Of a DNA stretch of 64,000 nucleotides, positions 1 through 64,000 are shown one piece after another. The position numbers and the translations under genes were made by a program. The DNA lies in the NCBI RefSeq assembly GCF_001422405.1, contig NZ_LMMV01000002.1, positions 124,001 through 188,000 of the forward strand. The letters run 5' to 3'. Source of the stretch: Pseudorhodoferax sp. Leaf267 (lineage in GTDB: Bacteria > Pseudomonadota > Gammaproteobacteria > Burkholderiales > Burkholderiaceae_C). Under the pieces are notes generated by a model. It ran no database searches, was not told where the DNA came from, and was given only the letters and a program-made list of their open reading frames with translations. Within the stretch, counting starts at the first letter, position 1, and every line of letters begins with the position of its first letter.

Positions 1-690
1 GCCGCGGAGCGCGCGCTGTCACGTCTGAAGTCGCGCAAGATTGCGACCACCGAATGCCCGGTGCTGTTCGAGTCGCCTCTGGCCGCCGGCCTGCTGGGCG
101 GGTTCGTGCAAGCCGTGAGTGGCGGCGCCCTCTACCGGCGCAGCACCTTCCTGCTCGACTCGCTGGGCAAGCGCGTCTTTCCGAAGCACATCGACCTGCT
201 CGAAGACCCGTTCGTGCCGCGCGGCAAGGGCAGCTCGCCCTTCGATGAAGAGGGCGTCAAGGTGGCGGCACGCACCGTGGTCGACGCGGGCCGCGTCGAA
301 GGGTATTTCCTGAGCACCTACTCGGCACGCAAGTTGGGCATGCGCAGCACGGGCAATGCGGGCGGCTCGCACAACCTCGTGCTGCGCTCGCGCCAGACCA
401 AGCCCGGCGACGACCTGAAGGCTATGCTGCACAAGCTGGGGACCGGCCTGTTCGTGATCGAGCTCATGGGGCAGGGCGTGAACTACGTGACCGGCGACTA
501 CTCGCGCGGCGCGAGCGGCTTCTGGGTCGAGAACGGCGAGATCGCGTTTCCGGTCGAGGAGATCACCATCGCCGGCAACCTCAAGGACATGTTCCAGGGC
601 ATCACCGCCGTGGGCGCAGACGCCTACAACTACGGTGCCAAGACCGTGGGCTCGATCCTGGTCAACCGCATGAAGCTGGCCGGCAGCTGA
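1..690 (+). CDS. pmbA: PmbA/TldE metallopeptidase-family protein, C-terminal part
   Basis: The reading frame is open from base 1, so the gene begins before the window; about 229 residues remain. The sequence (CPVLFESPLAAGLLGGF, then LLDSLGKRVFP, and VEEITIAGNLKDMF near the end) is the C-terminal domain of PmbA/TldE. This is the partner of TldD in a cytoplasmic protease that matures modified peptides and degrades antitoxins in enterobacteria. The HEXXH metal site of the family lies in TldD, so its absence here is expected. The gene converges on the minus-strand gene that ends at 704, leaving only 13 bp between them. Confidence 0.93.
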   Translation, partial: AAERALSRLKSRKIATTECPVLFESPLAAGLLGGFVQAVSGGALYRRSTFLLDSLGKRVFPKHIDLLEDPFVPRGKGSSPFDEEGVKVAARTVVDAGRVEGYFLSTYSARKLGMRSTGNAGGSHNLVLRSRQTKPGDDLKAMLHKLGTGLFVIELMGQGVNYVTGDYSRGASGFWVENGEIAFPVEEITIAGNLKDMFQGITAVGADAYNYGAKTVGSILVNRMKLAGS

Positions 691-703
691 AGCCGGCGCA
701 CGC

Positions 704-2488
704 TCACTGATCCTGCCGGCGCTCGCGGCCGTCCTGGCGGAACCGGGGGTCGCCGGCCATGGGTCGCTGCGGCGCTTGCTGCTGCGGCTGCTGGGCACGA
801 CGCTGCTGCTCCTGCTGAGCGCGCATCGCCTCCTGCTGGCGCTGCTGCATCTGGCGCTGCTGTGCATCCTGCTGCTCGCGCATGAAGCGCTCCTGCTGGC
901 GGTGCGGCTCCTGCATCTGCCGTTGCTGCTGGTCCTGCTGTTGACGCAGCTGTTGCAGTTGCTGCGCCTGCTGGTCCTGCAACTGGCGCTGCTGCTGGCG
1001 TGCTGAGAACTCGCGCTGGCGTTGCTCCTGCAGCACCTGCTGGTGCCGCTGGTGCAATTCGTTGTTGGATTCGTCCTGCGACTGCTGATGGCGCCGCCAT
1101 TGCTGCTGCTGCTGTTGCAGGCCTTGCTGCTGCAGTTGCTGCTGCTCGCGCTGCCAACGCTCACGGCGGTCCTGGTCATCGTCGCGGCCCCCACGGCCGT
1201 CGCGGCCGGGCTGCATGCCGGGTCCTGGCGCAGGCAAGCCCAGCTGAGCGCCAACCATCGGTGGTCGCTCGCGTCGCGTGCTGCGCACGCCATCGTCGGG
1301 CCGCATGTCGCGCAGCGGCGTGGTCGTCACGGCTTCCGGGCGGCGCTCGAACTGGTAGCGCGGTGGCTGGCCGCCGCCGGGCCGCGCATAGCCGCGGTTC
1401 ACGCGGTCCAGATAGCGCTGGCTGGCGCCGAACGGCGGCCGCCAGGCCTCGCCGGGCGCGAGCGGGAACCAGTCGGCACCAGGCGCCTGGGCGCGCCCTG
1501 GCGGTGGCCGATGCCCCGGTGTGCCCGCGAAGCCGACCAGGGCTGGCGCGTAGGCCGGGCGGCGCGTGATCGGGCCGGGGACCCAGCCCCAGCGCGAGCC
1601 GGTCTGCACCCAGCGGCCATAGTGGAAGGGCGCAAAGCCCCAGCGCGCGTCATCGATCCAGGTCCAGCCCCAGGGGTGGACCCAGCGCCACTGGCCGTAG
1701 CGGTAGGGCGCCCAGTCGGCAACGGTCACGCGCGGGTACCACACGGTGCCATAGCTCACGTCGTTGACCCACTCGCCGTGCGCGTCGAGTTCCTGGTAGC
1801 CGATGGTTTCGCGCGACACATAGCGCGCACTGACGGACTGCTCTTCGGCCCGCATGCGGTCCGCCGCCCATTGGTCCAGGCCATCGCGGGCGCCCAGCCC
1901 CATCACGTCGAGTGCCAGCAGCTGCCGGCCGGCGTAGCGCGCCTGGCGTGGCGCGACGAGTGGCGACGACTGGCCGTTCTCGCCGTAGACCGTGACGGCG
2001 CCGGAGCGCACGCCGACGGCCGTGGTGTCGCCGGCCGGGTCGGCGTCGATCCTGAATTCGCCAGGGCGGTCGACCACCATGGCCAGGTTGCCCGTGTTGA
2101 CCTCGACGCGTTCGTTCGCCGCCAGTTCGCGCACGGACAGGTTCAGGCTGCCGTCGGCGAGGACCAGGCGCAAGGTCGCATCGTCCAGCGCGCCGATCTC
2201 CAGTTGGGCCGGGCCCTGCAGGCGCAGCGCGCTGGCGCCGGCATGGAGCTCGGTGCGGCTGCCGGCCGGCAGCCGGATGCGGTCACCGGCAGTCAGCGGC
2301 CAGTTCGCCTCGGCGCTCTGCCAGTCGTTGCTGCCCGCATGGGCCCATTGCGCGCCCGCGTCGGACAGCGACATGCGCGCGACGCGGTCCGGCGGGTCTT
2401 CCTGGGCCGTGGCCAGCGAGGCCGCGATCAGGCAGCCCAGGCCCAGTGCCAGGCGCGTCGCCCAGCGCTTCCAGACGGTTGTGGCCAT
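704..2488 (-). CDS. Secreted FecR/DUF6600-like protein with Gln-rich tail
   Basis: 594 residues. An N-terminal signal peptide (hydrophobic stretch ending near LATAQ, about residue 29) precedes a FecR-like beta region (about 60-190). A Trp/Tyr/Gly-rich block (about 220-320; repeated units such as YGQWRWV, WGFAPFHYGRW and GWVPGP) matches the DUF6600 type. The last 170 or so residues are low complexity, dominated by Gln with Arg and Glu, and encoded by long CAG/CTG-rich runs. Members are predicted periplasmic or outer-membrane proteins of unknown function, often misnamed as chromosome-partitioning proteins. It stands alone on its strand. The Q-rich tail suggests an extended or coiled-coil segment; no enzymatic residues are recognised. 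Confidence 0.85.
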   Translation of the reverse strand: MATTVWKRWATRLALGLGCLIAASLATAQEDPPDRVARMSLSDAGAQWAHAGSNDWQSAEANWPLTAGDRIRLPAGSRTELHAGASALRLQGPAQLEIGALDDATLRLVLADGSLNLSVRELAANERVEVNTGNLAMVVDRPGEFRIDADPAGDTTAVGVRSGAVTVYGENGQSSPLVAPRQARYAGRQLLALDVMGLGARDGLDQWAADRMRAEEQSVSARYVSRETIGYQELDAHGEWVNDVSYGTVWYPRVTVADWAPYRYGQWRWVHPWGWTWIDDARWGFAPFHYGRWVQTGSRWGWVPGPITRRPAYAPALVGFAGTPGHRPPPGRAQAPGADWFPLAPGEAWRPPFGASQRYLDRVNRGYARPGGGQPPRYQFERRPEAVTTTPLRDMRPDDGVRSTRRERPPMVGAQLGLPAPGPGMQPGRDGRGGRDDDQDRRERWQREQQQLQQQGLQQQQQQWRRHQQSQDESNNELHQRHQQVLQEQRQREFSARQQQRQLQDQQAQQLQQLRQQQDQQQRQMQEPHRQQERFMREQQDAQQRQMQQRQQEAMRAQQEQQRRAQQPQQQAPQRPMAGDPRFRQDGRERRQDQ

Positions 2489-2568
2489 GTTGCCTCCTTG
2501 TCCGTTTAGAACGTGCGAACCCCGGCTTTGGTTCGCCTGGCGATTGCAAAGACCTGTAAAGACCGGTG

Positions 2569-3027
2569 TCAGCCGGCCAGCGCCTGCTTGACGGCGGCCG
2601 ATACCTGCGACATCTCGGCCTTGCCGGCGAATTCCGTCTTGGCAGCGGCCATGACGCGGCCCATGTCGCCGGGCCCCTTGGCTTGCAGCCGGGCCACGAT
2701 CTCGCGCACGCCGGCCAGTACGGCCTCGGCGTCCAGGCGCTCGGGCAGGTAGACCTGCAGCACCAGCAGCTCGGATGCTTCCTTGTCGGCCAGATCCTGC
2801 CGGCCGGCCTGCTGGAACGCGGCGATCGAGTCCTTGCGCTGCTTGATCAGCTTGTCGACGATGGCCACGACAGCGGCATCGTCCAGCGTCACGCGCTCAT
2901 CGACTTCCTTTTGCTTGAGTGCGGCCAGCAGCAGTCGGATGGTGCCCAGCCGCTCGGCATCCTTGGCGCGCATGGCGTCCTTCATGTCGGCGGTGATGCG
3001 GTCCTTCAGCGAGAGAGGGGTGTCCAT
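2569..3027 (-). CDS. yqeY: GatB/YqeY-domain protein
   Basis: 152 residues, the usual length for free-standing YqeY. The start LSLKDRITADMKDAMRAKD, the segment AALKQKEVDER and the end GRVMAAAKTEF identify the domain, which resembles the tRNA-binding tail of GatB amidotransferase. Its cellular role is not settled. I chose the ATG at 3027 because AAGGAG lies 9 bases upstream; an in-frame start at 3087 would overlap the rpsU terminator. It follows rpsU on the same strand, an arrangement common in proteobacteria, but a terminator separates the two. Confidence 0.9.
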   Translation of the reverse strand: MDTPLSLKDRITADMKDAMRAKDAERLGTIRLLLAALKQKEVDERVTLDDAAVVAIVDKLIKQRKDSIAAFQQAGRQDLADKEASELLVLQVYLPERLDAEAVLAGVREIVARLQAKGPGDMGRVMAAAKTEFAGKAEMSQVSAAVKQALAG

Positions 3028-3068
3028 GGCGAAATCTCCTTGTGAAACGAACAGGCCTGAAAAGACAA

Positions 3069-3099
3069 AAGCCCGCGCTGGGTGCACCAGGGCGGGCTT
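3069..3099 (-). terminator. Intrinsic terminator after rpsU
   Basis: An 8-bp perfect stem AAGCCCGC/GCGGGCTT (3069-3076 with 3092-3099) is followed on the minus strand by TTTGTCTTTTC. It lies between the rpsU stop at 3120 and the yqeY start at 3027, so it probably reduces read-through from the ribosomal gene into yqeY. Confidence 0.75.
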
Positions 3100-3119
3100 G
3101 CGGTCAGCGATGACCCGGG

Positions 3120-3332
3120 TCAGTACAGCTTCTTGGGCAGCTGCATGGACCGCACGCGCTTGTAGTGGCGCTTGACCGCAGCGGCCTTCTTGCGCTTGCG
3201 CTCGGCCGTGGGCTTTTCGTAGAACTCGCGGGCACGCAGGTCGGTCAGCAGGCCCAGTTTTTCGATGGTGCGCTTGAAGCGGCGCAGCGCGACGTCAAAC
3301 GGCTCGTTCTCTTTAACGCGAATGGTGGTCAT
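3120..3332 (-). CDS. rpsU: 30S ribosomal protein S21
   Basis: 70 residues, full length. It begins [20 protein letters not shown], contains the basic stretch [16 protein letters not shown] and ends QLPKKLY, as beta-proteobacterial S21 does. S21 is a small-subunit protein that helps base-pairing with the Shine-Dalgarno sequence. It has its own promoter-like TATAAT box about 105 bp upstream and a terminator downstream. Confidence 0.97.
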
Positions 3333-3437
3333 GTATCGGTTGGCTTGAATTTGGCAGGGGAAGATCAGGCCCCGGGCCGGGTGTCCTCAACTGAAACTTT
3401 TTGTGGCCCGCTGAGGGAAGGCCGAAGTTAGCCGCGC

Positions 3438-3443
3438 ATTATA
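3438..3443 (-). promoter_or_regulatory. Candidate -10 box of the rpsU promoter
   Basis: The minus strand reads exactly TATAAT here, just past the stop codon of the upstream minus-strand gene (3451). The hexamer 17 bases further upstream is only a weak match to a sigma-70 -35 box. If used, rpsU has a leader of about 100 bases. Confidence 0.45.
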
Positions 3444-3450
3444 GCCAGAT

Positions 3451-4674
3451 TCAGATGGCTGCCAGGGCCTGCGCGCAGCTGAAGGCGCTGGCCCAGGCCC
3501 ACTGGAAGTTGTAGCCGCCCAGCCAGCCGGTCACGTCCACCACTTCGCCGATGAAGTACAGGCCGGGCTGCTTCGATTCCATGGTCTGCGACGACAGGTC
3601 GCGCGTGTCCACGCCGCCAGCCGTGACCTCGGCCTTGCGGTAGCCCTCGGTGCCGGTGGGCACGAGGCTCCAGCCGTGCAGGCTGTCAGCCAATGCGGCC
3701 AGCATCTTGTCAGGAACCTCGTTCACGGGCCGCTCCCAGGCCGGCTGGCGTTGCGACCAAGCGGCCGCCAGCCGGGCGGGCAGGCGCTCGGCCAGCACTT
3801 TGGCCAGCAGCCTGCGCGACGCGAGCTTGGCCTGCGGCAGCGCCGCATGCAGGTCGGCCCCCGGCGCCAAGTCCAGGGCCACGGGCGTCTGGGGCTTCCA
3901 ATAACTGGAGATCTGCAGCACGGCCGGGCCGCTCAGGCCGCGGTGCGTGAACAGCAGGTCTTCGGAAAAGCTGGCCTTGTCGCGCCGCGCGCCGGTGGCG
4001 ATCTCCACGGGCAGCGACAGTCCGGCCAGTTCAGCGAAAGGCTTCCACTGCTCGGCATCGAAGGTCAGCGGGACCAGTGCGGGGCGCGTGTCCACCAGGC
4101 GCAAGCCGAACTGGCGCGCGGCGCGGTAGCCGAAGTCGCTCGCGCCGATCTTGGGGATCGACAGTCCACCGGTCGCGATGACCAGTGAGCGGCCCTGCAC
4201 CGAGCCGCGGTCGGTGTCCAGTGCATAGCGCGCCTGGCCGTCGGCCACGCTGCGTATCTCGCGCACGCCGCAGGGCTGCCAGCGCGTCACGCTGCCGCCC
4301 GCTGCGCCGGCCTCGCATTCGCGCAGCAGCAGGTCGATGAGGTCTTCGGCCGATCGGTCGCAGAACAACTGGCCTTTGTGCTTCTCGTGGTAGCCGATGC
4401 CATCGCGCTGGAGCAGCGCGATGAATTGCTGCGGTTGGTAGCGGGACAGGGCGCCGCGGCAGAAGTGCGGGTTCTCGCTCAGGAAATTGCGCGGGCCGAC
4501 ATCGACGTTCGTGAAATTGGCGCGCCCGCCGCCCGAGATGCGGACCTTTTCGGCGACCTTTTCGCTATGGTCCAGCAGCAGCACGTGCAGCCCGCGCTGC
4601 TGGGCGACGCCCGCGCAGAACAGGCCGGCAGCGCCTGCGCCGACGACGATGGCGTCAAAAGTGGGGGTGTTCAT
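3451..4674 (-). CDS. BaiN/HI0933-family FAD-dependent oxidoreductase
   Basis: 407 residues. The N-terminal dinucleotide-binding fold (AIVVGAGAAGLFCAG, residues about 7-21), the GGGRANFTN motif and the C-terminal WLGGYNFQWAWASA segment are diagnostic of the YhiN/HI0933/BaiN family. These are flavoproteins, mostly of unknown substrate; the named BaiN reduces bile-acid intermediates in clostridia, so that name does not predict the substrate here. I chose the ATG at 4674 because the FAD motif follows directly; an upstream in-frame start at 4743 would run into the divergent gene. Only 7 bp separate this start from the divergent PqqD-like gene. Confidence 0.88.
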   Translation of the reverse strand: MNTPTFDAIVVGAGAAGLFCAGVAQQRGLHVLLLDHSEKVAEKVRISGGGRANFTNVDVGPRNFLSENPHFCRGALSRYQPQQFIALLQRDGIGYHEKHKGQLFCDRSAEDLIDLLLRECEAGAAGGSVTRWQPCGVREIRSVADGQARYALDTDRGSVQGRSLVIATGGLSIPKIGASDFGYRAARQFGLRLVDTRPALVPLTFDAEQWKPFAELAGLSLPVEIATGARRDKASFSEDLLFTHRGLSGPAVLQISSYWKPQTPVALDLAPGADLHAALPQAKLASRRLLAKVLAERLPARLAAAWSQRQPAWERPVNEVPDKMLAALADSLHGWSLVPTGTEGYRKAEVTAGGVDTRDLSSQTMESKQPGLYFIGEVVDVTGWLGGYNFQWAWASAFSCAQALAAI

Positions 4675-4681
4675 CGCGGGT

Positions 4682-4978
4682 ATGCTAGTTGCTGTGACTT
4701 CTGGACCAAATCCCGCATTCGATTTGCACGCGGCATGGCGCATTGCGCCCGACGCCGAGCTCCGTTTCCGCTTCTGGAACGAGGAATGCGTGCTCTACCA
4801 CGGCGCCGCTGGCAACACGCACCTCGTTCCCGAGCCTGTCGGGCGGCTGCTGCAGGCGCTGGCCGGTGCGGCCAACTCGGTCCATGGCCTGTCGGAACTG
4901 GTCGACCTGCATGTGGACGACGTCACGAAGTCCATGCAGGAGATGCGCCGGCTGGGCATCGCCGAGTTCGCGGCATGA
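4682..4978 (+). CDS. PqqD-like peptide chaperone of an HPr-rel-A-type system
   Basis: 98 residues. It reads like PqqD/RRE proteins: FRFWNEECVLYHGAAGNTHLV followed by a helix rich in Leu (PVGRLLQALAG) and a C-terminal winged-helix segment. Such proteins bind the leader of a ribosomally made peptide and present it to a modifying enzyme. It is the first gene of a unit; its stop codon overlaps the kinase start (ATGA). It fits the family NCBI calls HPr-rel-A system PqqD family peptide chaperone. The ATG at 4682 leaves 7 bp to the divergent oxidoreductase; a GTG at 4694 is an alternative start. Any promoter must therefore lie within the oxidoreductase gene. Confidence 0.82.
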   Translation: MLVAVTSGPNPAFDLHAAWRIAPDAELRFRFWNEECVLYHGAAGNTHLVPEPVGRLLQALAGAANSVHGLSELVDLHVDDVTKSMQEMRRLGIAEFAA

Positions 4979-5877
4979 GATTGGGCGAGCTGTCGGACGC
5001 AGCCCTGCGCGCTGCCTTGCGCGATGAGGGCCTGATCGTCGCCACCGGCCCGTTCCGCTTCCGCATCAGATCGCGCACCGAGCAGGTATTCCGCGGCCTG
5101 CGCCGGCTGTATCCGGAGTTCGAGATCTTCGAGCAGGGCTTCAGCGACTACGCCGTTCGCGTCGACCGCGTGGCCGGGCTGCGCGGGCACCTGCGGCCCC
5201 AGGTGGCTTTCCAGTTCGATGGCTTCGAGCCCTTCAAGCCCCTGCCGGCCAACCACGCCTACGCCTTGCTGGAGTGGGGCATGAACTGGAGCATGTCGTC
5301 CCACGGCCACCACTACCTGCTGCTGCACGCGGCCGTGCTGGAGCGCAACGGCCACGCCATCGTGCTGCCGGGCGACCCCGGCGCCGGCAAGAGCACCCTG
5401 ACCGCTGCGCTGTCGCTGAGTGGCTACCGTTTGCTGTCCGACGAGATGGCGCTGATCGACCGCGATACGGGCTTGCTGATGCCGCTGGCGCGGCCTGTGG
5501 GGCTCAAGAACAAGTCCATCGACATCGTTCGCGCCTATTCCAAGGACGCCGTGCTGGGCGAGGTGGCCCACGACACCCACAAGGGCTCGGTCGCCCACCT
5601 GCGGCCGCCCGCTGCCAGCGTGCGGGCATCGGACGCCAGCGCCAGACCCGCCTTCATCGTGTTCCCGCGTTGGGAGGAGGGCGCCGAGCTCGTGCTGACG
5701 CCGTGCGCCAAGTCCGCGGCCTTCATGCGCACGGCCCAGCATGCCTTCAACTATGAGCTGCTGGGCAGCACGGGCTATGACCTGATGGCCGACCTGATCG
5801 AGCGCTGCGCCTGCCATGAACTGCGCTACTCGCGCCTGCCCGACGCCATCGCGATGTTCGACGGATTGACGCGATGA
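4975..5877 (+). CDS. HprK-related kinase A
   Basis: 300 residues. The C-terminal half has the HPr-kinase fold: YLLLHAAVLERNGHAIVLPGD, Walker A GDPGAGKS (133-140) and SDEMALID (155-162) after it. The N-terminal 100 residues are unlike HprK. In true HprK this fold phosphorylates Ser46 of HPr; relatives in lasso-peptide clusters phosphorylate a peptide. The start is set by the ATGA overlap with the PqqD-like gene, and the stop overlaps the next gene in the same way, so translation is probably coupled. No HPr gene lies in the window, so the substrate is unknown; the secreted protein at 7064-7654 is a positional candidate only. Confidence 0.85.
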   Translation: MRLGELSDAALRAALRDEGLIVATGPFRFRIRSRTEQVFRGLRRLYPEFEIFEQGFSDYAVRVDRVAGLRGHLRPQVAFQFDGFEPFKPLPANHAYALLEWGMNWSMSSHGHHYLLLHAAVLERNGHAIVLPGDPGAGKSTLTAALSLSGYRLLSDEMALIDRDTGLLMPLARPVGLKNKSIDIVRAYSKDAVLGEVAHDTHKGSVAHLRPPAASVRASDASARPAFIVFPRWEEGAELVLTPCAKSAAFMRTAQHAFNYELLGSTGYDLMADLIERCACHELRYSRLPDAIAMFDGLTR

Positions 5878-6935
5878 GCTGGCTGCAGTCTCCGCTGCTG
5901 CGGGCCTTGCGCGACCCGGCCGTGATGGCCGGCTTCGGCGCCCCGCAATGGGACCTGGCGCTGCGCCAGGCCCGCTCGGCGGACCTGCTCGGGCGGCTGG
6001 CGGCGCTGGCCCGGCAGCATGACGGCCTGCTCTCCTGCCTGCCCGCGCCCGTGTTGCGACATTTCTCGGCCGCCCAAAGCGTGGTCACGCGGCAGCACAA
6101 GGCCGTGCACTGGGAAACGCAGCAGATTGCGCAGACCCTGCTGCCAACCGGCGCGCCCATGCTGCTGCTCAAAGGCGCGGCCTACGCCATGGCCGATGCC
6201 CCCGCCGCACTGGGGCGCACGTTCTCGGACATCGACATCCTGGTGCCCAAGGCGCAGCTGGACGAGGTCGAAAGCGCGCTGATTCTGGACGGCTGGCTGA
6301 CCGCGACCAGCGACGCCTACGACCAGCGCTACTACCGGAGGTGGATGCACGAACTGCCGCCAATGACGCACCTGGAGCGCCAGACCACGCTGGACGTGCA
6401 CCACGCGATCCTGCCGGAGACCGCGCGCATCCGCAGCCGGCCCGAGCTGCTGCTGGCTGCCATGCAGCCGGTGCCCGGCTTTGCCAACGTCCATGTGCCG
6501 GCGCCCACCGACCAGATCCTGCACTCGGCCTGCCACTTGTTCCATGAGGGCGAATGGGGCCATGGTTTGCGCGACCTGAGCGACTTGGACCTGCTGTTGC
6601 GCGCCAACGGCACGTCCGAAAAGGCGGGCCACGCGCTGCTGGCGCGCGCGCAAGCGCTGAATCTCACGATTCCCCTTGCCTATGCCGTTCGTTGCGCGCA
6701 CCGCGTATTCCAGACGCCGCTGCCGCAGGAGCTGCTGGCGCGGCTGCGCGATCGGTCCTGGATGGACGCTCTGTTCCTCCAGGCGGTGTCCACGGCCCAT
6801 GCGTCCATGGCGAGCCCTGCCTCGCCGTGGGCGCGACGCATTTTGTACATCCGCAGCCACTGGCTGCGCATGCCGCTGCATTTGCTGTTGCCGCACTTGG
6901 CACATCAAGCGTTCAAACGTGAAAAAGATACGTAA
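5874..6935 (+). CDS. PF14907-type nucleotidyltransferase
   Basis: 353 residues. MLLLKGAAYAM (96-106) and GRTFSDIDILVP (114-125, catalytic Asp pair D119/D121) form the nucleotidyltransferase core; the rest is helical with DQILHSACHLFHEGEWGHGLRDLSDLD segments typical of the family. These enzymes accompany lasso-peptide and HPr-rel-A-type clusters, where their acceptor is unknown. The start overlaps the kinase stop (ATGA). Third gene of the unit; 128 bp then separate it from the downstream secreted protein. Confidence 0.85.
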   Translation: MSWLQSPLLRALRDPAVMAGFGAPQWDLALRQARSADLLGRLAALARQHDGLLSCLPAPVLRHFSAAQSVVTRQHKAVHWETQQIAQTLLPTGAPMLLLKGAAYAMADAPAALGRTFSDIDILVPKAQLDEVESALILDGWLTATSDAYDQRYYRRWMHELPPMTHLERQTTLDVHHAILPETARIRSRPELLLAAMQPVPGFANVHVPAPTDQILHSACHLFHEGEWGHGLRDLSDLDLLLRANGTSEKAGHALLARAQALNLTIPLAYAVRCAHRVFQTPLPQELLARLRDRSWMDALFLQAVSTAHASMASPASPWARRILYIRSHWLRMPLHLLLPHLAHQAFKREKDT

Positions 6936-7063
6936 CAGGATGTCGGATTGACTTACAGTCGGTCCCCATCGCAGAGGTGCGGGATCGACAAGGTGTTGAT
7001 TTCAAAGAAAAATCGGATCTGGTTCGATTTTTGCTGACCACCTCGCAAGCAAGAAGGAAAGTC

Positions 7064-7654
7064 ATGCAAGAAATCGAGCAGATCAAGAACTCCGGGCGCC
7101 GCCGGCTGGCCAAAGGTGTGCTGGCCGGGCCTGCCGTACTGGCGTCCATCACGTCCAAGCATGCGTTGGGTGCAACTTACGTTTGTGCCGTGTCTGGCCA
7201 ACAGTCGGGCAATGTCTCACAAGGCAAGAACTCAGCCCCAGTCAATTGCGTTGCCGGTTTCAAGAGCTGGAAAGACCGCGCCAGCGAGTGCGGGAAAAAC
7301 GCTGAGTCGAGGAGCCGCAAAGCACCTGCTGAGTTCGGCGTCATGTACACCGCCCCGCACGACCCCAAGAAGGGCGCACCTCCGCTCGCAGTTGCTGCGA
7401 CCTATCATCAGATTTACAGCAATGTTGCCGGTCTGAGCTACACGCGCGGCGGTGACAACGCGCTGCTGCAGGCAGCCGCCACGGTGTATCTGAATGCGCT
7501 GGAGTGGCCGGTGGACTACCACGTCAAGGCGCCGATGTGCCTGAAATTGTTCGACGTGGCAGCCGGCAACCAGTCGATCCTGGACAACGGCCACAAGACC
7601 TCGTGGGACGCTGGCATGTGCAGGCAGTATCTGAAGACACTGGCAGGGCTGTAA
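7064..7654 (+). CDS. Secreted Cys-containing protein downstream of the kinase cluster
   Basis: 196 residues. I chose the ATG at 7064, preceded by AAGAAGGAAAG, over an upstream in-frame GTG. The N-terminus has a charged region, GRRRLAKG (residues about 11-18) and a short hydrophobic stretch (VLAGPAVLASI), resembling a weak Tat-type signal with a possible cleavage near HALGA. The mature part holds five cysteines (in CAVSG, NCVAG, ECGKN, MCLKL, MCRQY) and no domain I recognise. Its position behind the PqqD/kinase/nucleotidyltransferase genes and before a strong terminator suggests it belongs to the unit, possibly as substrate. That role is inference. Confidence 0.7.
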   Translation: MQEIEQIKNSGRRRLAKGVLAGPAVLASITSKHALGATYVCAVSGQQSGNVSQGKNSAPVNCVAGFKSWKDRASECGKNAESRSRKAPAEFGVMYTAPHDPKKGAPPLAVAATYHQIYSNVAGLSYTRGGDNALLQAAATVYLNALEWPVDYHVKAPMCLKLFDVAAGNQSILDNGHKTSWDAGMCRQYLKTLAGL

Positions 7655-7675
7655 TTCCACCTTCTGCTGCAAAAA

Positions 7676-7702
7676 GGCCCTCAGCGCGATGCGCTGAGGG
7701 CC
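7676..7702. terminator. Bidirectional intrinsic terminator
   Basis: Perfect 12-bp stem GGCCCTCAGCGC/GCGCTGAGGGCC with a GAT loop, followed by TTTTGTCT on the plus strand and preceded by AAAAA (a U-run for the minus strand). It separates the convergent secreted-protein gene and cobA and can stop both transcripts. Confidence 0.9.
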
Positions 7703-7710
7703 TTTTGTCT

Positions 7711-8499
7711 TCAGGCGCTGGCCGTGCGCACCACGCCATGAACACGGTCGTTCGCCAGAGCGTGCACCCCGTGGAGCACGTCGCCCACGATGATCACGGC
7801 CGGGCTGGCGATGCCGTGGTGGGCGGCCGTGTCGGCAAGGCCTGCGAGCGACGTCACCCAATGTTGCTGCTGCGCGCCGCTGGCATCGCGCACGATGGCT
7901 GCCGGTGTGTGACCGGGCAACCCGGCCAGCAGGCCCTGCTGCAACTGCGCGATGCGGCTCACGCCCATGTAGACCACCAGCGTCAGATGCAGGGCATGGG
8001 CGGTGGCGCCGACCTGAACCCAATCGACGCCGGCCTCGCCTGGTTTGGCGTGTCCGGTCAGGAACAGCACGCCATGGGCCCGGTCGCGGTGCGTGAGCGG
8101 CACGCCAAGCGAGCTGACGGCCGCCAGGCCTGCCGTGATGCCGTTGACCACAGCGCAGACGATGCCGGCTTCACGCAGGTGCTCAACCTCCTCGCCGCCG
8201 CGGCCGAAGATGAATGGGTCGCCGCCTTTGAGCCGCACCACGTGTTCACCCTCGCGCACGGCCGCAATCATGAGCTTTTCGATAAAGGCCTGCGGCGTGC
8301 TCTTGCAGCCACCGCGCTTGCCCACGTGGACGACGCGCGCATCGGGCCGCGCCCATTGCAGCACGTCGGTGTTGACCAAGTCGTCGACCAGCAGCACGGT
8401 CGCGGCCTCGATGGCCTTGACCGCTTTCAGCGTCAGCAGTTCGGGGTCGCCGGGGCCGGCGCCGACGAGGGTGCAGGTGCCTATGTTCATCGTGTTCAT
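7711..8499 (-). CDS. cobA: Uroporphyrinogen-III C-methyltransferase (SUMT)
   Basis: 262 residues, the usual size of a stand-alone SUMT. The N-terminal glycine-rich loop TLVGAGPGDPELLTLKA, the RLKGGDPFIFGRGGEE motif and MGVSRIAQL are diagnostic. It methylates uroporphyrinogen III twice with S-adenosylmethionine to precorrin-2, on the way to siroheme. Siroheme is the cofactor of NirB, encoded a few genes upstream in the same direction, which explains its place at the end of this cluster. The start overlaps the ybiB stop (ATGA). A second in-frame ATG three codons further is possible. Confidence 0.93.
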   Translation of the reverse strand: MNTMNIGTCTLVGAGPGDPELLTLKAVKAIEAATVLLVDDLVNTDVLQWARPDARVVHVGKRGGCKSTPQAFIEKLMIAAVREGEHVVRLKGGDPFIFGRGGEEVEHLREAGIVCAVVNGITAGLAAVSSLGVPLTHRDRAHGVLFLTGHAKPGEAGVDWVQVGATAHALHLTLVVYMGVSRIAQLQQGLLAGLPGHTPAAIVRDASGAQQQHWVTSLAGLADTAAHHGIASPAVIIVGDVLHGVHALANDRVHGVVRTASA

Positions 8500-9401
8500 G
8501 CGTGGGAGCTCAGTTCCAGGATGTGTTGAACCTGCGCCGCGATGGCAGTCGGCACGGGCAGGTCGCCGTTCAGCACGCAGCGCGTGTATTTGGCCGTGGT
8601 GGCGACGTCGATGGCGGTGGGCAGGCCGGGAATGTCGGCCTGCGTGCCGGGCTGCTGCGCCTGCAGCTCCACGCGCTGGCCGCGGATGAAGCCGTCCAGC
8701 TGCGGCGTGCGGCGCGGGTCGCTCACCACCTCGCCCTCCAGCCCGCGCGAGAGCAGGGCGCTCATGCCCAGCAGCGCGAACAGCTCGGCCATCACGGTGG
8801 CGAAGGCGGGGTGCGTGTAGCTGCCGACCACCACCGTGGGCCCGGCCACCGGCGCCATGAGCTTGACGACGCTGTGGCCCGCATTGCGCAGGCCGACCAC
8901 GCGGCGCACGTCCAGCAGGCGCTTCAGTCCCTGGTGCAGCAGCGCGGTCTCGACCACGGCGACTTCGCCGGTCTCGATCTTGCGCAGGCCAGACCAGGCC
9001 GGCACGTCCAGCGCGGCCAGCACGTCGCTGGCCAGCACGCGGTTCGATTCCGTGGCGCTGCCGTGCACCAGCACGGGCAGGCCTTCGCGTGCCAGCAGCA
9101 GGGCCAGCAGGGGCGTCAGCACGGGCAGCTTGCGCGCGCCGTTGTAGCTGGGCAGCACGACCACGGGCCGGTCGCTCGCAGGCAGCAATTGCAGGCGTTC
9201 GTGCGTGGCGTCCAGGAAGCCGGCCATCTCGGGCGTGGTCTCGCCCTTGATGCGCATGGACAGGCAGAACGCGCCGATCTCCAGGTCGGTCACGCGGCCG
9301 TCCAGGATCTGGCCGAACAGGTCTTTGGCCTGTGCGCGGTCCAGCGGCTTGGAACCGCGCGCGCCGCGACCGATTTCCTTGATGTAGTGGGCAATGCTCA
9401 T
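8496..9401 (-). CDS. ybiB: YbiB/TrpD2-type DNA-binding protein
   Basis: 301 residues. The fold is that of anthranilate phosphoribosyltransferase (GRVTDLEIGAFCLSMRIKG, then HGSATESNRVLASDVL, then GLRNAGHSVVKLMAP). The phosphoribosyl-diphosphate loop GTGGD is replaced by GSATES, as in YbiB, which binds nucleic acids rather than making tryptophan. I chose the ATG at 9401 because MSIAHYIKEIGRG matches family N-termini. It sits between nasA and cobA in the nitrate cluster and overlaps cobA. Confidence 0.87.
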   Translation of the reverse strand: MSIAHYIKEIGRGARGSKPLDRAQAKDLFGQILDGRVTDLEIGAFCLSMRIKGETTPEMAGFLDATHERLQLLPASDRPVVVLPSYNGARKLPVLTPLLALLLAREGLPVLVHGSATESNRVLASDVLAALDVPAWSGLRKIETGEVAVVETALLHQGLKRLLDVRRVVGLRNAGHSVVKLMAPVAGPTVVVGSYTHPAFATVMAELFALLGMSALLSRGLEGEVVSDPRRTPQLDGFIRGQRVELQAQQPGTQADIPGLPTAIDVATTAKYTRCVLNGDLPVPTAIAAQVQHILELSSHA

Positions 9402-9475
9402 GGGTGTGGGGATTGTCCCGCAGCTCTTATGCCGATCCGTGAGTCGGCTTATGCCTTGCGCGGGCAGCACGGCGT

Positions 9476-12316
9476 TCATGCGGCCACCGCCGTGCCGCGC
9501 ACCATGCGCTTGAGTTCGGGGATGCACGAGCCGCAGTTGGTGCCGCATTTCAGAGCGCCCTGTAGGGCGGCCAGGCGCTCGTCGTCGCTGCCGCTGCATT
9601 GGGCCAGTTGGCCCTGGATCGCCGTCTCGCTGATGCCGAAGCAGCTGCAGATGAGCTTGCCGCGTGCGGTGATGCCGCTCGGGGCCAGCGGCTGGAACGA
9701 CAGCAGTTGGCGGCCGAAGGCCTGGGCCGGCAGCTGGTCCTGCAGCAGCGATTTGATCCAGCTCTCGGCGCGCGTGTCACCGGCCAGCAATACGCCTTCT
9801 ACATGGGCGTCGGCGCCGGTGCGCACCAGGCGCACAGCACGGCGCTGACCGCGGCGGGCGTCGGCGTAGCGCAGCGTGTCCATGCCAGTCAGGCCGAGCA
9901 GCACCTCGATCTGCACCAGCAGTGCGTCGTCGGGCTTGTCGTGGGCGGCGGCGCGCAGCAGCACGCCGGTGCGCTGGGCGCCGCCGCCGTCCAGCGCCGC
10001 GTTGGCACCGAAGGGCACGCAGCTCACGAAGGGCAGGGCCTCGGCAAGCGCGCGGAGCTGCGTGCGCGCGCTGAGCGCCGATTCCGCCGGCAGCCAGGCC
10101 ATGGCCAGCAGCGACCAGGGCAGCTCAGCCTTCAGGATCTTGACCGGCGTGTGCTTGAGCTCGGGCTGCTTGGAAATCGGGCAGTAGGCCGGCGTGGTCA
10201 GCGCGTTCACGCCTGCCAGCGGCTCGCCGACGCTGCTGCGCCCGCCCAGGTATTCGGGCCCCCAGTGCATGGCGATGAAGGCCTGGCTCAGGCCCAGCTC
10301 GGCGCTGGCCGCGACGGGCACGACGATGGAGCCGCGGCGCGAGGTCACGTGCACGAGGTCGCCTTCCTTGAGCTGGCGGCGCTCCATGTCCTGCGCGTGC
10401 ATTTGCACCACGGGCTCGGGCACGTGGCCGAACAAGCGGCCCAATGTGCCCGTGCGGCTCATGCCGTGCCACTGGTCGCGCAGGCGGCCGGTGTTCAGCG
10501 AGAACGGGTAGCGGGCTTCGCGCGCCTCGGCGACGGGCTTGTAGGGGGCGTCGGCGAAGCGGGCGCGGCCGTCGGCTGTAGGGAACACGCCGTCTTCGTA
10601 CAGGCGTGCGCGGCCGGTGGACTGGCCTTCGGCCAGGGGCCACTGCTGCGGGCCCTGGGCGTCGAGCAGCGGCCAGCTCAGGCCGGTGATGTCGAGGTCG
10701 CGGCCGCGCGTGGTGGCGCGGTGTTCGTTCCAGACGGATTCGGCGTTGGCGTAGGGGAACAGCGTGGGGGCGGCCTGCCCCTCACCTCCACCCTCTCCCC
10801 GGGGGGGCAAGGGAGCAAAGCCAATACCGCGCGCTTCCAGCCGCCGCGCGAAATCGACCGCGATCGACCAGTCGTGCCGCGTTTCGCCGGGCGCGGCCAC
10901 GGCCGGGCGCACGCGCGAAATGCGACGCTCGCTGTTGGTGACAGTACCTTCCTTCTCGCCCCAGCTCGTGGCTGGCAGCAGCAGGTCGGCGAAGGCGCAG
11001 GTGGCGGTGCCGGCAAAGGCTTCCTGCACGACCACGAACTCGGCGCGCTCCAGCGCCCGCCGCACCATCACCTGGTCGGGCATGGACTGGGCGGGATTCG
11101 TGCAGGCGATCCACAGCGCCTTGATCTCGCCATCGGCCGCGGCCTGGAACATCTCGATCGCGCTCTTGCCCGGCACGGCCGGCACGCTGTCCACGCCCCA
11201 AAAGGCCGCCACTTCGGCGCGGTGCGCGGCGTTCGCCATGTCGCGGTGCCCGGGCAGCAGGTTCGACAGCCCCCCCACTTCGCGCCCGCCCATGGCATTG
11301 GGCTGGCCGGTCAGCGAGAACGGGCCGGCGCCGGGCTTGCCGATCTGGGCCGTGGCCAGGTGCAGGTTGATCAGCGCCGCGTTCTTGGCCGTGCCGCTGG
11401 ACGACTGGTTCATGCCCATGCAGTACAGGCTCAGCGTGGCCTGCGACGTGGCGAACAGCCGCGCGGCCTGCAGCAGGTCGGCCTGCGTGATGCCGCAGAC
11501 CTGGGCCACCTTCTCGGGCGTGCAGTCGCGCACCGTGGCCTTGAGCGCGTCGAAGCCGCTGGTGTGGGCCGCGATGTAGGCCGGCTGCGTCCAGCCCTCC
11601 CACAGCATCAGGTGCAGCATGCCGTGGAACAGCATCACGTCGGTGCCGGGCTGCACGGCCAGGTGCAGGTCGGCGATCTCGCAGGTGTCGGTGCGTCGCG
11701 GGTCGACCACGATGATCTTCATCGCCGGGTTGGCGCGCTTGGCGTCCTCGATGCGGCGGAACAGGATGGGGTGCGCCCAGGCCGTGTTGCTGCCCACGAT
11801 GAACAGGCAGTCCGTGTGGTTCACGTCGTCATAGCAGGCCGGCGGCGCGTCGGCGCCCAGCGTCTGTTTGTAGCCCGCCACCGCGCTGCTCATGCACAGC
11901 CGCGAATTCGTGTCCAGGTTGTTGGTGCCCAGCAGGCCCTTGGCCAGCTTGTTGAAGACGTAGTAGTCCTCGGTCAGCAACTGGCCAGAGAGGTAGAAGC
12001 CGACCGCGTCCGGCCCATGGTCGCGGATCACCTGGCTGAACTTGTCGGCCGCCTGGTCCAGCGCCTGGTCCCAGCCGATGGCCTGCGGCGCCGCGCCACG
12101 CACCAGCCGCTGCATGGGCCGCAGCAGCCGCGTCTGCAGCGTGACCTCGGCAGAAGCCGTCAGGTGCAGCGTCGAGCCCTTGGTGCACAGCCGCCCGAAG
12201 TTGGCCGGGTGGTCCGGGTCGCCGCGCACGCCCGTGATCTGCGCGCCCTCGGCCTGGATGATCACGCCGCAGCCCACGCCGCAGTAGGGACAGGTCGAGC
12301 GTGTCTCGGTGGTCAT
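9476..12316 (-). CDS. nasA: Assimilatory nitrate reductase, catalytic subunit
   Basis: 946 residues. An N-terminal [4Fe-4S] site (C9, C12, C16, C44) and the molybdopterin-guanine-dinucleotide domains (for example LDTNSRLCMSSAVAGYKQTLGADAP, here cited in part) identify a NasA/NarB-type enzyme that reduces nitrate to nitrite in the cytoplasm. The C-terminus carries a BFD-like [2Fe-2S] domain with cysteines near 890, 892, 924, 928 and 931, as in Klebsiella NasA. Two ATGs (12322, 12316) are possible; the nirD stop lies at 12324. Oddity: residues about 498-514 (LPPRGEGGGEG) are encoded by a palindromic repeat inserted in frame. Confidence 0.96.
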   Translation of the reverse strand: MTTETRSTCPYCGVGCGVIIQAEGAQITGVRGDPDHPANFGRLCTKGSTLHLTASAEVTLQTRLLRPMQRLVRGAAPQAIGWDQALDQAADKFSQVIRDHGPDAVGFYLSGQLLTEDYYVFNKLAKGLLGTNNLDTNSRLCMSSAVAGYKQTLGADAPPACYDDVNHTDCLFIVGSNTAWAHPILFRRIEDAKRANPAMKIIVVDPRRTDTCEIADLHLAVQPGTDVMLFHGMLHLMLWEGWTQPAYIAAHTSGFDALKATVRDCTPEKVAQVCGITQADLLQAARLFATSQATLSLYCMGMNQSSSGTAKNAALINLHLATAQIGKPGAGPFSLTGQPNAMGGREVGGLSNLLPGHRDMANAAHRAEVAAFWGVDSVPAVPGKSAIEMFQAAADGEIKALWIACTNPAQSMPDQVMVRRALERAEFVVVQEAFAGTATCAFADLLLPATSWGEKEGTVTNSERRISRVRPAVAAPGETRHDWSIAVDFARRLEARGIGFAPLPPRGEGGGEGQAAPTLFPYANAESVWNEHRATTRGRDLDITGLSWPLLDAQGPQQWPLAEGQSTGRARLYEDGVFPTADGRARFADAPYKPVAEAREARYPFSLNTGRLRDQWHGMSRTGTLGRLFGHVPEPVVQMHAQDMERRQLKEGDLVHVTSRRGSIVVPVAASAELGLSQAFIAMHWGPEYLGGRSSVGEPLAGVNALTTPAYCPISKQPELKHTPVKILKAELPWSLLAMAWLPAESALSARTQLRALAEALPFVSCVPFGANAALDGGGAQRTGVLLRAAAHDKPDDALLVQIEVLLGLTGMDTLRYADARRGQRRAVRLVRTGADAHVEGVLLAGDTRAESWIKSLLQDQLPAQAFGRQLLSFQPLAPSGITARGKLICSCFGISETAIQGQLAQCSGSDDERLAALQGALKCGTNCGSCIPELKRMVRGTAVAA
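10776..10822. repeat. REP-like palindromic element inside nasA
   Basis: Core CCCTCTCCCC followed by GGGGGGG and CAAGGGAGCAAAG, an imperfect inverted repeat that could form a hairpin. The same core (TGCTCCCT, CTCCCC, GGGG, AGGGAGCA) occurs between genes at 53106-53137. Inside nasA it keeps the frame and adds a Pro/Arg/Gly/Glu stretch between conserved parts of the protein. Confidence 0.65.
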
Positions 12317-12323
12317 GGTCATC

Positions 12324-12746
12324 TCAAGAGGAGTGCGGCGCCTGCACCGCAAAGCTCGAATCGCCCAGCGCGCCGGTGGACGCGCCCGGCCCGGCCTTGG
12401 GCCGCGCCAGGTCGGTCGCATGCGTGGCCAGCTCGTGCGCGTTCAGCTGCACTACGCCGTCCTGCACCTGCACCGCAAAGCGGGGCGTGCAGCCCTCGTC
12501 AGGCGCCTGGGCGCAGCCGTCGGCCAGGCCGATCGTGAAGTTGTGCAGCGGGCAGGCCACGGTGTTGCCGAACACGATGCCCTGGCTCAGCGGCCCGCCC
12601 TTGTGCGGGCAGCGGTCCAGCAGTGCGAAGACTTCGCTCTGGTCGTTGCGGAAGATGGCGACGTCCACGCCCTGGGCGCGCGCCACGCGACGCGAGCCCA
12701 GCATCGGGATGTCGTCGACGCGGCAGATAGAGGTCCATTCGTTCAT
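12324..12746 (-). CDS. nirD: Nitrite reductase small subunit with Rieske ligands
   Basis: 140 residues. Rieske-type fold with the four ligands present: CPH (C46, H48) and CPLH (C65, H68). The classic enterobacterial NirD has lost these, so this copy may bind a [2Fe-2S] cluster. It partners NirB in NADH-dependent reduction of nitrite to ammonium. I chose the ATG at 12746 because GGAG lies 7 bases upstream; another ATG two codons earlier is possible. It starts 14 bp after nirB and stops one base before the nasA start region, so nirB-nirD-nasA is one operon. Confidence 0.94.
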   Translation of the reverse strand: MNEWTSICRVDDIPMLGSRRVARAQGVDVAIFRNDQSEVFALLDRCPHKGGPLSQGIVFGNTVACPLHNFTIGLADGCAQAPDEGCTPRFAVQVQDGVVQLNAHELATHATDLARPKAGPGASTGALGDSSFAVQAPHSS

Positions 12747-12760
12747 GTGCATCTCCGGCT

Positions 12761-15217
12761 TCAGGCGACGGCCGCGGTGGATCGCGCCGTGGCGACGGGG
12801 TGGAACTGGCGCACGTCGACCGACGCACGCACCGACTCGAACCACGGGTCGGGCTCGCCGTCCAGCGCGAACTGCAGCCGTTCCCACAGCGCCTTGCGGC
12901 CCTCGGCGTCGTCCAGGATCTTCTTCTTCACGTAGTCCAGCCCCACGCGGCCGATGTAGTGCACCGTGCGCTCCAGGTACCAGCCCTCGCTGCGGTACAG
13001 CTCCAGGAAGGCGCCCGTGTATTCCATGACCTCGGCGGGCGTCTTGAGCTTGACGAGGAACTGCGCCACCTCGGTCTTGATGCCGCCGTTGCCGCCCACG
13101 TAGATCTCCCAGCCCGAGTCCACACCGATCACGCCCACGTCCTTGATGCCGGCCTCGGCGCAGTTGCGCGGGCAGCCGCTCACGGCCAGCTTGACCTTGT
13201 GCGGCGAGTACATGGCCCACAGCGCGCGTTCCAGGTCCTTGCCCATCTGCGTGCTGTCCTGCGTGCCGAAGCGGCACCACTCGCTGCCCACACAGGTCTT
13301 CACCGTGCGCAGCGACTTGCCGTAGGCAAAGCCCGACGGCATGCCGATGTCGCGCCACACGTCCTGCAGGTCTTCCTTCTTCACGCCCAGCAAGTCGATG
13401 CGCTGGCCGCCCGTCACCTTCACGGTCGGGATCTTGTACTTGTCGGCCGCGTCGGCGATGCGGCGCAGCTCGTCGGGCGTGGTGCAGCCGCCCCACATGC
13501 GCGGCACCACCGAATAGGTGCCGTCCTTCTGGATGTTGGCGTGGCTGCGTTCGTTGACGAAGCGGCTTTGCGGATCGTCCTTGGCCTGCTTGGGCCAGGT
13601 GCTGATCAGGTAGTAGTTGATGGCCGGCCGGCAGCTCGCGCAGCCGTTGGGCGTGCGCCAGTTCAGGCTGGCGTAGACCTCGGCGTGGCTCAGGAATTTC
13701 TGCTTGCGTATGGCGTCGCGCGCCTCCTGGTGGCTGGTGTCGGTGCAGCCGCACATCGCCTTCTTCTTGGGCGTGGCCGAGTAGTCGCCGCCGGCCGTGA
13801 ACATCAGGATCTGCTCCACCAGCCCCGTGCACGAGCCGCAGCTCGCGCTGGCCTTGGTGTGCTTCTTCACCTCGTCCAGCGTGAACAGGCCCTTGTCTTT
13901 GATCGCCTTGCAGATCGCGCCCTTGCTCACGCCGTTGCAGCCGCAGACCTCGGCCTCATCCGGCATGGCGGCCGCGCTGTTGTGGCCGGCGTGGCCCACG
14001 TCGCCGATGTTGGATTCGCCGAACATCAGCTTGTCGCGGATGTCGGTCACGCTGCGGCCGTCGCGCAGCAGCTTGAAGTACCAGCTGCCGTCCACCGTGT
14101 CGCCGTACATGCAGGCGCCCACCAACTTGTCGTCCTTGATGACGAGCTTCTTGTACACGCCGCCGAAGGGGTCGCTCATGACGATCTCTTCCGTGCCTTC
14201 GCCGCCCATGAAGTCGCCCGCGCTGAACAGGTCGATGCCCGTCACCTTGAGCTTGGTGGACGTCAGCGAGCCCTGGTAGCGGCCGATGCCGAAGTGCGCC
14301 AGGTGGTTGGCCGCCACCTTGCCCTGCTCGAACAGCGGCGCCACCAGGCCGTAGGCGATGCCGCGGTGCTGCGCGCATTCGCCCACCGAGTAGATGCGCG
14401 CATCGGTCACGGTCTGCATGGTGTCGTTGACCACGATGCCGCGCTCGCAGTGCAGGCGCATTTTTTGCGCCAGCTCGATGTTGGGGCGAATGCCCACGGC
14501 CATCACCACCAGGTCGGCCGGCTCCTCGGTCCCGTCCTTGAACTTGATCGCTCTGACGCGGCCGGCGTCGTCACCCACCAGCTCCTGCGTGTGCGAACTC
14601 AGGCGGAACTTCAGGCCGCGCTCTTCGAGCGACTTGCGCAGCATGCCCGAGGCCACGTCGTCCAGTTGGCGCTCCATGAGCCAGGCGTTCACGTGCACCA
14701 CGGTCACCGTCATGCCGCGCAGCATCAGGCCGTTGGCCGCCTCCAGGCCCAGCAGGCCGCCGCCGATGACCACCGCATGCTTGTGCGTCTTGGCGGTCTC
14801 GATCATGGTGTTGGTGTCGGCGATGTCGCGGTAGGCGATCACGCCATGCAGGTCCTTGCCCGGCACGGGCAGGATGAAGGGGTTGGAGCCGGTGCACAGC
14901 AGCAGGCGGTCGTATTCGGCCTCGGTGCCATCTTGCGCGCGCACGATGCGGCGCACGCGGTCCACCTCGGTCACCTTCTTGCTGGTGTGCAGCGTGATGT
15001 GGTTCTCCGCATACCACTCCCAGCTGTTCAGCACGATCTGCTCCACCGTCTGCTCGCCGGCCAGCACCGGCGACAGCAGGATGCGGTTGTAGTTGGGATG
15101 CGGCTCGGCACCGAACACCGTGATGTCGTACATGTCGGGCGCCAGCTTGATCAGCTCTTCCACCGCCCGCACGCCGGCCATGCCGTTGCCGACCAGCACC
15201 AGTTTCATCTTCTTCAT
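12761..15217 (-). CDS. nirB: NADH-dependent nitrite reductase large subunit
   Basis: 818 residues, typical length. Order: FAD/NAD(P) reductase (VLVGNGMAG at 7-15, VVIGGGLLGLEAANG near 150), a BFD-like [2Fe-2S] domain (CGCNGVSKG and CGSCTGLVEQ), then the sulfite/nitrite reductase domain. The siroheme-[4Fe-4S] cysteines are C642, C648 (CVGSEWC), C682 and C686 (CPRNC). It reduces nitrite to ammonium with six electrons from NADH. It is the first gene of the nirB-nirD-nasA run and is divergent from the kinase/phosphatase gene, with 67 bp between the starts. Confidence 0.97.
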   Translation of the reverse strand: MKKMKLVLVGNGMAGVRAVEELIKLAPDMYDITVFGAEPHPNYNRILLSPVLAGEQTVEQIVLNSWEWYAENHITLHTSKKVTEVDRVRRIVRAQDGTEAEYDRLLLCTGSNPFILPVPGKDLHGVIAYRDIADTNTMIETAKTHKHAVVIGGGLLGLEAANGLMLRGMTVTVVHVNAWLMERQLDDVASGMLRKSLEERGLKFRLSSHTQELVGDDAGRVRAIKFKDGTEEPADLVVMAVGIRPNIELAQKMRLHCERGIVVNDTMQTVTDARIYSVGECAQHRGIAYGLVAPLFEQGKVAANHLAHFGIGRYQGSLTSTKLKVTGIDLFSAGDFMGGEGTEEIVMSDPFGGVYKKLVIKDDKLVGACMYGDTVDGSWYFKLLRDGRSVTDIRDKLMFGESNIGDVGHAGHNSAAAMPDEAEVCGCNGVSKGAICKAIKDKGLFTLDEVKKHTKASASCGSCTGLVEQILMFTAGGDYSATPKKKAMCGCTDTSHQEARDAIRKQKFLSHAEVYASLNWRTPNGCASCRPAINYYLISTWPKQAKDDPQSRFVNERSHANIQKDGTYSVVPRMWGGCTTPDELRRIADAADKYKIPTVKVTGGQRIDLLGVKKEDLQDVWRDIGMPSGFAYGKSLRTVKTCVGSEWCRFGTQDSTQMGKDLERALWAMYSPHKVKLAVSGCPRNCAEAGIKDVGVIGVDSGWEIYVGGNGGIKTEVAQFLVKLKTPAEVMEYTGAFLELYRSEGWYLERTVHYIGRVGLDYVKKKILDDAEGRKALWERLQFALDGEPDPWFESVRASVDVRQFHPVATARSTAAVA

Positions 15218-15260
15218 GGGGTTCTACCTTTCTAGCGACTCAAAGGGGGCAGGCGGCCCA

Positions 15261-15274
15261 TGTGCGCGCGCACA
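15261..15274. promoter_or_regulatory. Perfect palindrome in the nirB / kinase divergent region
   Basis: TGTGCGCGCGCACA, 14 bp, fully self-complementary, centred between the nirB start (15217) and the phosphatase/kinase start (15285). It could be a regulator site shared by both genes; the low-complexity CG core makes chance a real alternative. Confidence 0.3.
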
Positions 15275-15284
15275 ATCGCGCGCC

Positions 15285-16967
15285 ATGAGCTTCGAAGTGG
15301 ACATCGGCACCAGCAGCCAGCGCGGGCCGCGCGAACGCAACGAGGACTTCGCGGGCACTGTGCAGCAGGCCGGTGCGCTGGTGGCGGCGGTGGCCGATGG
15401 CGTGAGCGCCGGCGGCGAGGGCATGGAGGCGGCGCAGACCACCGTGATGGGCCTGTTGGCCGACTACTTCGCCACGCCCGCGCACTGGGAGCCCACGGCC
15501 GCGCTGGACCGGCTCATTGCCGCGCAGAACAGCTGGCTGTGCGGCCACAACCGGCGCCGTGGCAATGGCAGCGCGCTCACCACCCTGACGGCCCTGGTGC
15601 TGCACGGCCAGAGCTTCACGCTGGCCCATGTGGGCGACACGCGCGCCTGGCGTGTGCGCGCAGGCGAGGGCGCCGAGCTGCTCACGGCCGACCACGCCCA
15701 CCCGCACCCGGACATGCGCAGCCAGCTCACGCGCGCCATCGGCCTGGACGACGCCGTGCGCGTGGACTACCTGCAGGGCGACGTGCGCGTGGGCGATGGC
15801 TTCGTGCTGACCAGCGACGGCGTGCACGGCCTGCTGCGCCCCGCGCAACTGGCCGCACTGGCCCTGGCCGGCGACGCTCAGGCCGCGAGCGAGGCGCTGG
15901 TGCAGGCCGCGCTGGCGGCCGGTGGACGCGACAACGCCACCGCGCTGGTGCTGCGCATCCGCGGGCTGGACGCGCGCCAGCTGCACGACGAGTTGGGCGA
16001 CGTGCGCCGGCTGCTGCCGCCGCCCGTGCTCAAGGTGGGCGATGTGCTGGACGGCTACCAGGTCACGCACCTGGTGGCCGACAGCGGCGTGCACCGGCTC
16101 TACCAGGCGCGCGACGTTGCCAGCCGCGCCTTGGTGGCGATCAAGACGCTGAGCCCTGGCCGCGCCAGCGACCCCGAGGAGCGGGTCATGCTGGCGCACG
16201 AAGCCTGGCTGGGCCAACGCTTCGGCGGCGTTGGCGGCCTGGTGCGCGTGCACCCGCGCGCGGCCGGGGCCACGGCGCTCTATACCGTGTTCGACTGGCA
16301 TGCCGGCCGCACGCTGGAGCAGCTGCGCCAGGCCGATGGCCGCCCCGCCGTCACGCCCTTCATCGACGCGGCCGTGGCCGTGGTGCGCGTGCTCGGCCGG
16401 CTGCACCGCCAGGGCGTGGTGCACCGTGACATCAAGCCAGGCAACCTGCACCTGGGCGACGACGGCCAGTGGCGCGTGATCGACCTGGGCGTGGCCTTGT
16501 CCGGCCGCGAGAGCGCGGCCCAGCGCGAGCTGCACGCGGGCACGCCCAGCTACATGAACCCCGAGCAGTGGGAAGGCGGCATGGCCGACGCCGGCAGCGA
16601 TTTGTTCGCCTTCGGCGTCACGCTGTACCAGTGGCTCACGGGCCGGTTGCCTTATGGCGAGATCGAGCCCTACCAGAGCGGCCGCTACCGGCGCGACCCG
16701 GTCGCGCCCTCGCGCATCCGCGCCGACGTGCCGATCTGGCTCGACCATTTGCTGCTCAAGGCCGTGGCGCGCGACCCGCGCCAGCGCTTCGAGACCGCCG
16801 AAGAAATGCTGCTCGCGCTGGAGCGCGGCGCCTCGCGCCCAATCGCCGCGCCGCTGGCCACGCCCCTGCTGCGCCGCGACCCGGCCGCCGCGTGGAAGCT
16901 CGGCTTGCTGCTGTCGTTGCTGTTCAACGTGCTGCTCGTGCTGTGGCTGCTGTTCCTGCCACATTGA
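15285..16967 (+). CDS. PP2C phosphatase - Ser/Thr kinase fusion with C-terminal membrane anchor
   Basis: 560 residues. Residues 1 to about 235 are a PP2C phosphatase: RGPRERNEDF, VADGVSAGGEG (metal Asp), HVGDTRAWR, TSDGVHGLL and GRDNATALVL. Residues about 255-530 are a Hanks-type kinase: VAIK lysine, HRDIKPGN (380-387), DLG at 400-402 in place of DFG, and a GTPSYMNPEQ activation segment. A single hydrophobic helix (about 540-558) ends the protein, so both catalytic domains face the cytoplasm. Such fusions recur beside nitrate genes in betaproteobacteria. Opposing activities in one chain suggest control of a shared target, perhaps a transporter or reductase of this cluster; the target is not known. 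Confidence 0.9.
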   Translation: MSFEVDIGTSSQRGPRERNEDFAGTVQQAGALVAAVADGVSAGGEGMEAAQTTVMGLLADYFATPAHWEPTAALDRLIAAQNSWLCGHNRRRGNGSALTTLTALVLHGQSFTLAHVGDTRAWRVRAGEGAELLTADHAHPHPDMRSQLTRAIGLDDAVRVDYLQGDVRVGDGFVLTSDGVHGLLRPAQLAALALAGDAQAASEALVQAALAAGGRDNATALVLRIRGLDARQLHDELGDVRRLLPPPVLKVGDVLDGYQVTHLVADSGVHRLYQARDVASRALVAIKTLSPGRASDPEERVMLAHEAWLGQRFGGVGGLVRVHPRAAGATALYTVFDWHAGRTLEQLRQADGRPAVTPFIDAAVAVVRVLGRLHRQGVVHRDIKPGNLHLGDDGQWRVIDLGVALSGRESAAQRELHAGTPSYMNPEQWEGGMADAGSDLFAFGVTLYQWLTGRLPYGEIEPYQSGRYRRDPVAPSRIRADVPIWLDHLLLKAVARDPRQRFETAEEMLLALERGASRPIAAPLATPLLRRDPAAAWKLGLLLSLLFNVLLVLWLLFLPH

Positions 16968-17009
16968 GCGCACGGTGAGGGGGCCGGGGCGGCGCATGGT
17001 GATGTGCCT

Positions 17010-18281
17010 TCAGGCCCGCTTGCGGCGTGGCATGGTGCGCGGGCTGTGCGCGACGGGCGCCGTGGTGCGTGCGCGGCCACCCTTTTCGGCCCAGGTGCGC
17101 GTCCAGCGGATCTGCATCACGCGCATCACGCCCAGCATGATCACGGCCAGCACCGCGAACAGCACGAAGCCCCCGGCATAGGTGCCCAGGTACTGCTTGG
17201 ACAGGCCCATGGCATTGGGCACCAGGCCACCGCCCAGCGCGCCGATCTCGCCGATCATGGAGCCGGCCACGGCCGTGGTGGTGGGCCAGCGCAGCGGCAC
17301 CAGCTGGAACAGCGCGCCGTTGCCCGCGCCCAGCGCCGCGAAGCACACCATCAGGATCAGCGTGGTGAGCACCAGCGAGCTGGACGCGAAGCCCACGCCC
17401 CCCAGGCAGACCGCCACCACGCACAGCACGATGGTCAGCGTGTTCACGCCGCCCCAGCGGTCCGACACCCAGCCGCCGGCCACGCGCACGGCCGCGGCCA
17501 TGAAGGCGGCCAGCATGGTGAGCTGGCCGGCCTGCACCTTGCTCACGCCAAACTGGTCGTAGTAATAGCTGGGCAGGAAGGTGGTCAGGCCGATGAAGCC
17601 GCCGAAGGTCACGCCGTAGATCAGGCTGAAGGCCCAGCCGTCTTTCTCGAACAAACAGGCCACGTGCTCGCGCAGGCTGGCGTGCGCATCCACATCGGGC
17701 GGCTCCTTGGCGAACACGATCATTACCACCATGGGGATGGCGATGGCGCCGGCCGCCACCGCGTACACCGCCTGCCAGCCCAGCCAGGCCGCCAGCGGCG
17801 GCGCCACCAGCACCGACACGGCCGTGCCGATGTTGCCCGCGCCCACCAGGCCCATGGCCAGACCCTTGTGCTGCGGCGGGTACCAGCCCGAGCCCAGCGA
17901 CAGCGCCACGCCGAAGCTGGCGCCCGCGATGCCCAGGAGCACGCCCATGGCCAGCAGGTCGTTGAAGGTGTGCACGAAGAAGAAGCCGAACAGCATGGCC
18001 ACGGCGATCAGCCCCATCTCCACTAGCGTGGCCTTCTTGCGTCCGATGTACTGCGCCAGCACGCCGAGCGGAAAGCGCATCAGCGCGCCCGCGATGATGG
18101 GCACCGACAGCATCAGCCCCTTCTGCGCGGGTGACAGGTCGAAGGTCTCGCCGATGAACGGCGCCATGGCGCCGTTCAGCACCCAGATGCAGCAAGAGAA
18201 GCTGAAGTACACGAACGCGGCGAACAGCGTGGGGCTGTGGCCGGCGCGCAGGAAGTTCTGGAAGTGCGGCATGGCGTTCAT
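17010..18281 (-). CDS. narK: NarK-type nitrate/nitrite transporter (MFS)
   Basis: 423 residues with about twelve hydrophobic segments. The nitrate-family signatures GLVGAGNIGTAVSVL and GAGNGALFQLVP, with the conserved FQLVPLRWP, identify a NarK/NasA-type major facilitator in the inner membrane. I use the ATG at 18281; a GTG three codons upstream (18290) is possible, and neither has an obvious ribosome site. It converges on the phosphatase/kinase gene. A long hairpin with an ANTAR-like loop lies in its leader. Confidence 0.94.
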   Translation of the reverse strand: MNAMPHFQNFLRAGHSPTLFAAFVYFSFSCCIWVLNGAMAPFIGETFDLSPAQKGLMLSVPIIAGALMRFPLGVLAQYIGRKKATLVEMGLIAVAMLFGFFFVHTFNDLLAMGVLLGIAGASFGVALSLGSGWYPPQHKGLAMGLVGAGNIGTAVSVLVAPPLAAWLGWQAVYAVAAGAIAIPMVVMIVFAKEPPDVDAHASLREHVACLFEKDGWAFSLIYGVTFGGFIGLTTFLPSYYYDQFGVSKVQAGQLTMLAAFMAAAVRVAGGWVSDRWGGVNTLTIVLCVVAVCLGGVGFASSSLVLTTLILMVCFAALGAGNGALFQLVPLRWPTTTAVAGSMIGEIGALGGGLVPNAMGLSKQYLGTYAGGFVLFAVLAVIMLGVMRVMQIRWTRTWAEKGGRARTTAPVAHSPRTMPRRKRA

Positions 18282-18385
18282 GGGCGACACGGCGCCCCGC
18301 GCGGGGTCGCTGCATCCAATGGGGTGTGGAGGGGAGCGCCAGCGGCCATTGCCAGCGCTCGATCGACCGGGTGCGGTGCGCCCGG

Positions 18386-18446
18386 GGTGCGTCCGAAGGG
18401 TTCGGATTCACCAAAGCGGTGCGTCATTGCACCGCCCTTTGAATCC
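18386..18446 (-). promoter_or_regulatory. Candidate ANTAR-responsive RNA leader of narK
   Basis: On the minus strand GCGGTGC and GCACCGC (18435-18429, 18422-18416) close a hexaloop AATGAC, which has A at position 1 and G at position 4, as in RNA targets of ANTAR proteins. An outer 7-bp stem GGATTCA/TGAATCC (18446-18440 with 18410-18404) extends it. A second hairpin, TCCGAA/TTCGGA inside GGTG/CACC (18412-18386), shares bases with that outer stem, so the two are mutually exclusive. No U-run follows, so it is not a standard intrinsic terminator. The whole 18282-18555 gap holds no gene. Confidence 0.5.
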
Positions 18447-18555
18447 AGCAAGAGCCGTGCCCGCTCCCCCCGGCCCTCATGCGAACGCAGCGTGGATGTC
18501 ATCGTGCCGGGCCGTGTGTTGGCTGCGGTGGGTGCTCTGTGCCGGCGCCCGCCGC

Positions 18556-19437
18556 TCAGTGAAACCCCAGCACCATGGCCGCGCGCATCTGCCCGCCGGG
18601 CGCGACCGGAATGGTGATCGCCGCACCGTCCACCACCGGCTGGCCGCTGGCCAGCACGCTGGCGACCACGCCGGCCTGGCCCGCGGGTGCCACGCCTTCC
18701 AGCACGCCCTCGGCCTCCGAGAAGCCGAAACTGCGCCGCGGCGGCTCGCCGGCATGGCCGGCTTCCCAGATGCCCACGCTGCTGGCGATCGGCGTGGCCA
18801 GGGCCGACAGGAAGGTGATCACGAAGACCTGGCCCTCGGGCGTGGTGCACGGGATCGCAAAGCCGCGGTTGATGCCGACCTTGATGGCGCCCTCGGCGCG
18901 CAGAAAGCCCGAGCCCTTGCCCAGGTCGGGCAGGAACACGGGGCTTTCCGACTCCCACACGCGGCCGGGCAGGCCTGTGCCCTTGCGGAAGGCGGTGGCG
19001 CGCGAGATGAACTCGAAGGTGTCGCCCGTCGTGCCGTAGTAGCCGTCCACCAGCTTGAGGTCGGCCGGCGCATCGGCATCGTTGGCCCACAGCTCGATGG
19101 CGCCGGCATGGGCCTCGTCGTCGCCGCAGAACAGCACCACCACGGCGCGCAGCGTGCTGCCGTCGAAGATGGGCAGCGCGATGCCGCAGGTCAGCCCCGC
19201 CGCCTGCGCCGCCGGGCCGCGGCGGAAGTAGGAGTTGGTGAGGTCCTTGAGCACGATGGGGTGGCCCAGGTCCCAGGCCTGGCCGGGCAGGCCCTCGCCA
19301 CGGCCGAAGCACAGGTGCTCGGTGGCGGCTTCGAAGCGCGTGGCGCTGCCGAACACGCCGCCGCCATATTCCAGCAGGCTGCCGTCCGCACTCGGCAGCC
19401 AGTATTCGACGACGCGGATGAAGGTGGTGCGCGACAT
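18556..19437 (-). CDS. Tandem-GAF-like sensor protein of the nitrate cluster
   Basis: 293 residues, no signal peptide or membrane segment, no output domain. Two repeats are visible: FGRGEGLPGQAWDLGHPIVL (about 50-69) and FRKGTGLPGRVWESESPVFL (about 158-177), each followed by a hydrophobic GIALPIF or GFAIPC strand, the layout of GAF domains. I chose the ATG at 19437 because AAGGAG lies 7 bases upstream. It follows nrtD by 10 bp in the same direction, so it is co-transcribed with the importer. A small-molecule or redox-sensing role in nitrate control is inference. Confidence 0.72.
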   Translation of the reverse strand: MSRTTFIRVVEYWLPSADGSLLEYGGGVFGSATRFEAATEHLCFGRGEGLPGQAWDLGHPIVLKDLTNSYFRRGPAAQAAGLTCGIALPIFDGSTLRAVVVLFCGDDEAHAGAIELWANDADAPADLKLVDGYYGTTGDTFEFISRATAFRKGTGLPGRVWESESPVFLPDLGKGSGFLRAEGAIKVGINRGFAIPCTTPEGQVFVITFLSALATPIASSVGIWEAGHAGEPPRRSFGFSEAEGVLEGVAPAGQAGVVASVLASGQPVVDGAAITIPVAPGGQMRAAMVLGFH

Positions 19438-19447
19438 GGCAGCTCCT

Positions 19448-20251
19448 TCAGGCGGCCTTCTCGACATGCGCCTGGCGCGTGTAGAGGAAGTCGATCACGG
19501 CCTTGCGGTACATCACGTAGTGGCGGTCCTCGGCCAGCTCCACGCGGTTGCGCGGGCGCGGCAGGTTCACGCTGAGCACCTCGCCGATGGTGGCGGCCGG
19601 GCCGTTGGTCATCATCACGATCTTGTCGGACAGCAGCACGGCCTCGTCCACGTCGTGCGTGACCATGACCACCGTGCTCTGCGTCTTCTGCACGATGGCC
19701 AGCAGCTCGTCCTGCAGCTTGGCCCGGGTCAGCGCATCCAGCGCTCCGAAGGGCTCGTCCATCAGCAGCACCTTGGGCTCCATGGCCAGCGCCCGGGCGA
19801 TGCCCACGCGCTGCTTCATGCCGCCGGAGATTTCGCCGGGCCGCTTCTGTGTGGCGGGCGTGAGGCCCACGAGCGCCAGCGCGGCGTCGGTGCGGGCCTT
19901 GAGCTGGGTCTTGGTTTCCGTGGGGCCGAACACGCGCTCCACGCCCAGGTAGATGTTCTCGAAGCAGGTCAGCCAGGGCAGCAGCGAGTGGTTCTGGAAC
20001 ACCACCGCGCGCTCGGGGCCGGGGCCGGCGATCTCGCGGTTGGCGCACAGCAGCACGCCCTCGGTCGGCTTGGTCAGGCCGGCGATCAGGTTCAGCAGCG
20101 TGCTCTTGCCGCAGCCCGAGTGGCCGATCAGCGCGACGAACTCGCCCTTGGCCACGGTGAGGTGGATGTCGCGCAGCGCGATGAAGGGGCCGCGCGCGGT
20201 CTTGAAGGTCTGCTCGACGTTCTGGATGTCGATGAATTTCGCGTCGCTCAT
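19448..20251 (-). CDS. nrtD: Nitrate-type ABC transporter, ATP-binding protein
   Basis: 267 residues. Walker A GHSGCGKST, signature SGGMKQR, Walker B VLLMDEPFGALD and the His switch VTHDVDEA are all intact. The sequence is of the NrtD/SsuB/TauB class; the neighbours nrtA, nrtB and nasR point to nitrate or nitrite. The start at 20251 overlaps the nrtB stop (ATGA), giving coupled translation. Cytoplasmic energy-coupling subunit. Confidence 0.92.
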   Translation of the reverse strand: MSDAKFIDIQNVEQTFKTARGPFIALRDIHLTVAKGEFVALIGHSGCGKSTLLNLIAGLTKPTEGVLLCANREIAGPGPERAVVFQNHSLLPWLTCFENIYLGVERVFGPTETKTQLKARTDAALALVGLTPATQKRPGEISGGMKQRVGIARALAMEPKVLLMDEPFGALDALTRAKLQDELLAIVQKTQSTVVMVTHDVDEAVLLSDKIVMMTNGPAATIGEVLSVNLPRPRNRVELAEDRHYVMYRKAVIDFLYTRQAHVEKAA

Positions 20252-21168
20252 GACTTCACTTCCTCGAAGGTGAATGCGGATGCCAGCTTGATGAGTGCGA
20301 ACTCCAGCAGCAGGCCCACGATGCCGATCACGAAGATCGCGATGATGATGTTCTTGACGTTGAGGTTGTTCCACTCGTCCCACACCCAGAAGCCGATGCC
20401 CACGCCACCGGTCAGCATCTCGGCCGCCACGATCACGAGCCACGCCGTGCCCACGGCCAGGCGCACGCCGGTCAGCATGTAGGGCAGCACGGCGGGGAAC
20501 AAAATCTTGCTGACGATCTTCCATTCGGAGAGGTTCAGCACGCGGGCCACGTTCATGTAGTCCTGCGGCACGCGCTGCACGCCCACCGCGGTGTTGATGA
20601 TCATGGGCCAGATCGAGCAGATGAAGATGGTCCAGATGGCGGCCGGGTTGGCGCCCTTGAACACCAGCAAACCGATGGGCAGCCAGGCCAGCGGCGATAC
20701 CGGGCGCAACAGGCTGATCAGCGGGTTGAACATGCGCGACAGAAAATTGAAGCGCCCGATGGCGAAGCCCGCCGGGATGCCGACCAGCGCCGCCAGGCCG
20801 AAGCCCAGCGCCACGCGCTGCAGCGAGGACAGCACGTTCCAGCCCACGCCCTGGTCGTTCGGGCCGTTGGAATAGAAGGGGTTGCTGAACACGTCGACCG
20901 CCTGCGCGAAGGTGTCGCGTGGTGTGGGAATGCTGCCGCTCGTGCTGATGGAGACGATCTCCCACAGCACGACCAGCAGGCCCAGGCCCGCGATGGGCGG
21001 CAGCACGCGCAGCCACAGGCCGCGCCAGTCGAACGGCATCTTGCGCACGGCCGGGGTGGCTGGCGCCGCCGCGTCGTTGGCAGCAGTCTTGGCAACGGAT
21101 TTGAGTTCGCGTGCCGGCGTCTCGGCCGCGACGGCTTCGAGGGGGGAATGGAAAACAGCGGAAACCAT
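20248..21168 (-). CDS. nrtB: Nitrate-type ABC transporter, permease
   Basis: 306 residues. A Pro/Ala-rich cytoplasmic N-terminus (about 45 residues) precedes six or so hydrophobic helices; the EAA-like loop is near VPQDYMNVARVLNLSEW. NrtB family. AAGGAG lies 7 bases before the ATG at 21168. It follows nrtA by 32 bp and overlaps nrtD. Confidence 0.92.
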   Translation of the reverse strand: MVSAVFHSPLEAVAAETPARELKSVAKTAANDAAAPATPAVRKMPFDWRGLWLRVLPPIAGLGLLVVLWEIVSISTSGSIPTPRDTFAQAVDVFSNPFYSNGPNDQGVGWNVLSSLQRVALGFGLAALVGIPAGFAIGRFNFLSRMFNPLISLLRPVSPLAWLPIGLLVFKGANPAAIWTIFICSIWPMIINTAVGVQRVPQDYMNVARVLNLSEWKIVSKILFPAVLPYMLTGVRLAVGTAWLVIVAAEMLTGGVGIGFWVWDEWNNLNVKNIIIAIFVIGIVGLLLEFALIKLASAFTFEEVKS

Positions 21169-21200
21169 GGGGTGCTCCTTGTGGGCCTGTGGGGCGTTGA

Positions 21201-22457
21201 TCAGGCCTTGACCTTGAAACCGTCGGCGTACTTCTTCGGGTCCTTGCCGTCCCAGACCACGCCGTCCATCAGCTTGCTGCTGCGCATCGGGTCCTTGGGC
21301 ACGCTGACCTTCAGCGCGCTGGCGGCCTGCTTGTAGAGGTCGATCTGGTTGATCTGCTGGGCCACGGCCAGGTAGTCCGGGTGTTCCTTGAGCAGGCCCC
21401 AGCGCTTGTGCTGCGTGAGGAACCACATGCCGTCGGACAGGTAGGGGAAGTTCACCGCGCCGTCGTCGAAGAATTTCATGTGGTTGGGGTCGTCCCAGGT
21501 CTTGCCCATGCCGTTGTCGTAGCGGCCCAGGATGCGCTGGTTGATGGCGTCGGCGCTGGTGTTGATGTAGGACTTCTCGGCCACCGTGTCGGCCATCTTG
21601 GCCTTGTTCTGCAGGTTGGCATCGATCCACTTGCCGGCCTCCATCACGGCCATCATCACGGCGCGGCAGGTGTTGGGGTTGGCCTTCACGAATGCGGCCT
21701 GCGCGCCGAGCACCTTCTCTGGGTGGTCCTTCCAGATGTCCTGCGTGGTGCTGGCGGTGACGCCGATCTTGTCGATGATGGCGCGCTGGTTCCAGGGCTC
21801 GCCGACGCAGAAGCCGTCCATGTTGCCCACGCGCATGTTGGCCACCATCTGCGGTGGCGGCACGACGATGACCTTGGCATCGGTCACGGGGTTGATGCCA
21901 GAGGCGGCCATCCAGTAGTTCAGCCACATGGTGTGCGTGCTGGTCGGGAAGGTGCCGGCGAAGGTGTAGGTGCGCTTGTCCGCGGCCATGAGCTTGGCCA
22001 GCGAGGGGCCGTCCACCGCGCCCTTGTCGGCGAGTTGCTTGGACAGCGTGATGGCCTGGCCGTTGCGGTTCAGGCCCATCAGCACGGCCATGTCCTTCTT
22101 GGGGCTGCCCACGCCCACGTGCACGCCATAGACGAGGCCGTACAGCACATGGGCCATGTCCAGCTCGCCGTTGGACAGTTTGTCGCGCACGCCGGCCCAG
22201 CTGGCTTCCTTGCTGAGCACAATCTTCACGCCGTACTTCTGGTCCAGGCCCAGCACGGAAGCCATCACCACGCTGGCGCAATCGGTCAGCGGGATGAAGC
22301 CGATCTTGACTTCCTTCTTCTCCGGGGCGTCCGAGCCGGCGGCCCAGGCGGCGCGGTGGCCCAGGGTGGTCAGCCAGGTGGCGGCGGTGGCAGCGCCGGC
22401 CTTGCGGATGAAGTCGCGGCGGCCTGGCGTGGCAAGTCGGGAAGCGCGTGGGTGCAT
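21201..22457 (-). CDS. nrtA: Nitrate-type ABC transporter, Tat-exported binding protein
   Basis: 418 residues. The N-terminus has a twin-arginine signal (GRRDFIRKAGAATAA) ending near AAWAAG, then the CmpA/NrtA fold starting KIGFIPLTDCASVVMA. It captures nitrate or nitrite in the periplasm for NrtB/NrtD. AGGAG lies before the ATG at 22457. Upstream is a 322-bp leader region holding an intrinsic terminator and an ANTAR-type hairpin, so expression is probably controlled by NasR antitermination. Confidence 0.93.
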   Translation of the reverse strand: MHPRASRLATPGRRDFIRKAGAATAATWLTTLGHRAAWAAGSDAPEKKEVKIGFIPLTDCASVVMASVLGLDQKYGVKIVLSKEASWAGVRDKLSNGELDMAHVLYGLVYGVHVGVGSPKKDMAVLMGLNRNGQAITLSKQLADKGAVDGPSLAKLMAADKRTYTFAGTFPTSTHTMWLNYWMAASGINPVTDAKVIVVPPPQMVANMRVGNMDGFCVGEPWNQRAIIDKIGVTASTTQDIWKDHPEKVLGAQAAFVKANPNTCRAVMMAVMEAGKWIDANLQNKAKMADTVAEKSYINTSADAINQRILGRYDNGMGKTWDDPNHMKFFDDGAVNFPYLSDGMWFLTQHKRWGLLKEHPDYLAVAQQINQIDLYKQAASALKVSVPKDPMRSSKLMDGVVWDGKDPKKYADGFKVKA

Positions 22458-22495
22458 GTCAACTCCTGAGATGGCGAAGAGGCGAGGAAAAACAA

Positions 22496-22549
22496 AACGG
22501 CGTCCATTTCGCACCTGAGCAAACACGCAGATGGGAAATGGACGCCGTT
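22496..22549 (-). terminator. Leader terminator upstream of nrtA
   Basis: On the minus strand AACGGCGTCCATTTC (22549-22535) pairs perfectly over 15 bp with GAAATGGACGCCGTT (22510-22496), followed by TTGTTTTTCC. It lies between nasR and nrtA, about 40 bases before the nrtA start, so without antitermination transcription should stop before nrtA. The rest of 22458-22779 contains no gene. Confidence 0.88.
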
Positions 22550-22575
22550 GTCCAAAAGGTGGCACGAGGGCCGAA

Positions 22576-22595
22576 GCAGACCGCCGTTGGCCTGC
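22576..22595 (-). promoter_or_regulatory. ANTAR-target hairpin (hexaloop AACGGC)
   Basis: On the minus strand GCAGGCC and GGTCTGC form a 7-bp stem (one G-U pair) closing AACGGC: A at loop position 1 and G at position 4, the rule for RNA bound by ANTAR proteins. It sits 26 bases upstream of the nrtA leader terminator. The loop AACGGCG is also complementary to CGCCGTT in the terminator's 3' arm, so a competing pairing is possible. I did not find a convincing first hairpin of the usual pair. Confidence 0.7.
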
Positions 22596-22746
22596 GCATG
22601 AAAGAGCTATTGCAGGTTGTGTGCCAAGTTTTGGTGGCGCTTGGAGTTGTGCTGTTTTCCGTTTGCCATCAACGCTCTAGGTGCCGTTCGTCACCCAGGG
22701 GCCTCGCCGGGAAGGCGGGCGATTCTGGTGCGTGGGGCTGCGCGAG

Positions 22747-22761
22747 GCACAAGAGTTGTGC
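22747..22761. promoter_or_regulatory. Inverted repeat GCACAA-N3-TTGTGC between nasR and nrtA
   Basis: Perfect 6-bp half sites with a 3-bp spacer, about 20 bp after the nasR stop codon and upstream of the nrtA leader hairpins. It could be a regulator site for the nrtA promoter, or a short RNA hairpin. No sigma-54 -24/-12 pair was found nearby. Confidence 0.3.
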
Positions 22762-22779
22762 GGCGCAGCAATGGTGCGT

Positions 22780-23994
22780 TCAAAGGTAGTCGGACATCGC
22801 CAGTACCGACTGCGCCACGTCGAGCAGCCGGCGGTTCTGGTTCATTGCCGTCTGGCGCAGCATCTTGTGCGCCTCGGCCTCGTCGACCTTGCGCGCGGCC
22901 ATCAGCAGGCCCTTGGCGCGCTCGATCAACTTGCGCTCGTTCAGCGAGGCCCGCACGGTCTCGAGCTCGTCGTTCATCTCCTGCAGGCGCTGCGACTGCT
23001 CCTGCACCATGGTCAGGATGGAGCGGTCCAGCTGCGGGCCGTAGCCCGCCGTGCGCTCGCTGGCGCCGGCCTGGGCCTCGTGCGACAGCGTCGCCAGGAT
23101 GGCCTGCTGGTCGCGCAGCTCGGCGCGCGCGCTGGCGATGCGTGTCTCGCACAACGTGCGCAGGCGGGTGGCCAGCAGCTCTTCGACTTCGCGCATGAGG
23201 TCGATGCGCAGCGTGCAGGCGTCGTACCAGCCCTGGCTCAGGTCCGGGTCCAGGTGGCCGTCGGCGCGCGGCGCGCAGCCGATGCGGCGCAGGCGCTCCA
23301 GGTCGGCGAGCGGGCTGGCCTTCTCGGCGGCCTGCCAGGCCTCGCGCACGGATGCATCCGAAAAATTCATCGCCACCTGGAAGCAGCGCTCCTGCGACTC
23401 GATCAGGTGCAGCCACTGCTGCTGGTGTGCGCCGTCGGCATGGCCCGAAGCGAAGCAGCCGCCGCCGAAGGCGCGTTCCTGGCCGGAGAACTCCTTGCCC
23501 TGCATGAAGTTGAACATCGCCACCAACGCGCGCGAGATGTCGGGATCGGTCGCGCTGTCGGCGGCCTCGAACACCACGGCCAGCAGGCCGGCGAGCAGCC
23601 GCACGAAGGCAGCGGTGGATTCATCCTGGCCCAGGGCCTGCGCCGCGATGCGCGCGCGCAGGTCGGGCAGCGCGTCCAGCCCGTGCAGCACCACCGCGAT
23701 GCGGTTGAACAGGCGCGCGCCATTGCGCACCTGCCCGGCCTGGGTGTCCAGCGCATCGAACTGGCCACGCACCTCGCGCGCGATGGCGTCGCATGTGCCG
23801 ATCTGGGCCGTGCGTTGTTCGGCAAAGCGCGTGCCGCCGGACGCGAGGAAGACGTTGGACATGCCACGCTCGCGCTGCAGCGCGTGGACCAGGCGGCCGA
23901 TGGCGCCGACCAGCGCACTCGTCAGCGCGAGCTGCTCGAGTTCGCCGATCTCGCATTCGCGCGCCGCGATCAGAAAAGTAAGGCCTGTTTTCAT
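22780..23994 (-). CDS. nasR: Nitrate/nitrite-responsive antiterminator (NIT-ANTAR)
   Basis: 404 residues. Residues about 25-250 are a NIT domain ([18 protein letters not shown] is its typical opening), which senses nitrate and nitrite. The last 75 or so residues are an ANTAR RNA-binding domain ([34 protein letters not shown], quoted here only to name it, with K-R-K-G-M/L-L and AMNQNRRL motifs). Klebsiella NasR has the same architecture and releases a leader terminator on binding nitrate. It lies directly upstream of, and in the same direction as, the nrtA leader that carries the matching RNA signals. Cytoplasmic. Confidence 0.95.
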
Positions 23995-24053
23995 CGTGTG
24001 GGGTTCGACGGGGCCAGCAACATCCGTGCCGCCGCCCCACTACACTGCGCGCC

Positions 24054-25082
24054 ATGTTGGTACTGGGATTCGAATCGTCTTGCGACGAAACGGGCGTGGC
24101 CTTGGTCGAAAGCGTCGGTGAACAGGCACCGCGCCTGCTGTCCCACGCCTTGCACACCCAGGTGCGCATGCACGCGGCCTATGGTGGGGTAGTGCCGGAG
24201 CTGGCCAGCCGCGACCACATCCGTCGGGCACTGCCGCTGGCGACCCGCGTGCTGGAGGAAGCGGGGCGTTCGTTGGGAGATGTGGACGTCGTGGCCTACA
24301 CGCGTGGGCCAGGCTTGGCCGGCGCCTTGCTCGTGGGCGCCGGCATCGCCTGCGCGCTGGGTGCGGCGCTGGACAGGCCGGTGCTGGGCGTGCACCACCT
24401 CGAAGGCCACCTGCTGTCGCCCTTCATGAGTGCCGACCCGCCGCAGTTTCCGTTTGTGGTCCTGCTGGTGTCGGGCGGGCACACGCAGCTCATGCGTGTC
24501 GATGGCGTGGGCCGCTACGCGATGCTGGGCGAGACCATCGACGACGCCGCCGGCGAGGCCTTCGACAAGTCGGCCAAGCTCATGGGCCTGGGCTACCCGG
24601 GAGGGCCGGCACTGGCGCGGCTGGCCGAGCAGGGCGACCCGAAGGCGTTCGCGCTGCCCCGGCCCCTGCTGCACAGCGGCAACCTGGACTTCTCGTTCGC
24701 CGGCCTGAAGACGGCGGTGCTGACGCAGGCCAAGAAGCTGGGCGACCAACTGGAGGGGCGCAAAGCCGACCTGGCCGCGTCCACGCAGGCGGCCATCGTC
24801 GATGTGCTGGTGCGCAAGTCCATGGCTGCAGTCGCGCAGAGCGGGCTGCAGCGGCTGGTCGTGGCTGGCGGCGTGGGGGCGAATCGGGATCTGCGCGCGC
24901 AGCTGAATGCGGCGTGCGCCAAGCGCGGGGTGCGCGTGCATTACCCGGAGCTGGAGCTGTGCACCGACAACGGCGCCATGATCGCCATGGCCGCGGCGAT
25001 GCGGCTGGCGGCAGGGGCGGAGCAGGCCGAGCGCCGCTACGCGTTCGATGTGAAGCCGCGCTGGCCGCTCGACGCCTTGTAG
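24054..25082 (+). CDS. tsaD: tRNA N6-adenosine threonylcarbamoyltransferase
   Basis: 342 residues, full length. [16 protein letters not shown] at the start, [12 protein letters not shown], the metal ligands in HHLEGH (H115, H119) and the C-terminal [11 protein letters not shown] are all present. It forms t6A37 on ANN-decoding tRNAs together with TsaB, TsaE and the threonylcarbamoyl-AMP from TsaC. It diverges from nasR with 59 bp between starts and is transcribed alone. Confidence 0.97.
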
Positions 25083-25111
25083 GGCACCGAGCGGCGCGCA
25101 GAGCAGCCTTC

Positions 25112-25498
25112 TTACTGGATCGCGAGCTGGGCGACGTTGCTGACGGGCAGCTTCTTCGCCAGCTTGAGCGTCAGTACACCGTTCTCCAGCGTGGCCGTGC
25201 TGGTGGTGGCGTCGATGTCCAGCGGCAGTTCATAGGCGGCCTTGACCTTGCGAGCGGCGGCCTCGGTGCTCTCGATGCGCACCACGGCGCCTTCGATGCC
25301 GATGGTCAGCTGGTCCTTGGCCACGCCCGGCAGGTCCACGCTCAGCGTCCAGGACTTCTCGTCCTGCGTGAAGCTGTGGCCCTTGGTGCCGGTCTGGCGG
25401 GCATAGGCGACATCGTTGAAGAAGCGTTCGAAACTGCGGTCCAGCGAACGCACGGAAGGGCTGTAGGAGGCCTGGCGGATGACGGGGGCAAACAACAT
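25112..25498 (-). CDS. Hsp20/alpha-crystallin small heat-shock protein
   Basis: 128 residues. The alpha-crystallin domain covers about 38-125 (SWTLSVDLPGVAKDQLTIGIEG, shown in part, and LENGVLTLKLAKK, the family's GVLxLxLxK). It holds unfolding proteins in the cytoplasm. The C-terminal IxI-like tail is only weakly present (LAIQ). I chose the ATG at 25498, 99 bp from the divergent receptor gene; an in-frame start at 25603 would overlap that gene. Confidence 0.85.
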   Translation of the reverse strand: MLFAPVIRQASYSPSVRSLDRSFERFFNDVAYARQTGTKGHSFTQDEKSWTLSVDLPGVAKDQLTIGIEGAVVRIESTEAAARKVKAAYELPLDIDATTSTATLENGVLTLKLAKKLPVSNVAQLAIQ

Positions 25499-25597
25499 GG
25501 TATGGGTCCTTTGGTGGCTACACTCCGCGGCTCTCACCATGAGCGCCGCATGCATCCAATCTGCGTGCAACGCTTTGATTTTCAAGAGGAATTTTTG

Positions 25598-26872
25598 ATG
25601 CATCAGGAACGCAGGCGGCTCTTGAAATCGGCCGTCGCGGTGCTATGTGCTACGGCCTTTGTGCCGGCGCCCGCACAGTCCACGCCGATCCGGCTGGCCA
25701 TGATCGAGACCCTGAGCGGCCCGTTCGCCAACACCGGCGAGGCCGTGTTTCGCAACCTCGTGTGGGCGGCAGAGCGCGTCAATGCGCGCGGCGGCATCAA
25801 GCTGCCGGGTGGTGCGCGGCCGCTGGCGATTGCGCGCTACGACAGCAAGGGCCAGAGCGAGGAGGCGCTGAGCGCGTTGCGCGCGGCCATCGACGACGGC
25901 GTGACCTTCGTCACCCAGGGCAATTCGTCAGCGGTGGCCGCCGTGCTGCTGGACGCGCTCAACAAGCACAACGAGCGCGAGCCCGCGCGGCGCGTGCTGT
26001 ACCTGAACTACTCGGCGGTCGATCCCATCCTGACCAACGAGAAGTGCAGCTTCTGGCACTACCGTTTCGACGCCCACGCCGACATGCGCATGGCGGCCTT
26101 GATGGAAGTGCTCAAGGACGACAAGGCGGTCGGGCGGGTCTACCTGCTGGGGCAGGACTACAGCTTCGGCCAGGCCGTGCTGCGCGAGGCGCGCCGGCAG
26201 CTCGCTGTGATGCGGCCCGACGTTGCCATCGTGGGCGACGAGTTGCACCCCATGGGCCGCATCAAGGACTTCCTGCCGTATGCCGCGAAGATCAAGGCCA
26301 GCGGTGCCAATGCGGTGGTCACGGGGAACTGGGGCAACGACCTGACGCTGTTGGTCAAGGCGGCGCGCGAGGCGGGTTTCGAGGGCAAGTTCTATACCTT
26401 CTACGGCAACGCCCTTGGGGCGCCGGCCGCCATCGGCGATGCCGGCATCGGCAAAGTCATCGCGGTGGCGGACTGGCTGCCGAACCTGCCGACGGCGCAG
26501 AGCGAGGCCTTCTACCGGGACTTCCGCGAACGCTACCCCAAGCCGGCCGATGACTATGTGCACATGCGCATGCAGCTGATGGTCGAGGCCCTGGTCCAAT
26601 CCATCGAGAAGGCTGGCAGCCTGGACGCGGCCAGCGTGGGCCTGGCGCTGGAGCAGGCATCGGTCACGCTGTCCGGCCAGTCGGCGCGCATGCGCGCGGC
26701 GGACCACCAGGTCCAGCAAACGCTGGTCGTGGGCGTCATGGACCGGCAGGGCGCGCCGGGCGTGAAGTTCGACGTCGAAGGCTCGGGCTATGGCTTTCGC
26801 GTCATCAAGCAGGTGGCCGCTGCGCGGGCCGAGCTGCCCACGAGCTGCATCATGCAGCGGCCCACTTTATAA
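25598..26872 (+). CDS. Branched-chain amino-acid-type ABC binding protein (orphan)
   Basis: 424 residues. A signal peptide with ERRRLLKSAVAVLCATAF precedes a type I periplasmic binding fold (IRLAMIETLSGPFANTGEAVF at the start, shown in part). LivK-like families bind branched amino acids, amides or aromatic compounds; the ligand here is unknown. AAGAGGA lies 8 bases before the ATG at 25598. No permease or ATPase genes are adjacent, so it is an orphan receptor or works with a distant transporter. Confidence 0.85.
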   Translation: MHQERRRLLKSAVAVLCATAFVPAPAQSTPIRLAMIETLSGPFANTGEAVFRNLVWAAERVNARGGIKLPGGARPLAIARYDSKGQSEEALSALRAAIDDGVTFVTQGNSSAVAAVLLDALNKHNEREPARRVLYLNYSAVDPILTNEKCSFWHYRFDAHADMRMAALMEVLKDDKAVGRVYLLGQDYSFGQAVLREARRQLAVMRPDVAIVGDELHPMGRIKDFLPYAAKIKASGANAVVTGNWGNDLTLLVKAAREAGFEGKFYTFYGNALGAPAAIGDAGIGKVIAVADWLPNLPTAQSEAFYRDFRERYPKPADDYVHMRMQLMVEALVQSIEKAGSLDAASVGLALEQASVTLSGQSARMRAADHQVQQTLVVGVMDRQGAPGVKFDVEGSGYGFRVIKQVAAARAELPTSCIMQRPTL

Positions 26873-26875
26873 GGG

Positions 26876-27118
26876 TCAGCTGGCGAAGCCCGCGCAGGCG
26901 CCTGCGTTGGGCCGCCCTTTGCATTCCCGCAGCAGACGGCGTTCGCGTTCCTTGGGAGATTCCTGCGAGCTGCTGGGGATGAACTTCGGTGCCGCGGTCC
27001 TCTTGCTGGGGCTGGCCGCACCGTCCTGCTTCTTTGCGGGCGTAGCCGTGGCCGGCAGACTGGCGGTGGCGAGAATGGTGGCGGCCAGGCAGATGGCCAA
27101 GTAGGGACGAGTGCGCAT
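26876..27118 (-). CDS. Small secreted protein with a C-terminal Cys motif
   Basis: 80 residues. Signal peptide (YLAICLAATILATASLPATA), a Lys/Ser/Pro-rich linker and a C-terminal block PKERERRLLRECKGRPNAGA with two cysteines (ECKG and GACAG). AGGAG lies 7 bases before the ATG at 27118. No function known; similar short tails occur in other Burkholderiales exported proteins. It converges on the orphan receptor gene with 3 bp between stops. Confidence 0.65.
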   Translation of the reverse strand: MRTRPYLAICLAATILATASLPATATPAKKQDGAASPSKRTAAPKFIPSSSQESPKERERRLLRECKGRPNAGACAGFAS

Positions 27119-27248
27119 TGGTGCTCCTGTGGTGGTGTGCACGTCAACGACATCGAGTTGGCAGGCGTTGACGTGCGCTTGGATACGATCGTGCTTGCGT
27201 GATCTATCGCACCCTTCCCGCTCTGCGTGAGCGCTTCAAGAACAAACC

Positions 27249-28421
27249 ATGAGACAAGCCATCGAGCGACTTGCCGAGTCGCAGATCCGGGAGGTCGCCA
27301 ACGCCGGGCTGGGCCGCGACGACGTGCTGGCCTTCTGGTTCGGCGAAAGCGACGAAGTCACGCCGGATTTCATCCGCCAGGCGGCGATCGAGTCCCTGCA
27401 GCGCGGTGAAACCTTCTACGCGCACAACCTTGGCCTGCCCGAGTTGCGCTGCGCCATCGCGCAGTACATGGGCCAGCTGCACGGCCCCGTGGACAGCGGC
27501 CGCATCGCCGTGACCTCGGGCGGCGTCAACGCGCTGATGCTGGCCGTGCAATGCCTCGTGGACGCGGGCGACGAGGTCGTGGCCGTGACGCCGGTGTGGC
27601 CCAACCTGACGGCGCAGCCGCTCATCATGGGTGCCAGCCTGCGCTGCGTGCCCTTGCAGCCGGTGGCCTACGGCCCCGAGGCTGGTCGCTGGAAGCTGGA
27701 CCTGGACGCCTTGCTGGCGGCCATCACGCCAACGACGCGGCTGCTGATCGTGAATGCGCCCAACAACCCGACCGGCTGGACGCTGTCGCGAGCCGAACAG
27801 GTCGCCTTGCTGGCGCATTGCCGCCGCACCGGCACCTGGATCCTGGCCGACGAGGTGTACGAGCGACTGTACTACGCGCCCTCGGCCAATGCCTGCGCAC
27901 CGAGCTTTCTGGATGTGGCAGCGCCGGACGATCGGCTGATCGTGGCGCACAGCTTCTCCAAGAGTTTCCTGATGACGGGCTGGCGTCTGGGCTGGCTGGT
28001 CATGCCCGCATCGCTCACGCCGCACATGGGCAAGTTGATCGAGTTCAACACTTCATGTGCCAGCGTCTTCACCCAGCGGGCCGCGATCGCGGCGCTGGCG
28101 CGCAGCGAGGAGGTCACGCCGGGGGTCGTGGCGCACCTGCTGCGTTGCCGGGACACGTTGGTACCGCTGCTGGCCGCGACGCCGGCCGTGCAGGTGGCCG
28201 TTGCCGATGGTGGCATGTACGCCTTCTTTCGCCTGGACGGGTTCGATGACGCGCTTCTGACGGCCAAGCGCCTGGTGCGCGAGGCCGGGTTGGGCCTGGC
28301 GCCCGGCACCGCGTTTGCGTCGCAAGCCCAGGGCTGGTTCCGCTGGTGTTTTGCATCGCGTGACCCGGATCGATTGGTTCAGGGAGTGAGCCGATTGCAG
28401 AAATGGCTGGGGCATGGCTGA
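27249..28421 (+). CDS. PLP-dependent aminotransferase, class I/II
   Basis: 390 residues. Fold type I: NAPNNPTGWTLS (PLP-phosphate/Asn), ILADEVYERLYY (Asp), and the Schiff-base lysine in SFSKSFLMTGWRLGW (about residue 237). Closest in kind to aspartate aminotransferase-like enzymes; the amino donor cannot be told from sequence. Stands alone, 130 bp from the divergent small gene. Confidence 0.9.
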   Translation: MRQAIERLAESQIREVANAGLGRDDVLAFWFGESDEVTPDFIRQAAIESLQRGETFYAHNLGLPELRCAIAQYMGQLHGPVDSGRIAVTSGGVNALMLAVQCLVDAGDEVVAVTPVWPNLTAQPLIMGASLRCVPLQPVAYGPEAGRWKLDLDALLAAITPTTRLLIVNAPNNPTGWTLSRAEQVALLAHCRRTGTWILADEVYERLYYAPSANACAPSFLDVAAPDDRLIVAHSFSKSFLMTGWRLGWLVMPASLTPHMGKLIEFNTSCASVFTQRAAIAALARSEEVTPGVVAHLLRCRDTLVPLLAATPAVQVAVADGGMYAFFRLDGFDDALLTAKRLVREAGLGLAPGTAFASQAQGWFRWCFASRDPDRLVQGVSRLQKWLGHG

Positions 28422-28646
28422 ATCTCGCCTTTTGCTCCCTAGAATCGTCGCCAAAAGACGACATGCGAAGTTTTGCATACCGAGAGTTCGGTCTGCATAT
28501 ATCAGATTCGATAGCTGATGACTGTATTCGCATGTAAATGTGACTTTTTTGTGTACGTTGTTTCAGGCTGGACCTTAAGATTTGTTCGTTCTGTTGGCGA
28601 ATGAAGGTTTGCCGCAGTCGAGCAAGTTGTTTCTACAGGTGTGGCG

Positions 28647-29543
28647 ATGGATCGTATTTCTGCGATGCGAGTGTTCAGTGAGGTGGTGACGCGGGGCAGC
28701 TTCACTGCGGCAGCGAACACGCTGGGTATGTCTCGGGCCATGGTGACCCGGCATATCGGCGAACTGGAGCGTTGGCTGGGGGCTCGACTGTTGCAGCGGT
28801 CGACGCGCCGGCTGTCTTTGACCGAAGCCGGCGAGGCCTGCGTGGTGCGCAGCCGTCAGTTGCTCGAACTTGTCAACGATGTTGAACAAGTGGTCGGTCA
28901 GCGCGACACCGAGCCGCATGGTCAGATCCGCGTCCAGTGCAATCCTGCATTCGGTCAGGCCTATCTGTCTGCGATCCTCGTGGACTACCTGGCGCGGTAT
29001 CCGCGCACCAACGTGGACCTCGTGCTCAGCGATGCGTCCCCGAATTTGGTCGACGAACGGATCGATCTGGCCATTCGAATGACGAATGAGCTGGACCCGG
29101 CATTGCTGGGCAAGAAGCTCGCCACCTGCCGCAACGTGCTGTGCTGCACGCCGGGCTATCTCGAGAAGCAGGGCGCGCTGAAGATCCCAGAGGATCTGGC
29201 GCAGCACAACTGCCTGGCGCACTCGCGTGTCGAGAAGAGCCAGTGGAGTTTCTCGCGCGACGGGGAGGAGCGCCTCGTGCAGGTGTCTGGCAGCTTCAGC
29301 GCCAACGACATCATGAGCCTCGTCGAAGCTGTGCGTGCCGGCGGCGGCGTCGCCTTGCTGCCGAACTATGTCGTGGCGCCCATGCTGCACAGCGGCGACC
29401 TGGTCGCCGTGCTGCCAGATTGGCAGCCTGACAGTGTCGGCGTCTACGCGGTCTACATCTCGCGCCGCCACCAACCGGCGAGCTTGCGCACCATGCTGGA
29501 GTTCCTCTCCGCGCGCTTCGCGTCCTTGCCCTCCTGGGATTGA
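28647..29543 (+). CDS. LysR-family transcriptional regulator
   Basis: 298 residues. N-terminal winged helix (MRVFSEVVTRGSFTAAANTL, then ARLLQRSTRRLSLTEAG) and a C-terminal effector domain (GQIRVQCNPAFGQ, GGGVALLPNYVV). Of the DsdC/PecT-like class that begins MDRISAMRVF. ATG at 28647 has AGG 7 bases upstream; a GTG two codons earlier is also in frame. The upstream gap (28422-28640) is markedly AT-richer than the rest of the window and probably holds its promoter. Target genes unknown; it is co-directional with the aminotransferase. Confidence 0.9.
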   Translation: MDRISAMRVFSEVVTRGSFTAAANTLGMSRAMVTRHIGELERWLGARLLQRSTRRLSLTEAGEACVVRSRQLLELVNDVEQVVGQRDTEPHGQIRVQCNPAFGQAYLSAILVDYLARYPRTNVDLVLSDASPNLVDERIDLAIRMTNELDPALLGKKLATCRNVLCCTPGYLEKQGALKIPEDLAQHNCLAHSRVEKSQWSFSRDGEERLVQVSGSFSANDIMSLVEAVRAGGGVALLPNYVVAPMLHSGDLVAVLPDWQPDSVGVYAVYISRRHQPASLRTMLEFLSARFASLPSWD

Positions 29544-29549
29544 CCGCCG

Positions 29550-30422
29550 TCATCGATTCCGAGGCGGCGCGCCGATGCCGTCGCGAAAGAAGGCATCCAG
29601 CGATGGCATCAGGCTGGCGAAGTCCAGCGCAAAACGCGCCCGGTTGACGAAGTAGGCCTCGCAGGCCACGGCGAAGAATTCGTCCAGGCCCTGCGCTCCG
29701 TAGGGATCGAGCCACGGTGGCATGCCACCGAAGCGTTCGGCCACCACCGCCTGTTCGCAAAACGCCTCGTAGCACGGTCCCCAGGCTGCGAACCATGCAC
29801 TGCGGGCTGCCTGGGCGGAACCAGCGCCGAGAAAGCCGGCTTGCAGCGGCGGGCAGCCGTCGGCAGCGCCGTCCGCCATGTCCATCTTGTGGGCGAACTC
29901 GTGGATCACGACGTTGTAGCCCTCGACGGCGCTTGTGCCTGCCCCGGCAACAGCCGCCCAGCTCAGCATGATGGGCCCCCGGTCCATGGCTTCGCCCGCG
30001 ATGACCTCGTCAAAGTGATGGACAACCCCGGTCTCGTCGGTGGTCTCGCGCTTCGCCACGACATCGCCGGGCTGCACGACGATACCCACGAAATCGCTGT
30101 ACCAGACAAGAGGGGAGCCCGCGCCATGCGGCATGCGACCTGGGCGTGCACGCAGATGCAGCAAGGGCAGGCAGGCTTGTGCGGCGATGTCGATGGCCAT
30201 GGCGTCGGTGATGGCCAGGCCACCGGCGCCATGGAACTCCTTCAGCGCAAGAAATTCCCCGGCAAGCTGCTGTAGCCGCGCGGCAGTCAGCGCATCCTGC
30301 GCAAGGAAAGGGTAGCGCCTTAGGGTTTGCAGCCATAACGCTTGCGGGATTTCCTTGGGCCTGCGGCCGGGAAAATCCAGCCGCGCAAGCCAATGGCGTG
30401 CGCGGCGCCAAACGCCGCTCAT
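29550..30422 (-). CDS. mtfA: MtfA-type zinc peptidase
   Basis: 290 residues. The zinc site is HEFAHKMD (H174, E175, H178), exactly the MtfA pattern; YFVNRARFALDF near the end is also typical. In E. coli MtfA binds the repressor Mlc and so affects glucose PTS genes, and shows aminopeptidase activity. No PTS genes are visible here. It overlaps the lpxH stop (ATGA-type) and is the last gene of the tpr-ppiA-ppiB-lpxH-mtfA run. Confidence 0.88.
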   Translation of the reverse strand: MSGVWRRARHWLARLDFPGRRPKEIPQALWLQTLRRYPFLAQDALTAARLQQLAGEFLALKEFHGAGGLAITDAMAIDIAAQACLPLLHLRARPGRMPHGAGSPLVWYSDFVGIVVQPGDVVAKRETTDETGVVHHFDEVIAGEAMDRGPIMLSWAAVAGAGTSAVEGYNVVIHEFAHKMDMADGAADGCPPLQAGFLGAGSAQAARSAWFAAWGPCYEAFCEQAVVAERFGGMPPWLDPYGAQGLDEFFAVACEAYFVNRARFALDFASLMPSLDAFFRDGIGAPPRNR

Positions 30423-31225
30423 GCGGCGCGCGGTACGCCCACTCGCTGCGGTGGCGCGGACGTGCTCAAACGCAGGATCTCCAGGCGCGGCGGCTGCGCT
30501 TGCGCTTCCCAATCGCTCATGACGATGCGGTGCAAGCCATCGCCAAGCGCGTGGTCGGCCGGCAAGTGGGTGTGGCCATGGATCAAGGTCTGGCTGCGCG
30601 ACGCCTGCAGCCATGCGCGTACTGCATCCGGGTCTACATCGGCGTAGCCAAGCCCCTGGTCTTTGCGCTGCTCGCTGGCCTGGCGGATCTGCCGTGCCAT
30701 CTGGCGCCGCACGGCTAGCGGATGCTGCAACGAGGCCTGCTGCCATGCCGGGTTCTGAACTTGCAGGCGAAACTTCTGATAGGCGACGTCGTCCAGGCAC
30801 AGCGCATCGCCATGGCTCAGCAGCCAGCGCTGGCCGGCGAACATGAGCACCGTCGGGTCGTGCAGCAACTGCATGCCAGCGGCCTTCCGCCCCGTGGCGC
30901 CCAGCAGGAAATCGCGGTTGCCATGCATGAAATAGACCGGGCAACGCGCTGCCCGGATCACCTGGGCGCAGCGCAATTCAAACTGGCCGATTGGAGAGCC
31001 ATCGCCGACAGCCGGATCCAGTGCGTCGTCGCCGACCCAGACCTCGAACAGGTCGCCCAGGATGAACAGGGCGTCGGCCGTGCTGCTCGCCATGGCCTGC
31101 TGCCAGGCCTCGAATGTCGGCAGGTCATCCGGGCGCAGATGCACGTCGGACATGCAATCGATCACGCGCCATTCCTCGGGCGCGACCAGCTCCGCGAAAG
31201 TGGGCAGGGCTGGCAACTCGCGCAT
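30419..31225 (-). CDS. lpxH: UDP-2,3-diacylglucosamine diphosphatase
   Basis: 268 residues. Calcineurin-like phosphoesterase motifs in order: SDVHL, GDLFEVWVGDD, HGNRDFLLG, LSHGD and HGHTH. It cleaves UDP-2,3-diacylglucosamine to lipid X, the fourth step of lipid A synthesis, at the inner membrane. The start overlaps the ppiB stop. Confidence 0.95.
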   Translation of the reverse strand: MRELPALPTFAELVAPEEWRVIDCMSDVHLRPDDLPTFEAWQQAMASSTADALFILGDLFEVWVGDDALDPAVGDGSPIGQFELRCAQVIRAARCPVYFMHGNRDFLLGATGRKAAGMQLLHDPTVLMFAGQRWLLSHGDALCLDDVAYQKFRLQVQNPAWQQASLQHPLAVRRQMARQIRQASEQRKDQGLGYADVDPDAVRAWLQASRSQTLIHGHTHLPADHALGDGLHRIVMSDWEAQAQPPRLEILRLSTSAPPQRVGVPRAA

Positions 31226-31731
31226 CAGAGTGCGACGGCTTTTTCGATCACGACATCCTCGACCGGCACGTCGTCGTGGAAACCCTTGCGGCCGGTCTTC
31301 ACGGCCTTGATCTTGTCGACCACGTCTGCGCCCGACACGACCTTGCCGAACACGGCATAGCCCCAGCCCTGCGCCGAGATGGCGGTGTGGTTGAGGAACG
31401 CGTTGTCGGCCACGTTGATGAAGAACTGAGCGGTGGCCGAGTGCGGGTCGTTCGTGCGTGCCATCGCCACCGTGTAGTTGTTGTTCTTCAGGCCGTTGTT
31501 GGCCTCGTTGTCGATCGGGGCATCCGTGCCCTTTTGCTTCATGCCGGGCTCGAAGCCGCCGCCTTGCACCATGAAGCCGGGAATCACGCGGTGGAACACC
31601 GTGTTGTCGTAGTGGCCCTTGTTCACGTAAGCCAGGAAGTTGGCCGTCGACTTCGGTGCCTTCTCGGCATCGAGCTCCAGCGTGATGACGCCATAGTTGG
31701 CAATGTGCAGTTCGACTTTGGGTTGGGTCAT
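31225..31731 (-). CDS. ppiB: Cytoplasmic peptidyl-prolyl isomerase, cyclophilin type
   Basis: 168 residues without a signal peptide. [20 protein letters not shown] and [17 protein letters not shown] are the cyclophilin active-site blocks (catalytic Arg, Phe, Met and Gln). Length matches PpiB. It starts one base after the exported paralogue and overlaps lpxH. Confidence 0.94.
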
Positions 31732-31732
31732 G

Positions 31733-32416
31733 TCAGTTCACCAGGGTTGCGGATTGAATCAGGATGGGCGTCTTGGGCGCATCGCTCGGGAAAGGCCCAC
31801 CGGGACCGGTGGGGACGGCTTTGATTTTCTGCACCACGTCCATGCCGCTGACCACTTTGCCGAACACGGTGTAGCCGTACAGCTGCGGCGCCTTCAGCAG
31901 GTTGGCGCGCGGCACGTTCTCATGCACGCGGCCCTGGTGCTCAAAGCGCGGCACCGGGTCGCCATCGGGAATCAGCACCGGGTCCAGGAATGCGTTGTCC
32001 GACACGTTGATGAAGAACTGCGAGGTCGCCGAATTCGGATCGTTCGTGCGGGCCATGGCGACAGTGCCCACCACGTTGCGATCTCCGCCTTTGGCCAGCG
32101 CCTCGCGGCCTTCGTGCACGACCGGCGGGCGAGTCGGCTTCTGCGCGTACTGCGAGTCGTAGCCGCCCCCCTGGACCATGAACGTCGGGATCACGCGGTG
32201 AAACACCGTGCCGTCGTAGTGCTTGTCGCGCACGTACTGCAGGAAGTTGGCGACTGTCTTGGGTGCCTTGTCCGGATAGACCTCGATGGTGAACGTGCCC
32301 TCGCTGGTCTTGAACTGCACGCGCGGGGCCTTGTCCGCAAACACGTGCGTGCTCAGGGCCAGGCCTGCGGTCAGCAGGAGCGCGCGGCGGGTCGAGGAGA
32401 CTGCAGATGAGGTCAT
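31733..32416 (-). CDS. ppiA: Exported peptidyl-prolyl isomerase, cyclophilin type
   Basis: 227 residues. The N-terminus [20 protein letters not shown] is a signal peptide, so the enzyme acts in the periplasm. The cyclophilin blocks [16 protein letters not shown] and [17 protein letters not shown] are intact. It is longer than PpiB because of a loop ([18 protein letters not shown]). Tandem with ppiB, probably by duplication. Confidence 0.92.
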
Positions 32417-32491
32417 GTTGTCGCTGAAGGAAATCGCGCGCAGTTGCGCTCAGGAGAAAGCGGGGTCGGCCCCCGCATCGCCGCCAATGGC

Positions 32492-33049
32492 TTACTTGGC
32501 GGTGGCGGGTGCTGGCTTGGCACCCTTGGGTGCCAGCATGTTGTTGATGGCCGCCACCTTCTGCTGCGCCTGCGGGTTGTTGCCCGCCAGTTGCAGCGAC
32601 TTGCCGTAGGCCTGGCTGGCCAGCTTGGCGTAGATGTCGCCCAGGTTCTCGTGCGCAGTCGCGTAGGCAGGGTTCAGCTTCACGGCCATCTCCAGTGCCG
32701 TCCGGGCCTTGTCGTACTGGTTCTGGCCGGCATACAGCACGGCCAGGTTGTTATACGGCTCGGGCAGCTCCGGGAATTCCTGCGTCAAGCCCGTGAGTGT
32801 CTCGATCGCATCGGCCGGCTTGCCGGACTCGGTCTGGATGACGCCCTTCAGGAAGCGCATCTGCGGATCGCGTGGCTTGCTCGACAGGTACTGGTCGACC
32901 TTGGCCTGTGCCTCTGCCAGCTTGCCGGTGCGGATCAACTGGCCCACATCGCTGTAGTCGTCGGCATGCACCTGCGTGGCGGCGAGCGCCGCGGCGGCTA
33001 CCGTCAAGAGGCGAGCCAACGGCAGGATGCGGGACAGCGCTTGCTTCAT
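32492..33049 (-). CDS. Exported TPR-repeat protein
   Basis: 185 residues. Signal peptide ending at VHADD (about 30), then three to four tetratricopeptide repeats (for example DKARTALEMAVKLNPAYATA and AIETLTGLTQEFPELPEPYN). A low-complexity Ala/Pro/Lys tail closes it. Likely a periplasmic interaction scaffold; found next to cyclophilin and cysS genes in related genomes. I chose the ATG at 33049 over 33088 for the signal peptide. Confidence 0.82.
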   Translation of the reverse strand: MKQALSRILPLARLLTVAAAALAATQVHADDYSDVGQLIRTGKLAEAQAKVDQYLSSKPRDPQMRFLKGVIQTESGKPADAIETLTGLTQEFPELPEPYNNLAVLYAGQNQYDKARTALEMAVKLNPAYATAHENLGDIYAKLASQAYGKSLQLAGNNPQAQQKVAAINNMLAPKGAKPAPATAK

Positions 33050-33221
33050 AAAACCTCTTCGGAAAAGCGTACAGACAAGCCCGTGCACGCGGCTATATAC
33101 TGCCGCTCATTGTAGCCGAGGGGTAGGTTTCGCCAGGCTTCTCGCCGGCCTCCAACCCTTGTGACGAACGGTCCAACAGTCTCAGGATGTTTCTCGACGA
33201 TCCTGTGTTTTCCCAGATCCC

Positions 33222-34634
33222 ATGAGCTTGCGCATCTACAACACGCTGACGCGTGCGTTGGACATTTTTTCGCCGATCGAACCCGGTCACGCACGCATGT
33301 ATGTGTGCGGCATGACCATCTATGACCTGTGCCATGTGGGCCATGCCCGCATGATGATGGCCTTCGACGTGGTGCAGCGCTGGCTCAAGTGCAGCGGCCT
33401 GCGCGTGACCTACGTGCGCAACATCACCGACATCGACGACAAGATCATCCGGCGTGCCGTCGAGCGCGGCATCACGATCCGTGCGCTGACCGATGAGATG
33501 ACCGCGGCCATGCACGAGGACATCGGCCGGCTCGGCATCGAGCCGCCCACCTGCGAACCGCGGGCCACCGACTACGTGCCGCAGATGCTGGCCCTGATCG
33601 AGACGCTCGAGCGCAAATCCCTGGCCTACCGCGCGCCCAGTGGCGATGTGAATTTCGCGGTGCGCAAGTTCCCGGGCTACGGCAAGCTGTCCGGCAAATC
33701 GCTCGACGAGTTGCGCGCTGGCGAGCGCGTGGCCGTGCTGGACGGCAAGTACGACCCGCTCGACTTCGTGCTGTGGAAATCCGCCAAGCCGGAGGAGCCC
33801 GCCGATGCGCAATGGGACAGCGCCTATGGCCGCGGTCGGCCGGGCTGGCACATCGAATGCTCGGCCATGAGTTGCGCGCTGCTGGGCGAAACCTTCGACC
33901 TGCACGGCGGCGGCGCGGACCTGCAGTTCCCACACCATGAGAACGAGATCGCGCAGAGCGAGGGCGCGAGCGGCCAGCCACTGGCGCGCTTCTGGGTCCA
34001 CAACGGTTTCGTGCGCGTGGACAACGAGAAGATGTCCAAGAGCCTGGGCAACTTCTTCACCATCCGAGACGTGCTGACGAAATACGACGCCGAGACCTTG
34101 CGCTTCTTCATGGTGCGCACGCATTACCGCAGCGCCTTGAACTACAGCGACGCCCATCTGGACGACGCGCGCAACGCACTGCGCCGGCTGTACACGGCGC
34201 TGGAACTGGTGGCAGCCGATACGGTTGCGATCGACTGGGCCGACCCGGTCGCCGCGCGCTTCAAGGCCGCCATGGACGAGGACTTCGGCACGCCGGAGGC
34301 CGTGGCGGTGCTGTTCGAGCTGGCTGCCGAAGTGAACCGGACAGGGTCGGCGCAGCGCGCCGGCTTGCTCAAGGCGCTGGCCGGCACGCTGGGCCTGCTG
34401 CAGGGCGATCCCCTCGCATTCAAGCAATGGCGGCCGGCCGATGCGCAGGCCGGTGCTGCGTCGCAAGAAGCCGTGCTGTCGCCAGTGGCGATCACCGAGA
34501 TGATCACACAGCGCGCGGCTGCGAAGGCCAGCCGCGATTTCGCTGAGGCCGACCGCATCCGCAGGGTGCTGCTGGACCAGGGCGTGGTTCTGAAGGACAC
34601 GCCGGCGGGCACCACCTGGGAGTCCGCGCAGTGA
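33222..34634 (+). CDS. cysS: Cysteinyl-tRNA synthetase
   Basis: 470 residues. Zinc/active-site Cys in [10 protein letters not shown] (C29), the HIGH-type motif HVGH (38-41), [12 protein letters not shown] and KMSKSLGNF are all present. Cytoplasmic class I synthetase. First gene of a plus-strand run cysS-alkA-accA-histidine phosphatase-ogt. Confidence 0.97.
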
Positions 34635-34658
34635 TGCAAGCTCCCCAAGCGCCGCGTC

Positions 34659-35339
34659 ATGGCGCGGCGAGGATGGTCCATGGTGGCTAGAAAATCCCTG
34701 GTCCTGCCCGCGGTCGAGATCTACACGCCGCATTACTGGGAAGACGCCCGCAAGCATCTGGTCCGTAAGGACCGGGTCATGAAGCGCCTGATCCCGCAGT
34801 TCGGCGACGCCTGCCTGGAGACGCGCGGCGACGCCTTCATCACGCTGGCGCGCAGCATCGTCGGCCAGCAGATCTCCGTGAAGGCCGCGCAGACCGTGTG
34901 GGACCGCTTCGCGGAGCTGCCACGCCAGCTCACCCCGGCCAGCGTGCTCAAGCTCAAGGTCGACGACATGCGGGCCGCGGGGCTGTCCGCGCGCAAGGTC
35001 GAATACCTGGTCGACCTGGCCCTGCATTTCGACTCGGGAGCGCTGCACGTGGCGAACTGGCATGAGATGGACGACGAGGCCATCATTGCCGAGCTCGTGG
35101 CCATCCGCGGCATCGGCCGCTGGACGGCCGAGATGTTCCTGATCTTCTACCTGATGCGCCCGAACGTGCTGCCGCTGGACGACATCGGCCTGGTCAACGG
35201 CATCAGCCACAACTACTTCTCCGGCGACCCTGTGAGCCGCAGCGACGTGCGTGAAGTCGCAGCTGCCTGGGCGCCCTTTTGCAGTGTGGCCACTTGGTAT
35301 ATTTGGCGATCACTCGACCCGCTGCCGGTCGGCTACTGA
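34659..35339 (+). CDS. alkA: DNA-3-methyladenine glycosylase II
   Basis: 226 residues. Helix-hairpin-helix GPD fold: [20 protein letters not shown], the hairpin [18 protein letters not shown] and the catalytic Asp in LPLDDIGL. Removes alkylated bases in base-excision repair. Two ATGs (34659, 34680) are plausible. It lies 24 bp after cysS and 19 bp before accA; ogt, another alkylation repair gene, is two genes further on. Confidence 0.9.
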
Positions 35340-35358
35340 ACCCCTAAGGAGAACGGCG

Positions 35359-36336
35359 TTGGCGAAACGAACCTTCCTCGATTTCGAGCAGCCGATCGCA
35401 GATCTTGAAGGCAAGATCGAAGAGCTGCGTTATGTGCAAACGGAGTCTGCGGTCGACATCTCCGAAGAGATCGACCAGCTCAGCAAGAAGAGCCTGCAGC
35501 TCACCAAGGACATCTACGGCGTGCTCACGCCCTGGCAGATCACCAAGATCGCGCGCCATGCGGAGCGGCCCTACACGCTGGACTACGTGAACGAGATCTT
35601 CACGGACTTTGTCGAGCTGCATGGCGACCGCCACTTCGCGGACGACCTGTCCATCGTCGGTGGCCTCGCGCGCTTCAACGGCCACGCCTGCATGGTGCTG
35701 GGCCAGCAAAAGGGCCGCGACACCAAAGAGCGCGGCCTGCGCAACTTCGGCATGAGCAAGCCCGAGGGCTACCGCAAGGCGCTGCGCCTGATGAAGACCG
35801 CCGAGAAGTTCAAGCTGCCGGTGTTCACCTTCGTCGACACGCCGGGCGCCTACCCCGGCATCGACGCCGAGGAGCGCGGCCAGTCCGAGGCCATCGGCCG
35901 CAACATCTACGAGATGGCGCAGCTGGAAGTGCCGATCATCACCACCATCATTGGCGAGGGCGGCTCCGGCGGCGCGCTGGCGATCTCGGTGGCCGACCAG
36001 GTGCTGATGCTGCAGTACTCGATCTATTCGGTGATCAGCCCCGAGGGTTGTGCGTCCATCTTGTGGAAGACCTCCGACAAGGCGCAGGACGCGGCCGATG
36101 CGCTGGGCATCACGGCGCACCGGCTCAAGGCGCTGGGCCTGATCGACAAGATCGTCAACGAACCCGTGGGTGGCGCGCACCGCGACCACAAGCAGATGGC
36201 GGCGTTCTTGAAGCGCGGTCTCAACGACGCTTACCGCCAGGTCAGCGACCTCAAGGTCAAGGAGCTGTTGGACCGGCGCTACGAGCGGCTGCAGAGCTAC
36301 GGCCGCTTCACCGACACCAAGGCCGACGCCCGTTAG
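35359..36336 (+). CDS. accA: Acetyl-CoA carboxylase carboxyltransferase, alpha subunit
   Basis: 325 residues. [20 protein letters not shown] at the start, [20 protein letters not shown] and [12 protein letters not shown] are family hallmarks. It transfers CO2 from biotin to acetyl-CoA with AccD. The start is TTG at 35359: AAGGAG lies 7 bases upstream and the homologous region begins right there, whereas the nearest in-frame alternative (35251) lies deep inside alkA. Confidence 0.95.
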
Positions 36337-36339
36337 CCC

Positions 36340-36999
36340 ATGGCCACCGGCGGGCAACACGCGCTGGGGCGCGGCCTGGAGCGCCTGCCGGCCCTGTGCG
36401 CTGCGGGCTGCGACGTGCCGGATCATGTAAGCCGTTTCTACTTCCTGCGCCATGGGCAGACAGCGCGCAATGCGCTGCGCATCTACCAGAGCATCGACGA
36501 ACCCCTGAACGCGACCGGCCTGGCGCAGGCCGAGCAGGCCGCGCTGCTGCTGGCGGCCGAGTTCGCGGGCAGCCCGCTGGTGCACATTGTGTGCAGCGAT
36601 GCGCCGCGCGCCCGCACGACGGCCCAGGCCGTCGCGCGCCAGTTGCAGCACCCGCCCGTGCCGCATGCCGGCCTGCGCGAACGCCATTTCGGCGCGTTGA
36701 TCGGCACCTCATCGGCCGACATCGACTGGGACTGCGCGCCCGAAGGCGGCGAGACACTGGACCAGTTCGTCGCGCGCACGCTGGCTGCTCTGACCGAGGC
36801 CATCGCGCAACCGGGCCCGGTGCTCATCGTGGCCCACGGCGGCACCTTGCACGTGCTGGCCGCCGCACTGGGCGTGGGTGCGCATGCCGCACTGCTGGCC
36901 AATGCGCAGCCCCTGCGCTTCGACCGCGAGGGCGAAGGCTGGCGTGTGACGCCCTTGGGCGCAGCGCAGCCTGCGTGCGGCGCGGTCAACCTGGCCTGA
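36340..36999 (+). CDS. Histidine phosphatase superfamily protein
   Basis: 219 residues. FYFLRHGQTARNALRIYQS carries the phospho-accepting His (RHG), and LRERHFGALIG and IVAHGGTLHVL hold the second Arg/His. Phosphoglycerate-mutase-like phosphatase; substrate unknown. It begins 3 bp after accA. Confidence 0.83.
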   Translation: MATGGQHALGRGLERLPALCAAGCDVPDHVSRFYFLRHGQTARNALRIYQSIDEPLNATGLAQAEQAALLLAAEFAGSPLVHIVCSDAPRARTTAQAVARQLQHPPVPHAGLRERHFGALIGTSSADIDWDCAPEGGETLDQFVARTLAALTEAIAQPGPVLIVAHGGTLHVLAAALGVGAHAALLANAQPLRFDREGEGWRVTPLGAAQPACGAVNLA

Positions 37000-37017
37000 G
37001 CTGCGGGCACGGCCGGC

Positions 37018-37557
37018 ATGAACGCCTGCGGCCTGCATCTCTTCGAGACGCCCATCGGCCGCTGCGGCATCGGCTGGGGCGCGCGCGGCATCGCGTCGGT
37101 CCAACTGCCGGACCGCAACGACGCGCGGCTGCTGGCCCGCTTGCGCTTGCGCCTGCCCGATGCGCCGGTGGCACCACCACCGGCCTTCGTGCGCGAGGCC
37201 GCCGAGCGCACGCTGCGCCTGCTGCAGGGCGAGCGCGACGACCTGCTGGACGTGGAACTCGACATGGAGGGCGTTGCGCCCTTGCACCAGCGCGTCTATG
37301 CGCGCGCGCGTGCGATCCCGCCGGGCCGCACCATCACCTATGGCGAACTCGCCCACGACATCGGCGAGCCCAGCGCCGCGCGCGCCGTGGGCCAGGCGCT
37401 GGGCCTGAACCCGTTCGCGCCCATCGTGCCGTGCCACCGCATCCTGGCAGCGGGCGCGCGCTCGGGCGGCTTCTCGGCCCCGGGAGGCGTGGACACCAAG
37501 CTGCAGATGCTGCTGATCGAGCGCGCCGCGTTCGGCGAGCCCGGCCTGTTCGACTAA
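37018..37557 (+). CDS. ogt: Methylated-DNA-[protein]-cysteine S-methyltransferase
   Basis: 179 residues. The active-site PCHRIL (Cys in FAPIVPCHRI) and helix-turn-helix RTITYGELAHDIG identify an Ogt-type suicide repair protein for O6-alkylguanine. Its stop overlaps the convergent enoyl-CoA hydratase stop by 3 bases. Last gene of the plus-strand run. Confidence 0.93.
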   Translation: MNACGLHLFETPIGRCGIGWGARGIASVQLPDRNDARLLARLRLRLPDAPVAPPPAFVREAAERTLRLLQGERDDLLDVELDMEGVAPLHQRVYARARAIPPGRTITYGELAHDIGEPSAARAVGQALGLNPFAPIVPCHRILAAGARSGGFSAPGGVDTKLQMLLIERAAFGEPGLFD

Positions 37558-38345
37558 GAGAACTTGGGCGCGCGCTTCTCGATGAAGGCGCGCACGGCTT
37601 CCTCGTGGTCTGCCGTCTTGTGCGCGATGGCCTGGTAGCCGGCCGACAGTTCGAGCAGCGATTCCAGCGTGCTGTTCTGCCCCTCGCGCAACAGCCGCTT
37701 GGTCATGCGCAGCACGCCGCCCGGGTTCGCCGCGATCTTGGCGGCCAGTGCACGCGCCTCGTCCATCAAGGCATCCGCGGGAACGACCCGCGATACCAGC
37801 CCGCAGGCCAGCGCCTGCTGCGCGTTCAAGGCCTCGCCTGTGAACGCCATCTCGGCCGCCTTGGACATGCCCACCGCGCGCGGCAGCAGCCAGGCGCCGC
37901 CGTCGCCGGCCACGATGCCGACCTTCACGAAACTCTCGGCGAACGTGGCGGCCTCGGACGCGATGCGGATGTCGCACATGCAGGTCAGGTCCAGCCCGGC
38001 GCCGATGGCCGGGCCGTTCACGGCGCAGATGGTCGGCACGTCGAGGTTGTAGAGCGCGCGCGGGATGCGCTGGATGCCGTTGCGGTATTCCTCGCGGATC
38101 ACGTCGGGCGACAGGCCGCTGCCGAAGAAGCGCTGCATGTCCTTCACGTTCCCGCCTGAGCTGAACACCGGCCCGGCGCCCGTGATGATCACGGCGCGCA
38201 CGGTGGTGTCGCGCGTGATCTCGGCGCAGGCCTGCACGAACTCGTCGACGGCGGTGTTGCCCGTCAGCGCATTGCGCGTGGCGGGCTGGTTCATGGTCAG
38301 TGTCAGGACGGCGCCGTCGCGCTCGGTGGTCAGGAAAGTGCTCAT
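37554..38345 (-). CDS. Enoyl-CoA hydratase/isomerase
   Basis: 263 residues. Crotonase fold with FSSGGNVKDM (oxyanion hole) and NGPAIGAGLDLTCMCDIRIA. The usual hydratase glutamates are not clear: the segment reads ESFVKVGIVAGDGGAWLLPR, so isomerase or other crotonase chemistry is possible. Last gene of the acyl-CoA operon that starts at the Bug receptor. Confidence 0.88.
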   Translation of the reverse strand: MSTFLTTERDGAVLTLTMNQPATRNALTGNTAVDEFVQACAEITRDTTVRAVIITGAGPVFSSGGNVKDMQRFFGSGLSPDVIREEYRNGIQRIPRALYNLDVPTICAVNGPAIGAGLDLTCMCDIRIASEAATFAESFVKVGIVAGDGGAWLLPRAVGMSKAAEMAFTGEALNAQQALACGLVSRVVPADALMDEARALAAKIAANPGGVLRMTKRLLREGQNSTLESLLELSAGYQAIAHKTADHEEAVRAFIEKRAPKFS

Positions 38346-38361
38346 GGGTTCCTCGAAAGAT

Positions 38362-39345
38362 TCAGGGGAGGGTGGTCGCGCTGCGCAGCGTGTCGAGCAC
38401 CAGCGCATGCTCGCCGGCCAGATGCTGCCGGCCGGCCACGCCGTACCAGTAGGACTCGCTGCCTGCCGCCTGGCGCCAGGCGTGCAGCCGGCGCGTGTAG
38501 AGCTGCAGGTCGAACTCGGCCGTGAAGCCGATGGCGCCGTGGATCGCGTGCGCCAGGCCCGCCACCTCCAGCGCGGCCTCACTGGTGCGCGCCTTGGCGA
38601 TCGCCACGTGCAATCGCTCGGGCACCAGGTCGGCCGCGCGGCAACCGATCTGCGCGGCCATGCGCGCGGCGAACACATGCTCGGCCATCACGGCCAGCTG
38701 GTGCTGGATCGCCTGGAACTTGCCGATCGGCCGTCCGAACTGCTGGCGCTGGTTGGCATAGGCCAGCGTGCGGTCGAACACCGCGCGCAGCGCGCCGGCC
38801 AGCTGTGCTGCGTACAGGCAAGCCTGCAGCGTGGGCAGGGGCCGCGCATCGGTGTCGACGGAGGGCGCAGCCTGCCACGCAGCTTCGGGCCAGCGCAGCG
38901 AGGCATCGAGCACGAAGCCGGCCGGCACCGCCTCGGCTTGCGCCACGGGCAGCAGCTTCACCACGCCGTCGCGTGCGACCAGCGCGTGGTCGGCCACGCG
39001 GCCCATGCGCACCAGCGCTGCGCCGTCGTGGATCTCGCCGAACACGATGCTGCCGGGCGGCAGCGCATGGCCCGCGCGCGCCAGCCAGGCGCGCGCGAGC
39101 AGGGTTTCGCCCAGCGGGACCGGCACAGCGTGTGTGCCGCACAGCAGCATGAGGCTCAGCGCGTCGTGCAGCGCCAGGCCGGCACCGCCCTGGGCTTCGG
39201 GCACCAGCGCATCGGCGAAGCCAGCGTCGTCCAGGGCCTGCCACAGCGCGCGGTGGTCGCCGCCGGCCTCGATGGCGCGCACGGTGTCGGGCGTGCACAG
39301 GTCATGCAGCAAGGGCGCGAGCGCGTCGGCATACAGATCGTTCAT
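38362..39345 (-). CDS. Acyl-CoA dehydrogenase-like protein (short)
   Basis: 327 residues. Acyl-CoA dehydrogenase C-terminal helices are clear (YANQRQQFGRPIGKFQAIQH, shown in part, and GLAHAIHGAIGFTAEFDLQL), but the middle beta domain is reduced. Such short partners pair with a full-length subunit as in heteromeric FadE pairs. It starts 4 bp before the stop of the full-length gene upstream, so the two are probably made together. Confidence 0.87.
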   Translation of the reverse strand: MNDLYADALAPLLHDLCTPDTVRAIEAGGDHRALWQALDDAGFADALVPEAQGGAGLALHDALSLMLLCGTHAVPVPLGETLLARAWLARAGHALPPGSIVFGEIHDGAALVRMGRVADHALVARDGVVKLLPVAQAEAVPAGFVLDASLRWPEAAWQAAPSVDTDARPLPTLQACLYAAQLAGALRAVFDRTLAYANQRQQFGRPIGKFQAIQHQLAVMAEHVFAARMAAQIGCRAADLVPERLHVAIAKARTSEAALEVAGLAHAIHGAIGFTAEFDLQLYTRRLHAWRQAAGSESYWYGVAGRQHLAGEHALVLDTLRSATTLP

Positions 39346-39349
39346 GGGT

Positions 39350-40507
39350 TTACCTCAGTCCCAGGCCACGCGCGACCATGCCGCGCAGGATCTCGCGCGT
39401 GCCGCCGCGCAGCGAGAACGAAGGCGCGACATGGGTCACGTAGTTCAACGTCTGCAGCAGCGCCAGCGGCACGCTGCCGTCGGCGCGGCCGAACAGGTCG
39501 TCGGCGATGGCGGCGGGGATCAGCTGCTCCACGCCAGTGCCCAGGTCCTTCACGAGTGCGGCCTCGACCACCGGACTTTCGCCGCGCCTGAGCTTCTCGG
39601 TCACGGCCACCGACATCGCGCGCAGCGGCGCCAGCGCGCAAACGATGCGGCCGGCCAGGCGCTCGGCCTCGGGCGTGCGACCTTGTGGCGTGCGCACCCA
39701 GGCGGCCCACTGGTCGAACAGCACGATGCTGGAGAACAGCCGCTCCGGCCCGCTGCGCTCGAAGGCCAGCTCGGCGTTGACCTGCGCCCAGCCCTGGCCT
39801 TCGGCGCCGATCAGCGCGTCGGCATCGAGTTGCACGTTGTCGAAGAACACTTCGCAGAAATGCGCGTCGCCGGACTGGTCGAGGATGGGCCGCACCGTCA
39901 CACCCGGCAGGGCGAGGTCCACGATCAATTGCGACAAGCCCTTCTGCCGGTCCTCGGGCGCGCCCGAGGTGCGCACCAGCGCGATCATGTGGCCGCAGTG
40001 GTGGGCATTCGTGGTCCAGATCTTCTGGCCGTTCAGCAGCCAGCCGCCCGCGTTGGGCGTGGCGCGCGTGCGCACGCTGGCCAAGTCCGAGCCCGCGCCC
40101 GGCTCGCTCATGCCGATGCAGAAGAAGGATTCGCCACGGCAGATCGGCGGCACGTAGCGCTGCTTCTGCGCCTCGGTGCCGTAGCGCAGGATGAGCGGCG
40201 CGCTCTGGCGGTCGGCGATCCAGTGCGAGCCGACCGGGGCGCCCCAGTTCAAGAACTCTTCGACCAGCACGTAGCGCGCGAACGCACTGCGGCCGCCGCC
40301 GCCATAGGCCGGCGGCAGCGTGATGCCGAGCCAGCCGCGCTCGCCCAGTTGGCGGCTGAAGGCCGGGTCGTAGCCGCTCCACGATTTGGCGCGGATGTGG
40401 GCCGGCACGTCCTTCAGTGCTTCGGCCAGGAAGGCGCGGACCGGGGCGCGCAAGGCCTCGTCCTCGGGCGGGATCGCGGTCAGCGCGAGCGAGTCAAGAG
40501 CGCTCAT
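39350..40507 (-). CDS. Acyl-CoA dehydrogenase
   Basis: 385 residues. FFCIGMSEPGAGSDLASVRT and NGQKIWTTNAHHCGHMIAL are the FAD/substrate blocks, and GGTREILRGMVARGLGL the C-terminal helix. Oxidises an acyl-CoA at alpha-beta and passes electrons to ETF. The acyl chain is not known. ATGA overlap with the CoA-transferase gene. Confidence 0.92.
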   Translation of the reverse strand: MSALDSLALTAIPPEDEALRAPVRAFLAEALKDVPAHIRAKSWSGYDPAFSRQLGERGWLGITLPPAYGGGGRSAFARYVLVEEFLNWGAPVGSHWIADRQSAPLILRYGTEAQKQRYVPPICRGESFFCIGMSEPGAGSDLASVRTRATPNAGGWLLNGQKIWTTNAHHCGHMIALVRTSGAPEDRQKGLSQLIVDLALPGVTVRPILDQSGDAHFCEVFFDNVQLDADALIGAEGQGWAQVNAELAFERSGPERLFSSIVLFDQWAAWVRTPQGRTPEAERLAGRIVCALAPLRAMSVAVTEKLRRGESPVVEAALVKDLGTGVEQLIPAAIADDLFGRADGSVPLALLQTLNYVTHVAPSFSLRGGTREILRGMVARGLGLR

Positions 40508-41739
40508 TCGACTGCTCCTTTTGCAACGAGTGCATCGATGTCCTCGGTTGAAAGCTGCAGCACGTCGTGCAGCACCTCGCGCGAGTGCTGGCCCAGCGTG
40601 GGCGGTGCCTCGCGGTACTGCACGGGGGTGTCGGACAGGCGGATGGGGTTGGCCACCAGGGGGATCTCGGCGCCGGCCGCGTGCGGCATCGCGATCTGCA
40701 TGCCGCGCGCCTTGAGCTGCGGATCGGCAAACACATCGGCGATGCTGTTGATCGGCCCGCAGGGCACGCCCACCTGTTCCAGGAGCGCGATCCATTCGGC
40801 CGTGCTGCGCAGCACGGTGGCCTGGCGCATCAGCGGGATCAGCGTGGCGCGGTGCTCCAGCCGACCGCTGTTGCGCGCGAAGCGTGGATCTGTCGCCCAC
40901 TCGGCATGGCCCGCAGCCTCGCAGAAGCGCGCGAACTGGCCGTCGTTGCCGGTCGCCAGGATCATGTAGCCATCGGCCGTGGGGAAGTCCTGGTAGGGCA
41001 CGGTGTTCGGGTGCGCATTGCCCATGCGCGTGGGCGCCACACCGCTGTGCAGGTAGTTCATGGCCTGGTTGGCCAGGCAGGCCACGCCCACATCCAGCAG
41101 CGCCAGGTCGATGTGCTGGCCGCGGCCGGTGCGCGTGCGCGCATGCAGCGCGGCCTGGATCGCGTTGCCCGCGTACAGGCCGGTCAGGATGTCGGTCAGC
41201 GCCACGCCCACCTTCATGGGGCCGGCGCCGGGTTCGCCATCGGGCTGGCCGGTGATGCTCATGAGCCCGCCCATGCCCTGGATCAGGAAGTCATAGCCCG
41301 CGCGCTGCGCATACGGGCCGGTGTGGCCGAAGCCGGTGATCGAGCAATAGACGAGTCGCGGATGGATGGCCGACAGTGCCGCGTAGTCCAGCCCGTAAGC
41401 GGCCAGGCTGCCGGTCTTGAAGTTCTCGATCAGCACGTCGCAATGCCGCGCCAGGTCCTGCAGCAGTGCCTGGCCGGCGGCGGTCTGCATGTCGACCGCG
41501 ATGGAGCGCTTGTTGCGGTTGGTGCAGAGGTAGTAGGCCGCGTCGCGCGTGGGCTGGCCCGCGCCATCGCGCACGAAGGGCGGGCCCCAGGTGCGCGTGT
41601 CGTCGCCGCCGCCCGGGCGCTCGACCTTGATGACCTCGGCGCCCAGGTCGCCCAGCAGCTGCGCGGCCCAGGGGCCGGCCAGCACGCGCGACAGGTCCAG
41701 CACGCGGATGCCGGCCAGTGCGCCCACGGCCGCCGTCAT
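40504..41739 (-). CDS. CaiB/BaiF-family CoA transferase (formyl-CoA transferase class III)
   Basis: 411 residues. RVLDLSRVLAGPWAAQLLGD, the catalytic Asp region YLCTNRNKRSIAVDMQ, and DIKTG-like NFKTGSLAAYGLDY identify class III CoA transferases, which activate acids by swapping CoA. I chose the ATG at 41739 because it overlaps the Bug stop and fits family starts. It likely activates the acid bound by the neighbouring Bug receptor. Confidence 0.9.
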   Translation of the reverse strand: MTAAVGALAGIRVLDLSRVLAGPWAAQLLGDLGAEVIKVERPGGGDDTRTWGPPFVRDGAGQPTRDAAYYLCTNRNKRSIAVDMQTAAGQALLQDLARHCDVLIENFKTGSLAAYGLDYAALSAIHPRLVYCSITGFGHTGPYAQRAGYDFLIQGMGGLMSITGQPDGEPGAGPMKVGVALTDILTGLYAGNAIQAALHARTRTGRGQHIDLALLDVGVACLANQAMNYLHSGVAPTRMGNAHPNTVPYQDFPTADGYMILATGNDGQFARFCEAAGHAEWATDPRFARNSGRLEHRATLIPLMRQATVLRSTAEWIALLEQVGVPCGPINSIADVFADPQLKARGMQIAMPHAAGAEIPLVANPIRLSDTPVQYREAPPTLGQHSREVLHDVLQLSTEDIDALVAKGAVE

Positions 41740-42710
41740 TGCAGCTCCACCTTGGCCTGCGCGGCGATGCGCTTCCACAGCCGGATCTCCTCGGCCTGGA
41801 ACTCGCGCATCTCCTGCGGGCCGCCTTGCATGACCTCAGCGCCGATGCGTTCGTAGAACGCGCGCGTCTCGGGCAGCCGCTCGATCTGCCCCAGCAGCGC
41901 GGCCAGCTTCTCGGTCTCGGCCCTGGGCGTCTTGGCGGATACCGCGGCCGCGACCCAGGTGTAGGCCGTGAAGGCGGGCAGCCCTGCCTCGGCGGCCGTG
42001 GCCACCTCGGGCAGGGCCACGGTGCGCTGGGCCGAGGCCACGGCCAGTGCGCGGATGCGCCCGCCCTTGACCATCTCCTGCGCGCTGGTCATCTCGGCGA
42101 AAGCCAGGTCCACCGTGCCGGCGGCTACGGCGGCCACGGCCTCGTTCGCGCCCTTGAACGGCACATGCGTGGTCTGCGTCTTGGCGGCGTCGTTGAACAG
42201 CTCGGCCATGAGCTGGTAGCCGGCCGAGCCGGCGCCGTAGTTCAGCGCGCCGGGCCGCGCGCGGGCCGCGGCGATCAGATCGGGCAAGGTCTTGTGCGGC
42301 GCGTTCCCGGGCACGATCAGCAGCGCGGGCGAACGCATCATCATCGTGAGCGGCGCGAAATCGGCCACCGGGTCGTAGGGCAACTGCTTGAACAGGGCCG
42401 CGTTCACGGCCAGCGTGGAGTTGCTGCCCACGAATACCGTGTAGCCATCGGCCGGGGCCGCCAGCACGGCCTGCACCGCGAGGAAGCCGTTGGCGCCGGC
42501 GCGGTTCTCCACCACCACGGGCTGGCCGGTCAGCTCCGACAGCTTCTTGCCGAAGTAGCGGGCCGAGGTGTCGGTGCCGCTGCCGGGCGGGAACGGCACG
42601 ACGAACCGGATCGGCTTGTGCGGGAACTCCTGGGCCAGCGCGGGCAGGGCGCCGAGCAGGCTGAGCGCGGTCAGGGTGGCGGTCGCCAGGGCGCGGCGGC
42701 GTGTGGGCAT
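41736..42710 (-). CDS. Bug-type tripartite tricarboxylate receptor
   Basis: 324 residues. Signal peptide MPTRRRALATATLTALSLLG, then PIRFVVPFPPGSGTD and the Bug core. These periplasmic receptors (TctC/Bug) bind carboxylates; no TctA/TctB membrane genes are adjacent, as is usual in Burkholderiales. First gene of the acyl-CoA operon. The gap upstream (42711-42982) holds no gene. Confidence 0.9.
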   Translation of the reverse strand: MPTRRRALATATLTALSLLGALPALAQEFPHKPIRFVVPFPPGSGTDTSARYFGKKLSELTGQPVVVENRAGANGFLAVQAVLAAPADGYTVFVGSNSTLAVNAALFKQLPYDPVADFAPLTMMMRSPALLIVPGNAPHKTLPDLIAAARARPGALNYGAGSAGYQLMAELFNDAAKTQTTHVPFKGANEAVAAVAAGTVDLAFAEMTSAQEMVKGGRIRALAVASAQRTVALPEVATAAEAGLPAFTAYTWVAAAVSAKTPRAETEKLAALLGQIERLPETRAFYERIGAEVMQGGPQEMREFQAEEIRLWKRIAAQAKVELQ

Positions 42711-42982
42711 GTGGCTTGTCTCCGTTGCGGGTGCGGCGGGGCGGGGCCCCGCGCGTCGCTGTGCGCACATCGGTCATGCGGTCTGCGATCAGGCGCACAA
42801 GATACGCCAGGGTGCGTGGATCGCTTGTCGCCAGTGCTACCTTGGGCGCTGCGAGGGGCCGGCAAGAGCGGGCCCGTCGTGGCGCTGCCGATGCGCGAAG
42901 GCGACGAGGGGTCAGGGCCGCAGCACGCGCCGTGCGGCCCGCGCGCATGCCGAGCGGGCGGCGCGGCGCGCCGCTGCCGTGC

Positions 42983-43561
42983 TCAGTTGCCGCCGCCCAG
43001 GCGCTCGGGCACGAGCGCGTCGGTGTCGACGCGGCGTGCGCCGTCGAAGCGGCGCTTCCAGTAGCTCGTGTCCATGTCTTCCACGCGCACCTTGGCGCCG
43101 CTGCGCGGGGCGTGGATGAACTTGCCGTCGCCGACATAGATGCCGACATGGCTGAACGCGCGGCGCATGGTGTTGAAGAACACCAGGTCGCCGGGCTTGA
43201 GATCGCTCTTGTCGATGGAGTCAGTGGCGGCGGCCTGCTCGTTGGCGCGGCGCGGCAGGATCAGGCCGACCGTCTTCTCGAAGGTGGCGCGCACGAAGCC
43301 GCTGCAGTCGAAGCCCGTTTCTTCGGAATTGCCGCCGCGGCGGTAGGGCACGCCCAAAAAGCCCATGGCGTTGCCGACCAGGTCGGACGTATGGTCGCGC
43401 ACGCTCTGGCCGACTTGCCCGAGCTGGCCGATGGTCTGCTGGATCAGCCCACGCTCGGCCAGGATGCGTTCGATTTCGTCGGTAGCGGGGCCGGTGGGCG
43501 GGGCTGCGTGTGCGGCGCTGGAAAGGGCGAGTGCGATCAGGAATGCGGTCCAGCGGGTCAT
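42983..43561 (-). CDS. NlpC/P60-family cysteine peptidase
   Basis: 192 residues. Signal peptide, then a helical stretch, then the NlpC/P60 fold with the Cys in ETGFDCSGFVRA, the His in AFSHVGIYVG and a third residue in DGKFIHAPRSGA. Cuts peptidoglycan stem peptides in the periplasm or outer membrane. Stands alone. Confidence 0.9.
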   Translation of the reverse strand: MTRWTAFLIALALSSAAHAAPPTGPATDEIERILAERGLIQQTIGQLGQVGQSVRDHTSDLVGNAMGFLGVPYRRGGNSEETGFDCSGFVRATFEKTVGLILPRRANEQAAATDSIDKSDLKPGDLVFFNTMRRAFSHVGIYVGDGKFIHAPRSGAKVRVEDMDTSYWKRRFDGARRVDTDALVPERLGGGN

Positions 43562-43700
43562 GGGCGTCGAGGCTAACGGCTCAGGTCTTGGGGAGTCAAG
43601 TGAGCTATCGATTGTAAGTCATTGATTCATATTAAATTCTTGATCTAATTTGTAACGAAGGCACCGTTTTGGCCCCATCCGGCTCAGGTTTTTGGGCGCC

Positions 43701-43727
43701 GAACGATCGTGATGACTTAGAACGATC
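43701..43727. promoter_or_regulatory. Direct repeat GAACGATC x2 in an AT-rich divergent region
   Basis: The octamer occurs at 43701-43708 and 43720-43727, 19 bp apart start to start, about 70 bp before the sugar dehydrogenase. The 43562-43797 gap is unusually AT-rich for this window and probably carries promoters for both flanking genes. Confidence 0.3.
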
Positions 43728-43797
43728 TCTGTGCCGGCCGTCCGCCAGACGCTGTGTTGGGCGCGCCGATTCGGCTGATGTTCATGAAAGGTTTCTG

Positions 43798-44943
43798 ATG
43801 CGCATGTCTGTAGGCGCCGGCCTGCTGGCCCTGTCCACCCTCGGCATGTGGGGCCTCGCGCCGCCGGCCGCGGCCCAGTCCGTCCGGCCCCAGGTCGTGG
43901 CCTCGGGGTTGCAGAATCCCTGGGCCGTGGCCTTTTTGCCCGAGGGCAGGTTCCTTGTGACCGAGCGCGCCGGCCGCATGCGCGTGCTGGAGGCCGACGG
44001 CCGGGCAGGGACGCCGCTCGCCGGTTTGCCGGCCATCGCGGCGGGCGGCCAGGGCGGCCTGCTGGATGTGGTCGCCGACAGCGCCTTCGCCACGAACCGC
44101 ACGCTGTACTTCTGCTTCTCCGAACCCGGCGAGAACGGCCGCGGCAACAGCACGGCACTGGCACGCGCCACCCTCGCGCCCGATGGCACGAGGCTGCAGG
44201 ACCTGCGCGTGATCTTCAGCCAGAAGCCCAAGTTCGCCAGCAGCGCACATTTCGGGTGCCGCATCGTCGAGCGCCGCGTGGACGGCAAGCCCGACGGCAC
44301 GCTGTTCCTCACCCTGGGCGACCGCTACGCACGCATGGCCGACGCGCAGACGCTGGACAACCACCACGGCAAGGTCGTGCGCATCGGCAAGGACGGCAGC
44401 GTGCCCCAGGACAACCCCTTCGTCGGCCGCAGCGGCGCGCTGCCCGAGATCTGGAGCTTTGGCCACCGCAACGGCCAGGGCGCGGCACTGGCCTCCGACG
44501 GCCGGCTGTGGATGCACGAGCACGGCCCGCAGGGCGGCGACGAGATCAACCTGCCCGTGGCCGGCCGCAATTACGGCTGGCCCGTCATCACCTACGGCGA
44601 GAACTACGGCGGTGGCCGCATCGGCGAGGGCCTCACGAAAACGGCCGGCCTGGAGCAGCCGCTGCACTACTGGGTGCCATCCATCGCGCCCTCGGGCATG
44701 GCCTTCCTGACCAGCGAGCGCTACGGCAGGGCCTGGCAGGGCAACCTGTTCGTCGGTTCGCTCAAGTTCAACCGCCTGCACCGCATCGAACTGGCGCCCG
44801 ACGGCAAGGTCGCGCGCGAAAGCCATCTGCTGCAGGACGTGGGCGAGCGCATCCGCGACGTGCGCCAGGGCCCGGACGGCCTGCTCTACGTGCTGACCGA
44901 CAGCCCGGCAGGCCGGCTGCTGCGCCTGCAGCCCGGCACCTGA
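43798..44943 (+). CDS. PQQ-dependent sugar dehydrogenase (YliI-type)
   Basis: 381 residues. Signal peptide, then the six-bladed propeller of soluble glucose dehydrogenase/YliI: QNPWAVAFLPEGRFLVTERAG, the PQQ His in FGHRNGQG, HEHGPQGGDEINLP and RNYGWP. Oxidises an aldose in the periplasm. GAAAGG lies 8 bases before the ATG at 43798. Followed by an isochorismatase-like gene 53 bp away. Confidence 0.9.
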   Translation: MRMSVGAGLLALSTLGMWGLAPPAAAQSVRPQVVASGLQNPWAVAFLPEGRFLVTERAGRMRVLEADGRAGTPLAGLPAIAAGGQGGLLDVVADSAFATNRTLYFCFSEPGENGRGNSTALARATLAPDGTRLQDLRVIFSQKPKFASSAHFGCRIVERRVDGKPDGTLFLTLGDRYARMADAQTLDNHHGKVVRIGKDGSVPQDNPFVGRSGALPEIWSFGHRNGQGAALASDGRLWMHEHGPQGGDEINLPVAGRNYGWPVITYGENYGGGRIGEGLTKTAGLEQPLHYWVPSIAPSGMAFLTSERYGRAWQGNLFVGSLKFNRLHRIELAPDGKVARESHLLQDVGERIRDVRQGPDGLLYVLTDSPAGRLLRLQPGT

Positions 44944-44996
44944 GGCGGAAAGCGGCTGCGGTGTAATACGGCCTTTTCGCGACTCGAAAGACACCC

Positions 44997-45593
44997 ATGC
45001 TGCTCGAAGCCCAAGCCTCGCAACTCGTGCTGGTCGACTACCAGGAACGCCTGATGCCTGCCATCGCCGGCGGCGCCGAGGTGGCCGCCAATGCCTTGCG
45101 CCTGGCGCGCGCCGCGCAGCTGCTGGAGGTGCCGGTCTGGGGCACCGAGCAGAACCCGTCCAAGCTGGGCGGCAACCTTCCCGAGCTGCGCGCGCTGTGC
45201 CAGCGCACGCTGGCCAAGATGCATTTCAGCGGCGTCGCCGAAGGCCTGGGCGAATGGCTGGCGCCGCCGGCGAGGCCGGCCGCCGGCAACGCGCGCAGCC
45301 TGCCCAAGCATCTGCAAAAGCCCGCCGCGGCCGAGCGCGCCAGCATCGTCATCGCCGGCTGCGAAGCCCATGTGTGCCTGCTGCAGACCGCGCTGGACCT
45401 GCTGGAAGAAGAGATGGCGGTGTGGGTCGTCACCGACGCCTGCGGCTCGCGCACCGACCGCAACCGCGATGCCGCCTTCGACCGGCTGGCCGGTGCCGGC
45501 GCCGAGCTCGTGACCACCGAGATGGTGCTGTTCGAATGGCTGGAGACGGCCGAGCACCCGCAGTTCAAGGCGGTGCACGCGCTGATCAAGTAG
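44997..45593 (+). CDS. Isochorismatase-family hydrolase
   Basis: 198 residues. VLVDYQERLMPAI (Asp), GTEQNPSKLGG (Lys) and IAGCEAHVCLLQTALDL (catalytic Cys) are the triad regions. The family hydrolyses amides such as nicotinamide or N-carbamoyl compounds; the substrate is not predicted here. A strong terminator follows. Confidence 0.88.
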   Translation: MLLEAQASQLVLVDYQERLMPAIAGGAEVAANALRLARAAQLLEVPVWGTEQNPSKLGGNLPELRALCQRTLAKMHFSGVAEGLGEWLAPPARPAAGNARSLPKHLQKPAAAERASIVIAGCEAHVCLLQTALDLLEEEMAVWVVTDACGSRTDRNRDAAFDRLAGAGAELVTTEMVLFEWLETAEHPQFKAVHALIK

Positions 45594-45605
45594 CGCCCAA
45601 CAACA

Positions 45606-45625
45606 AAGGGGCCGAAAGGCCCCTT
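45606..45625. terminator. Bidirectional terminator AAGGGGCC-GAAA-GGCCCCTT
   Basis: 8-bp perfect stem with a GAAA tetraloop between the convergent isochorismatase-like and yceI genes; the plus-strand tail is TTGTGTC and the minus-strand tail TTTGTTGTTG, so termination may be partial. Confidence 0.7.
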
Positions 45626-45648
45626 GTGTCGTGGTGCAGCCGCGTGGC

Positions 45649-46227
45649 TTACTGCTTGACCGCCTCGATCTGCGCCACGATGCGCACGTTCTTCGGGAAG
45701 CCGTACTGCACGCCGTAGTCCACGCCGAAGGCCGTGCGGTCGATGGTGGCTTCGAAGTCGCCGCCGCACACTTCGCGCTTGAGCATGGGGCTCTCGTAGC
45801 AGTTGAACTGCTTGGCCTTGAACACCACGGGGCCGGTCTTGCCCTTGAGCGTCAGCGTGCCCGCCACTTCGGTGACCTTGTCGCCGTTGAAGGTGAACTT
45901 GTCGCCGACGAACTTGGCCGTGGGGTGCTGGGCGGCGTCGAAGATGTCGGCGCTTTGCAGGTGCTTGTCGAACGGCGCCGTGCCCGAGTTGACAGAGTTC
46001 ATCTGCAGCGTCAGTTCCACCTTGCCGGTCTTGCTCGCCTTGTCGAACTGGACCGTGCCTTCCTTCTTGTCGAAGCGCACACGGTTCACGCTGGCGCCGA
46101 AGTGGTCGATCTCGAAGGTGGCGAAGGTGTGCGTCGGGTCGATCGCGTAGTTGGCGGTCTGGGCCTGGACGGTGCCAGCAGCGAGAGCGGCCACAGCGGC
46201 CAGGGCGAGCAGGGGGGAACGGATCAT
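45649..46227 (-). CDS. yceI: YceI-family periplasmic protein (paralogue 2)
   Basis: 192 residues. Signal peptide ending TVQAQT, then the lipocalin-like YceI fold: NYAIDPTHTFATFEIDHFGA and the end FGVDYGVQYGFPKNVRI. YceI proteins carry isoprenoid-like ligands; an active-site Cys pair (FNCYESPML, REVCGG) is visible here. Third gene of a cytochrome b561-yceI-yceI operon. Confidence 0.9.
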   Translation of the reverse strand: MIRSPLLALAAVAALAAGTVQAQTANYAIDPTHTFATFEIDHFGASVNRVRFDKKEGTVQFDKASKTGKVELTLQMNSVNSGTAPFDKHLQSADIFDAAQHPTAKFVGDKFTFNGDKVTEVAGTLTLKGKTGPVVFKAKQFNCYESPMLKREVCGGDFEATIDRTAFGVDYGVQYGFPKNVRIVAQIEAVKQ

Positions 46228-46268
46228 GCGGAGTGACTCCAGAGGTTGAAAAAAAAGGAACAGGGAAA

Positions 46269-46823
46269 TCAGAGCTTGGCCACGCCCGTCAGCGCCAGCT
46301 TGAGCTTGACCTGCACGTCGTCGGCCACCATGGACGTATCGGTCCATTCGTTCTCGCCGATCTTGAAGGCCAGGCGCTTGATGGTGAACGCGCCCGTGGC
46401 CATGGTCGTGGCGCCGTTTTGCGTGAGCGTGACGGGCACGACCACGTCCTGGGTGTTGCCCTTGATGGCCAGCTTGCCGGCCACCTCGAACTTGCCGCCG
46501 CCCAGCGCCTTGATGGCGCTGGACTGGAACGTGGCCTGCGGGAACTTCGGCGTGTTGAACCAAACCGGCCGCACGAGTTCGGCATCGGCTTCCTTGCTCA
46601 GCGAGGCGCTGCCCATGTCCACCGTGAACGCGATCTTGCTGGTGGCCAGCTTGGCCGGGTCGAAGTTGACCTGGGCGTCGAACTTCTTGAAACGGCCCTC
46701 GACGGGCACGCCCATCTGCTTGCTCACGAAGGCGATCTCGCTCTGCGCGGGCACGAGGGCCTGTTGCGCCAGCGCGGCGGTGGCGGCCAGCATCAGGCCG
46801 GCGAAGGTGGTCACGAGTTTCAT
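46269..46823 (-). CDS. yceI: YceI-family periplasmic protein (paralogue 1)
   Basis: 184 residues. Signal peptide ending ATAALAQQ, then the YceI fold beginning LVPAQSEIAFVSKQMGVPVEG and ending LKLALTGVAKL. It lacks the Cys pair of the neighbouring paralogue. 42 bp between the two yceI genes and 26 bp after cytochrome b561. Confidence 0.87.
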   Translation of the reverse strand: MKLVTTFAGLMLAATAALAQQALVPAQSEIAFVSKQMGVPVEGRFKKFDAQVNFDPAKLATSKIAFTVDMGSASLSKEADAELVRPVWFNTPKFPQATFQSSAIKALGGGKFEVAGKLAIKGNTQDVVVPVTLTQNGATTMATGAFTIKRLAFKIGENEWTDTSMVADDVQVKLKLALTGVAKL

Positions 46824-46849
46824 GGAAGCTCCGAAGAAAAAGGGATGGA

Positions 46850-47413
46850 TCAGCCGCGGCCCGGCAGCATGCGCGCGAGCAGGCCGTCGCGGTCGATGAA
46901 CTGGTGCTTGAGTGCGGCTGCCACATGCAGCACCACCAGCGCCGCGAGCGCATAGGCTGTGTAGGCATGCCAGGGCTTGATGGCCTCGGCCAGCTCGGGG
47001 TTGGGCGCCACCAGATCGGGCAGCTGCACCAATCCGAACCACACGATGGGAAAGCCCGCCGCCGAGCTGTAGGCCCAGCCCACCAGCGGCACGATGAAGA
47101 ACAGCGCATACAGCAGGTGGTGCGTGCTGTGGTGCGCGACGTGCTGCCAACGCGGCATGGCGTTGGCCACATGCGCGGGCAGCGGCGGTGGCCGGTGCGT
47201 CAGCCGCCACAGCAGCCGCAGTGCCGACAGCGTCAGCACCGTCATGCCGGCCCACTTGTGCCAGTTGTAGAGCTTGAGCCGTGCCGGCGAGAACGGCAGG
47301 CTGGTCATGTACAGGCCCACGCCGAACATGCCCACGATGGCCAGCCCCAGCACCCAGTGCAGGGCGATGGCGGTGGCGCTGTAGCGTGCGGATCTTTCGT
47401 CTGGCAGGTGCAT
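46850..47413 (-). CDS. cybB: Cytochrome b561
   Basis: 187 residues, four hydrophobic helices. Heme-ligand histidines lie in ALHWVLGLAIVGMFG (helix 1), LYNWHKWAGMTVLTL (helix 2) and WHAYTAYALAALVVLHVAAAL (helix 4). Inner-membrane electron carrier, frequently next to yceI. I chose the ATG at 47413; an upstream in-frame start is less likely. Confidence 0.9.
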   Translation of the reverse strand: MHLPDERSARYSATAIALHWVLGLAIVGMFGVGLYMTSLPFSPARLKLYNWHKWAGMTVLTLSALRLLWRLTHRPPPLPAHVANAMPRWQHVAHHSTHHLLYALFFIVPLVGWAYSSAAGFPIVWFGLVQLPDLVAPNPELAEAIKPWHAYTAYALAALVVLHVAAALKHQFIDRDGLLARMLPGRG

Positions 47414-47536
47414 GACAGTGGGATTTCGTGTTCTTGGAAAGCACCCCTTGGCAGGGGACCCCGAATCTAGAGCGCCCACCGTGCGCAAAGTTTCAATGAA
47501 TTTGTGGTGGGGCTTCAAAAATTGTGAAGTGGCGTC

Positions 47537-48280
47537 TCAACCGGCTGGCGCGAACGGCGTGCGGATGTCCGACAGGAACTGCTGCGCACGCGGGTGCTGC
47601 GGCCGGTTGAAGAAGTCGTCCGGCGTGGCGCGCTCGAGCACGCGGCCCTCGTCCATGAACAGCACGCGGTCGGCCACCTCGCGCGCAAAGCCCATCTCGT
47701 GCGTGACGCAGACCATGGTCATGCCCTCGCGTGCCAGGTCGCGCATGACCAGCAGCACCTCGCCCACCATCTCCGGGTCCAGCGCGCTGGTGGGCTCGTC
47801 GAACAGCATCAGCGGCGGCTGCATGGCCAGTGCGCGCGCGATCGCCACGCGCTGCTGCTGGCCGCCCGACAGGTCGGCCGGGTAGGCGCCGGCCTTGTGC
47901 GCCAGGCCCACGCGCTCCAGCAGCGCCATCGCGCGCTCGTTGGCCTGTTGCTGCGACAGCCCGCGCAACTGCACCGGCGCCAGCGTGCAGTTCTGCAGCA
48001 CCGTCAAGTGCGGGAACAGGTTGAACTGCTGGAACACGAAGCCGATGCGCGAGCGGAAGTTGTTCAGGTCGATGCCGCGCGCGTGGATGTCCTGCCCGGC
48101 GACCAGGATGCTGCCGGACTGGATCGGCTCGAGCCGGTTCACCGTGCGGATCAGCGTGGACTTGCCCGAGCCGGACGGCCCGCACACCACCACCACTTCG
48201 CCCTTGGCGATGGTCTCGGTGATATCGCTCAAAGCCTGGTAGGCGCCGTACCACTTGTTGACTTGCTTGAACTCGATCAT
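47537..48280 (-). CDS. gltL: Polar amino-acid ABC transporter, ATP-binding protein
   Basis: 247 residues. Walker [10 protein letters not shown], signature LSGGQQQR, Walker [15 protein letters not shown], His switch [13 protein letters not shown]. Of the GlnQ/GltL class. The start overlaps the gltK stop. Last gene of gltI-gltJ-gltK-gltL. Confidence 0.92.
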
Positions 48281-49008
48281 GGGGTGCTCGCTTGCGGCAG
48301 CGCCTGGCGCGCCTTGTTCGGGCCGGACTGCGGGCTGCGCGCGAGCCGGCGTTCCAGCCAGTAGGCAAAGCGCGACAGCCCGAAGCACAGGATGAAGTAG
48401 GTCAGACCCAGGATGGCGTACAGCTCGGCCGGCCGCGTGAACACCTGGGTGTTGATCTGCGTGGTGATGAAGGCCACCTCGTTGAGCCCGATGATGTAGC
48501 CCAGCGAAGTCTCCTTGATCGTGGAGACGAACTGGTTCACGAGTGAGGGCAGCATGGCCCGCGTGGCCTGCGGCAGCACCACCTTGCGCATGGTGCGCCA
48601 GTAGCCCAGTCCCAGCGAGCGCGCGGCCTCCACCTGGCCCCGCGGCACGCCCTGGATGCCGGCGCGCACGATCTCGGCCAGGTAGACCGCGTCGAACACC
48701 ACCAGTGCGATCAGCATGGTGAAGAACTGGTCGGTCTTCACCCCCGTCACGCTGGGCAGGAAGAAGTAGGCCCAGAACACCACCATCAGCAGCGGCGTGC
48801 CGCGCACGACGAACACCATCGCCGTGACCGGCAGCCGCAGCCAGGCATAGGGGCTCACGCGGGCGATGCCGAGCAACAGGCCCAGCGGCAGGCCCAGCAC
48901 CAGCCCGAGCGAGGCCAGCACCAGCGTGAGCGCCAGCCCGCCCAGCGGGCCGTTCGGGTACTGCCCGATCAGGAAGTACACCCAGTAGGTGTCGATCAGC
49001 TCCAACAT
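48277..49008 (-). CDS. gltK: Polar amino-acid ABC transporter, permease
   Basis: 243 residues. Five to six hydrophobic helices and the GltK/HisM fold ([20 protein letters not shown] and [20 protein letters not shown], shown in part). Paired with GltJ in the inner membrane for glutamate, aspartate or a similar ligand. Confidence 0.91.
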
Positions 49009-49011
49009 GCA

Positions 49012-49090
49012 ATGGCCCCCACGCTCGGCACTGCGTGTACTCGCTGCCCCCCGAGGGGAAGCACGCTTGCTTGGGGCGGCCCGGCGCGGC
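49012..49090. repeat. Comamonadaceae-type intergenic repeat
   Basis: Reads CACTGCGTGTACTCGCTGCC then CCCCCGAGGGGAAGCACGCTTGCTTGGGG and GCGGCCCGGCG. From memory this block (GCCGCCCCAAGCAAG, CCCCTCGGGG) is a common intergenic repeat in Acidovorax/Variovorax relatives. It fills most of the gltJ-gltK gap and contains a CCCC/GGGG hairpin. Confidence 0.55.
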
Positions 49091-49093
49091 GCG

Positions 49094-49789
49094 TCATACC
49101 GTCCGCGCCGGGTAGCGCGACTGGTACCAGGTCGCCAGCGCCGTGATGGCCAGCGACACGGTGAGGTAGGCGGCCGTCGCGAAGCCGAAGGACTCGAAGC
49201 TGCGAAAGGTCGCGCTCTCGACCTGGCTGGCCTGGTACATCAGCTCGGCCGTGCCGATCACGGTAGCCACGCTGGTGTTCTTCCACAGGTTCAGCGTCTG
49301 CGAGATGAGCGGCGGCACCGTGATGCGCAGCGCCTGCGGCAGGATCACGCGGCGCATGGTGGCCAGGAAGCCGAAGCCCAGCGCGCGCCCGGCCTCGAAT
49401 TGCACGGACGGGATCGCGCGGATGCCGCTGCGGATGTCCTCCGACATGTAGGCCGCCGTGTACAGCGTGAGCGCGATCACGGCGCTCACGGCCTCGATGT
49501 TGCCCTGGTACAGCCAGGCCTTGAGCCCCTCGGGCAGCAGCTCGGGCGCGGCGAAGTACCAGAACAGCATGTGGGCCAGGAGCGGGATGTTGCGGATGGA
49601 TTCGACGAAGCCAAAGCCGATCCAGGTCAGCGGCCTGGCCGGCGCCAGCCGCAGCAGCGCCACCAGCAGCGCCAGCGGCAGCGCGAAGACCAGCGTGGCC
49701 GCGGCCAGCTGCAGCGACAGCACGAGCCCGGCCACGAGCATGTCGTGGTACTGGCCGCGCAGCAGCAGGGAGAAGTCGAACACCGGCAT
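49094..49789 (-). CDS. gltJ: Polar amino-acid ABC transporter, permease
   Basis: 231 residues, GltJ/HisQ class (LPLALLVALLRLAPARPLTW and AAYMSEDIRSGIRAIPSVQF, shown in part). Partner of GltK; 43 bp from gltI. Confidence 0.91.
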   Translation of the reverse strand: MPVFDFSLLLRGQYHDMLVAGLVLSLQLAAATLVFALPLALLVALLRLAPARPLTWIGFGFVESIRNIPLLAHMLFWYFAAPELLPEGLKAWLYQGNIEAVSAVIALTLYTAAYMSEDIRSGIRAIPSVQFEAGRALGFGFLATMRRVILPQALRITVPPLISQTLNLWKNTSVATVIGTAELMYQASQVESATFRSFESFGFATAAYLTVSLAITALATWYQSRYPARTV

Positions 49790-49832
49790 GCAGGGCGCCC
49801 CGTCGCGGCGGCGACGGGGGCTCAGAGGCAGG

Positions 49833-50660
49833 TCAGCCGGCGATCTTGTCGGTTTCGAACTTGAAGGTGCGCGTGGGCGAGTTGGTCTTGGTGTTCGGGC
49901 CGAACCACTTCATGTAGAGCTTCTCGCCGCCGCCGGCCTTCTCCAGCTCGCGCAGCGTCTCGTCGACCACGGCCTTGAGGCCTGTCTCGCCCTTCTTGAT
50001 GCCCAGCGCCAGCGGCTCCACGCTGAGGTTCATCGGCAGCATCACGTAGTCCGCGCCCTTGGGGCCCAGCTTGGCAATGTCCACGAACAGGCTCAGCTCG
50101 TCGTTCACATAGGCCACGCCCTTGCCCTGTTGTAACGCCAGGAAGGCCTGCTGCGAGTTCTCGTACGTCACCACCTCGGCGGTCGGCACGGCCTTCTTGA
50201 TGTTGGGCTCCTGCGTGCCGCCCTTGGCCGTCAGCACGCGCTTGCCGGCCAGCTCGGGCACGTCCTTCACGCCGCTGGCCTTCTTGACCAGGGCCTTCTG
50301 GCCGGTCACGAACGTGGTGAGCGAGAAGTCGATCTGCGCCTCGCGTTCCTTGTTGTGCGTGAGCGATGCGGCCAGCAGGTCCACGTGACCTTGCTGCAGC
50401 TCGGGGATGCGGGCCGCCACCGCGATCTGCTTGAACACGGGCTTGACGCCCAGCTTCTTGGCGATCGCCTGGCCCAGGTCGACCTCATAGCCCACGAGCT
50501 CGCGCGTCTTCGGGTCCAGGAAGCTGTTCGGCTCGTCCGTGCCCAGCACGCCGATGACGATCTGGCCCTTTTGCTTGATGTCGGCCAGTTGGTCGGCTTG
50601 GGCGGCGCCCGCGAACGCGAGACCAGCGGCGAGCAGGGAGGTGAAGAGGCGGCGTTGCAT
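49833..50660 (-). CDS. gltI: Polar amino-acid ABC transporter, binding protein
   Basis: 275 residues. Signal peptide MQRRLFTSLLAAGLAFAGAA, then the GltI/GlnH fold (IVIGVLGTDEPNSFLDPK, GYEVDLGQAIAKKLGV). Binds a polar amino acid, possibly glutamate or aspartate, in the periplasm. First gene of gltIJKL. Confidence 0.92.
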   Translation of the reverse strand: MQRRLFTSLLAAGLAFAGAAQADQLADIKQKGQIVIGVLGTDEPNSFLDPKTRELVGYEVDLGQAIAKKLGVKPVFKQIAVAARIPELQQGHVDLLAASLTHNKEREAQIDFSLTTFVTGQKALVKKASGVKDVPELAGKRVLTAKGGTQEPNIKKAVPTAEVVTYENSQQAFLALQQGKGVAYVNDELSLFVDIAKLGPKGADYVMLPMNLSVEPLALGIKKGETGLKAVVDETLRELEKAGGGEKLYMKWFGPNTKTNSPTRTFKFETDKIAG

Positions 50661-50817
50661 GAGAGTCGGTCTCCGAAATGTTTGGTCACACATGGGGCCG
50701 GCTGCCACCGTGGCAGCCCGGTTCCGGGGTGCGAGCTTAACGTTGAATCGGGGCGCCGCGAACGAAGCTTGACGCATGACCAAATGCGTCGGCCGACCCA
50801 CGGAGAATCCACGCACC

Positions 50818-51388
50818 ATGCCGCTGACCGCTGACCGCCGACGCCTTCGTTGCCAACGCCCTGGCCAACCCTGTCAACGCAGAACTGATCGGGCGCCTGC
50901 GCGCGCTGCAGCTGCGCCAGTGCCATCTGGCCGCGGGCTGCCTGTTCCAGGCGACCTGGAACCGGGCCTCGGGCCAGAGCGCCGGCTGGGGCGTGAAGGA
51001 CTACGACGTGTTCTATTTCGACGACCGCGACCTGTCGTGGGAGGCCGAAGACGCCGTCATCGCGCGCGTGCAGGCCGCAGTCGCCGACCTGGGCGTGCAG
51101 GTCGAGGTCAGGAACCAGGCGCGCGTGCACCTGTGGTACCGGGAGCGTTTTGGTGACGACTATCCGCAGCTGCGCTCGTCACGCGACGGCATCGACCGCT
51201 ACCTGGTCGCCTGCACCTGCGTGGCCATCGACGTGGCGGACGGCACGCTGTACGCGCCGTATGGCCTGGAGGAACTGGGGCAGGGCGTGCTGCGCATGAA
51301 CCCGCTGATGCCGCAGCGCGAGATGTTCCTGCGCAAGGCCATGAACTACCAGGCGCGCTGGCCGTGGCTGCGCATCGCTGAAGGTTGA
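50818..51388 (+). pseudogene. Nucleotidyltransferase-family gene (PF06042-like) broken by a 7-bp duplication
   Basis: After ATGCCGCTGACC the sequence CCGCTGA is duplicated in tandem (50821-50834). Deleting one copy gives a continuous frame MPLTADAFVANALANPVNAE through to the stop at 51388. As it stands the ATG at 50818 reads out of frame, and the main frame has no ATG near its start (first in-frame GTG at 50993). The protein part (GWGVKDYDVFYFDDRDLSWE, DYPQLRSSRDGIDRYL and MNPLMPQREMFLRKAMNYQA) is the PF06042 nucleotidyltransferase-like family. Either a real inactivating slippage or a base-calling error. Confidence 0.65.
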
Positions 51389-51432
51389 TGGACCGGTTGC
51401 CCCCGCATGCGGCCAAGTGCTATACCCGCGCC

Positions 51433-51850
51433 ATGCCGACTCGCCCACCGTTCGGCCTGAACCTGCGCAGCTACGCCGCGGACGGGAGCGCGGGCCGCCA
51501 CGACTTCGCGCAGCTGGTACTGCCGGTTGCGGGCCGCTTGCAAGGGGACATCGGCGGGCGCGAGCAAGTGCTGCGCGAAGGGCAGGACGCGTTCGTCGCA
51601 CCTGGCATGCGACACGCGCAGACGGGCCAGGGCGCTCACCGCGCCCTGGTGCTGGACCTGGACGACACCCAGCTGGGCGCAGCTGCGCCTGCAGCGCGTG
51701 CGCGAGTGGCTGGCCCACTGAGCGGCCAATCGCCGAGCTGGCCCTGGCGGTCGGCTACTCGAACCAGAACGCACTGACGCGCGCGATGCGGCGTGCCACC
51801 GGGCTCACGCCCGCCGCGTGGCGCCGCCAGGCAGGAGACCGGCCTCAAAC
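51433..51850 (+). pseudogene. Decayed AraC-family regulator
   Basis: The N-terminal cupin-like part (GRHDFAQLVLPVAGRLQGDI, then HRALVLDLDDTQL) is open to about 51670. It is followed directly by the end of an AraC DNA-binding domain: LRLQRVREWLAH in a second frame and, after a one-base shift, ERPIAELALAVGYSNQNALT plus MRRATGLTPAAWRRQAG in a third. The first helix-turn-helix and the linker are missing. Internal deletion plus frameshift, so not functional. Adjacent to the other broken gene. Confidence 0.7.
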
Positions 51851-52060
51851 ACGGCAGTCCAGGCCGATACGGCCGCGCGCCGACCTGCGACAGTGCCGGA
51901 ATGACCTGTGCTGCACTTTCTTCCCACGGACCCGATCGCAACACCTGGACCGGCGTCGCCTGCGGCGTGGCGGTGGGCACGCTTGCCGCCTGGGCGTGGT
52001 GGCGAGCGTGCGGTCCTGCGTGCAGGCGCACCGGCCGCGGCGCGGCTGATCGCGGCAACT

Positions 52061-53023
52061 TCACTCGATCGCGACCTTGGCCTCCTTCACCAGCTTCGCG
52101 TACCTGGCCGTGTCGTCCTTGATCTGCGCGGCCATCTGCTCGGGCGTGTTGCCCACGGGCTCGGCGCCGATCTCTTCCATGCGCTTCTTGAACTCGGGCG
52201 AGTGGATGATCCTGACCATCTCGGTGTGGAGCCGGGCCACGACATCCTTGGGCGTGGCCGCGGGCGCGAGGATGCCGAACCAGGTGCCCTGGTCGAAGCC
52301 GGCCATGCCGGACTCGGCCAGCGTGGGCACGTCGGGCAGGGTGCTGGAGCGTTTGGCGGTGGTCACTGCCAGCGCGCGCAGCTTGCCGCCCTTGATGTGC
52401 TGCACCATGGGCGTGAGCGTGTCGAACGACATGTCGACCTGGCCGCCCAGCAGGTCGGTCGTCAGCGGCGCGCTGCCCTTGTAGGGCACGTGCAGGATGT
52501 CCACGCCGGCCAGTGCGGCGAACTGCGTTCCGATCAGGTGCTGCACCGTGCCGTTGCCGTTCGAGCCATACGAGAGCTTGCCCGGTGTGGCCTTGGCCAG
52601 CGCAATCAAGCTCTTGACGTCGGTGGCCGCGGACTTGGCGTTGACCACCAGCACGTTGGGCACCAGCGCCACGGTGGTGATGGGCGCGAAGCTCTTCTCG
52701 AAGTCGTAGGGCAGCTTGCGGTAGACGCTTGTGGCGATCGTGTGGTGCACCGCGCCCATGAGCAGCGTGGTGCCGTCGGGCTTGGCCTTGGCGACGAAGT
52801 CCGCGCCGATGGTGGCGCCAGCGCCGGGCCGGCTCTCCACGATGACAGGCTGGCCCAGCGCCTGCGACAGCGGCGTGCTGAGCGAACGCGCCAGCGCGTC
52901 CGAGCTGCCGCCGGCCGGGAAGGGCACGATCAGCGTGATGGGCTTGCTGGGGAAGGCCTGCGCGACGGCGAGGCCACAGGACAGGGCCAGCGCCAGGGCG
53001 GTGAAGGTGGTGCGACGGTTCAT
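52061..53023 (-). CDS. Bug-type tripartite tricarboxylate receptor
   Basis: 320 residues. Signal peptide and PITLIVPFPAGGSSD Bug core. It follows the tartrate/malate-type dehydrogenase in the same direction, 121 bp apart, so it may bind tartrate, malate or a similar dicarboxylate. Ligand not proven. Confidence 0.9.
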   Translation of the reverse strand: MNRRTTFTALALALSCGLAVAQAFPSKPITLIVPFPAGGSSDALARSLSTPLSQALGQPVIVESRPGAGATIGADFVAKAKPDGTTLLMGAVHHTIATSVYRKLPYDFEKSFAPITTVALVPNVLVVNAKSAATDVKSLIALAKATPGKLSYGSNGNGTVQHLIGTQFAALAGVDILHVPYKGSAPLTTDLLGGQVDMSFDTLTPMVQHIKGGKLRALAVTTAKRSSTLPDVPTLAESGMAGFDQGTWFGILAPAATPKDVVARLHTEMVRIIHSPEFKKRMEEIGAEPVGNTPEQMAAQIKDDTARYAKLVKEAKVAIE

Positions 53024-53105
53024 GCGTGTCTCCAGGAATGGGCGGGCAAAGGAAATCCCCGCAGCGCTGGTGGCTGCTGCCGGGGCGTCAGCGGAGGAGC
53101 TGTCT

Positions 53106-53137
53106 TGCTCCCTCTCCCCAAAGGGGCGAGGGAGCAA
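53106..53137. repeat. Intergenic REP-like palindrome
   Basis: TGCTCCCTCTCCCC, AAA, GGGGCGAGGGAGCA: an inverted repeat that can form a hairpin between the dehydrogenase and the Bug gene. Same family as the copy inside nasA at 10776-10822. Confidence 0.7.
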
Positions 53138-53144
53138 CAAGGCG

Positions 53145-54233
53145 TCAGGCGGCCTTGCGCTGCGGCTGTGCGCCGACCAACTCGCAGACCGCGCGCGTCA
53201 CGTCGGCCGTGGTCGCCTGGCCGCCCAGATCACGCGTGTGCAGCTTCGGGTTGGCCGTGACCTGCTCGATGGCGGCCATGACCTGCTTGGCAGCGTCGAA
53301 TTCGCCCAGATGCTCCAGCAGCATCACCACCGACCAGAAGGTGCCCACCGGGTTCGCCAGGCCCTTGCCCATGATGTCGAAGGCCGAGCCGTGGATGGGC
53401 TCGAACATGCTAGGGTAGCGGCGCTCGGGGTCGATGTTGCCGGTGGGCGCGATGCCCAGGCTGCCGGCCAGCGCGGCAGCCAGGTCCGACAGGATGTCGG
53501 CATGCAGGTTGGTCGCCACGATGGTGTCCAGCGTGGCCGGGCGGTTGATCATGCGGGCGGTGGACGCGTCCACCAGTTCCTTGTCCCAGGTGACTTCGGG
53601 GAACTCCTTGCTGACCTGCAGTGCGATCTCGTCCCACATCACCATGGCGTGGCGCTGGGCGTTGCTCTTGGTGATGACAGTGAGCAGCTTGCGGGGACGG
53701 GACTGCGCCAGCTTGAACGCGAAACGCATGATGCGTTCGACGCCGGCGCGGGTCATCATGCTCACGTCGGTGGCGGCTTCGATCGGGTGGCCCTGGTGCA
53801 CGCGGCCGCCCACGCCGGAGTATTCGCCCTCGGAGTTCTCACGCACGATGACCCAGTTCAGGTCGTCGGGGCCGCAGCGCTTGAGCGGGCCGTCGATGCC
53901 GGGAAGGATGCGCGTGGGCCGCACGTTGGCGTACTGGTCGAAGCCCTGGCAGATCTTCAGGCGCAGGCCCCACAGCGTGATGTGGTCGGGGATGTGCGGG
54001 TCGCCGGCCGATCCGAACAGGATGGCGTCCTTGCCCTTGAGCGCTTCCAGGCCGTTGGCCGGCATCATCTCGCCGTGGGCGCGGAACCAGTCGCCGCCCC
54101 AGCCGAAGTCCTCGAACTCGAATTTGAACTGGCTGCTGGCTGAGGCCAGGGCCTGCAGCACTTCGCGCCCGGCGGGCACGACTTCCTTGCCGATGCCGTC
54201 GCCGGGGATGGTGGCGATCTTGTACGTCTTCAT
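53145..54233 (-). CDS. Tartrate dehydrogenase/D-malate dehydrogenase family protein
   Basis: 362 residues. Isocitrate/isopropylmalate dehydrogenase fold: KIATIPGDGIGKEVVPAG, WVIVRENSEGEYSGVGGRVH and the metal/NAD site MFEPIHGSAFDIMGKGLANP. Family members (TtuC, DmlA) oxidatively decarboxylate tartrate or D-malate with NAD+ and Mn2+/K+. Divergent from the methyltransferase, operonic with the Bug gene downstream. Confidence 0.9.
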   Translation of the reverse strand: MKTYKIATIPGDGIGKEVVPAGREVLQALASASSQFKFEFEDFGWGGDWFRAHGEMMPANGLEALKGKDAILFGSAGDPHIPDHITLWGLRLKICQGFDQYANVRPTRILPGIDGPLKRCGPDDLNWVIVRENSEGEYSGVGGRVHQGHPIEAATDVSMMTRAGVERIMRFAFKLAQSRPRKLLTVITKSNAQRHAMVMWDEIALQVSKEFPEVTWDKELVDASTARMINRPATLDTIVATNLHADILSDLAAALAGSLGIAPTGNIDPERRYPSMFEPIHGSAFDIMGKGLANPVGTFWSVVMLLEHLGEFDAAKQVMAAIEQVTANPKLHTRDLGGQATTADVTRAVCELVGAQPQRKAA

Positions 54234-54397
54234 GGTGTGTCTCCTAAAGGGTGTGGTGAAGGGGTGGACGAACTGTAAGAAAGCCTGTGCGCTTTGATCG
54301 CGCTCCAAGGCAATCCATCTTTAACCTGTGTTCAATGCTGGATGGCACGCCGCCAGCTGCTGGCTACCATGCCCCACGCCACCACTGCGAGATCTCC

Positions 54398-55033
54398 ATG
54401 CCCCCAGCCCCCCTCGACCACACCGCTGCGCAGGCCCAGCGCAGCCTCGCCTCCGAGCGCAACAGACAGCCCATCCTGGAAGTGTTGCAGCGCGTGCTGC
54501 CGGCCAGTGGCGCGGCGCTGGAGATCGCCAGCGGCACGGGCCAGCATGTGGCCTTCTTCGCGCGGGCGTTGCCGCAGTGGACCTGGCAGCCCAGCGATGC
54601 CGTGGCCGATGCATTCGGCTCCATCCGTGCCTGGTGCGCGCAGCTGGGCGTGGCCAACGTGCGCGCGCCGGTGGTGCTCGACGTGACGCACCAGGACTGG
54701 CCGGCCGCGGCATCTGCAGGCTGGGACGCCATCTACTGCGCCAACATGCTGCACATCGCGCCCTGGGCCGCGTGCGAAGGTCTCATGCGCGGCGCTGCGC
54801 GCCACCTCGGCGCGCAGGGCCAGCTGCTGACCTACGGGCCGTACCTGGAGCAGGGCGTGCCGACCTCGCAGGGCAACCTGGACTTCGACGCCGACCTGCG
54901 CCGGCGCCATCCGGCCTGGGGCATCCGCGCGCGGGAGGATGTGCAAGCCACCGCTGCATCGGCGGGGCTGCGCCTGGTACAGCGCGTGCAGATGCCAGCG
55001 AACAACCTGCTGCTGGTGTTCGGGCGGGCCTGA
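54398..55033 (+). CDS. DUF938 SAM-dependent methyltransferase-like protein
   Basis: 211 residues. SERNRQPILEVL, then the SAM motif ALEIASGTGQHVAFFARALP and DAIYCANMLHIAPWAACEGL, then PYLEQGVPTSQGNLDFD, are hallmarks of DUF938. Substrate unknown. Starts after 164 bp of gap with the divergent dehydrogenase. Confidence 0.85.
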   Translation: MPPAPLDHTAAQAQRSLASERNRQPILEVLQRVLPASGAALEIASGTGQHVAFFARALPQWTWQPSDAVADAFGSIRAWCAQLGVANVRAPVVLDVTHQDWPAAASAGWDAIYCANMLHIAPWAACEGLMRGAARHLGAQGQLLTYGPYLEQGVPTSQGNLDFDADLRRRHPAWGIRAREDVQATAASAGLRLVQRVQMPANNLLLVFGRA

Positions 55034-55049
55034 ACGGGCGACGGCGCCT

Positions 55050-56591
55050 TCAGATCGCCAGCTCGATCAGGAACGGCCCGCTGCGGCCAAAGCTCTGGCG
55101 CATCAGGTCGGCACACTGCTCCAGCGTGGTCGCACGCGCGGCCTCCACGCCCATGCCATGGGCCAGCTGCACCCAGTTCAGGTCGGGGTTGCCCAGGTCG
55201 AGCATGCGCATGGCGGTGTCGCCGGGCTTGGCGCCCACGTTGCCGTATTCGCCGATCAGGATGTTGTACTTGCGGTTGGACAGGATGACCGTGGTGCAGG
55301 GCAACTGCTCGCGCGCCTGCGTCCACAGCGCTTGCAGCGAATACATGGCCGAGCCGTCGGCCTGCAGGCTGATCACGCGGCGCTGGCCCTTGGCGCCGAT
55401 CGCCGCGCCCGTGGCCACGGGCAGGCCGTCGCCGATGGCGCCGCCGGCCAGGTGCAGCCAGTCGTGCGCGGGCGCCGCATGCGTGTGCTTGTAGAAGCCG
55501 CGGCCGAAGGAGACGCTTTCGTCCGACACGATGGCGCCCTCGGGCATCACGGCGGCCAGCGTCTGGGCCAGGCCCTCGGGCGTGGGCGCGCCGCGCACGA
55601 TGGCGGGGCGCGGGCCGGGGTCGGGCAGGGCCGCCTCGGGCGCGCCCAGCGCTTCCACCAGCGCCTGCAGCGCGGCCTCTGGATCCTGGTCGGGGCGCGA
55701 CAGCACATGCAGTTGCGCCGTGTCGGGGTACTGCGTGGACGGCTTGCCGGGGTAGGCGAAGAAGCCGACCGGCGGCTTGGCGTTGACCAGCACGATGTGC
55801 GCGTAGCGGGCCAGTGTCTGGATCGCGAGGTCGGTCACATAGGGCACGCGTTCGAGCTGCAGCCGGCCCTGGCCGCGCTCGACGTGGGCGGTGACGAAAT
55901 CGGCCAGCAGGCTGGCGCCGGTGGCCTGCGCCACGCGCCAGGCCAGGGCCTGCGAGCGGCCGCGCACGGCACGGCCAGCCAGCAGCACCAGCACGGGCTG
56001 GCCGCTGCGCAGGGCGCGCGCGGCGCCCTCCACGGCATGCGGGTCCAGTGCGGGCGCGGGCTGCGGCGCCAACGCGTCGGCGACGACGCCGCCTTCGTCC
56101 CACGACGCGTCGGATGGCAGGATCAGCGTGGCCACCTGGCCCTGCGCGCTGCGGGCGGCCTGCACGGCAGCGGCTGCGTCACGGCCCACGTCCTGCGCGC
56201 GCATGCTGGTCTGCACCCAGGCCGAGACGCTGCGCGCCAGGCCGTCGGTGTCGGCCGTCAGCGGCGCGTCGAAGGGGCGGTGGTAGGTGGCCTGGTCGCC
56301 CACGATGTTGACGATGCCGCTGCGCGCGCGGCGCGCGTTGTGCAGGTTGGCCAGGCCGTTCGCCAGGCCCGGGCCGCAGTGCAGCAGCGTGCTGGCCGGC
56401 TTGCCGGCGATGCGGTAGTAGCCATCGGCCATGCCGGTGACCACGTTCTCCTGCAGGCCCAGCACGCAGTGCATGCCGGGGATGTCGTCCAGCGCGGCCA
56501 CGAAGTGCATCTCGCTGGTGCCAGGGTTGGCGAAGCAGGTGTCCACGCCGGACTTCAACAGGGTATGGACCAGGCTCTGCGCACCGTTCAT
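55050..56591 (-). CDS. Acetolactate synthase-like ThDP-dependent enzyme
   Basis: 513 residues. N-terminal pyrimidine domain with the ThDP-activating Glu in LGLQENVVTGMADGY, central domain, and C-terminal SLQADGSAMYSLQALWTQAR diphosphate-binding motif. A large-subunit-type decarboxylase/ligase; no small regulatory subunit is adjacent, so biosynthetic acetolactate synthase is unlikely and a 2-keto-acid conversion in sugar-acid breakdown is possible. AGGAG before the ATG at 56591. Last gene of the region; 61 bp after the Gfo/Idh gene. Confidence 0.86.
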   Translation of the reverse strand: MNGAQSLVHTLLKSGVDTCFANPGTSEMHFVAALDDIPGMHCVLGLQENVVTGMADGYYRIAGKPASTLLHCGPGLANGLANLHNARRARSGIVNIVGDQATYHRPFDAPLTADTDGLARSVSAWVQTSMRAQDVGRDAAAAVQAARSAQGQVATLILPSDASWDEGGVVADALAPQPAPALDPHAVEGAARALRSGQPVLVLLAGRAVRGRSQALAWRVAQATGASLLADFVTAHVERGQGRLQLERVPYVTDLAIQTLARYAHIVLVNAKPPVGFFAYPGKPSTQYPDTAQLHVLSRPDQDPEAALQALVEALGAPEAALPDPGPRPAIVRGAPTPEGLAQTLAAVMPEGAIVSDESVSFGRGFYKHTHAAPAHDWLHLAGGAIGDGLPVATGAAIGAKGQRRVISLQADGSAMYSLQALWTQAREQLPCTTVILSNRKYNILIGEYGNVGAKPGDTAMRMLDLGNPDLNWVQLAHGMGVEAARATTLEQCADLMRQSFGRSGPFLIELAI

Positions 56592-56652
56592 CAGTTCACT
56601 CCTTGGGGCTGGATGGATTGCGAAGCCGCCCATTGTGAACAGGCCTGCATTC

Positions 56653-57684
56653 TCAGAGTGTCACGGCCGCGCCTGTGCGCGACGAGCGCACGATGGCGTC
56701 GATGAGCCGGTGCGCGGCCAGGGCCGAGCGCCCGGCGGTGAGCGGCGCGCGCTGCTGCGCGATGGCCTGCACGAAATCCTGCAGCACGGCGCGGTGGCCG
56801 GCGTGGTCGAAGCCCATGAGGTTGGCGCCCGAGCCCGACGCCTGGGGCTGGCCCACGAGCAGCGGCTCGGCGCCCGGCCGCTCCACGCGCAGCGCGCCGG
56901 CCTCCAGCGTTGCCGTGCCGCGTGCGAAGTTCAGCGCAATGCGTTCGGGGTAGCCGGGGTAGGCGGCCGTGGTCGCGTCGACCACGCCGACGGCGCCGTC
57001 CGCCCACTGCAGCAGCGCGCCCGCCGTGTCCTCGGTCTCCATGCGGTGCAGCCGTGTGCCGACCAGGCCCGTGACGCGTGCGGGCGCGCCGGCCAGGTGC
57101 AGCAGCAGGTCCAGCGTGTGGATGGCCTGCGTCATGAGCACGCCGCCGCCGTCACGCGCCAGCGTTCCGCGGCCGGGCTGGTCGTAGTAGCTCTGCGGGC
57201 GCCACCAGCGGATGGAGGCGCTAGCGCTCAGCAGCTCGCCGAGTTCGCCGGCCTGCAGCATGCTGGACAGGTGCAGCGCGGCCGGGCTGGCGCGGTGCTG
57301 CAGCATCACGGCCAGCTGCACGCCGTGGCGCTCGCAGGTGGCCACGAGTTGCTCGGACTGCGCGAGCGTGAGTTCCAGTGGCTTTTCGACCAGCACGTGC
57401 TTGCCGGCGGCGGCGAGCTGCTCGACGATGTGCAAATGGGTCTGCGGTGGTGTGAGCACCAGCGCGGCCTGCACGCTGGCGTCTGCCAATACGTCGTCAA
57501 GGCGTGTTGTGACGGTGGCGCCGACGGGCAGGCCGGCCGCCGCGACGCGCTGCGCATCGCGGCCCCAGACCCACGCCACCTCGACCTCGTCGCGCAGGTC
57601 GTGCAGGCTCTTGAAGTGCGGCGGCGAGGCCACGCCGGCGCCGATGACGGCGACGCGCAGGCGCTGGTTGTGCTGCTGGTGCAT
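56653..57684 (-). CDS. Gfo/Idh/MocA-family oxidoreductase
   Basis: 343 residues. RVAVIGAGVASPPHFKSLHD NAD(P)-binding start, then GKHVLVEKPLELTLAQSEQL and the C-terminal substrate domain. Oxidises or reduces a sugar or sugar acid; the substrate is not predicted. A terminator (57713-57735) separates it from dctM, so it may have its own promoter. Confidence 0.86.
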   Translation of the reverse strand: MHQQHNQRLRVAVIGAGVASPPHFKSLHDLRDEVEVAWVWGRDAQRVAAAGLPVGATVTTRLDDVLADASVQAALVLTPPQTHLHIVEQLAAAGKHVLVEKPLELTLAQSEQLVATCERHGVQLAVMLQHRASPAALHLSSMLQAGELGELLSASASIRWWRPQSYYDQPGRGTLARDGGGVLMTQAIHTLDLLLHLAGAPARVTGLVGTRLHRMETEDTAGALLQWADGAVGVVDATTAAYPGYPERIALNFARGTATLEAGALRVERPGAEPLLVGQPQASGSGANLMGFDHAGHRAVLQDFVQAIAQQRAPLTAGRSALAAHRLIDAIVRSSRTGAAVTL

Positions 57685-57712
57685 GACGATCGACTCCTCC
57701 TCACAATGAAAA

Positions 57713-57735
57713 ACGGGGCTCACGAAGAGCCCCGT
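57713..57735 (-). terminator. Intrinsic terminator after dctM
   Basis: 9-bp stem ACGGGGCTC/GAGCCCCGT with a 5-base loop; the minus strand continues TTTTTTCAT. It lies 34 bp after the dctM stop and ahead of the Gfo/Idh gene, so the last two genes are at least partly uncoupled from the TRAP operon. Confidence 0.82.
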
Positions 57736-57768
57736 CGCAACGCAGCCTGCGATGGCCGCTGCGCCGGT

Positions 57769-59067
57769 TTACTTGGGCGCGTTCAAGAGGTTGGGCAACC
57801 ACAGCGAGAACGCAGGCACGTAGGTCACCAGCATCAGGCAGGCCGTCAGCGCGCCGTAGAAGGGCAGGATGGATTTCATCACCTGCCCCACCGAGACCCC
57901 GCCGATGGCGCACCCCACGAACTGCGTGACCCCCACCGGTGGCGTGTTCAGGCCGAGCGCGCAGTTGATCAGCATCACGATGCCGAACTGCACCGGGTCC
58001 ATGCCGAAGTGCTGTGCGATGGGCAGGAAGATCGGCGTGCAGATCAGGATGGTGGCGGCCATGTCCAGGAAGGTGCCCAGCACGAACAGCAGGATGTTGA
58101 TCATCAGGAAGATCATCCACGGGCTGGTGGTGACGGACTGCATCAGCTCGCCGGTCTTCTGCGGCACTTCGTACAGCGCCATGAAGTAGCCGAAGGCCGA
58201 GCTGATGCCGATCAGGAGCAGCACCACGCCAGTCGTCTTGCAGGCCTTGGCGCAGGCCTTGAGGAAGTCCTTCCACGACAGCGAGCGGTAGACCAGCACG
58301 GTGACGAGCAGCGCCCACAGCACGGCGGTGGCGGCCGACTCGGTGGCCGTGAAGATGCCCGACAGGATGCCGGCCAGGATGATGACCACGATCAAGAGGC
58401 CCGGCATCGCGCCCAGGAAGGAGACGACGACTTCCTTCCAGCCCGGGAACTTGCCGCGCGTGGGGTAGCCGCGCTTGACGGCCACGTAGTAGGCGGCGAT
58501 CAGGTTGCAGATGGTCAGCAGCAGGGCCGGGATCACGCCCGCCAGGATCAGGCTGAACACGCTGACCGAGGCGATGCCCGTGGTGGCCAGCGTGAAGATG
58601 ATCAGGTTGTGCGAGGTGGGCATCAGCGCACCGACCAGGGCCGCGTGCGTGGTCACGTTCACGGCGTAGTCGGCGTCGTAGCCTTCCTTCTTCATGAGCG
58701 GGATCATCACCGAGCCCATGGCCGACACGTCGGCCAGCGGCGAGCCGGCGACGCCGCCGAACAGGGTGCAGCCGATCACGTTGCTCATGCCCAGGCCGCC
58801 GCGCACGTGGCCGACCAGGCTGTTGGCAAAGCGCACGATGCGGTCGGCGATGCCGCCGTAGAGCATGAGCTCGCCGGCGAACACGAAGAACGGGATCGCC
58901 AGGAACGAGAAGATCTGCATGCCGCCCACCATCTTCTGGAAGACGATGGCGATCGGCATGCCGGAGAACAGCACGGTGGCGACGGAGGCCAGGCCGATGG
59001 AGAAAGCCACCGGCACGCCCAGGACGAGCAGCACCGCGAAGCTGATGGAGAGGACTGTGAGTTCCAT
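57769..59067 (-). CDS. dctM: TRAP transporter large membrane subunit
   Basis: 432 residues, about twelve hydrophobic segments; DctM/YgiK motifs GVPVAFSIGLASV at the start and GLNTPPVGVTQFVG near the end. With DctP and DctQ it forms a sodium-driven, periplasmic-receptor-dependent importer. 13 bp after dctQ. Confidence 0.93.
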   Translation of the reverse strand: MELTVLSISFAVLLVLGVPVAFSIGLASVATVLFSGMPIAIVFQKMVGGMQIFSFLAIPFFVFAGELMLYGGIADRIVRFANSLVGHVRGGLGMSNVIGCTLFGGVAGSPLADVSAMGSVMIPLMKKEGYDADYAVNVTTHAALVGALMPTSHNLIIFTLATTGIASVSVFSLILAGVIPALLLTICNLIAAYYVAVKRGYPTRGKFPGWKEVVVSFLGAMPGLLIVVIILAGILSGIFTATESAATAVLWALLVTVLVYRSLSWKDFLKACAKACKTTGVVLLLIGISSAFGYFMALYEVPQKTGELMQSVTTSPWMIFLMINILLFVLGTFLDMAATILICTPIFLPIAQHFGMDPVQFGIVMLINCALGLNTPPVGVTQFVGCAIGGVSVGQVMKSILPFYGALTACLMLVTYVPAFSLWLPNLLNAPK

Positions 59068-59080
59068 GTCGTTCTTTCGG

Positions 59081-59683
59081 TCAGTACCAGGACGGCACGA
59101 CTTCTTCGTGGCGCAGCAGCGCGATGATGTGTTCGATCGAGAACATCACGATCAGGGCGCCGGCGATCACCAGCGAGAGGTAGTCGATGCCCACGGGCAT
59201 GCCGAGCATCGGGTCGAGCTCGTCCCACTTGAGCCGCGTCCACAGCCAGCCGCTCTGGACCATGATGCAGCCGAACAGAGCCACCAGCGCGTGGATCAGG
59301 ATCTCGATCTTCAGCCGCAGGCCCTCGGGCAGCAGCGAGACCAGCGACTCCAGGCCGATGTGGCCGGCGTCGCGCACGCCCACGGCCACGCCCAGCGCGG
59401 TCACGTACAGCACGAGCTGCAGCGCCAGGGCTTCGGCCCAGGTCGGCGTATCGTTGAAGACGTAGCGGCCGACCACCTGGACCTGCACGCTGACGATGAT
59501 GCCGATCAGCCCGAGGATGGCGACGACCAGGCTGGCCTTGCTGAGCCAGCCGCACAGGCGCGAGTAGGCATGCGTGGCGGGCGGGCGATCGGTGTGGGCA
59601 AGCGTGGGGTCGATGCCCGGGGCGACCGGCGCGGCGATGGCGCTGGTGGCGGCCGCGTGGACCGACGGCGGTGGGGTGTTCAT
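59081..59683 (-). CDS. dctQ: TRAP transporter small membrane subunit
   Basis: 200 residues, four hydrophobic helices after a roughly 45-residue hydrophilic N-terminus. NDTPTWAEALALQLVLYVTA is the usual DctQ block. Next to dctM. Confidence 0.9.
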   Translation of the reverse strand: MNTPPPSVHAAATSAIAAPVAPGIDPTLAHTDRPPATHAYSRLCGWLSKASLVVAILGLIGIIVSVQVQVVGRYVFNDTPTWAEALALQLVLYVTALGVAVGVRDAGHIGLESLVSLLPEGLRLKIEILIHALVALFGCIMVQSGWLWTRLKWDELDPMLGMPVGIDYLSLVIAGALIVMFSIEHIIALLRHEEVVPSWY

Positions 59684-59700
59684 GGTGTGATCTGTGTGGG

Positions 59701-59723
59701 CGCCGGCCCGCCTGGGGCCGGCG
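59701..59723 (-). other. Stable RNA hairpin between dctP and dctQ
   Basis: 9-bp GC stem CGCCGGCCC/GGGCCGGCG with a 5-base loop and no U-run. Such hairpins between a receptor gene and its membrane subunits often stabilise the receptor mRNA and let it be made in excess; that role is inference here. Confidence 0.5.
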
Positions 59724-59731
59724 GGTTCGAC

Positions 59732-60700
59732 TTACTTGTTGTCCTGCACGGCCTTGACGAGGCGTTGCAGGTCGGGCGTGGTGATGAACTTGGCGTACAC
59801 CGGGGCCATGGCGGCCTTGAAGGAGGCCTTGTCCACGTCCTTCACGATGGTGGAGCCGGCCTTGGTCACCACGTCCAGTGCCTTGGCTTCCTGCTCGTCC
59901 CACTTCTGGCGCTGGAAGATCACCGATTCCTTGGCCGCGGCGCGGAACATGGCCTGGTCGGCCGGCGTCATCTTGTCGAAGATGGCCTTGGAGATGACCA
60001 GCACTTCGGGCGCCATGGAATGCTCGGTGTGCGAATAGAACTTCACCGCTTCGTAGTGCTTGAAGCCTTCGTACGAGGGGATGTTGTTCTCGGCCGCATC
60101 GATCAAGCCGGTCTTGAGCGCGGTGTAGACCTCGCCCGTGGGCATGGGCGTGGCGTTGGCACCCATGGCGCCGACCAGCGAGACCCACAGGTCGGACTGC
60201 TGCACGCGGATCTTCAGGCCCTTGGCGTCGGCCAGGGTCTTGACCGGCTTCTTGGCGTAGATGGAACGCGCGCCGCTGTCGTAGAAGGCCAGGCCCACGA
60301 GGCCCTGGCTTTCGCAGCCCTTCAAGATCTCTTCGCCGATGGGGCCGTCCAGCGTCTTGCGCATGTGGGCGATGGAGTCGAACAGGAAGGGCATGGTGGG
60401 CACCAGGCTCTTGGGGCAGATGGAGTTCAGCGAGCTGATGTTGACGCGGTTCATCTCCAGCGCGCCGATCTTCACCTGGTCCAGCGTTTCCTTTTCGGAA
60501 CCCAGGGCGCTCTTGTTGAAGACCTTGATCTTGTACTTGCCGTTGCTCTGCTTGGCCAGCACGTCGCTCATGTGCTTGACCGCGGCGACCGTGGGGTAGT
60601 CGTCGCTGTTGTGCACGTCGGCGGAACGGAAATCGGCAGCCTGGGCGCCGATGCACAGGGCGCCGGCGGCCAGTGCGAGAAGGGTGCGGTGGAACTTCAT
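59732..60700 (-). CDS. dctP: TRAP transporter periplasmic receptor
   Basis: 322 residues. Signal peptide [20 protein letters not shown], then the DctP fold; [20 protein letters not shown] carries the Arg that grips the carboxylate and [13 protein letters not shown] follows. Its neighbours (uronate dehydrogenase, lactonase) suggest a sugar-acid ligand such as a hexuronate. Confidence 0.93.
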
Positions 60701-60748
60701 TTGTCTTCCTCTGTGGTGGTGGGTGGCGAAAGGGGGGATGGTGGCGGC

Positions 60749-61642
60749 TCAGCCGCCGAAAGTGGGTTCGGGCAGACCCTGGGTGAGCGGGTTCAGCGCG
60801 AACACGCCGCCGGCCAGCGGCTGGTCGGACAGGTCGCCGCCGGGGCGGATGGAGGTCACGAACAAGGTGTCCAGCCGCGGGCCGCCGAACGCGCACATGG
60901 CGGGCTTCTTGACGGGCACGCTCAGCGAGCGGTCGAGCCGGCCATCGGGCGTGAAGCGGTGGATGAGGCCCGCGTCGTTGCCGCAGATCCAGTAGCCGCC
61001 GTCCACGTCGATGGCGGCACCGTCGGGGCGGCCGGGCAGGGGGTTCATGTCCACGAACACGCGGCGGTTGCGGGGCGTGCCGGTCTCCAGCTCGTAGTCG
61101 AAGGCCCAGACGGTCTGCACGGTGGGGTGCGAATCGGACAGGTACATCGTCTTGCCATCGGGGCTGAAGGCCAGGCCGTTGGGCACGATGAAATCGTTCA
61201 GCTGCGCGGGCAGGGCGGTGTCGCCCGCGCCAAAGCGGTAGAGCGCGCCGGCGCGGATGCCGGCCGCCATGTCCAGGCACATGGTGCCGGCCCAGAAGCG
61301 GCCCTGGCGGTCGCAGCGGCCGTCGTTGAAGCGCATGGCGGGGGCGGCGTGGGCGACAGGGGCCAGCAGCTTGGCGGCCAGGCGGCCGTCGTCTTGTGGC
61401 GACAGCGCGAAGATGCCGGTTTCCATGCCGGCGATCCACTGGCCGCTGGCGCCAGCGCGGGCCGCGATGCAGGCCGGCATTTCGTCGGACAGCCAATGCG
61501 AATGGCCTGCGCCCTCGGACCAGCGGTGCAGCGCACGCCCGGGAATGTCGACCCAGTACAGCGCCTGTTCGTCCGCGCGCCAGACCGGGCTTTCGCCCGT
61601 GCCGTTGCGTGCGTCGACGATGAGTTCTGCCGTGCTGCTCAT
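60749..61642 (-). CDS. SMP-30/gluconolactonase-type lactonase
   Basis: 297 residues. Six-bladed propeller with the metal Glu in GTGESPVWR, Asn/Asp ligands in FIVPNGLAFSPDGKTMYLSD and GRPDGAAIDVDGGYW. Directly behind uronate dehydrogenase (4 bp), it would open the aldarolactone that enzyme makes, as UxuL-type lactonases do. The specificity is inference from context. Confidence 0.87.
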   Translation of the reverse strand: MSSTAELIVDARNGTGESPVWRADEQALYWVDIPGRALHRWSEGAGHSHWLSDEMPACIAARAGASGQWIAGMETGIFALSPQDDGRLAAKLLAPVAHAAPAMRFNDGRCDRQGRFWAGTMCLDMAAGIRAGALYRFGAGDTALPAQLNDFIVPNGLAFSPDGKTMYLSDSHPTVQTVWAFDYELETGTPRNRRVFVDMNPLPGRPDGAAIDVDGGYWICGNDAGLIHRFTPDGRLDRSLSVPVKKPAMCAFGGPRLDTLFVTSIRPGGDLSDQPLAGGVFALNPLTQGLPEPTFGG

Positions 61643-61646
61643 ACGG

Positions 61647-62480
61647 TCAATCGCCGAACGGGCCCTGGGCCGTGAACGCGCCGCCCTGGTAGATGGCGTT
61701 CGGGTCGTTGGCCGCCACGGGCGGCTGGGCCTCGACCTTGGCGCGGAACGGCTCCGAGCTGTCCTTGGGCGTCCAGCCCAGGTGCGCGGCGGCAGTGTTG
61801 TCCCACCACACGTTCTTGTTGGCCGAGGCGCCATAGACGATGGTGTGCTGCACGGCCGGCGTGAACAGCGACTTCTCGATCAGCGAGGTGAGGTCGTCGT
61901 AGCTGAGCCAGGTGCTCATCATGCGGCGGTTGAGCGGCTCGGGGAACGAGGAGCCGATGCGGATGCTGACGGTCTCGATGCCGTAACGGTCGAAGTAGAA
62001 CTGCGCCACGTCTTCGCCGAAGGACTTGGACAGGCCGTAGTAACCGTCGGGCCGGCGCAGCGCCGACGCGTCCAGCGCCTCGGTCTGCTTGTGAAATCCG
62101 ATCACGTGGTTGGAGCTGGCGAACACCACGCGCTTCACGCCATGGCGGCGCGCGGCCTCGTACAGGTGGAAGACCCCCTTGATGTTGGCCTCCAGGATCT
62201 CCTCGAACGGCCGCTCCACCGAGACGCCGCCCAGGTGCACGATGGCGTCGCAGCCGGCCACCAGCGCATCGACGGCCGCCTTGTCGGCCAGGTTGCAGGG
62301 CACGACCTCCTCATGCGCGCCGCGCGGCTCGCCGAGCGCGGCGATGTCGGACAGGCGCAGCGTCTGCGCGAAGGGCACGAGGCGTTCGCGCAGCACCTTG
62401 CCCAGGCCGCCGGCGGCGCCGGTCAGGAGCAGGCGCTGCAAACGGGCGGGCGCTGGATCGGAAGGCTTGAGTGTGGACAT
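61647..62480 (-). CDS. udh: Uronate dehydrogenase-like NAD-dependent enzyme
   Basis: 277 residues. Extended short-chain fold: LLLTGAAGGLGKVLRERL NAD loop, FASSNHVIGFH, and the catalytic YYGLSK (Tyr-x3-Lys). IRIGSSFPEPLNRRMMSTWL is typical of Udh, which oxidises galacturonate or glucuronate to the aldarolactone. First gene of the lactonase-dctP-dctQ-dctM unit. The LacI operator lies 36 bp upstream of the start. Confidence 0.87.
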   Translation of the reverse strand: MSTLKPSDPAPARLQRLLLTGAAGGLGKVLRERLVPFAQTLRLSDIAALGEPRGAHEEVVPCNLADKAAVDALVAGCDAIVHLGGVSVERPFEEILEANIKGVFHLYEAARRHGVKRVVFASSNHVIGFHKQTEALDASALRRPDGYYGLSKSFGEDVAQFYFDRYGIETVSIRIGSSFPEPLNRRMMSTWLSYDDLTSLIEKSLFTPAVQHTIVYGASANKNVWWDNTAAAHLGWTPKDSSEPFRAKVEAQPPVAANDPNAIYQGGAFTAQGPFGD

Positions 62481-62516
62481 GAGGCTGGCCGTTGGAATCT
62501 GGGTTTTTGGAAACCA

Positions 62517-62530
62517 GGTAAACGTTTACC
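62517..62530. promoter_or_regulatory. LacI-type operator, perfect palindrome
   Basis: GGTAAACGTTTACC, a fully symmetric 14-mer with the central CG typical of LacI/GalR operators. It lies in the 128-bp gap between the LacI gene and udh, 36 bp before the udh start. Confidence 0.85.
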
Positions 62531-62607
62531 CGATCGCTAAAAAAATTCGCCACGAGGGGCAGGGGCTCGATGTTCGGGCGCAGTGGCGGCGCCGTCAAGA
62601 CGCTTTT

Positions 62608-62621
62608 GCTAAGCGTTTACC
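62608..62621. promoter_or_regulatory. Second LacI-type operator, imperfect
   Basis: GCTAAGCGTTTACC; on the other strand GGTAAACGCTTAGC, differing from the first operator in two positions. It overlaps the end of the LacI gene. Centres of the two sites are 91 bp apart, compatible with looping repression. Confidence 0.65.
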
Positions 62622-63631
62622 CTGGGTTTTCGGGCCCGGGTGGATTCGCGTGCGACGACGCGGCTTTGCAGGATGTCGTCCTCCGGCGCCGTGGTCTCGC
62701 CCTTGATCACGCCCAGCAGCCGGCGCATGGCCAGCTCGCCCGTGGCCTCGCCCATCATGTCCACACTGGTCAGCGCCGGGCTCACCAGGCGGCCGTAGGC
62801 GATGTTGTCGAAGCCGGCCACCGAGACCTGCTCGGGCACCTTGATGCCCAGCGACTTGGCCTCCAGCAAGATGCCCATGGCCAGCAGATCGTTGTAGGCC
62901 ACGATGGCATCGTCCAGGCCCTGCGACAGCAGGATGGTGGAGGCCAGGCGCTCGCCTTCCTCGGTGGAGGGCGCGCCGGCATCGAACACGCGCAGCGACA
63001 GATCGGCACCCTCGAACGCATGGCGCAGGCCGTGCTCGCGTTCCACGCTCCAGCGCGCGCCCGAGAAGCCCAGGTAGCTGATCTTGCGGTGCCCCAGGTC
63101 GCGCAGGTGGCGGCCCAGCATCACGCCGGCCGTGTAGTTGTCGCAGCCCACGCTGTGGTGTTCGGCATAGCTCGAGGGCCGGCCATAGAACACCACCGGC
63201 GTGCCGCTCTGGAACAGGGTTTCGATGACGGGCGCCGGCAGCCGCGAGCTGACGATCAGTCCGTCGACGCGTCGGAACAGCGACTGCAACACGCTCAATT
63301 CCGGCGAGGTGCTCTCGGCCGCGTCCGCGATGATGAGGTTCAGCGCCGCGCCGGCTGCCACGCGCGAGGCGCCCTTCACGAGGCTGGTGAAGTAGGGGTT
63401 GCGGATGTCCAGGATGATGACGCCGACGTTGCCGGTCTTGCCGGTGATCATGCCGCGCGCCATCGGGTTCAGCGAATAGCCCAGCTCGCGCACCGCGCGC
63501 GCCAGGCGGGCCTCCACCTCGGCCGTGAAGCGCTGGTTGCCGTTGACGAACTTGGAGACGGTCGCGGTCGAGACCTGTGCCGCTTCGGCGACATCTTTGA
63601 GGGTGGCGGCGCGCCGGCGCGGGACGTTCAT
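62609..63631 (-). CDS. LacI-family transcriptional regulator
   Basis: 340 residues. Helix-turn-helix ATLKDVAEAAQVSTATVSKF at 9-28, then a sugar-binding core (NVGVIILDIRNPYFTSLVKG, GFDNIAYGRL, PALTSVDMM). Co-directional with the udh operon and 128 bp upstream of it; the operator pair in between makes this operon its likely target. Inducer probably a uronate or its product. Confidence 0.92.
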   Translation of the reverse strand: MNVPRRRAATLKDVAEAAQVSTATVSKFVNGNQRFTAEVEARLARAVRELGYSLNPMARGMITGKTGNVGVIILDIRNPYFTSLVKGASRVAAGAALNLIIADAAESTSPELSVLQSLFRRVDGLIVSSRLPAPVIETLFQSGTPVVFYGRPSSYAEHHSVGCDNYTAGVMLGRHLRDLGHRKISYLGFSGARWSVEREHGLRHAFEGADLSLRVFDAGAPSTEEGERLASTILLSQGLDDAIVAYNDLLAMGILLEAKSLGIKVPEQVSVAGFDNIAYGRLVSPALTSVDMMGEATGELAMRRLLGVIKGETTAPEDDILQSRVVARESTRARKPRVNA

Positions 63632-63734
63632 GGGCGGTGCATTCGGTGGATGGCAGGGGCCCGACGATGCCACAGCCGCGCGGCGACGGGGCGTGGAATG
63701 CGCGGTGGCTCGCCCGGACGTGGTCTTGTCATAA

Positions 63735-63747
63735 GTTGTCATACAAC
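63735..63747. promoter_or_regulatory. GntR-type palindrome GTTGT-N3-ACAAC
   Basis: GTTGTCATACAAC, a 13-bp dyad 24 bp before the GntR start, preceded by TTGTCATAA (a similar half). The form fits operators of FadR-subfamily GntR proteins, suggesting autoregulation and possibly control of the divergent LacI gene. Confidence 0.6.
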
Positions 63748-63770
63748 AGCGGCGGGACTATCATGGCCGC

Positions 63771-64000
63771 ATGTCCACACTGTCATCGGGGCCTGCCGCC
63801 GGGCCCGAAAACACCGCCGCGGCGCCCGACGCGGCCTCCCAGGCAGCCGTGTTCGGCAGCGCCGCGCCGCGGCGCCGTTCGCGCGGGCTGGCGCACGGCC
63901 TGGTGGATGACCTGGGCGAGAAGATCCGCGGCCAGCAGCTGCGCCCTGGCGACAAGCTGCCCACCGAGTCGGCCATCATGCAGGCCTATGGCGTGAGCCG
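63771..64000 (+). CDS. GntR-family regulator, N-terminal part
   Basis: Open to the window edge (76 complete codons). After a roughly 35-residue Ala/Pro-rich lead-in, RSRGLAHGLVDDLGEKIRGQ and LRPGDKLPTESAIMQAYGVS form the start of the GntR winged helix; LPTES and GVSR are the signature. FadR-type by the spacing. The rest, including the effector domain, is outside. Confidence 0.88.
   Translation, partial: MSTLSSGPAAGPENTAAAPDAASQAAVFGSAAPRRRSRGLAHGLVDDLGEKIRGQQLRPGDKLPTESAIMQAYGVS

Follow-up and report, generated by a model that had tools for sequence, protein, structure and literature searches.

We describe an operon in the window (the whole 64,000-nucleotide stretch of Pseudorhodoferax sp. 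Leaf267 DNA analysed) which is likely to be an LPP-like phospho-RiPP system, whose substrate would be the exported protein encoded at 7064-7654 and in which the leader of this protein would double as an export signal. The exported protein is the dedicated partner, and very probably also the substrate, of the other three gene products (the trio), namely a PqqD-type RRE, which is a peptide-binding domain, an HprK-related kinase and a nucleotidyltransferase (NTase). According to the proposed mechanism, the RRE (4682-4978) would hold the RR leader of the precursor in the cytoplasm, and the HprK-type kinase would phosphorylate a conserved Ser close to the mature N-terminus (Ser48 here, in a class I precursor). 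The NTP_transf_5 enzyme would next place a nucleotidyl, sugar-phosphate or sugar group onto the phosphate. The RR leader would also act as a Tat-type signal peptide, cut off during export. A role of the product in the XrtA/exopolysaccharide surface system is probable.

The features discussed below are:

4682..4978, + strand, PqqD-type RRE gene (98 aa)
4975..5877, + strand, HprK-related kinase A gene (300 aa)
5874..6935, + strand, NTP_transf_5 nucleotidyltransferase gene (353 aa)
7064..7654, + strand, exported precursor protein gene, class I (196 aa)
7064..7171, + strand, putative leader / Tat-like signal peptide, residues 1-36 (NSGRRRLAKG...SKHALG; cleavage point guessed by eye)
7193..7219, + strand, candidate acceptor site Ser44-x3-Ser48-x3-Ser52, after Cys41 (MAFFT alignment)
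7668..7716, + strand, hairpin and T-tract just 3' of the precursor gene (RNA fold -31.4 kcal/mol, z -5.9)

All four open reading frames of the original prediction, including that of the secreted protein, were found at 4682-7654, and the ATGA overlaps that it proposed can be read at both junctions (4975-4978 between PqqD and kinase, 5874-5877 between kinase and NTase). At related loci, ATGA occurs at the end of the PqqD gene in 40/131 and at the end of the kinase gene in 82/147. The precursor gene starts with the ATG at 7064, preceded by the stretch AAGAAGGAAAG, and the GTG at 6977 is an alternative upstream start. The hairpin at 7668-7716 is probably the transcription end; a consensus terminator scan listed no terminator. 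The operon is flanked by genes for an aminoacetone oxidase-family flavoprotein (3451-4743) and a uroporphyrinogen-III methyltransferase (7711-8499).

Partnership of the exported protein with the trio

The comparison covered 147 loci, obtained from 154 processed after exclusion of seven (L144-L150) below the kinase cut-off; 13 tblastn loci (L004-L016) were counted without TIGR04352 scoring. The phylum set of loci came from 40 of the 61 genomes over the kinase cut-off, and some loci from the two collections possibly represent the same species. The 134 picked precursors comprised 90 of class I, 23 of class II, 16 unclear and five assignable to both. The five were assigned to class II, and 14 unclear ones, which do not fit the class I pattern, were placed by default in the class I alignment of 104 rows. 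One pick was false (L209) and one was in the wrong frame (L197, whose real precursor was found separately), and most of the eight “downstream” picks were not real precursors. Precursors were added by hand repair at L010, L102, L108, L191 and L007, in the last of which the gene lies past the NTase on the opposite strand, and those of L106 and L132 are cut by a contig end.

The recurrence of PqqD-like, kinase and NTase genes together was borne out: the NTase lies downstream of the kinase in 142 of the 147 loci (at most 300 bases away in 134), and a PqqD open reading frame abuts the kinase in 131, with none detected next to it in the other 16. The loci without a downstream NTase are L191, L194, L196, L199 and L201, of which L196 ends 142 bases past the kinase. 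The secreted protein found beside the trio in relatives is an exported RR-leader protein, present near the kinase in 138/147 loci and cut by a contig end in two; none was found near the kinase in seven (L143 and L193, near a contig end, and L194, L200, L205, L209 and L217). The secreted protein of the fourth gene is not a mere neighbour but a dedicated partner.

An RR-leader open reading frame stands directly upstream of PqqD in 119/131 loci, compared with 46/987 control genes from the same loci under the same rule. The median gap between the precursor stop and the PqqD start is 43.5 bases and does not exceed 120 in 118/120 loci, which leaves little room there for a second peptide gene. Neighbour clustering (open reading frames of at least 50 aa) revealed no other non-trio neighbour placed as tightly as the precursor. 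The gene order of the trio in the window is that of its HPr-rel-A relatives, but the precursor gene precedes the trio in them, whereas in the window it follows.

The partnership also holds in the reverse direction. A precursor profile (A5; 37 rows, part of them from genomes later searched) matched 61 of 62 kinase-positive and two of 188 kinase-negative family genomes, these 250 being taken as G000-G002 and G006-G252, with membership inferred from numbering. Both kinase-negative matches had E about 7.5e-4; the genome searches scored only some of the first-look candidates, so that absences in genomes are not proof. In G088, G120 and G148, where two kinases pass the cut-off, there were two, three and two matches, respectively. 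A FastTree tree of the kinases (133 rows) shows three switches of precursor class, counted without a shuffled control. Neither Pfam nor NCBIfam gave a family over cut-off for the window precursor, and no fitting one for ten other precursors (two weak matches). No solved structure matched a precursor profile (A4, with one wrong-frame row, L128), and an AlphaFold2 model (A6, eight rows; pLDDT 39) had no usable fold.

Co-inherited neighbour genes do not prove an enzyme-substrate pair, and the substrate role is one that we infer. It might therefore be argued that the exported protein acts downstream and is linked to the trio by co-regulation only, and that the trio modifies another target, for instance a small peptide or the precursor of a cell-envelope glycan. 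The trio does sometimes lie within polysaccharide loci (L188), and some of the enzymes nearest to the NTase in fold, ANT(2'')-Ia and LnuA, act on small molecules. We nevertheless consider this explanation unlikely, given that an RRE binds peptides, that the precursor leader is conserved over the core, that the gap between precursor and PqqD genes could hardly hold a second peptide gene, and that no other non-trio neighbour of at least 50 aa is placed as tightly.

Leader, core and candidate acceptor serines

The leaders of class I contain RR in 102 of 104 rows (QR and KR in the remaining two), and the residue at -1 is A in 79, G in 24 and S in one. They resemble Tat signals, and TatC is encoded in the genome. 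Leaders are more conserved than cores (identity 0.60 versus 0.38; leader higher in 346/356 precursor pairs, which are not independent). The opposite was observed for a recurrent ordinary secreted protein used as a control (0.26 versus 0.61; leader higher in 1/91 pairs), identified as a protease by eye only and with a fixed anchor defining where its leader ends. Judged from these alignments, the precursor leader behaves like the RRE-bound leader of a RiPP. The combination that marks a RiPP-like system, an RRE together with a conserved leader and a variable core, is found here, with weak profile matches for the RRE.

The window PqqD protein scored 34.7 bits against TIGR04353, just under the cut-off of 35, and two orthologues from the same genus scored over it (L071, 50.1 bits; L075, 38.8 bits). 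The first solved match of a PqqD-family profile built from 35 relatives was the lasso RRE TfuB1 (6jx3, E=0.0027). The other weak matches, 19 solved structures in all, included TbiB1 (5v1u, E=0.031), PqqD (5sxy, E=0.16) and designed helical repeats (best 0.015). It is improbable that the precursor is an ordinary Tat-exported protein for which the PqqD protein serves as a dedicated proofreading chaperone, this being the cause of leader conservation, with the kinase regulating release. The Tat-like leaders, the presence of TatC and the NCBIfam label of TIGR04353 (PqqD family “peptide chaperone”) would be consistent with it, but no Tat chaperone appeared among the 19 weak matches, and both the conserved Ser and an NTase with an intact triad would be left unexplained.

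Ser48 (codon 7205-7207) is the most conserved of the three Ser residues of the candidate acceptor site. In the MAFFT alignment of class I (104 rows) the central Ser is present in 102 (absent from L014 and L015), the first position is Ser/Thr in 103 and the third is Ser in 85. Class I cores are about 109-267 aa long (median 164) and those of class II 91-150 aa. Known RREs bind a [Y/W]xxP leader motif; the window leader has P23, with no Tyr/Trp three residues before it, and P23 is separated from S48 by 25 residues, not 15. In class II, a Ser lies 15 residues past the leader Pro in 24 of the 25 precursors with that Pro, a spacing shared with LppA, where P-13 and the phosphorylated S3 are 15 residues apart (PMC13381572). 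A C-terminal Ser (C[WF]xS) is also kept in class II (27/27 aligned) and is a second candidate acceptor.

Kinase and nucleotidyltransferase

The window kinase scored 376.9 bits against TIGR04352 (HprK-related kinase A; cut-off 200), and its profile matched HprK (1jb1, E=8.1e-5). The Walker A motif, described from the outset as intact, is kept along with the catalytic residues: H118, K139 (Walker A), D156 and E157 are invariant in an alignment of 24 loci (A2). The kinase was found in 6/6 genomes of the genus, in 104/399 family genomes (over the TIGR04352 cut-off in 93) and, over that cut-off, in 61/398 phylum genomes. The reported lack of HPr applies to the operon and not to the genome, in which HPr is matched twice and a canonical HprK is encoded by a different gene elsewhere. 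A canonical HPr kinase/phosphorylase regulatory unit can accordingly be dismissed as hardly conceivable, despite the similarity to HprK (P-loop region and H/K/D residues) and the HPr of the genome, because the window kinase scored 16.8 bits against TIGR00679 (canonical HprK/P; cut-off 240) compared with 325.8 bits for the separate gene (contig C26), and no HPr is encoded in the operon.

The NTase scored 174.1 bits against PF14907 (cut-off 31.2), and its D119-x-D121 and D174 triad is invariant (alignments A3 and A7). Profile A3 found no sequence relative among solved structures. The AlphaFold2 model (pLDDT 92.2) placed MenT1 as the closest solved fold (E 7.4e-4, the sole match under 0.001), followed by ANT(2'')-Ia and then, more weakly, by LnuA and FKRP. 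An adjacent NTP_transf_5 gene is a defining part of the HPr-rel-A system, in agreement with its frequency downstream of the kinase.

Related systems and the XrtA context

With respect to HPr-rel-A (TIGR04352/TIGR04353), the window kinase is far over the cut-off and the PqqD protein 0.3 bits under it. The names of the NCBIfam entries, which were the basis of the comparison, indicate no substrate; our analysis adds an exported precursor that falls into two classes. The literature searched contained no paper naming HPr-rel-A kinases and none combining any two of HprK, PqqD and exosortase. The view that substrate and product are not described thus held for the family names, but a precedent exists in LPP (linear polyphosphorylated peptides, lpp clusters), reported in 2026 from Bacillota, in which an RRE, an HprK-like kinase and an NTP transferase polyphosphorylate a precursor Ser (PMC13381572).

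LPP and the operon have in common these three discrete components. LPP precursors (35-200 aa) have a conserved leader and a variable C-terminus, with polysaccharide loci nearby, as is also the case here (PMC13381572). LPP differs in its SipW-like leader peptidase and MsbA-like exporter, neither of which is encoded by the four genes of the operon or the two adjacent ones, and in its YxxPxVL leader motif, in contrast to the RR (Tat-like) leader without the Tyr in the window. Moreover, the LppA core (45 aa) is shorter than those of classes I and II, the LPP acceptor Ser is at core position 3 whereas the class I candidate lies further in, and the hosts are Bacillota rather than Pseudomonadota. Deletion of LppN changed nothing (PMC13381572), which leaves the NTase step in doubt even for LPP.

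Phosphorylated lasso peptides (paeninodin with PadeK; pseudomycoidin with PsmK/PsmN; PMC9266682) likewise involve an HprK-like kinase and an NTP_transf-type enzyme (PsmN). Their split-B clusters further have an RRE (B1) that acts on the precursor peptide, as is proposed for the RRE of the operon. According to the same source, lasso kinases require a His-Lys-Asp-Asp motif, compared with the invariant H/K/D/E here. Their macrolactam cyclase and B2 protease are found neither in the operon nor in adjoining genes, and their C-terminal Ser contrasts with the AGL end of the window protein. AsnB-type genes past the trio in L188 and L206 scored over the cut-off for TIGR03108 and under it for the lasso-cyclase model, and a lasso-cyclase reading of them was therefore rejected.

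In the home family, an XrtA-type exosortase is encoded in 59/62 kinase-positive and 7/188 kinase-negative genomes, by a line of 225 bits drawn after the score gap (232 to 175 bits) had been seen. The link is weaker in the phylum (25/61 versus 10/337), where XrtA does not reach the cut-off in 36 of the 61 kinase-positive genomes, 29 of them without any match. To our knowledge, the role of XrtA-type exosortase is itself poorly understood. The trio of L188 is flanked by the XrtA-system glycosyltransferases TIGR03087 and TIGR03088 and the amidotransferase TIGR03108. A tentative and somewhat unlikely extension is that these are pan-proteobacterial, protein-sized RiPPs whose export signal is the RRE-bound leader, and whose one conserved Ser is (poly)phosphorylated and then receives a nucleotide or sugar-phosphate from the NTase. 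The secreted protein might thus be pre-armed for covalent linkage to XrtA/PEP-CTERM exopolysaccharide, serving the bacterial matrix as a dedicated phosphoglycan anchor.

To conclude, our analysis supplies a proposed substrate, two precursor classes and one specific Ser, and ties the system to an XrtA-type exosortase in the home family. If the LPP-like phospho-RiPP reading is true, it would provide the missing substrate of HPr-rel-A, a bacterial system that is widespread but uncharacterised, and would widen phospho-RiPPs from peptides of Bacillota to exported proteins of Pseudomonadota.

Organization and genomic setting of the operon

The operon analysed in this study occupies positions 4682-7654 and consists of four ORFs located on one strand:

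4682-4978, PqqD-type protein (RRE)
4975-5877, HprK-related kinase A
5874-6935, NTP_transf_5 nucleotidyltransferase (NTase)
7064-7654, exported protein with an RR leader (the putative precursor)

The original prediction that the first three ORFs (the trio) overlap by ATGA was confirmed and, by its kinase, the operon belongs to HPr-rel-A. A strong hairpin with a T-tract is present 3' of the precursor gene; the consensus terminator scan listed no terminator. The neighbouring genes, encoding an aminoacetone oxidase-family flavoprotein (5') and uroporphyrinogen-III methyltransferase (3'), are apparently unrelated. The genome of the strain (6.53 Mb) carries one kinase recognized by the TIGR04352 model of HprK-related kinase A. 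Away from the operon it also encodes TatC, a canonical HprK, two HPr matches and, on a different contig, an exosortase scoring as XrtA.

Two other ORFs of the region deserve mention. The ORF at 61-690 (+) encodes a partial PmbA/TldE-type metalloprotease (NF008268, 261 bits against a cut-off of 438), which covers only profile positions 243-445 of 446, the remainder probably lying to the left of the window; some RiPP precursors are processed by TldD/TldE proteases. The ORF at 704-2488 (-) encodes a Gln-rich, secreted-looking protein of 594 aa, for which the NCBIfam models gave no match at E 0.001.

Conservation of the trio and its exported partner

The comparison set comprised 147 kinase loci: 13 kinase relatives identified by tblastn, 93 loci from the family, 40 from the phylum and that of the window. 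All of the family and phylum loci exceeded the TIGR04352 cut-off (200 bits), which was passed in 61 phylum genomes; seven sub-cut-off loci were excluded. Each locus was oriented to the kinase strand and then read in six frames.

The three genes were found to be kept together in relatives, as had been proposed: PqqD adjoins the kinase in 131 of the 147 loci, and the NTase is placed 3' of the kinase in 142 (at a distance of <=300 bases in 134, and of 461 to 2385 bases in the other eight). In four loci (L181, L188, L190 and L204) the kinase and NTase are separated by a large gene (about 565-754 aa), for which the L188 representative gave no NCBIfam match at E 1e-20; similar spacing was observed in L189, L198 and L205. 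In L191, the kinase is flanked by a PqqD-like ORF (recognized by eye) and a precursor of the second type (class II), both in the opposite orientation to it, and the NTase was not found at this locus.

Comparison of the relatives revealed that the exported protein is the dedicated partner of the trio. An automatic rule recognized an RR-leader ORF immediately 5' of PqqD in 119/131 loci, and gave hits for 46/987 of the remaining genes at these loci. The window and three loci of its genus (L071, L072, L075) differ in having the precursor 3' of the NTase. After repair by hand, a precursor was counted near the kinase in 138 of the 147 loci, with two loci cut by contig ends and none found in seven. 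A profile (A5) built from 37 precursor starts had matches in 63 of the 250 family genomes searched; these were 61 of the 62 genomes carrying a kinase above cut-off and 2 of the 188 lacking one, both close to threshold. The search scores only part of the first-look candidates, and its positives are partly built in, as some profile rows were drawn from the genomes searched, which does not apply to the kinase-negative absences. The sole kinase-positive genome missed was G202, whose precursor (L136) belongs to class II.

Additional precursor-like ORFs were also observed. Two loci (L070, L082) contain a tandem pair of RR-leader ORFs 5' of PqqD with a single trio each, L102 has an additional one far 5' of PqqD, and two genomes of the same genus (G057, G172) gave two consecutive A5 matches. 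On contig C30 of G057, a weak precursor-leader match (E 9.6e-4) adjoins a sub-cut-off kinase homologue (2579-2662 and 1764-2012), hinting at a second, diverged system.

Features of the precursor and the associated enzymes

The exported protein looks like a RiPP precursor rather than an ordinary exported protein. Among 356 class I pairs with kinases 55-90% alike, identity was 60% in the leader (26 residues from RR) and 38% in the core, and 346 pairs were more similar in the leader than in the core. The control, a secreted protein that recurs at these loci and resembles a protease by eye, gave values of 26% and 61%, with the leader above the core in just 1/91 pairs. Within the genus (window versus L075), the kinase, leader and core are 66%, 65% and 28% identical, respectively. 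When solved structures were searched with the PqqD profile, the lasso RRE TfuB1 ranked first (E 0.0027), followed by TbiB1 (0.031) and PqqD (0.16), among 19 weak matches in total that include designed helical repeats. We take the RR leader to be Tat-like, judging by the Tat consensus.

The class I alignment (104 rows, 14 assigned by default) retains RR in 102 rows and Ala/Gly at -1 in 103. A Cys is conserved in 97 of the 100 rows filled at its position, and the central Ser of a Ser-x3-Ser-x3-Ser motif in 102 of 104 (63/64 among rows <60% alike); the window counterparts are Cys41, Ser44, Ser48 and Ser52. In several class I cores (e.g. L061, L054, L100) an SPG[YF]WKN motif occurs, and LNA and YP motifs are present in the C-terminal half; the L061 and L054 proteins matched no Pfam family. 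Class II precursors (28 rows) have shorter cores and occur mostly outside the family (24 of the 29 rows labelled II on the kinase tree). In the 27 aligned, a Ser near the mature start is invariant, and the C-terminal C[WF]xS retains its Cys and Ser without exception. On the kinase tree (133 rows, no shuffled control) the precursor class switches three times. The leader Pro and the N-terminal Ser of class II are 15 residues apart in 24 of the 25 proteins having the Pro, the same spacing as in LppA, from the linear polyphosphorylated peptides (LPP) of Bacillota, in which position -13 is the Pro and position +3 the phosphorylated Ser (PMC13381572).

The kinase and NTase look active. Kinase residues His118, Lys139, Asp156 and Glu157 are invariant in 24 aligned proteins; since lasso kinases are reported in a review to need a His-Lys-Asp-Asp motif (PMC9266682), the last motif position here has Glu in place of Asp.

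In the NTase, Asp119, Asp121 and Asp174 are invariant in the alignments. Its confidently predicted model (pLDDT 92.2) is closest in fold to MenT1 and ANT(2'')-Ia and, more weakly, to LnuA and FKRP, the latter being a ribitol-phosphate transferase. Either nucleotidyl transfer or sugar-phosphate transfer would fit this model. PsmN is reported to have added hexoses to a phosphorylated lasso peptide (PMC9266682), and deletion of lppN, the LPP NTP transferase gene, caused no detectable change (PMC13381572).

Association with XrtA and the proposed role of the operon

XrtA-type exosortases (TIGR02602 >=225 bits, a line set at a visible score gap) were detected in 59/62 kinase-positive versus 7/188 kinase-negative family genomes, and none of the 55 family genomes having only other or weak exosortase matches had a kinase above cut-off. 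Counted by genus, 34 had both kinase and XrtA, two the kinase alone, three XrtA alone and 102 neither. In the phylum sample, XrtA exceeded the cut-off of its own model (TIGR03109) in 25/61 kinase-positive and 10/337 other genomes; the link is not universal, since 29 kinase-positive phylum genomes were without any XrtA match. The L188 trio is surrounded by XrtA-system glycosyltransferases and the amidotransferase TIGR03108, and in L016 the PrsK and PrsR genes come after the trio.

The literature searched, which mostly excludes subscription papers, yielded no paper on the HPr-rel-A family names or on HprK, PqqD and exosortase in pairs. The operon does not encode a lasso peptide, and it lies outside the LPP family because it has no leader peptidase, no exporter (operon and two adjacent genes), no YxxP motif and no +3 Ser.

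To conclude, the secreted protein is probably the substrate, and the operon an LPP-like phospho-RiPP system whose leader is an export signal. We infer that the RRE would bind the precursor leader and the kinase would phosphorylate the precursor, for which the conserved Ser residues are candidate sites, while the NTase reaction may provide a further modification. The precursor would then be exported via Tat, and its product may serve in the matrix.
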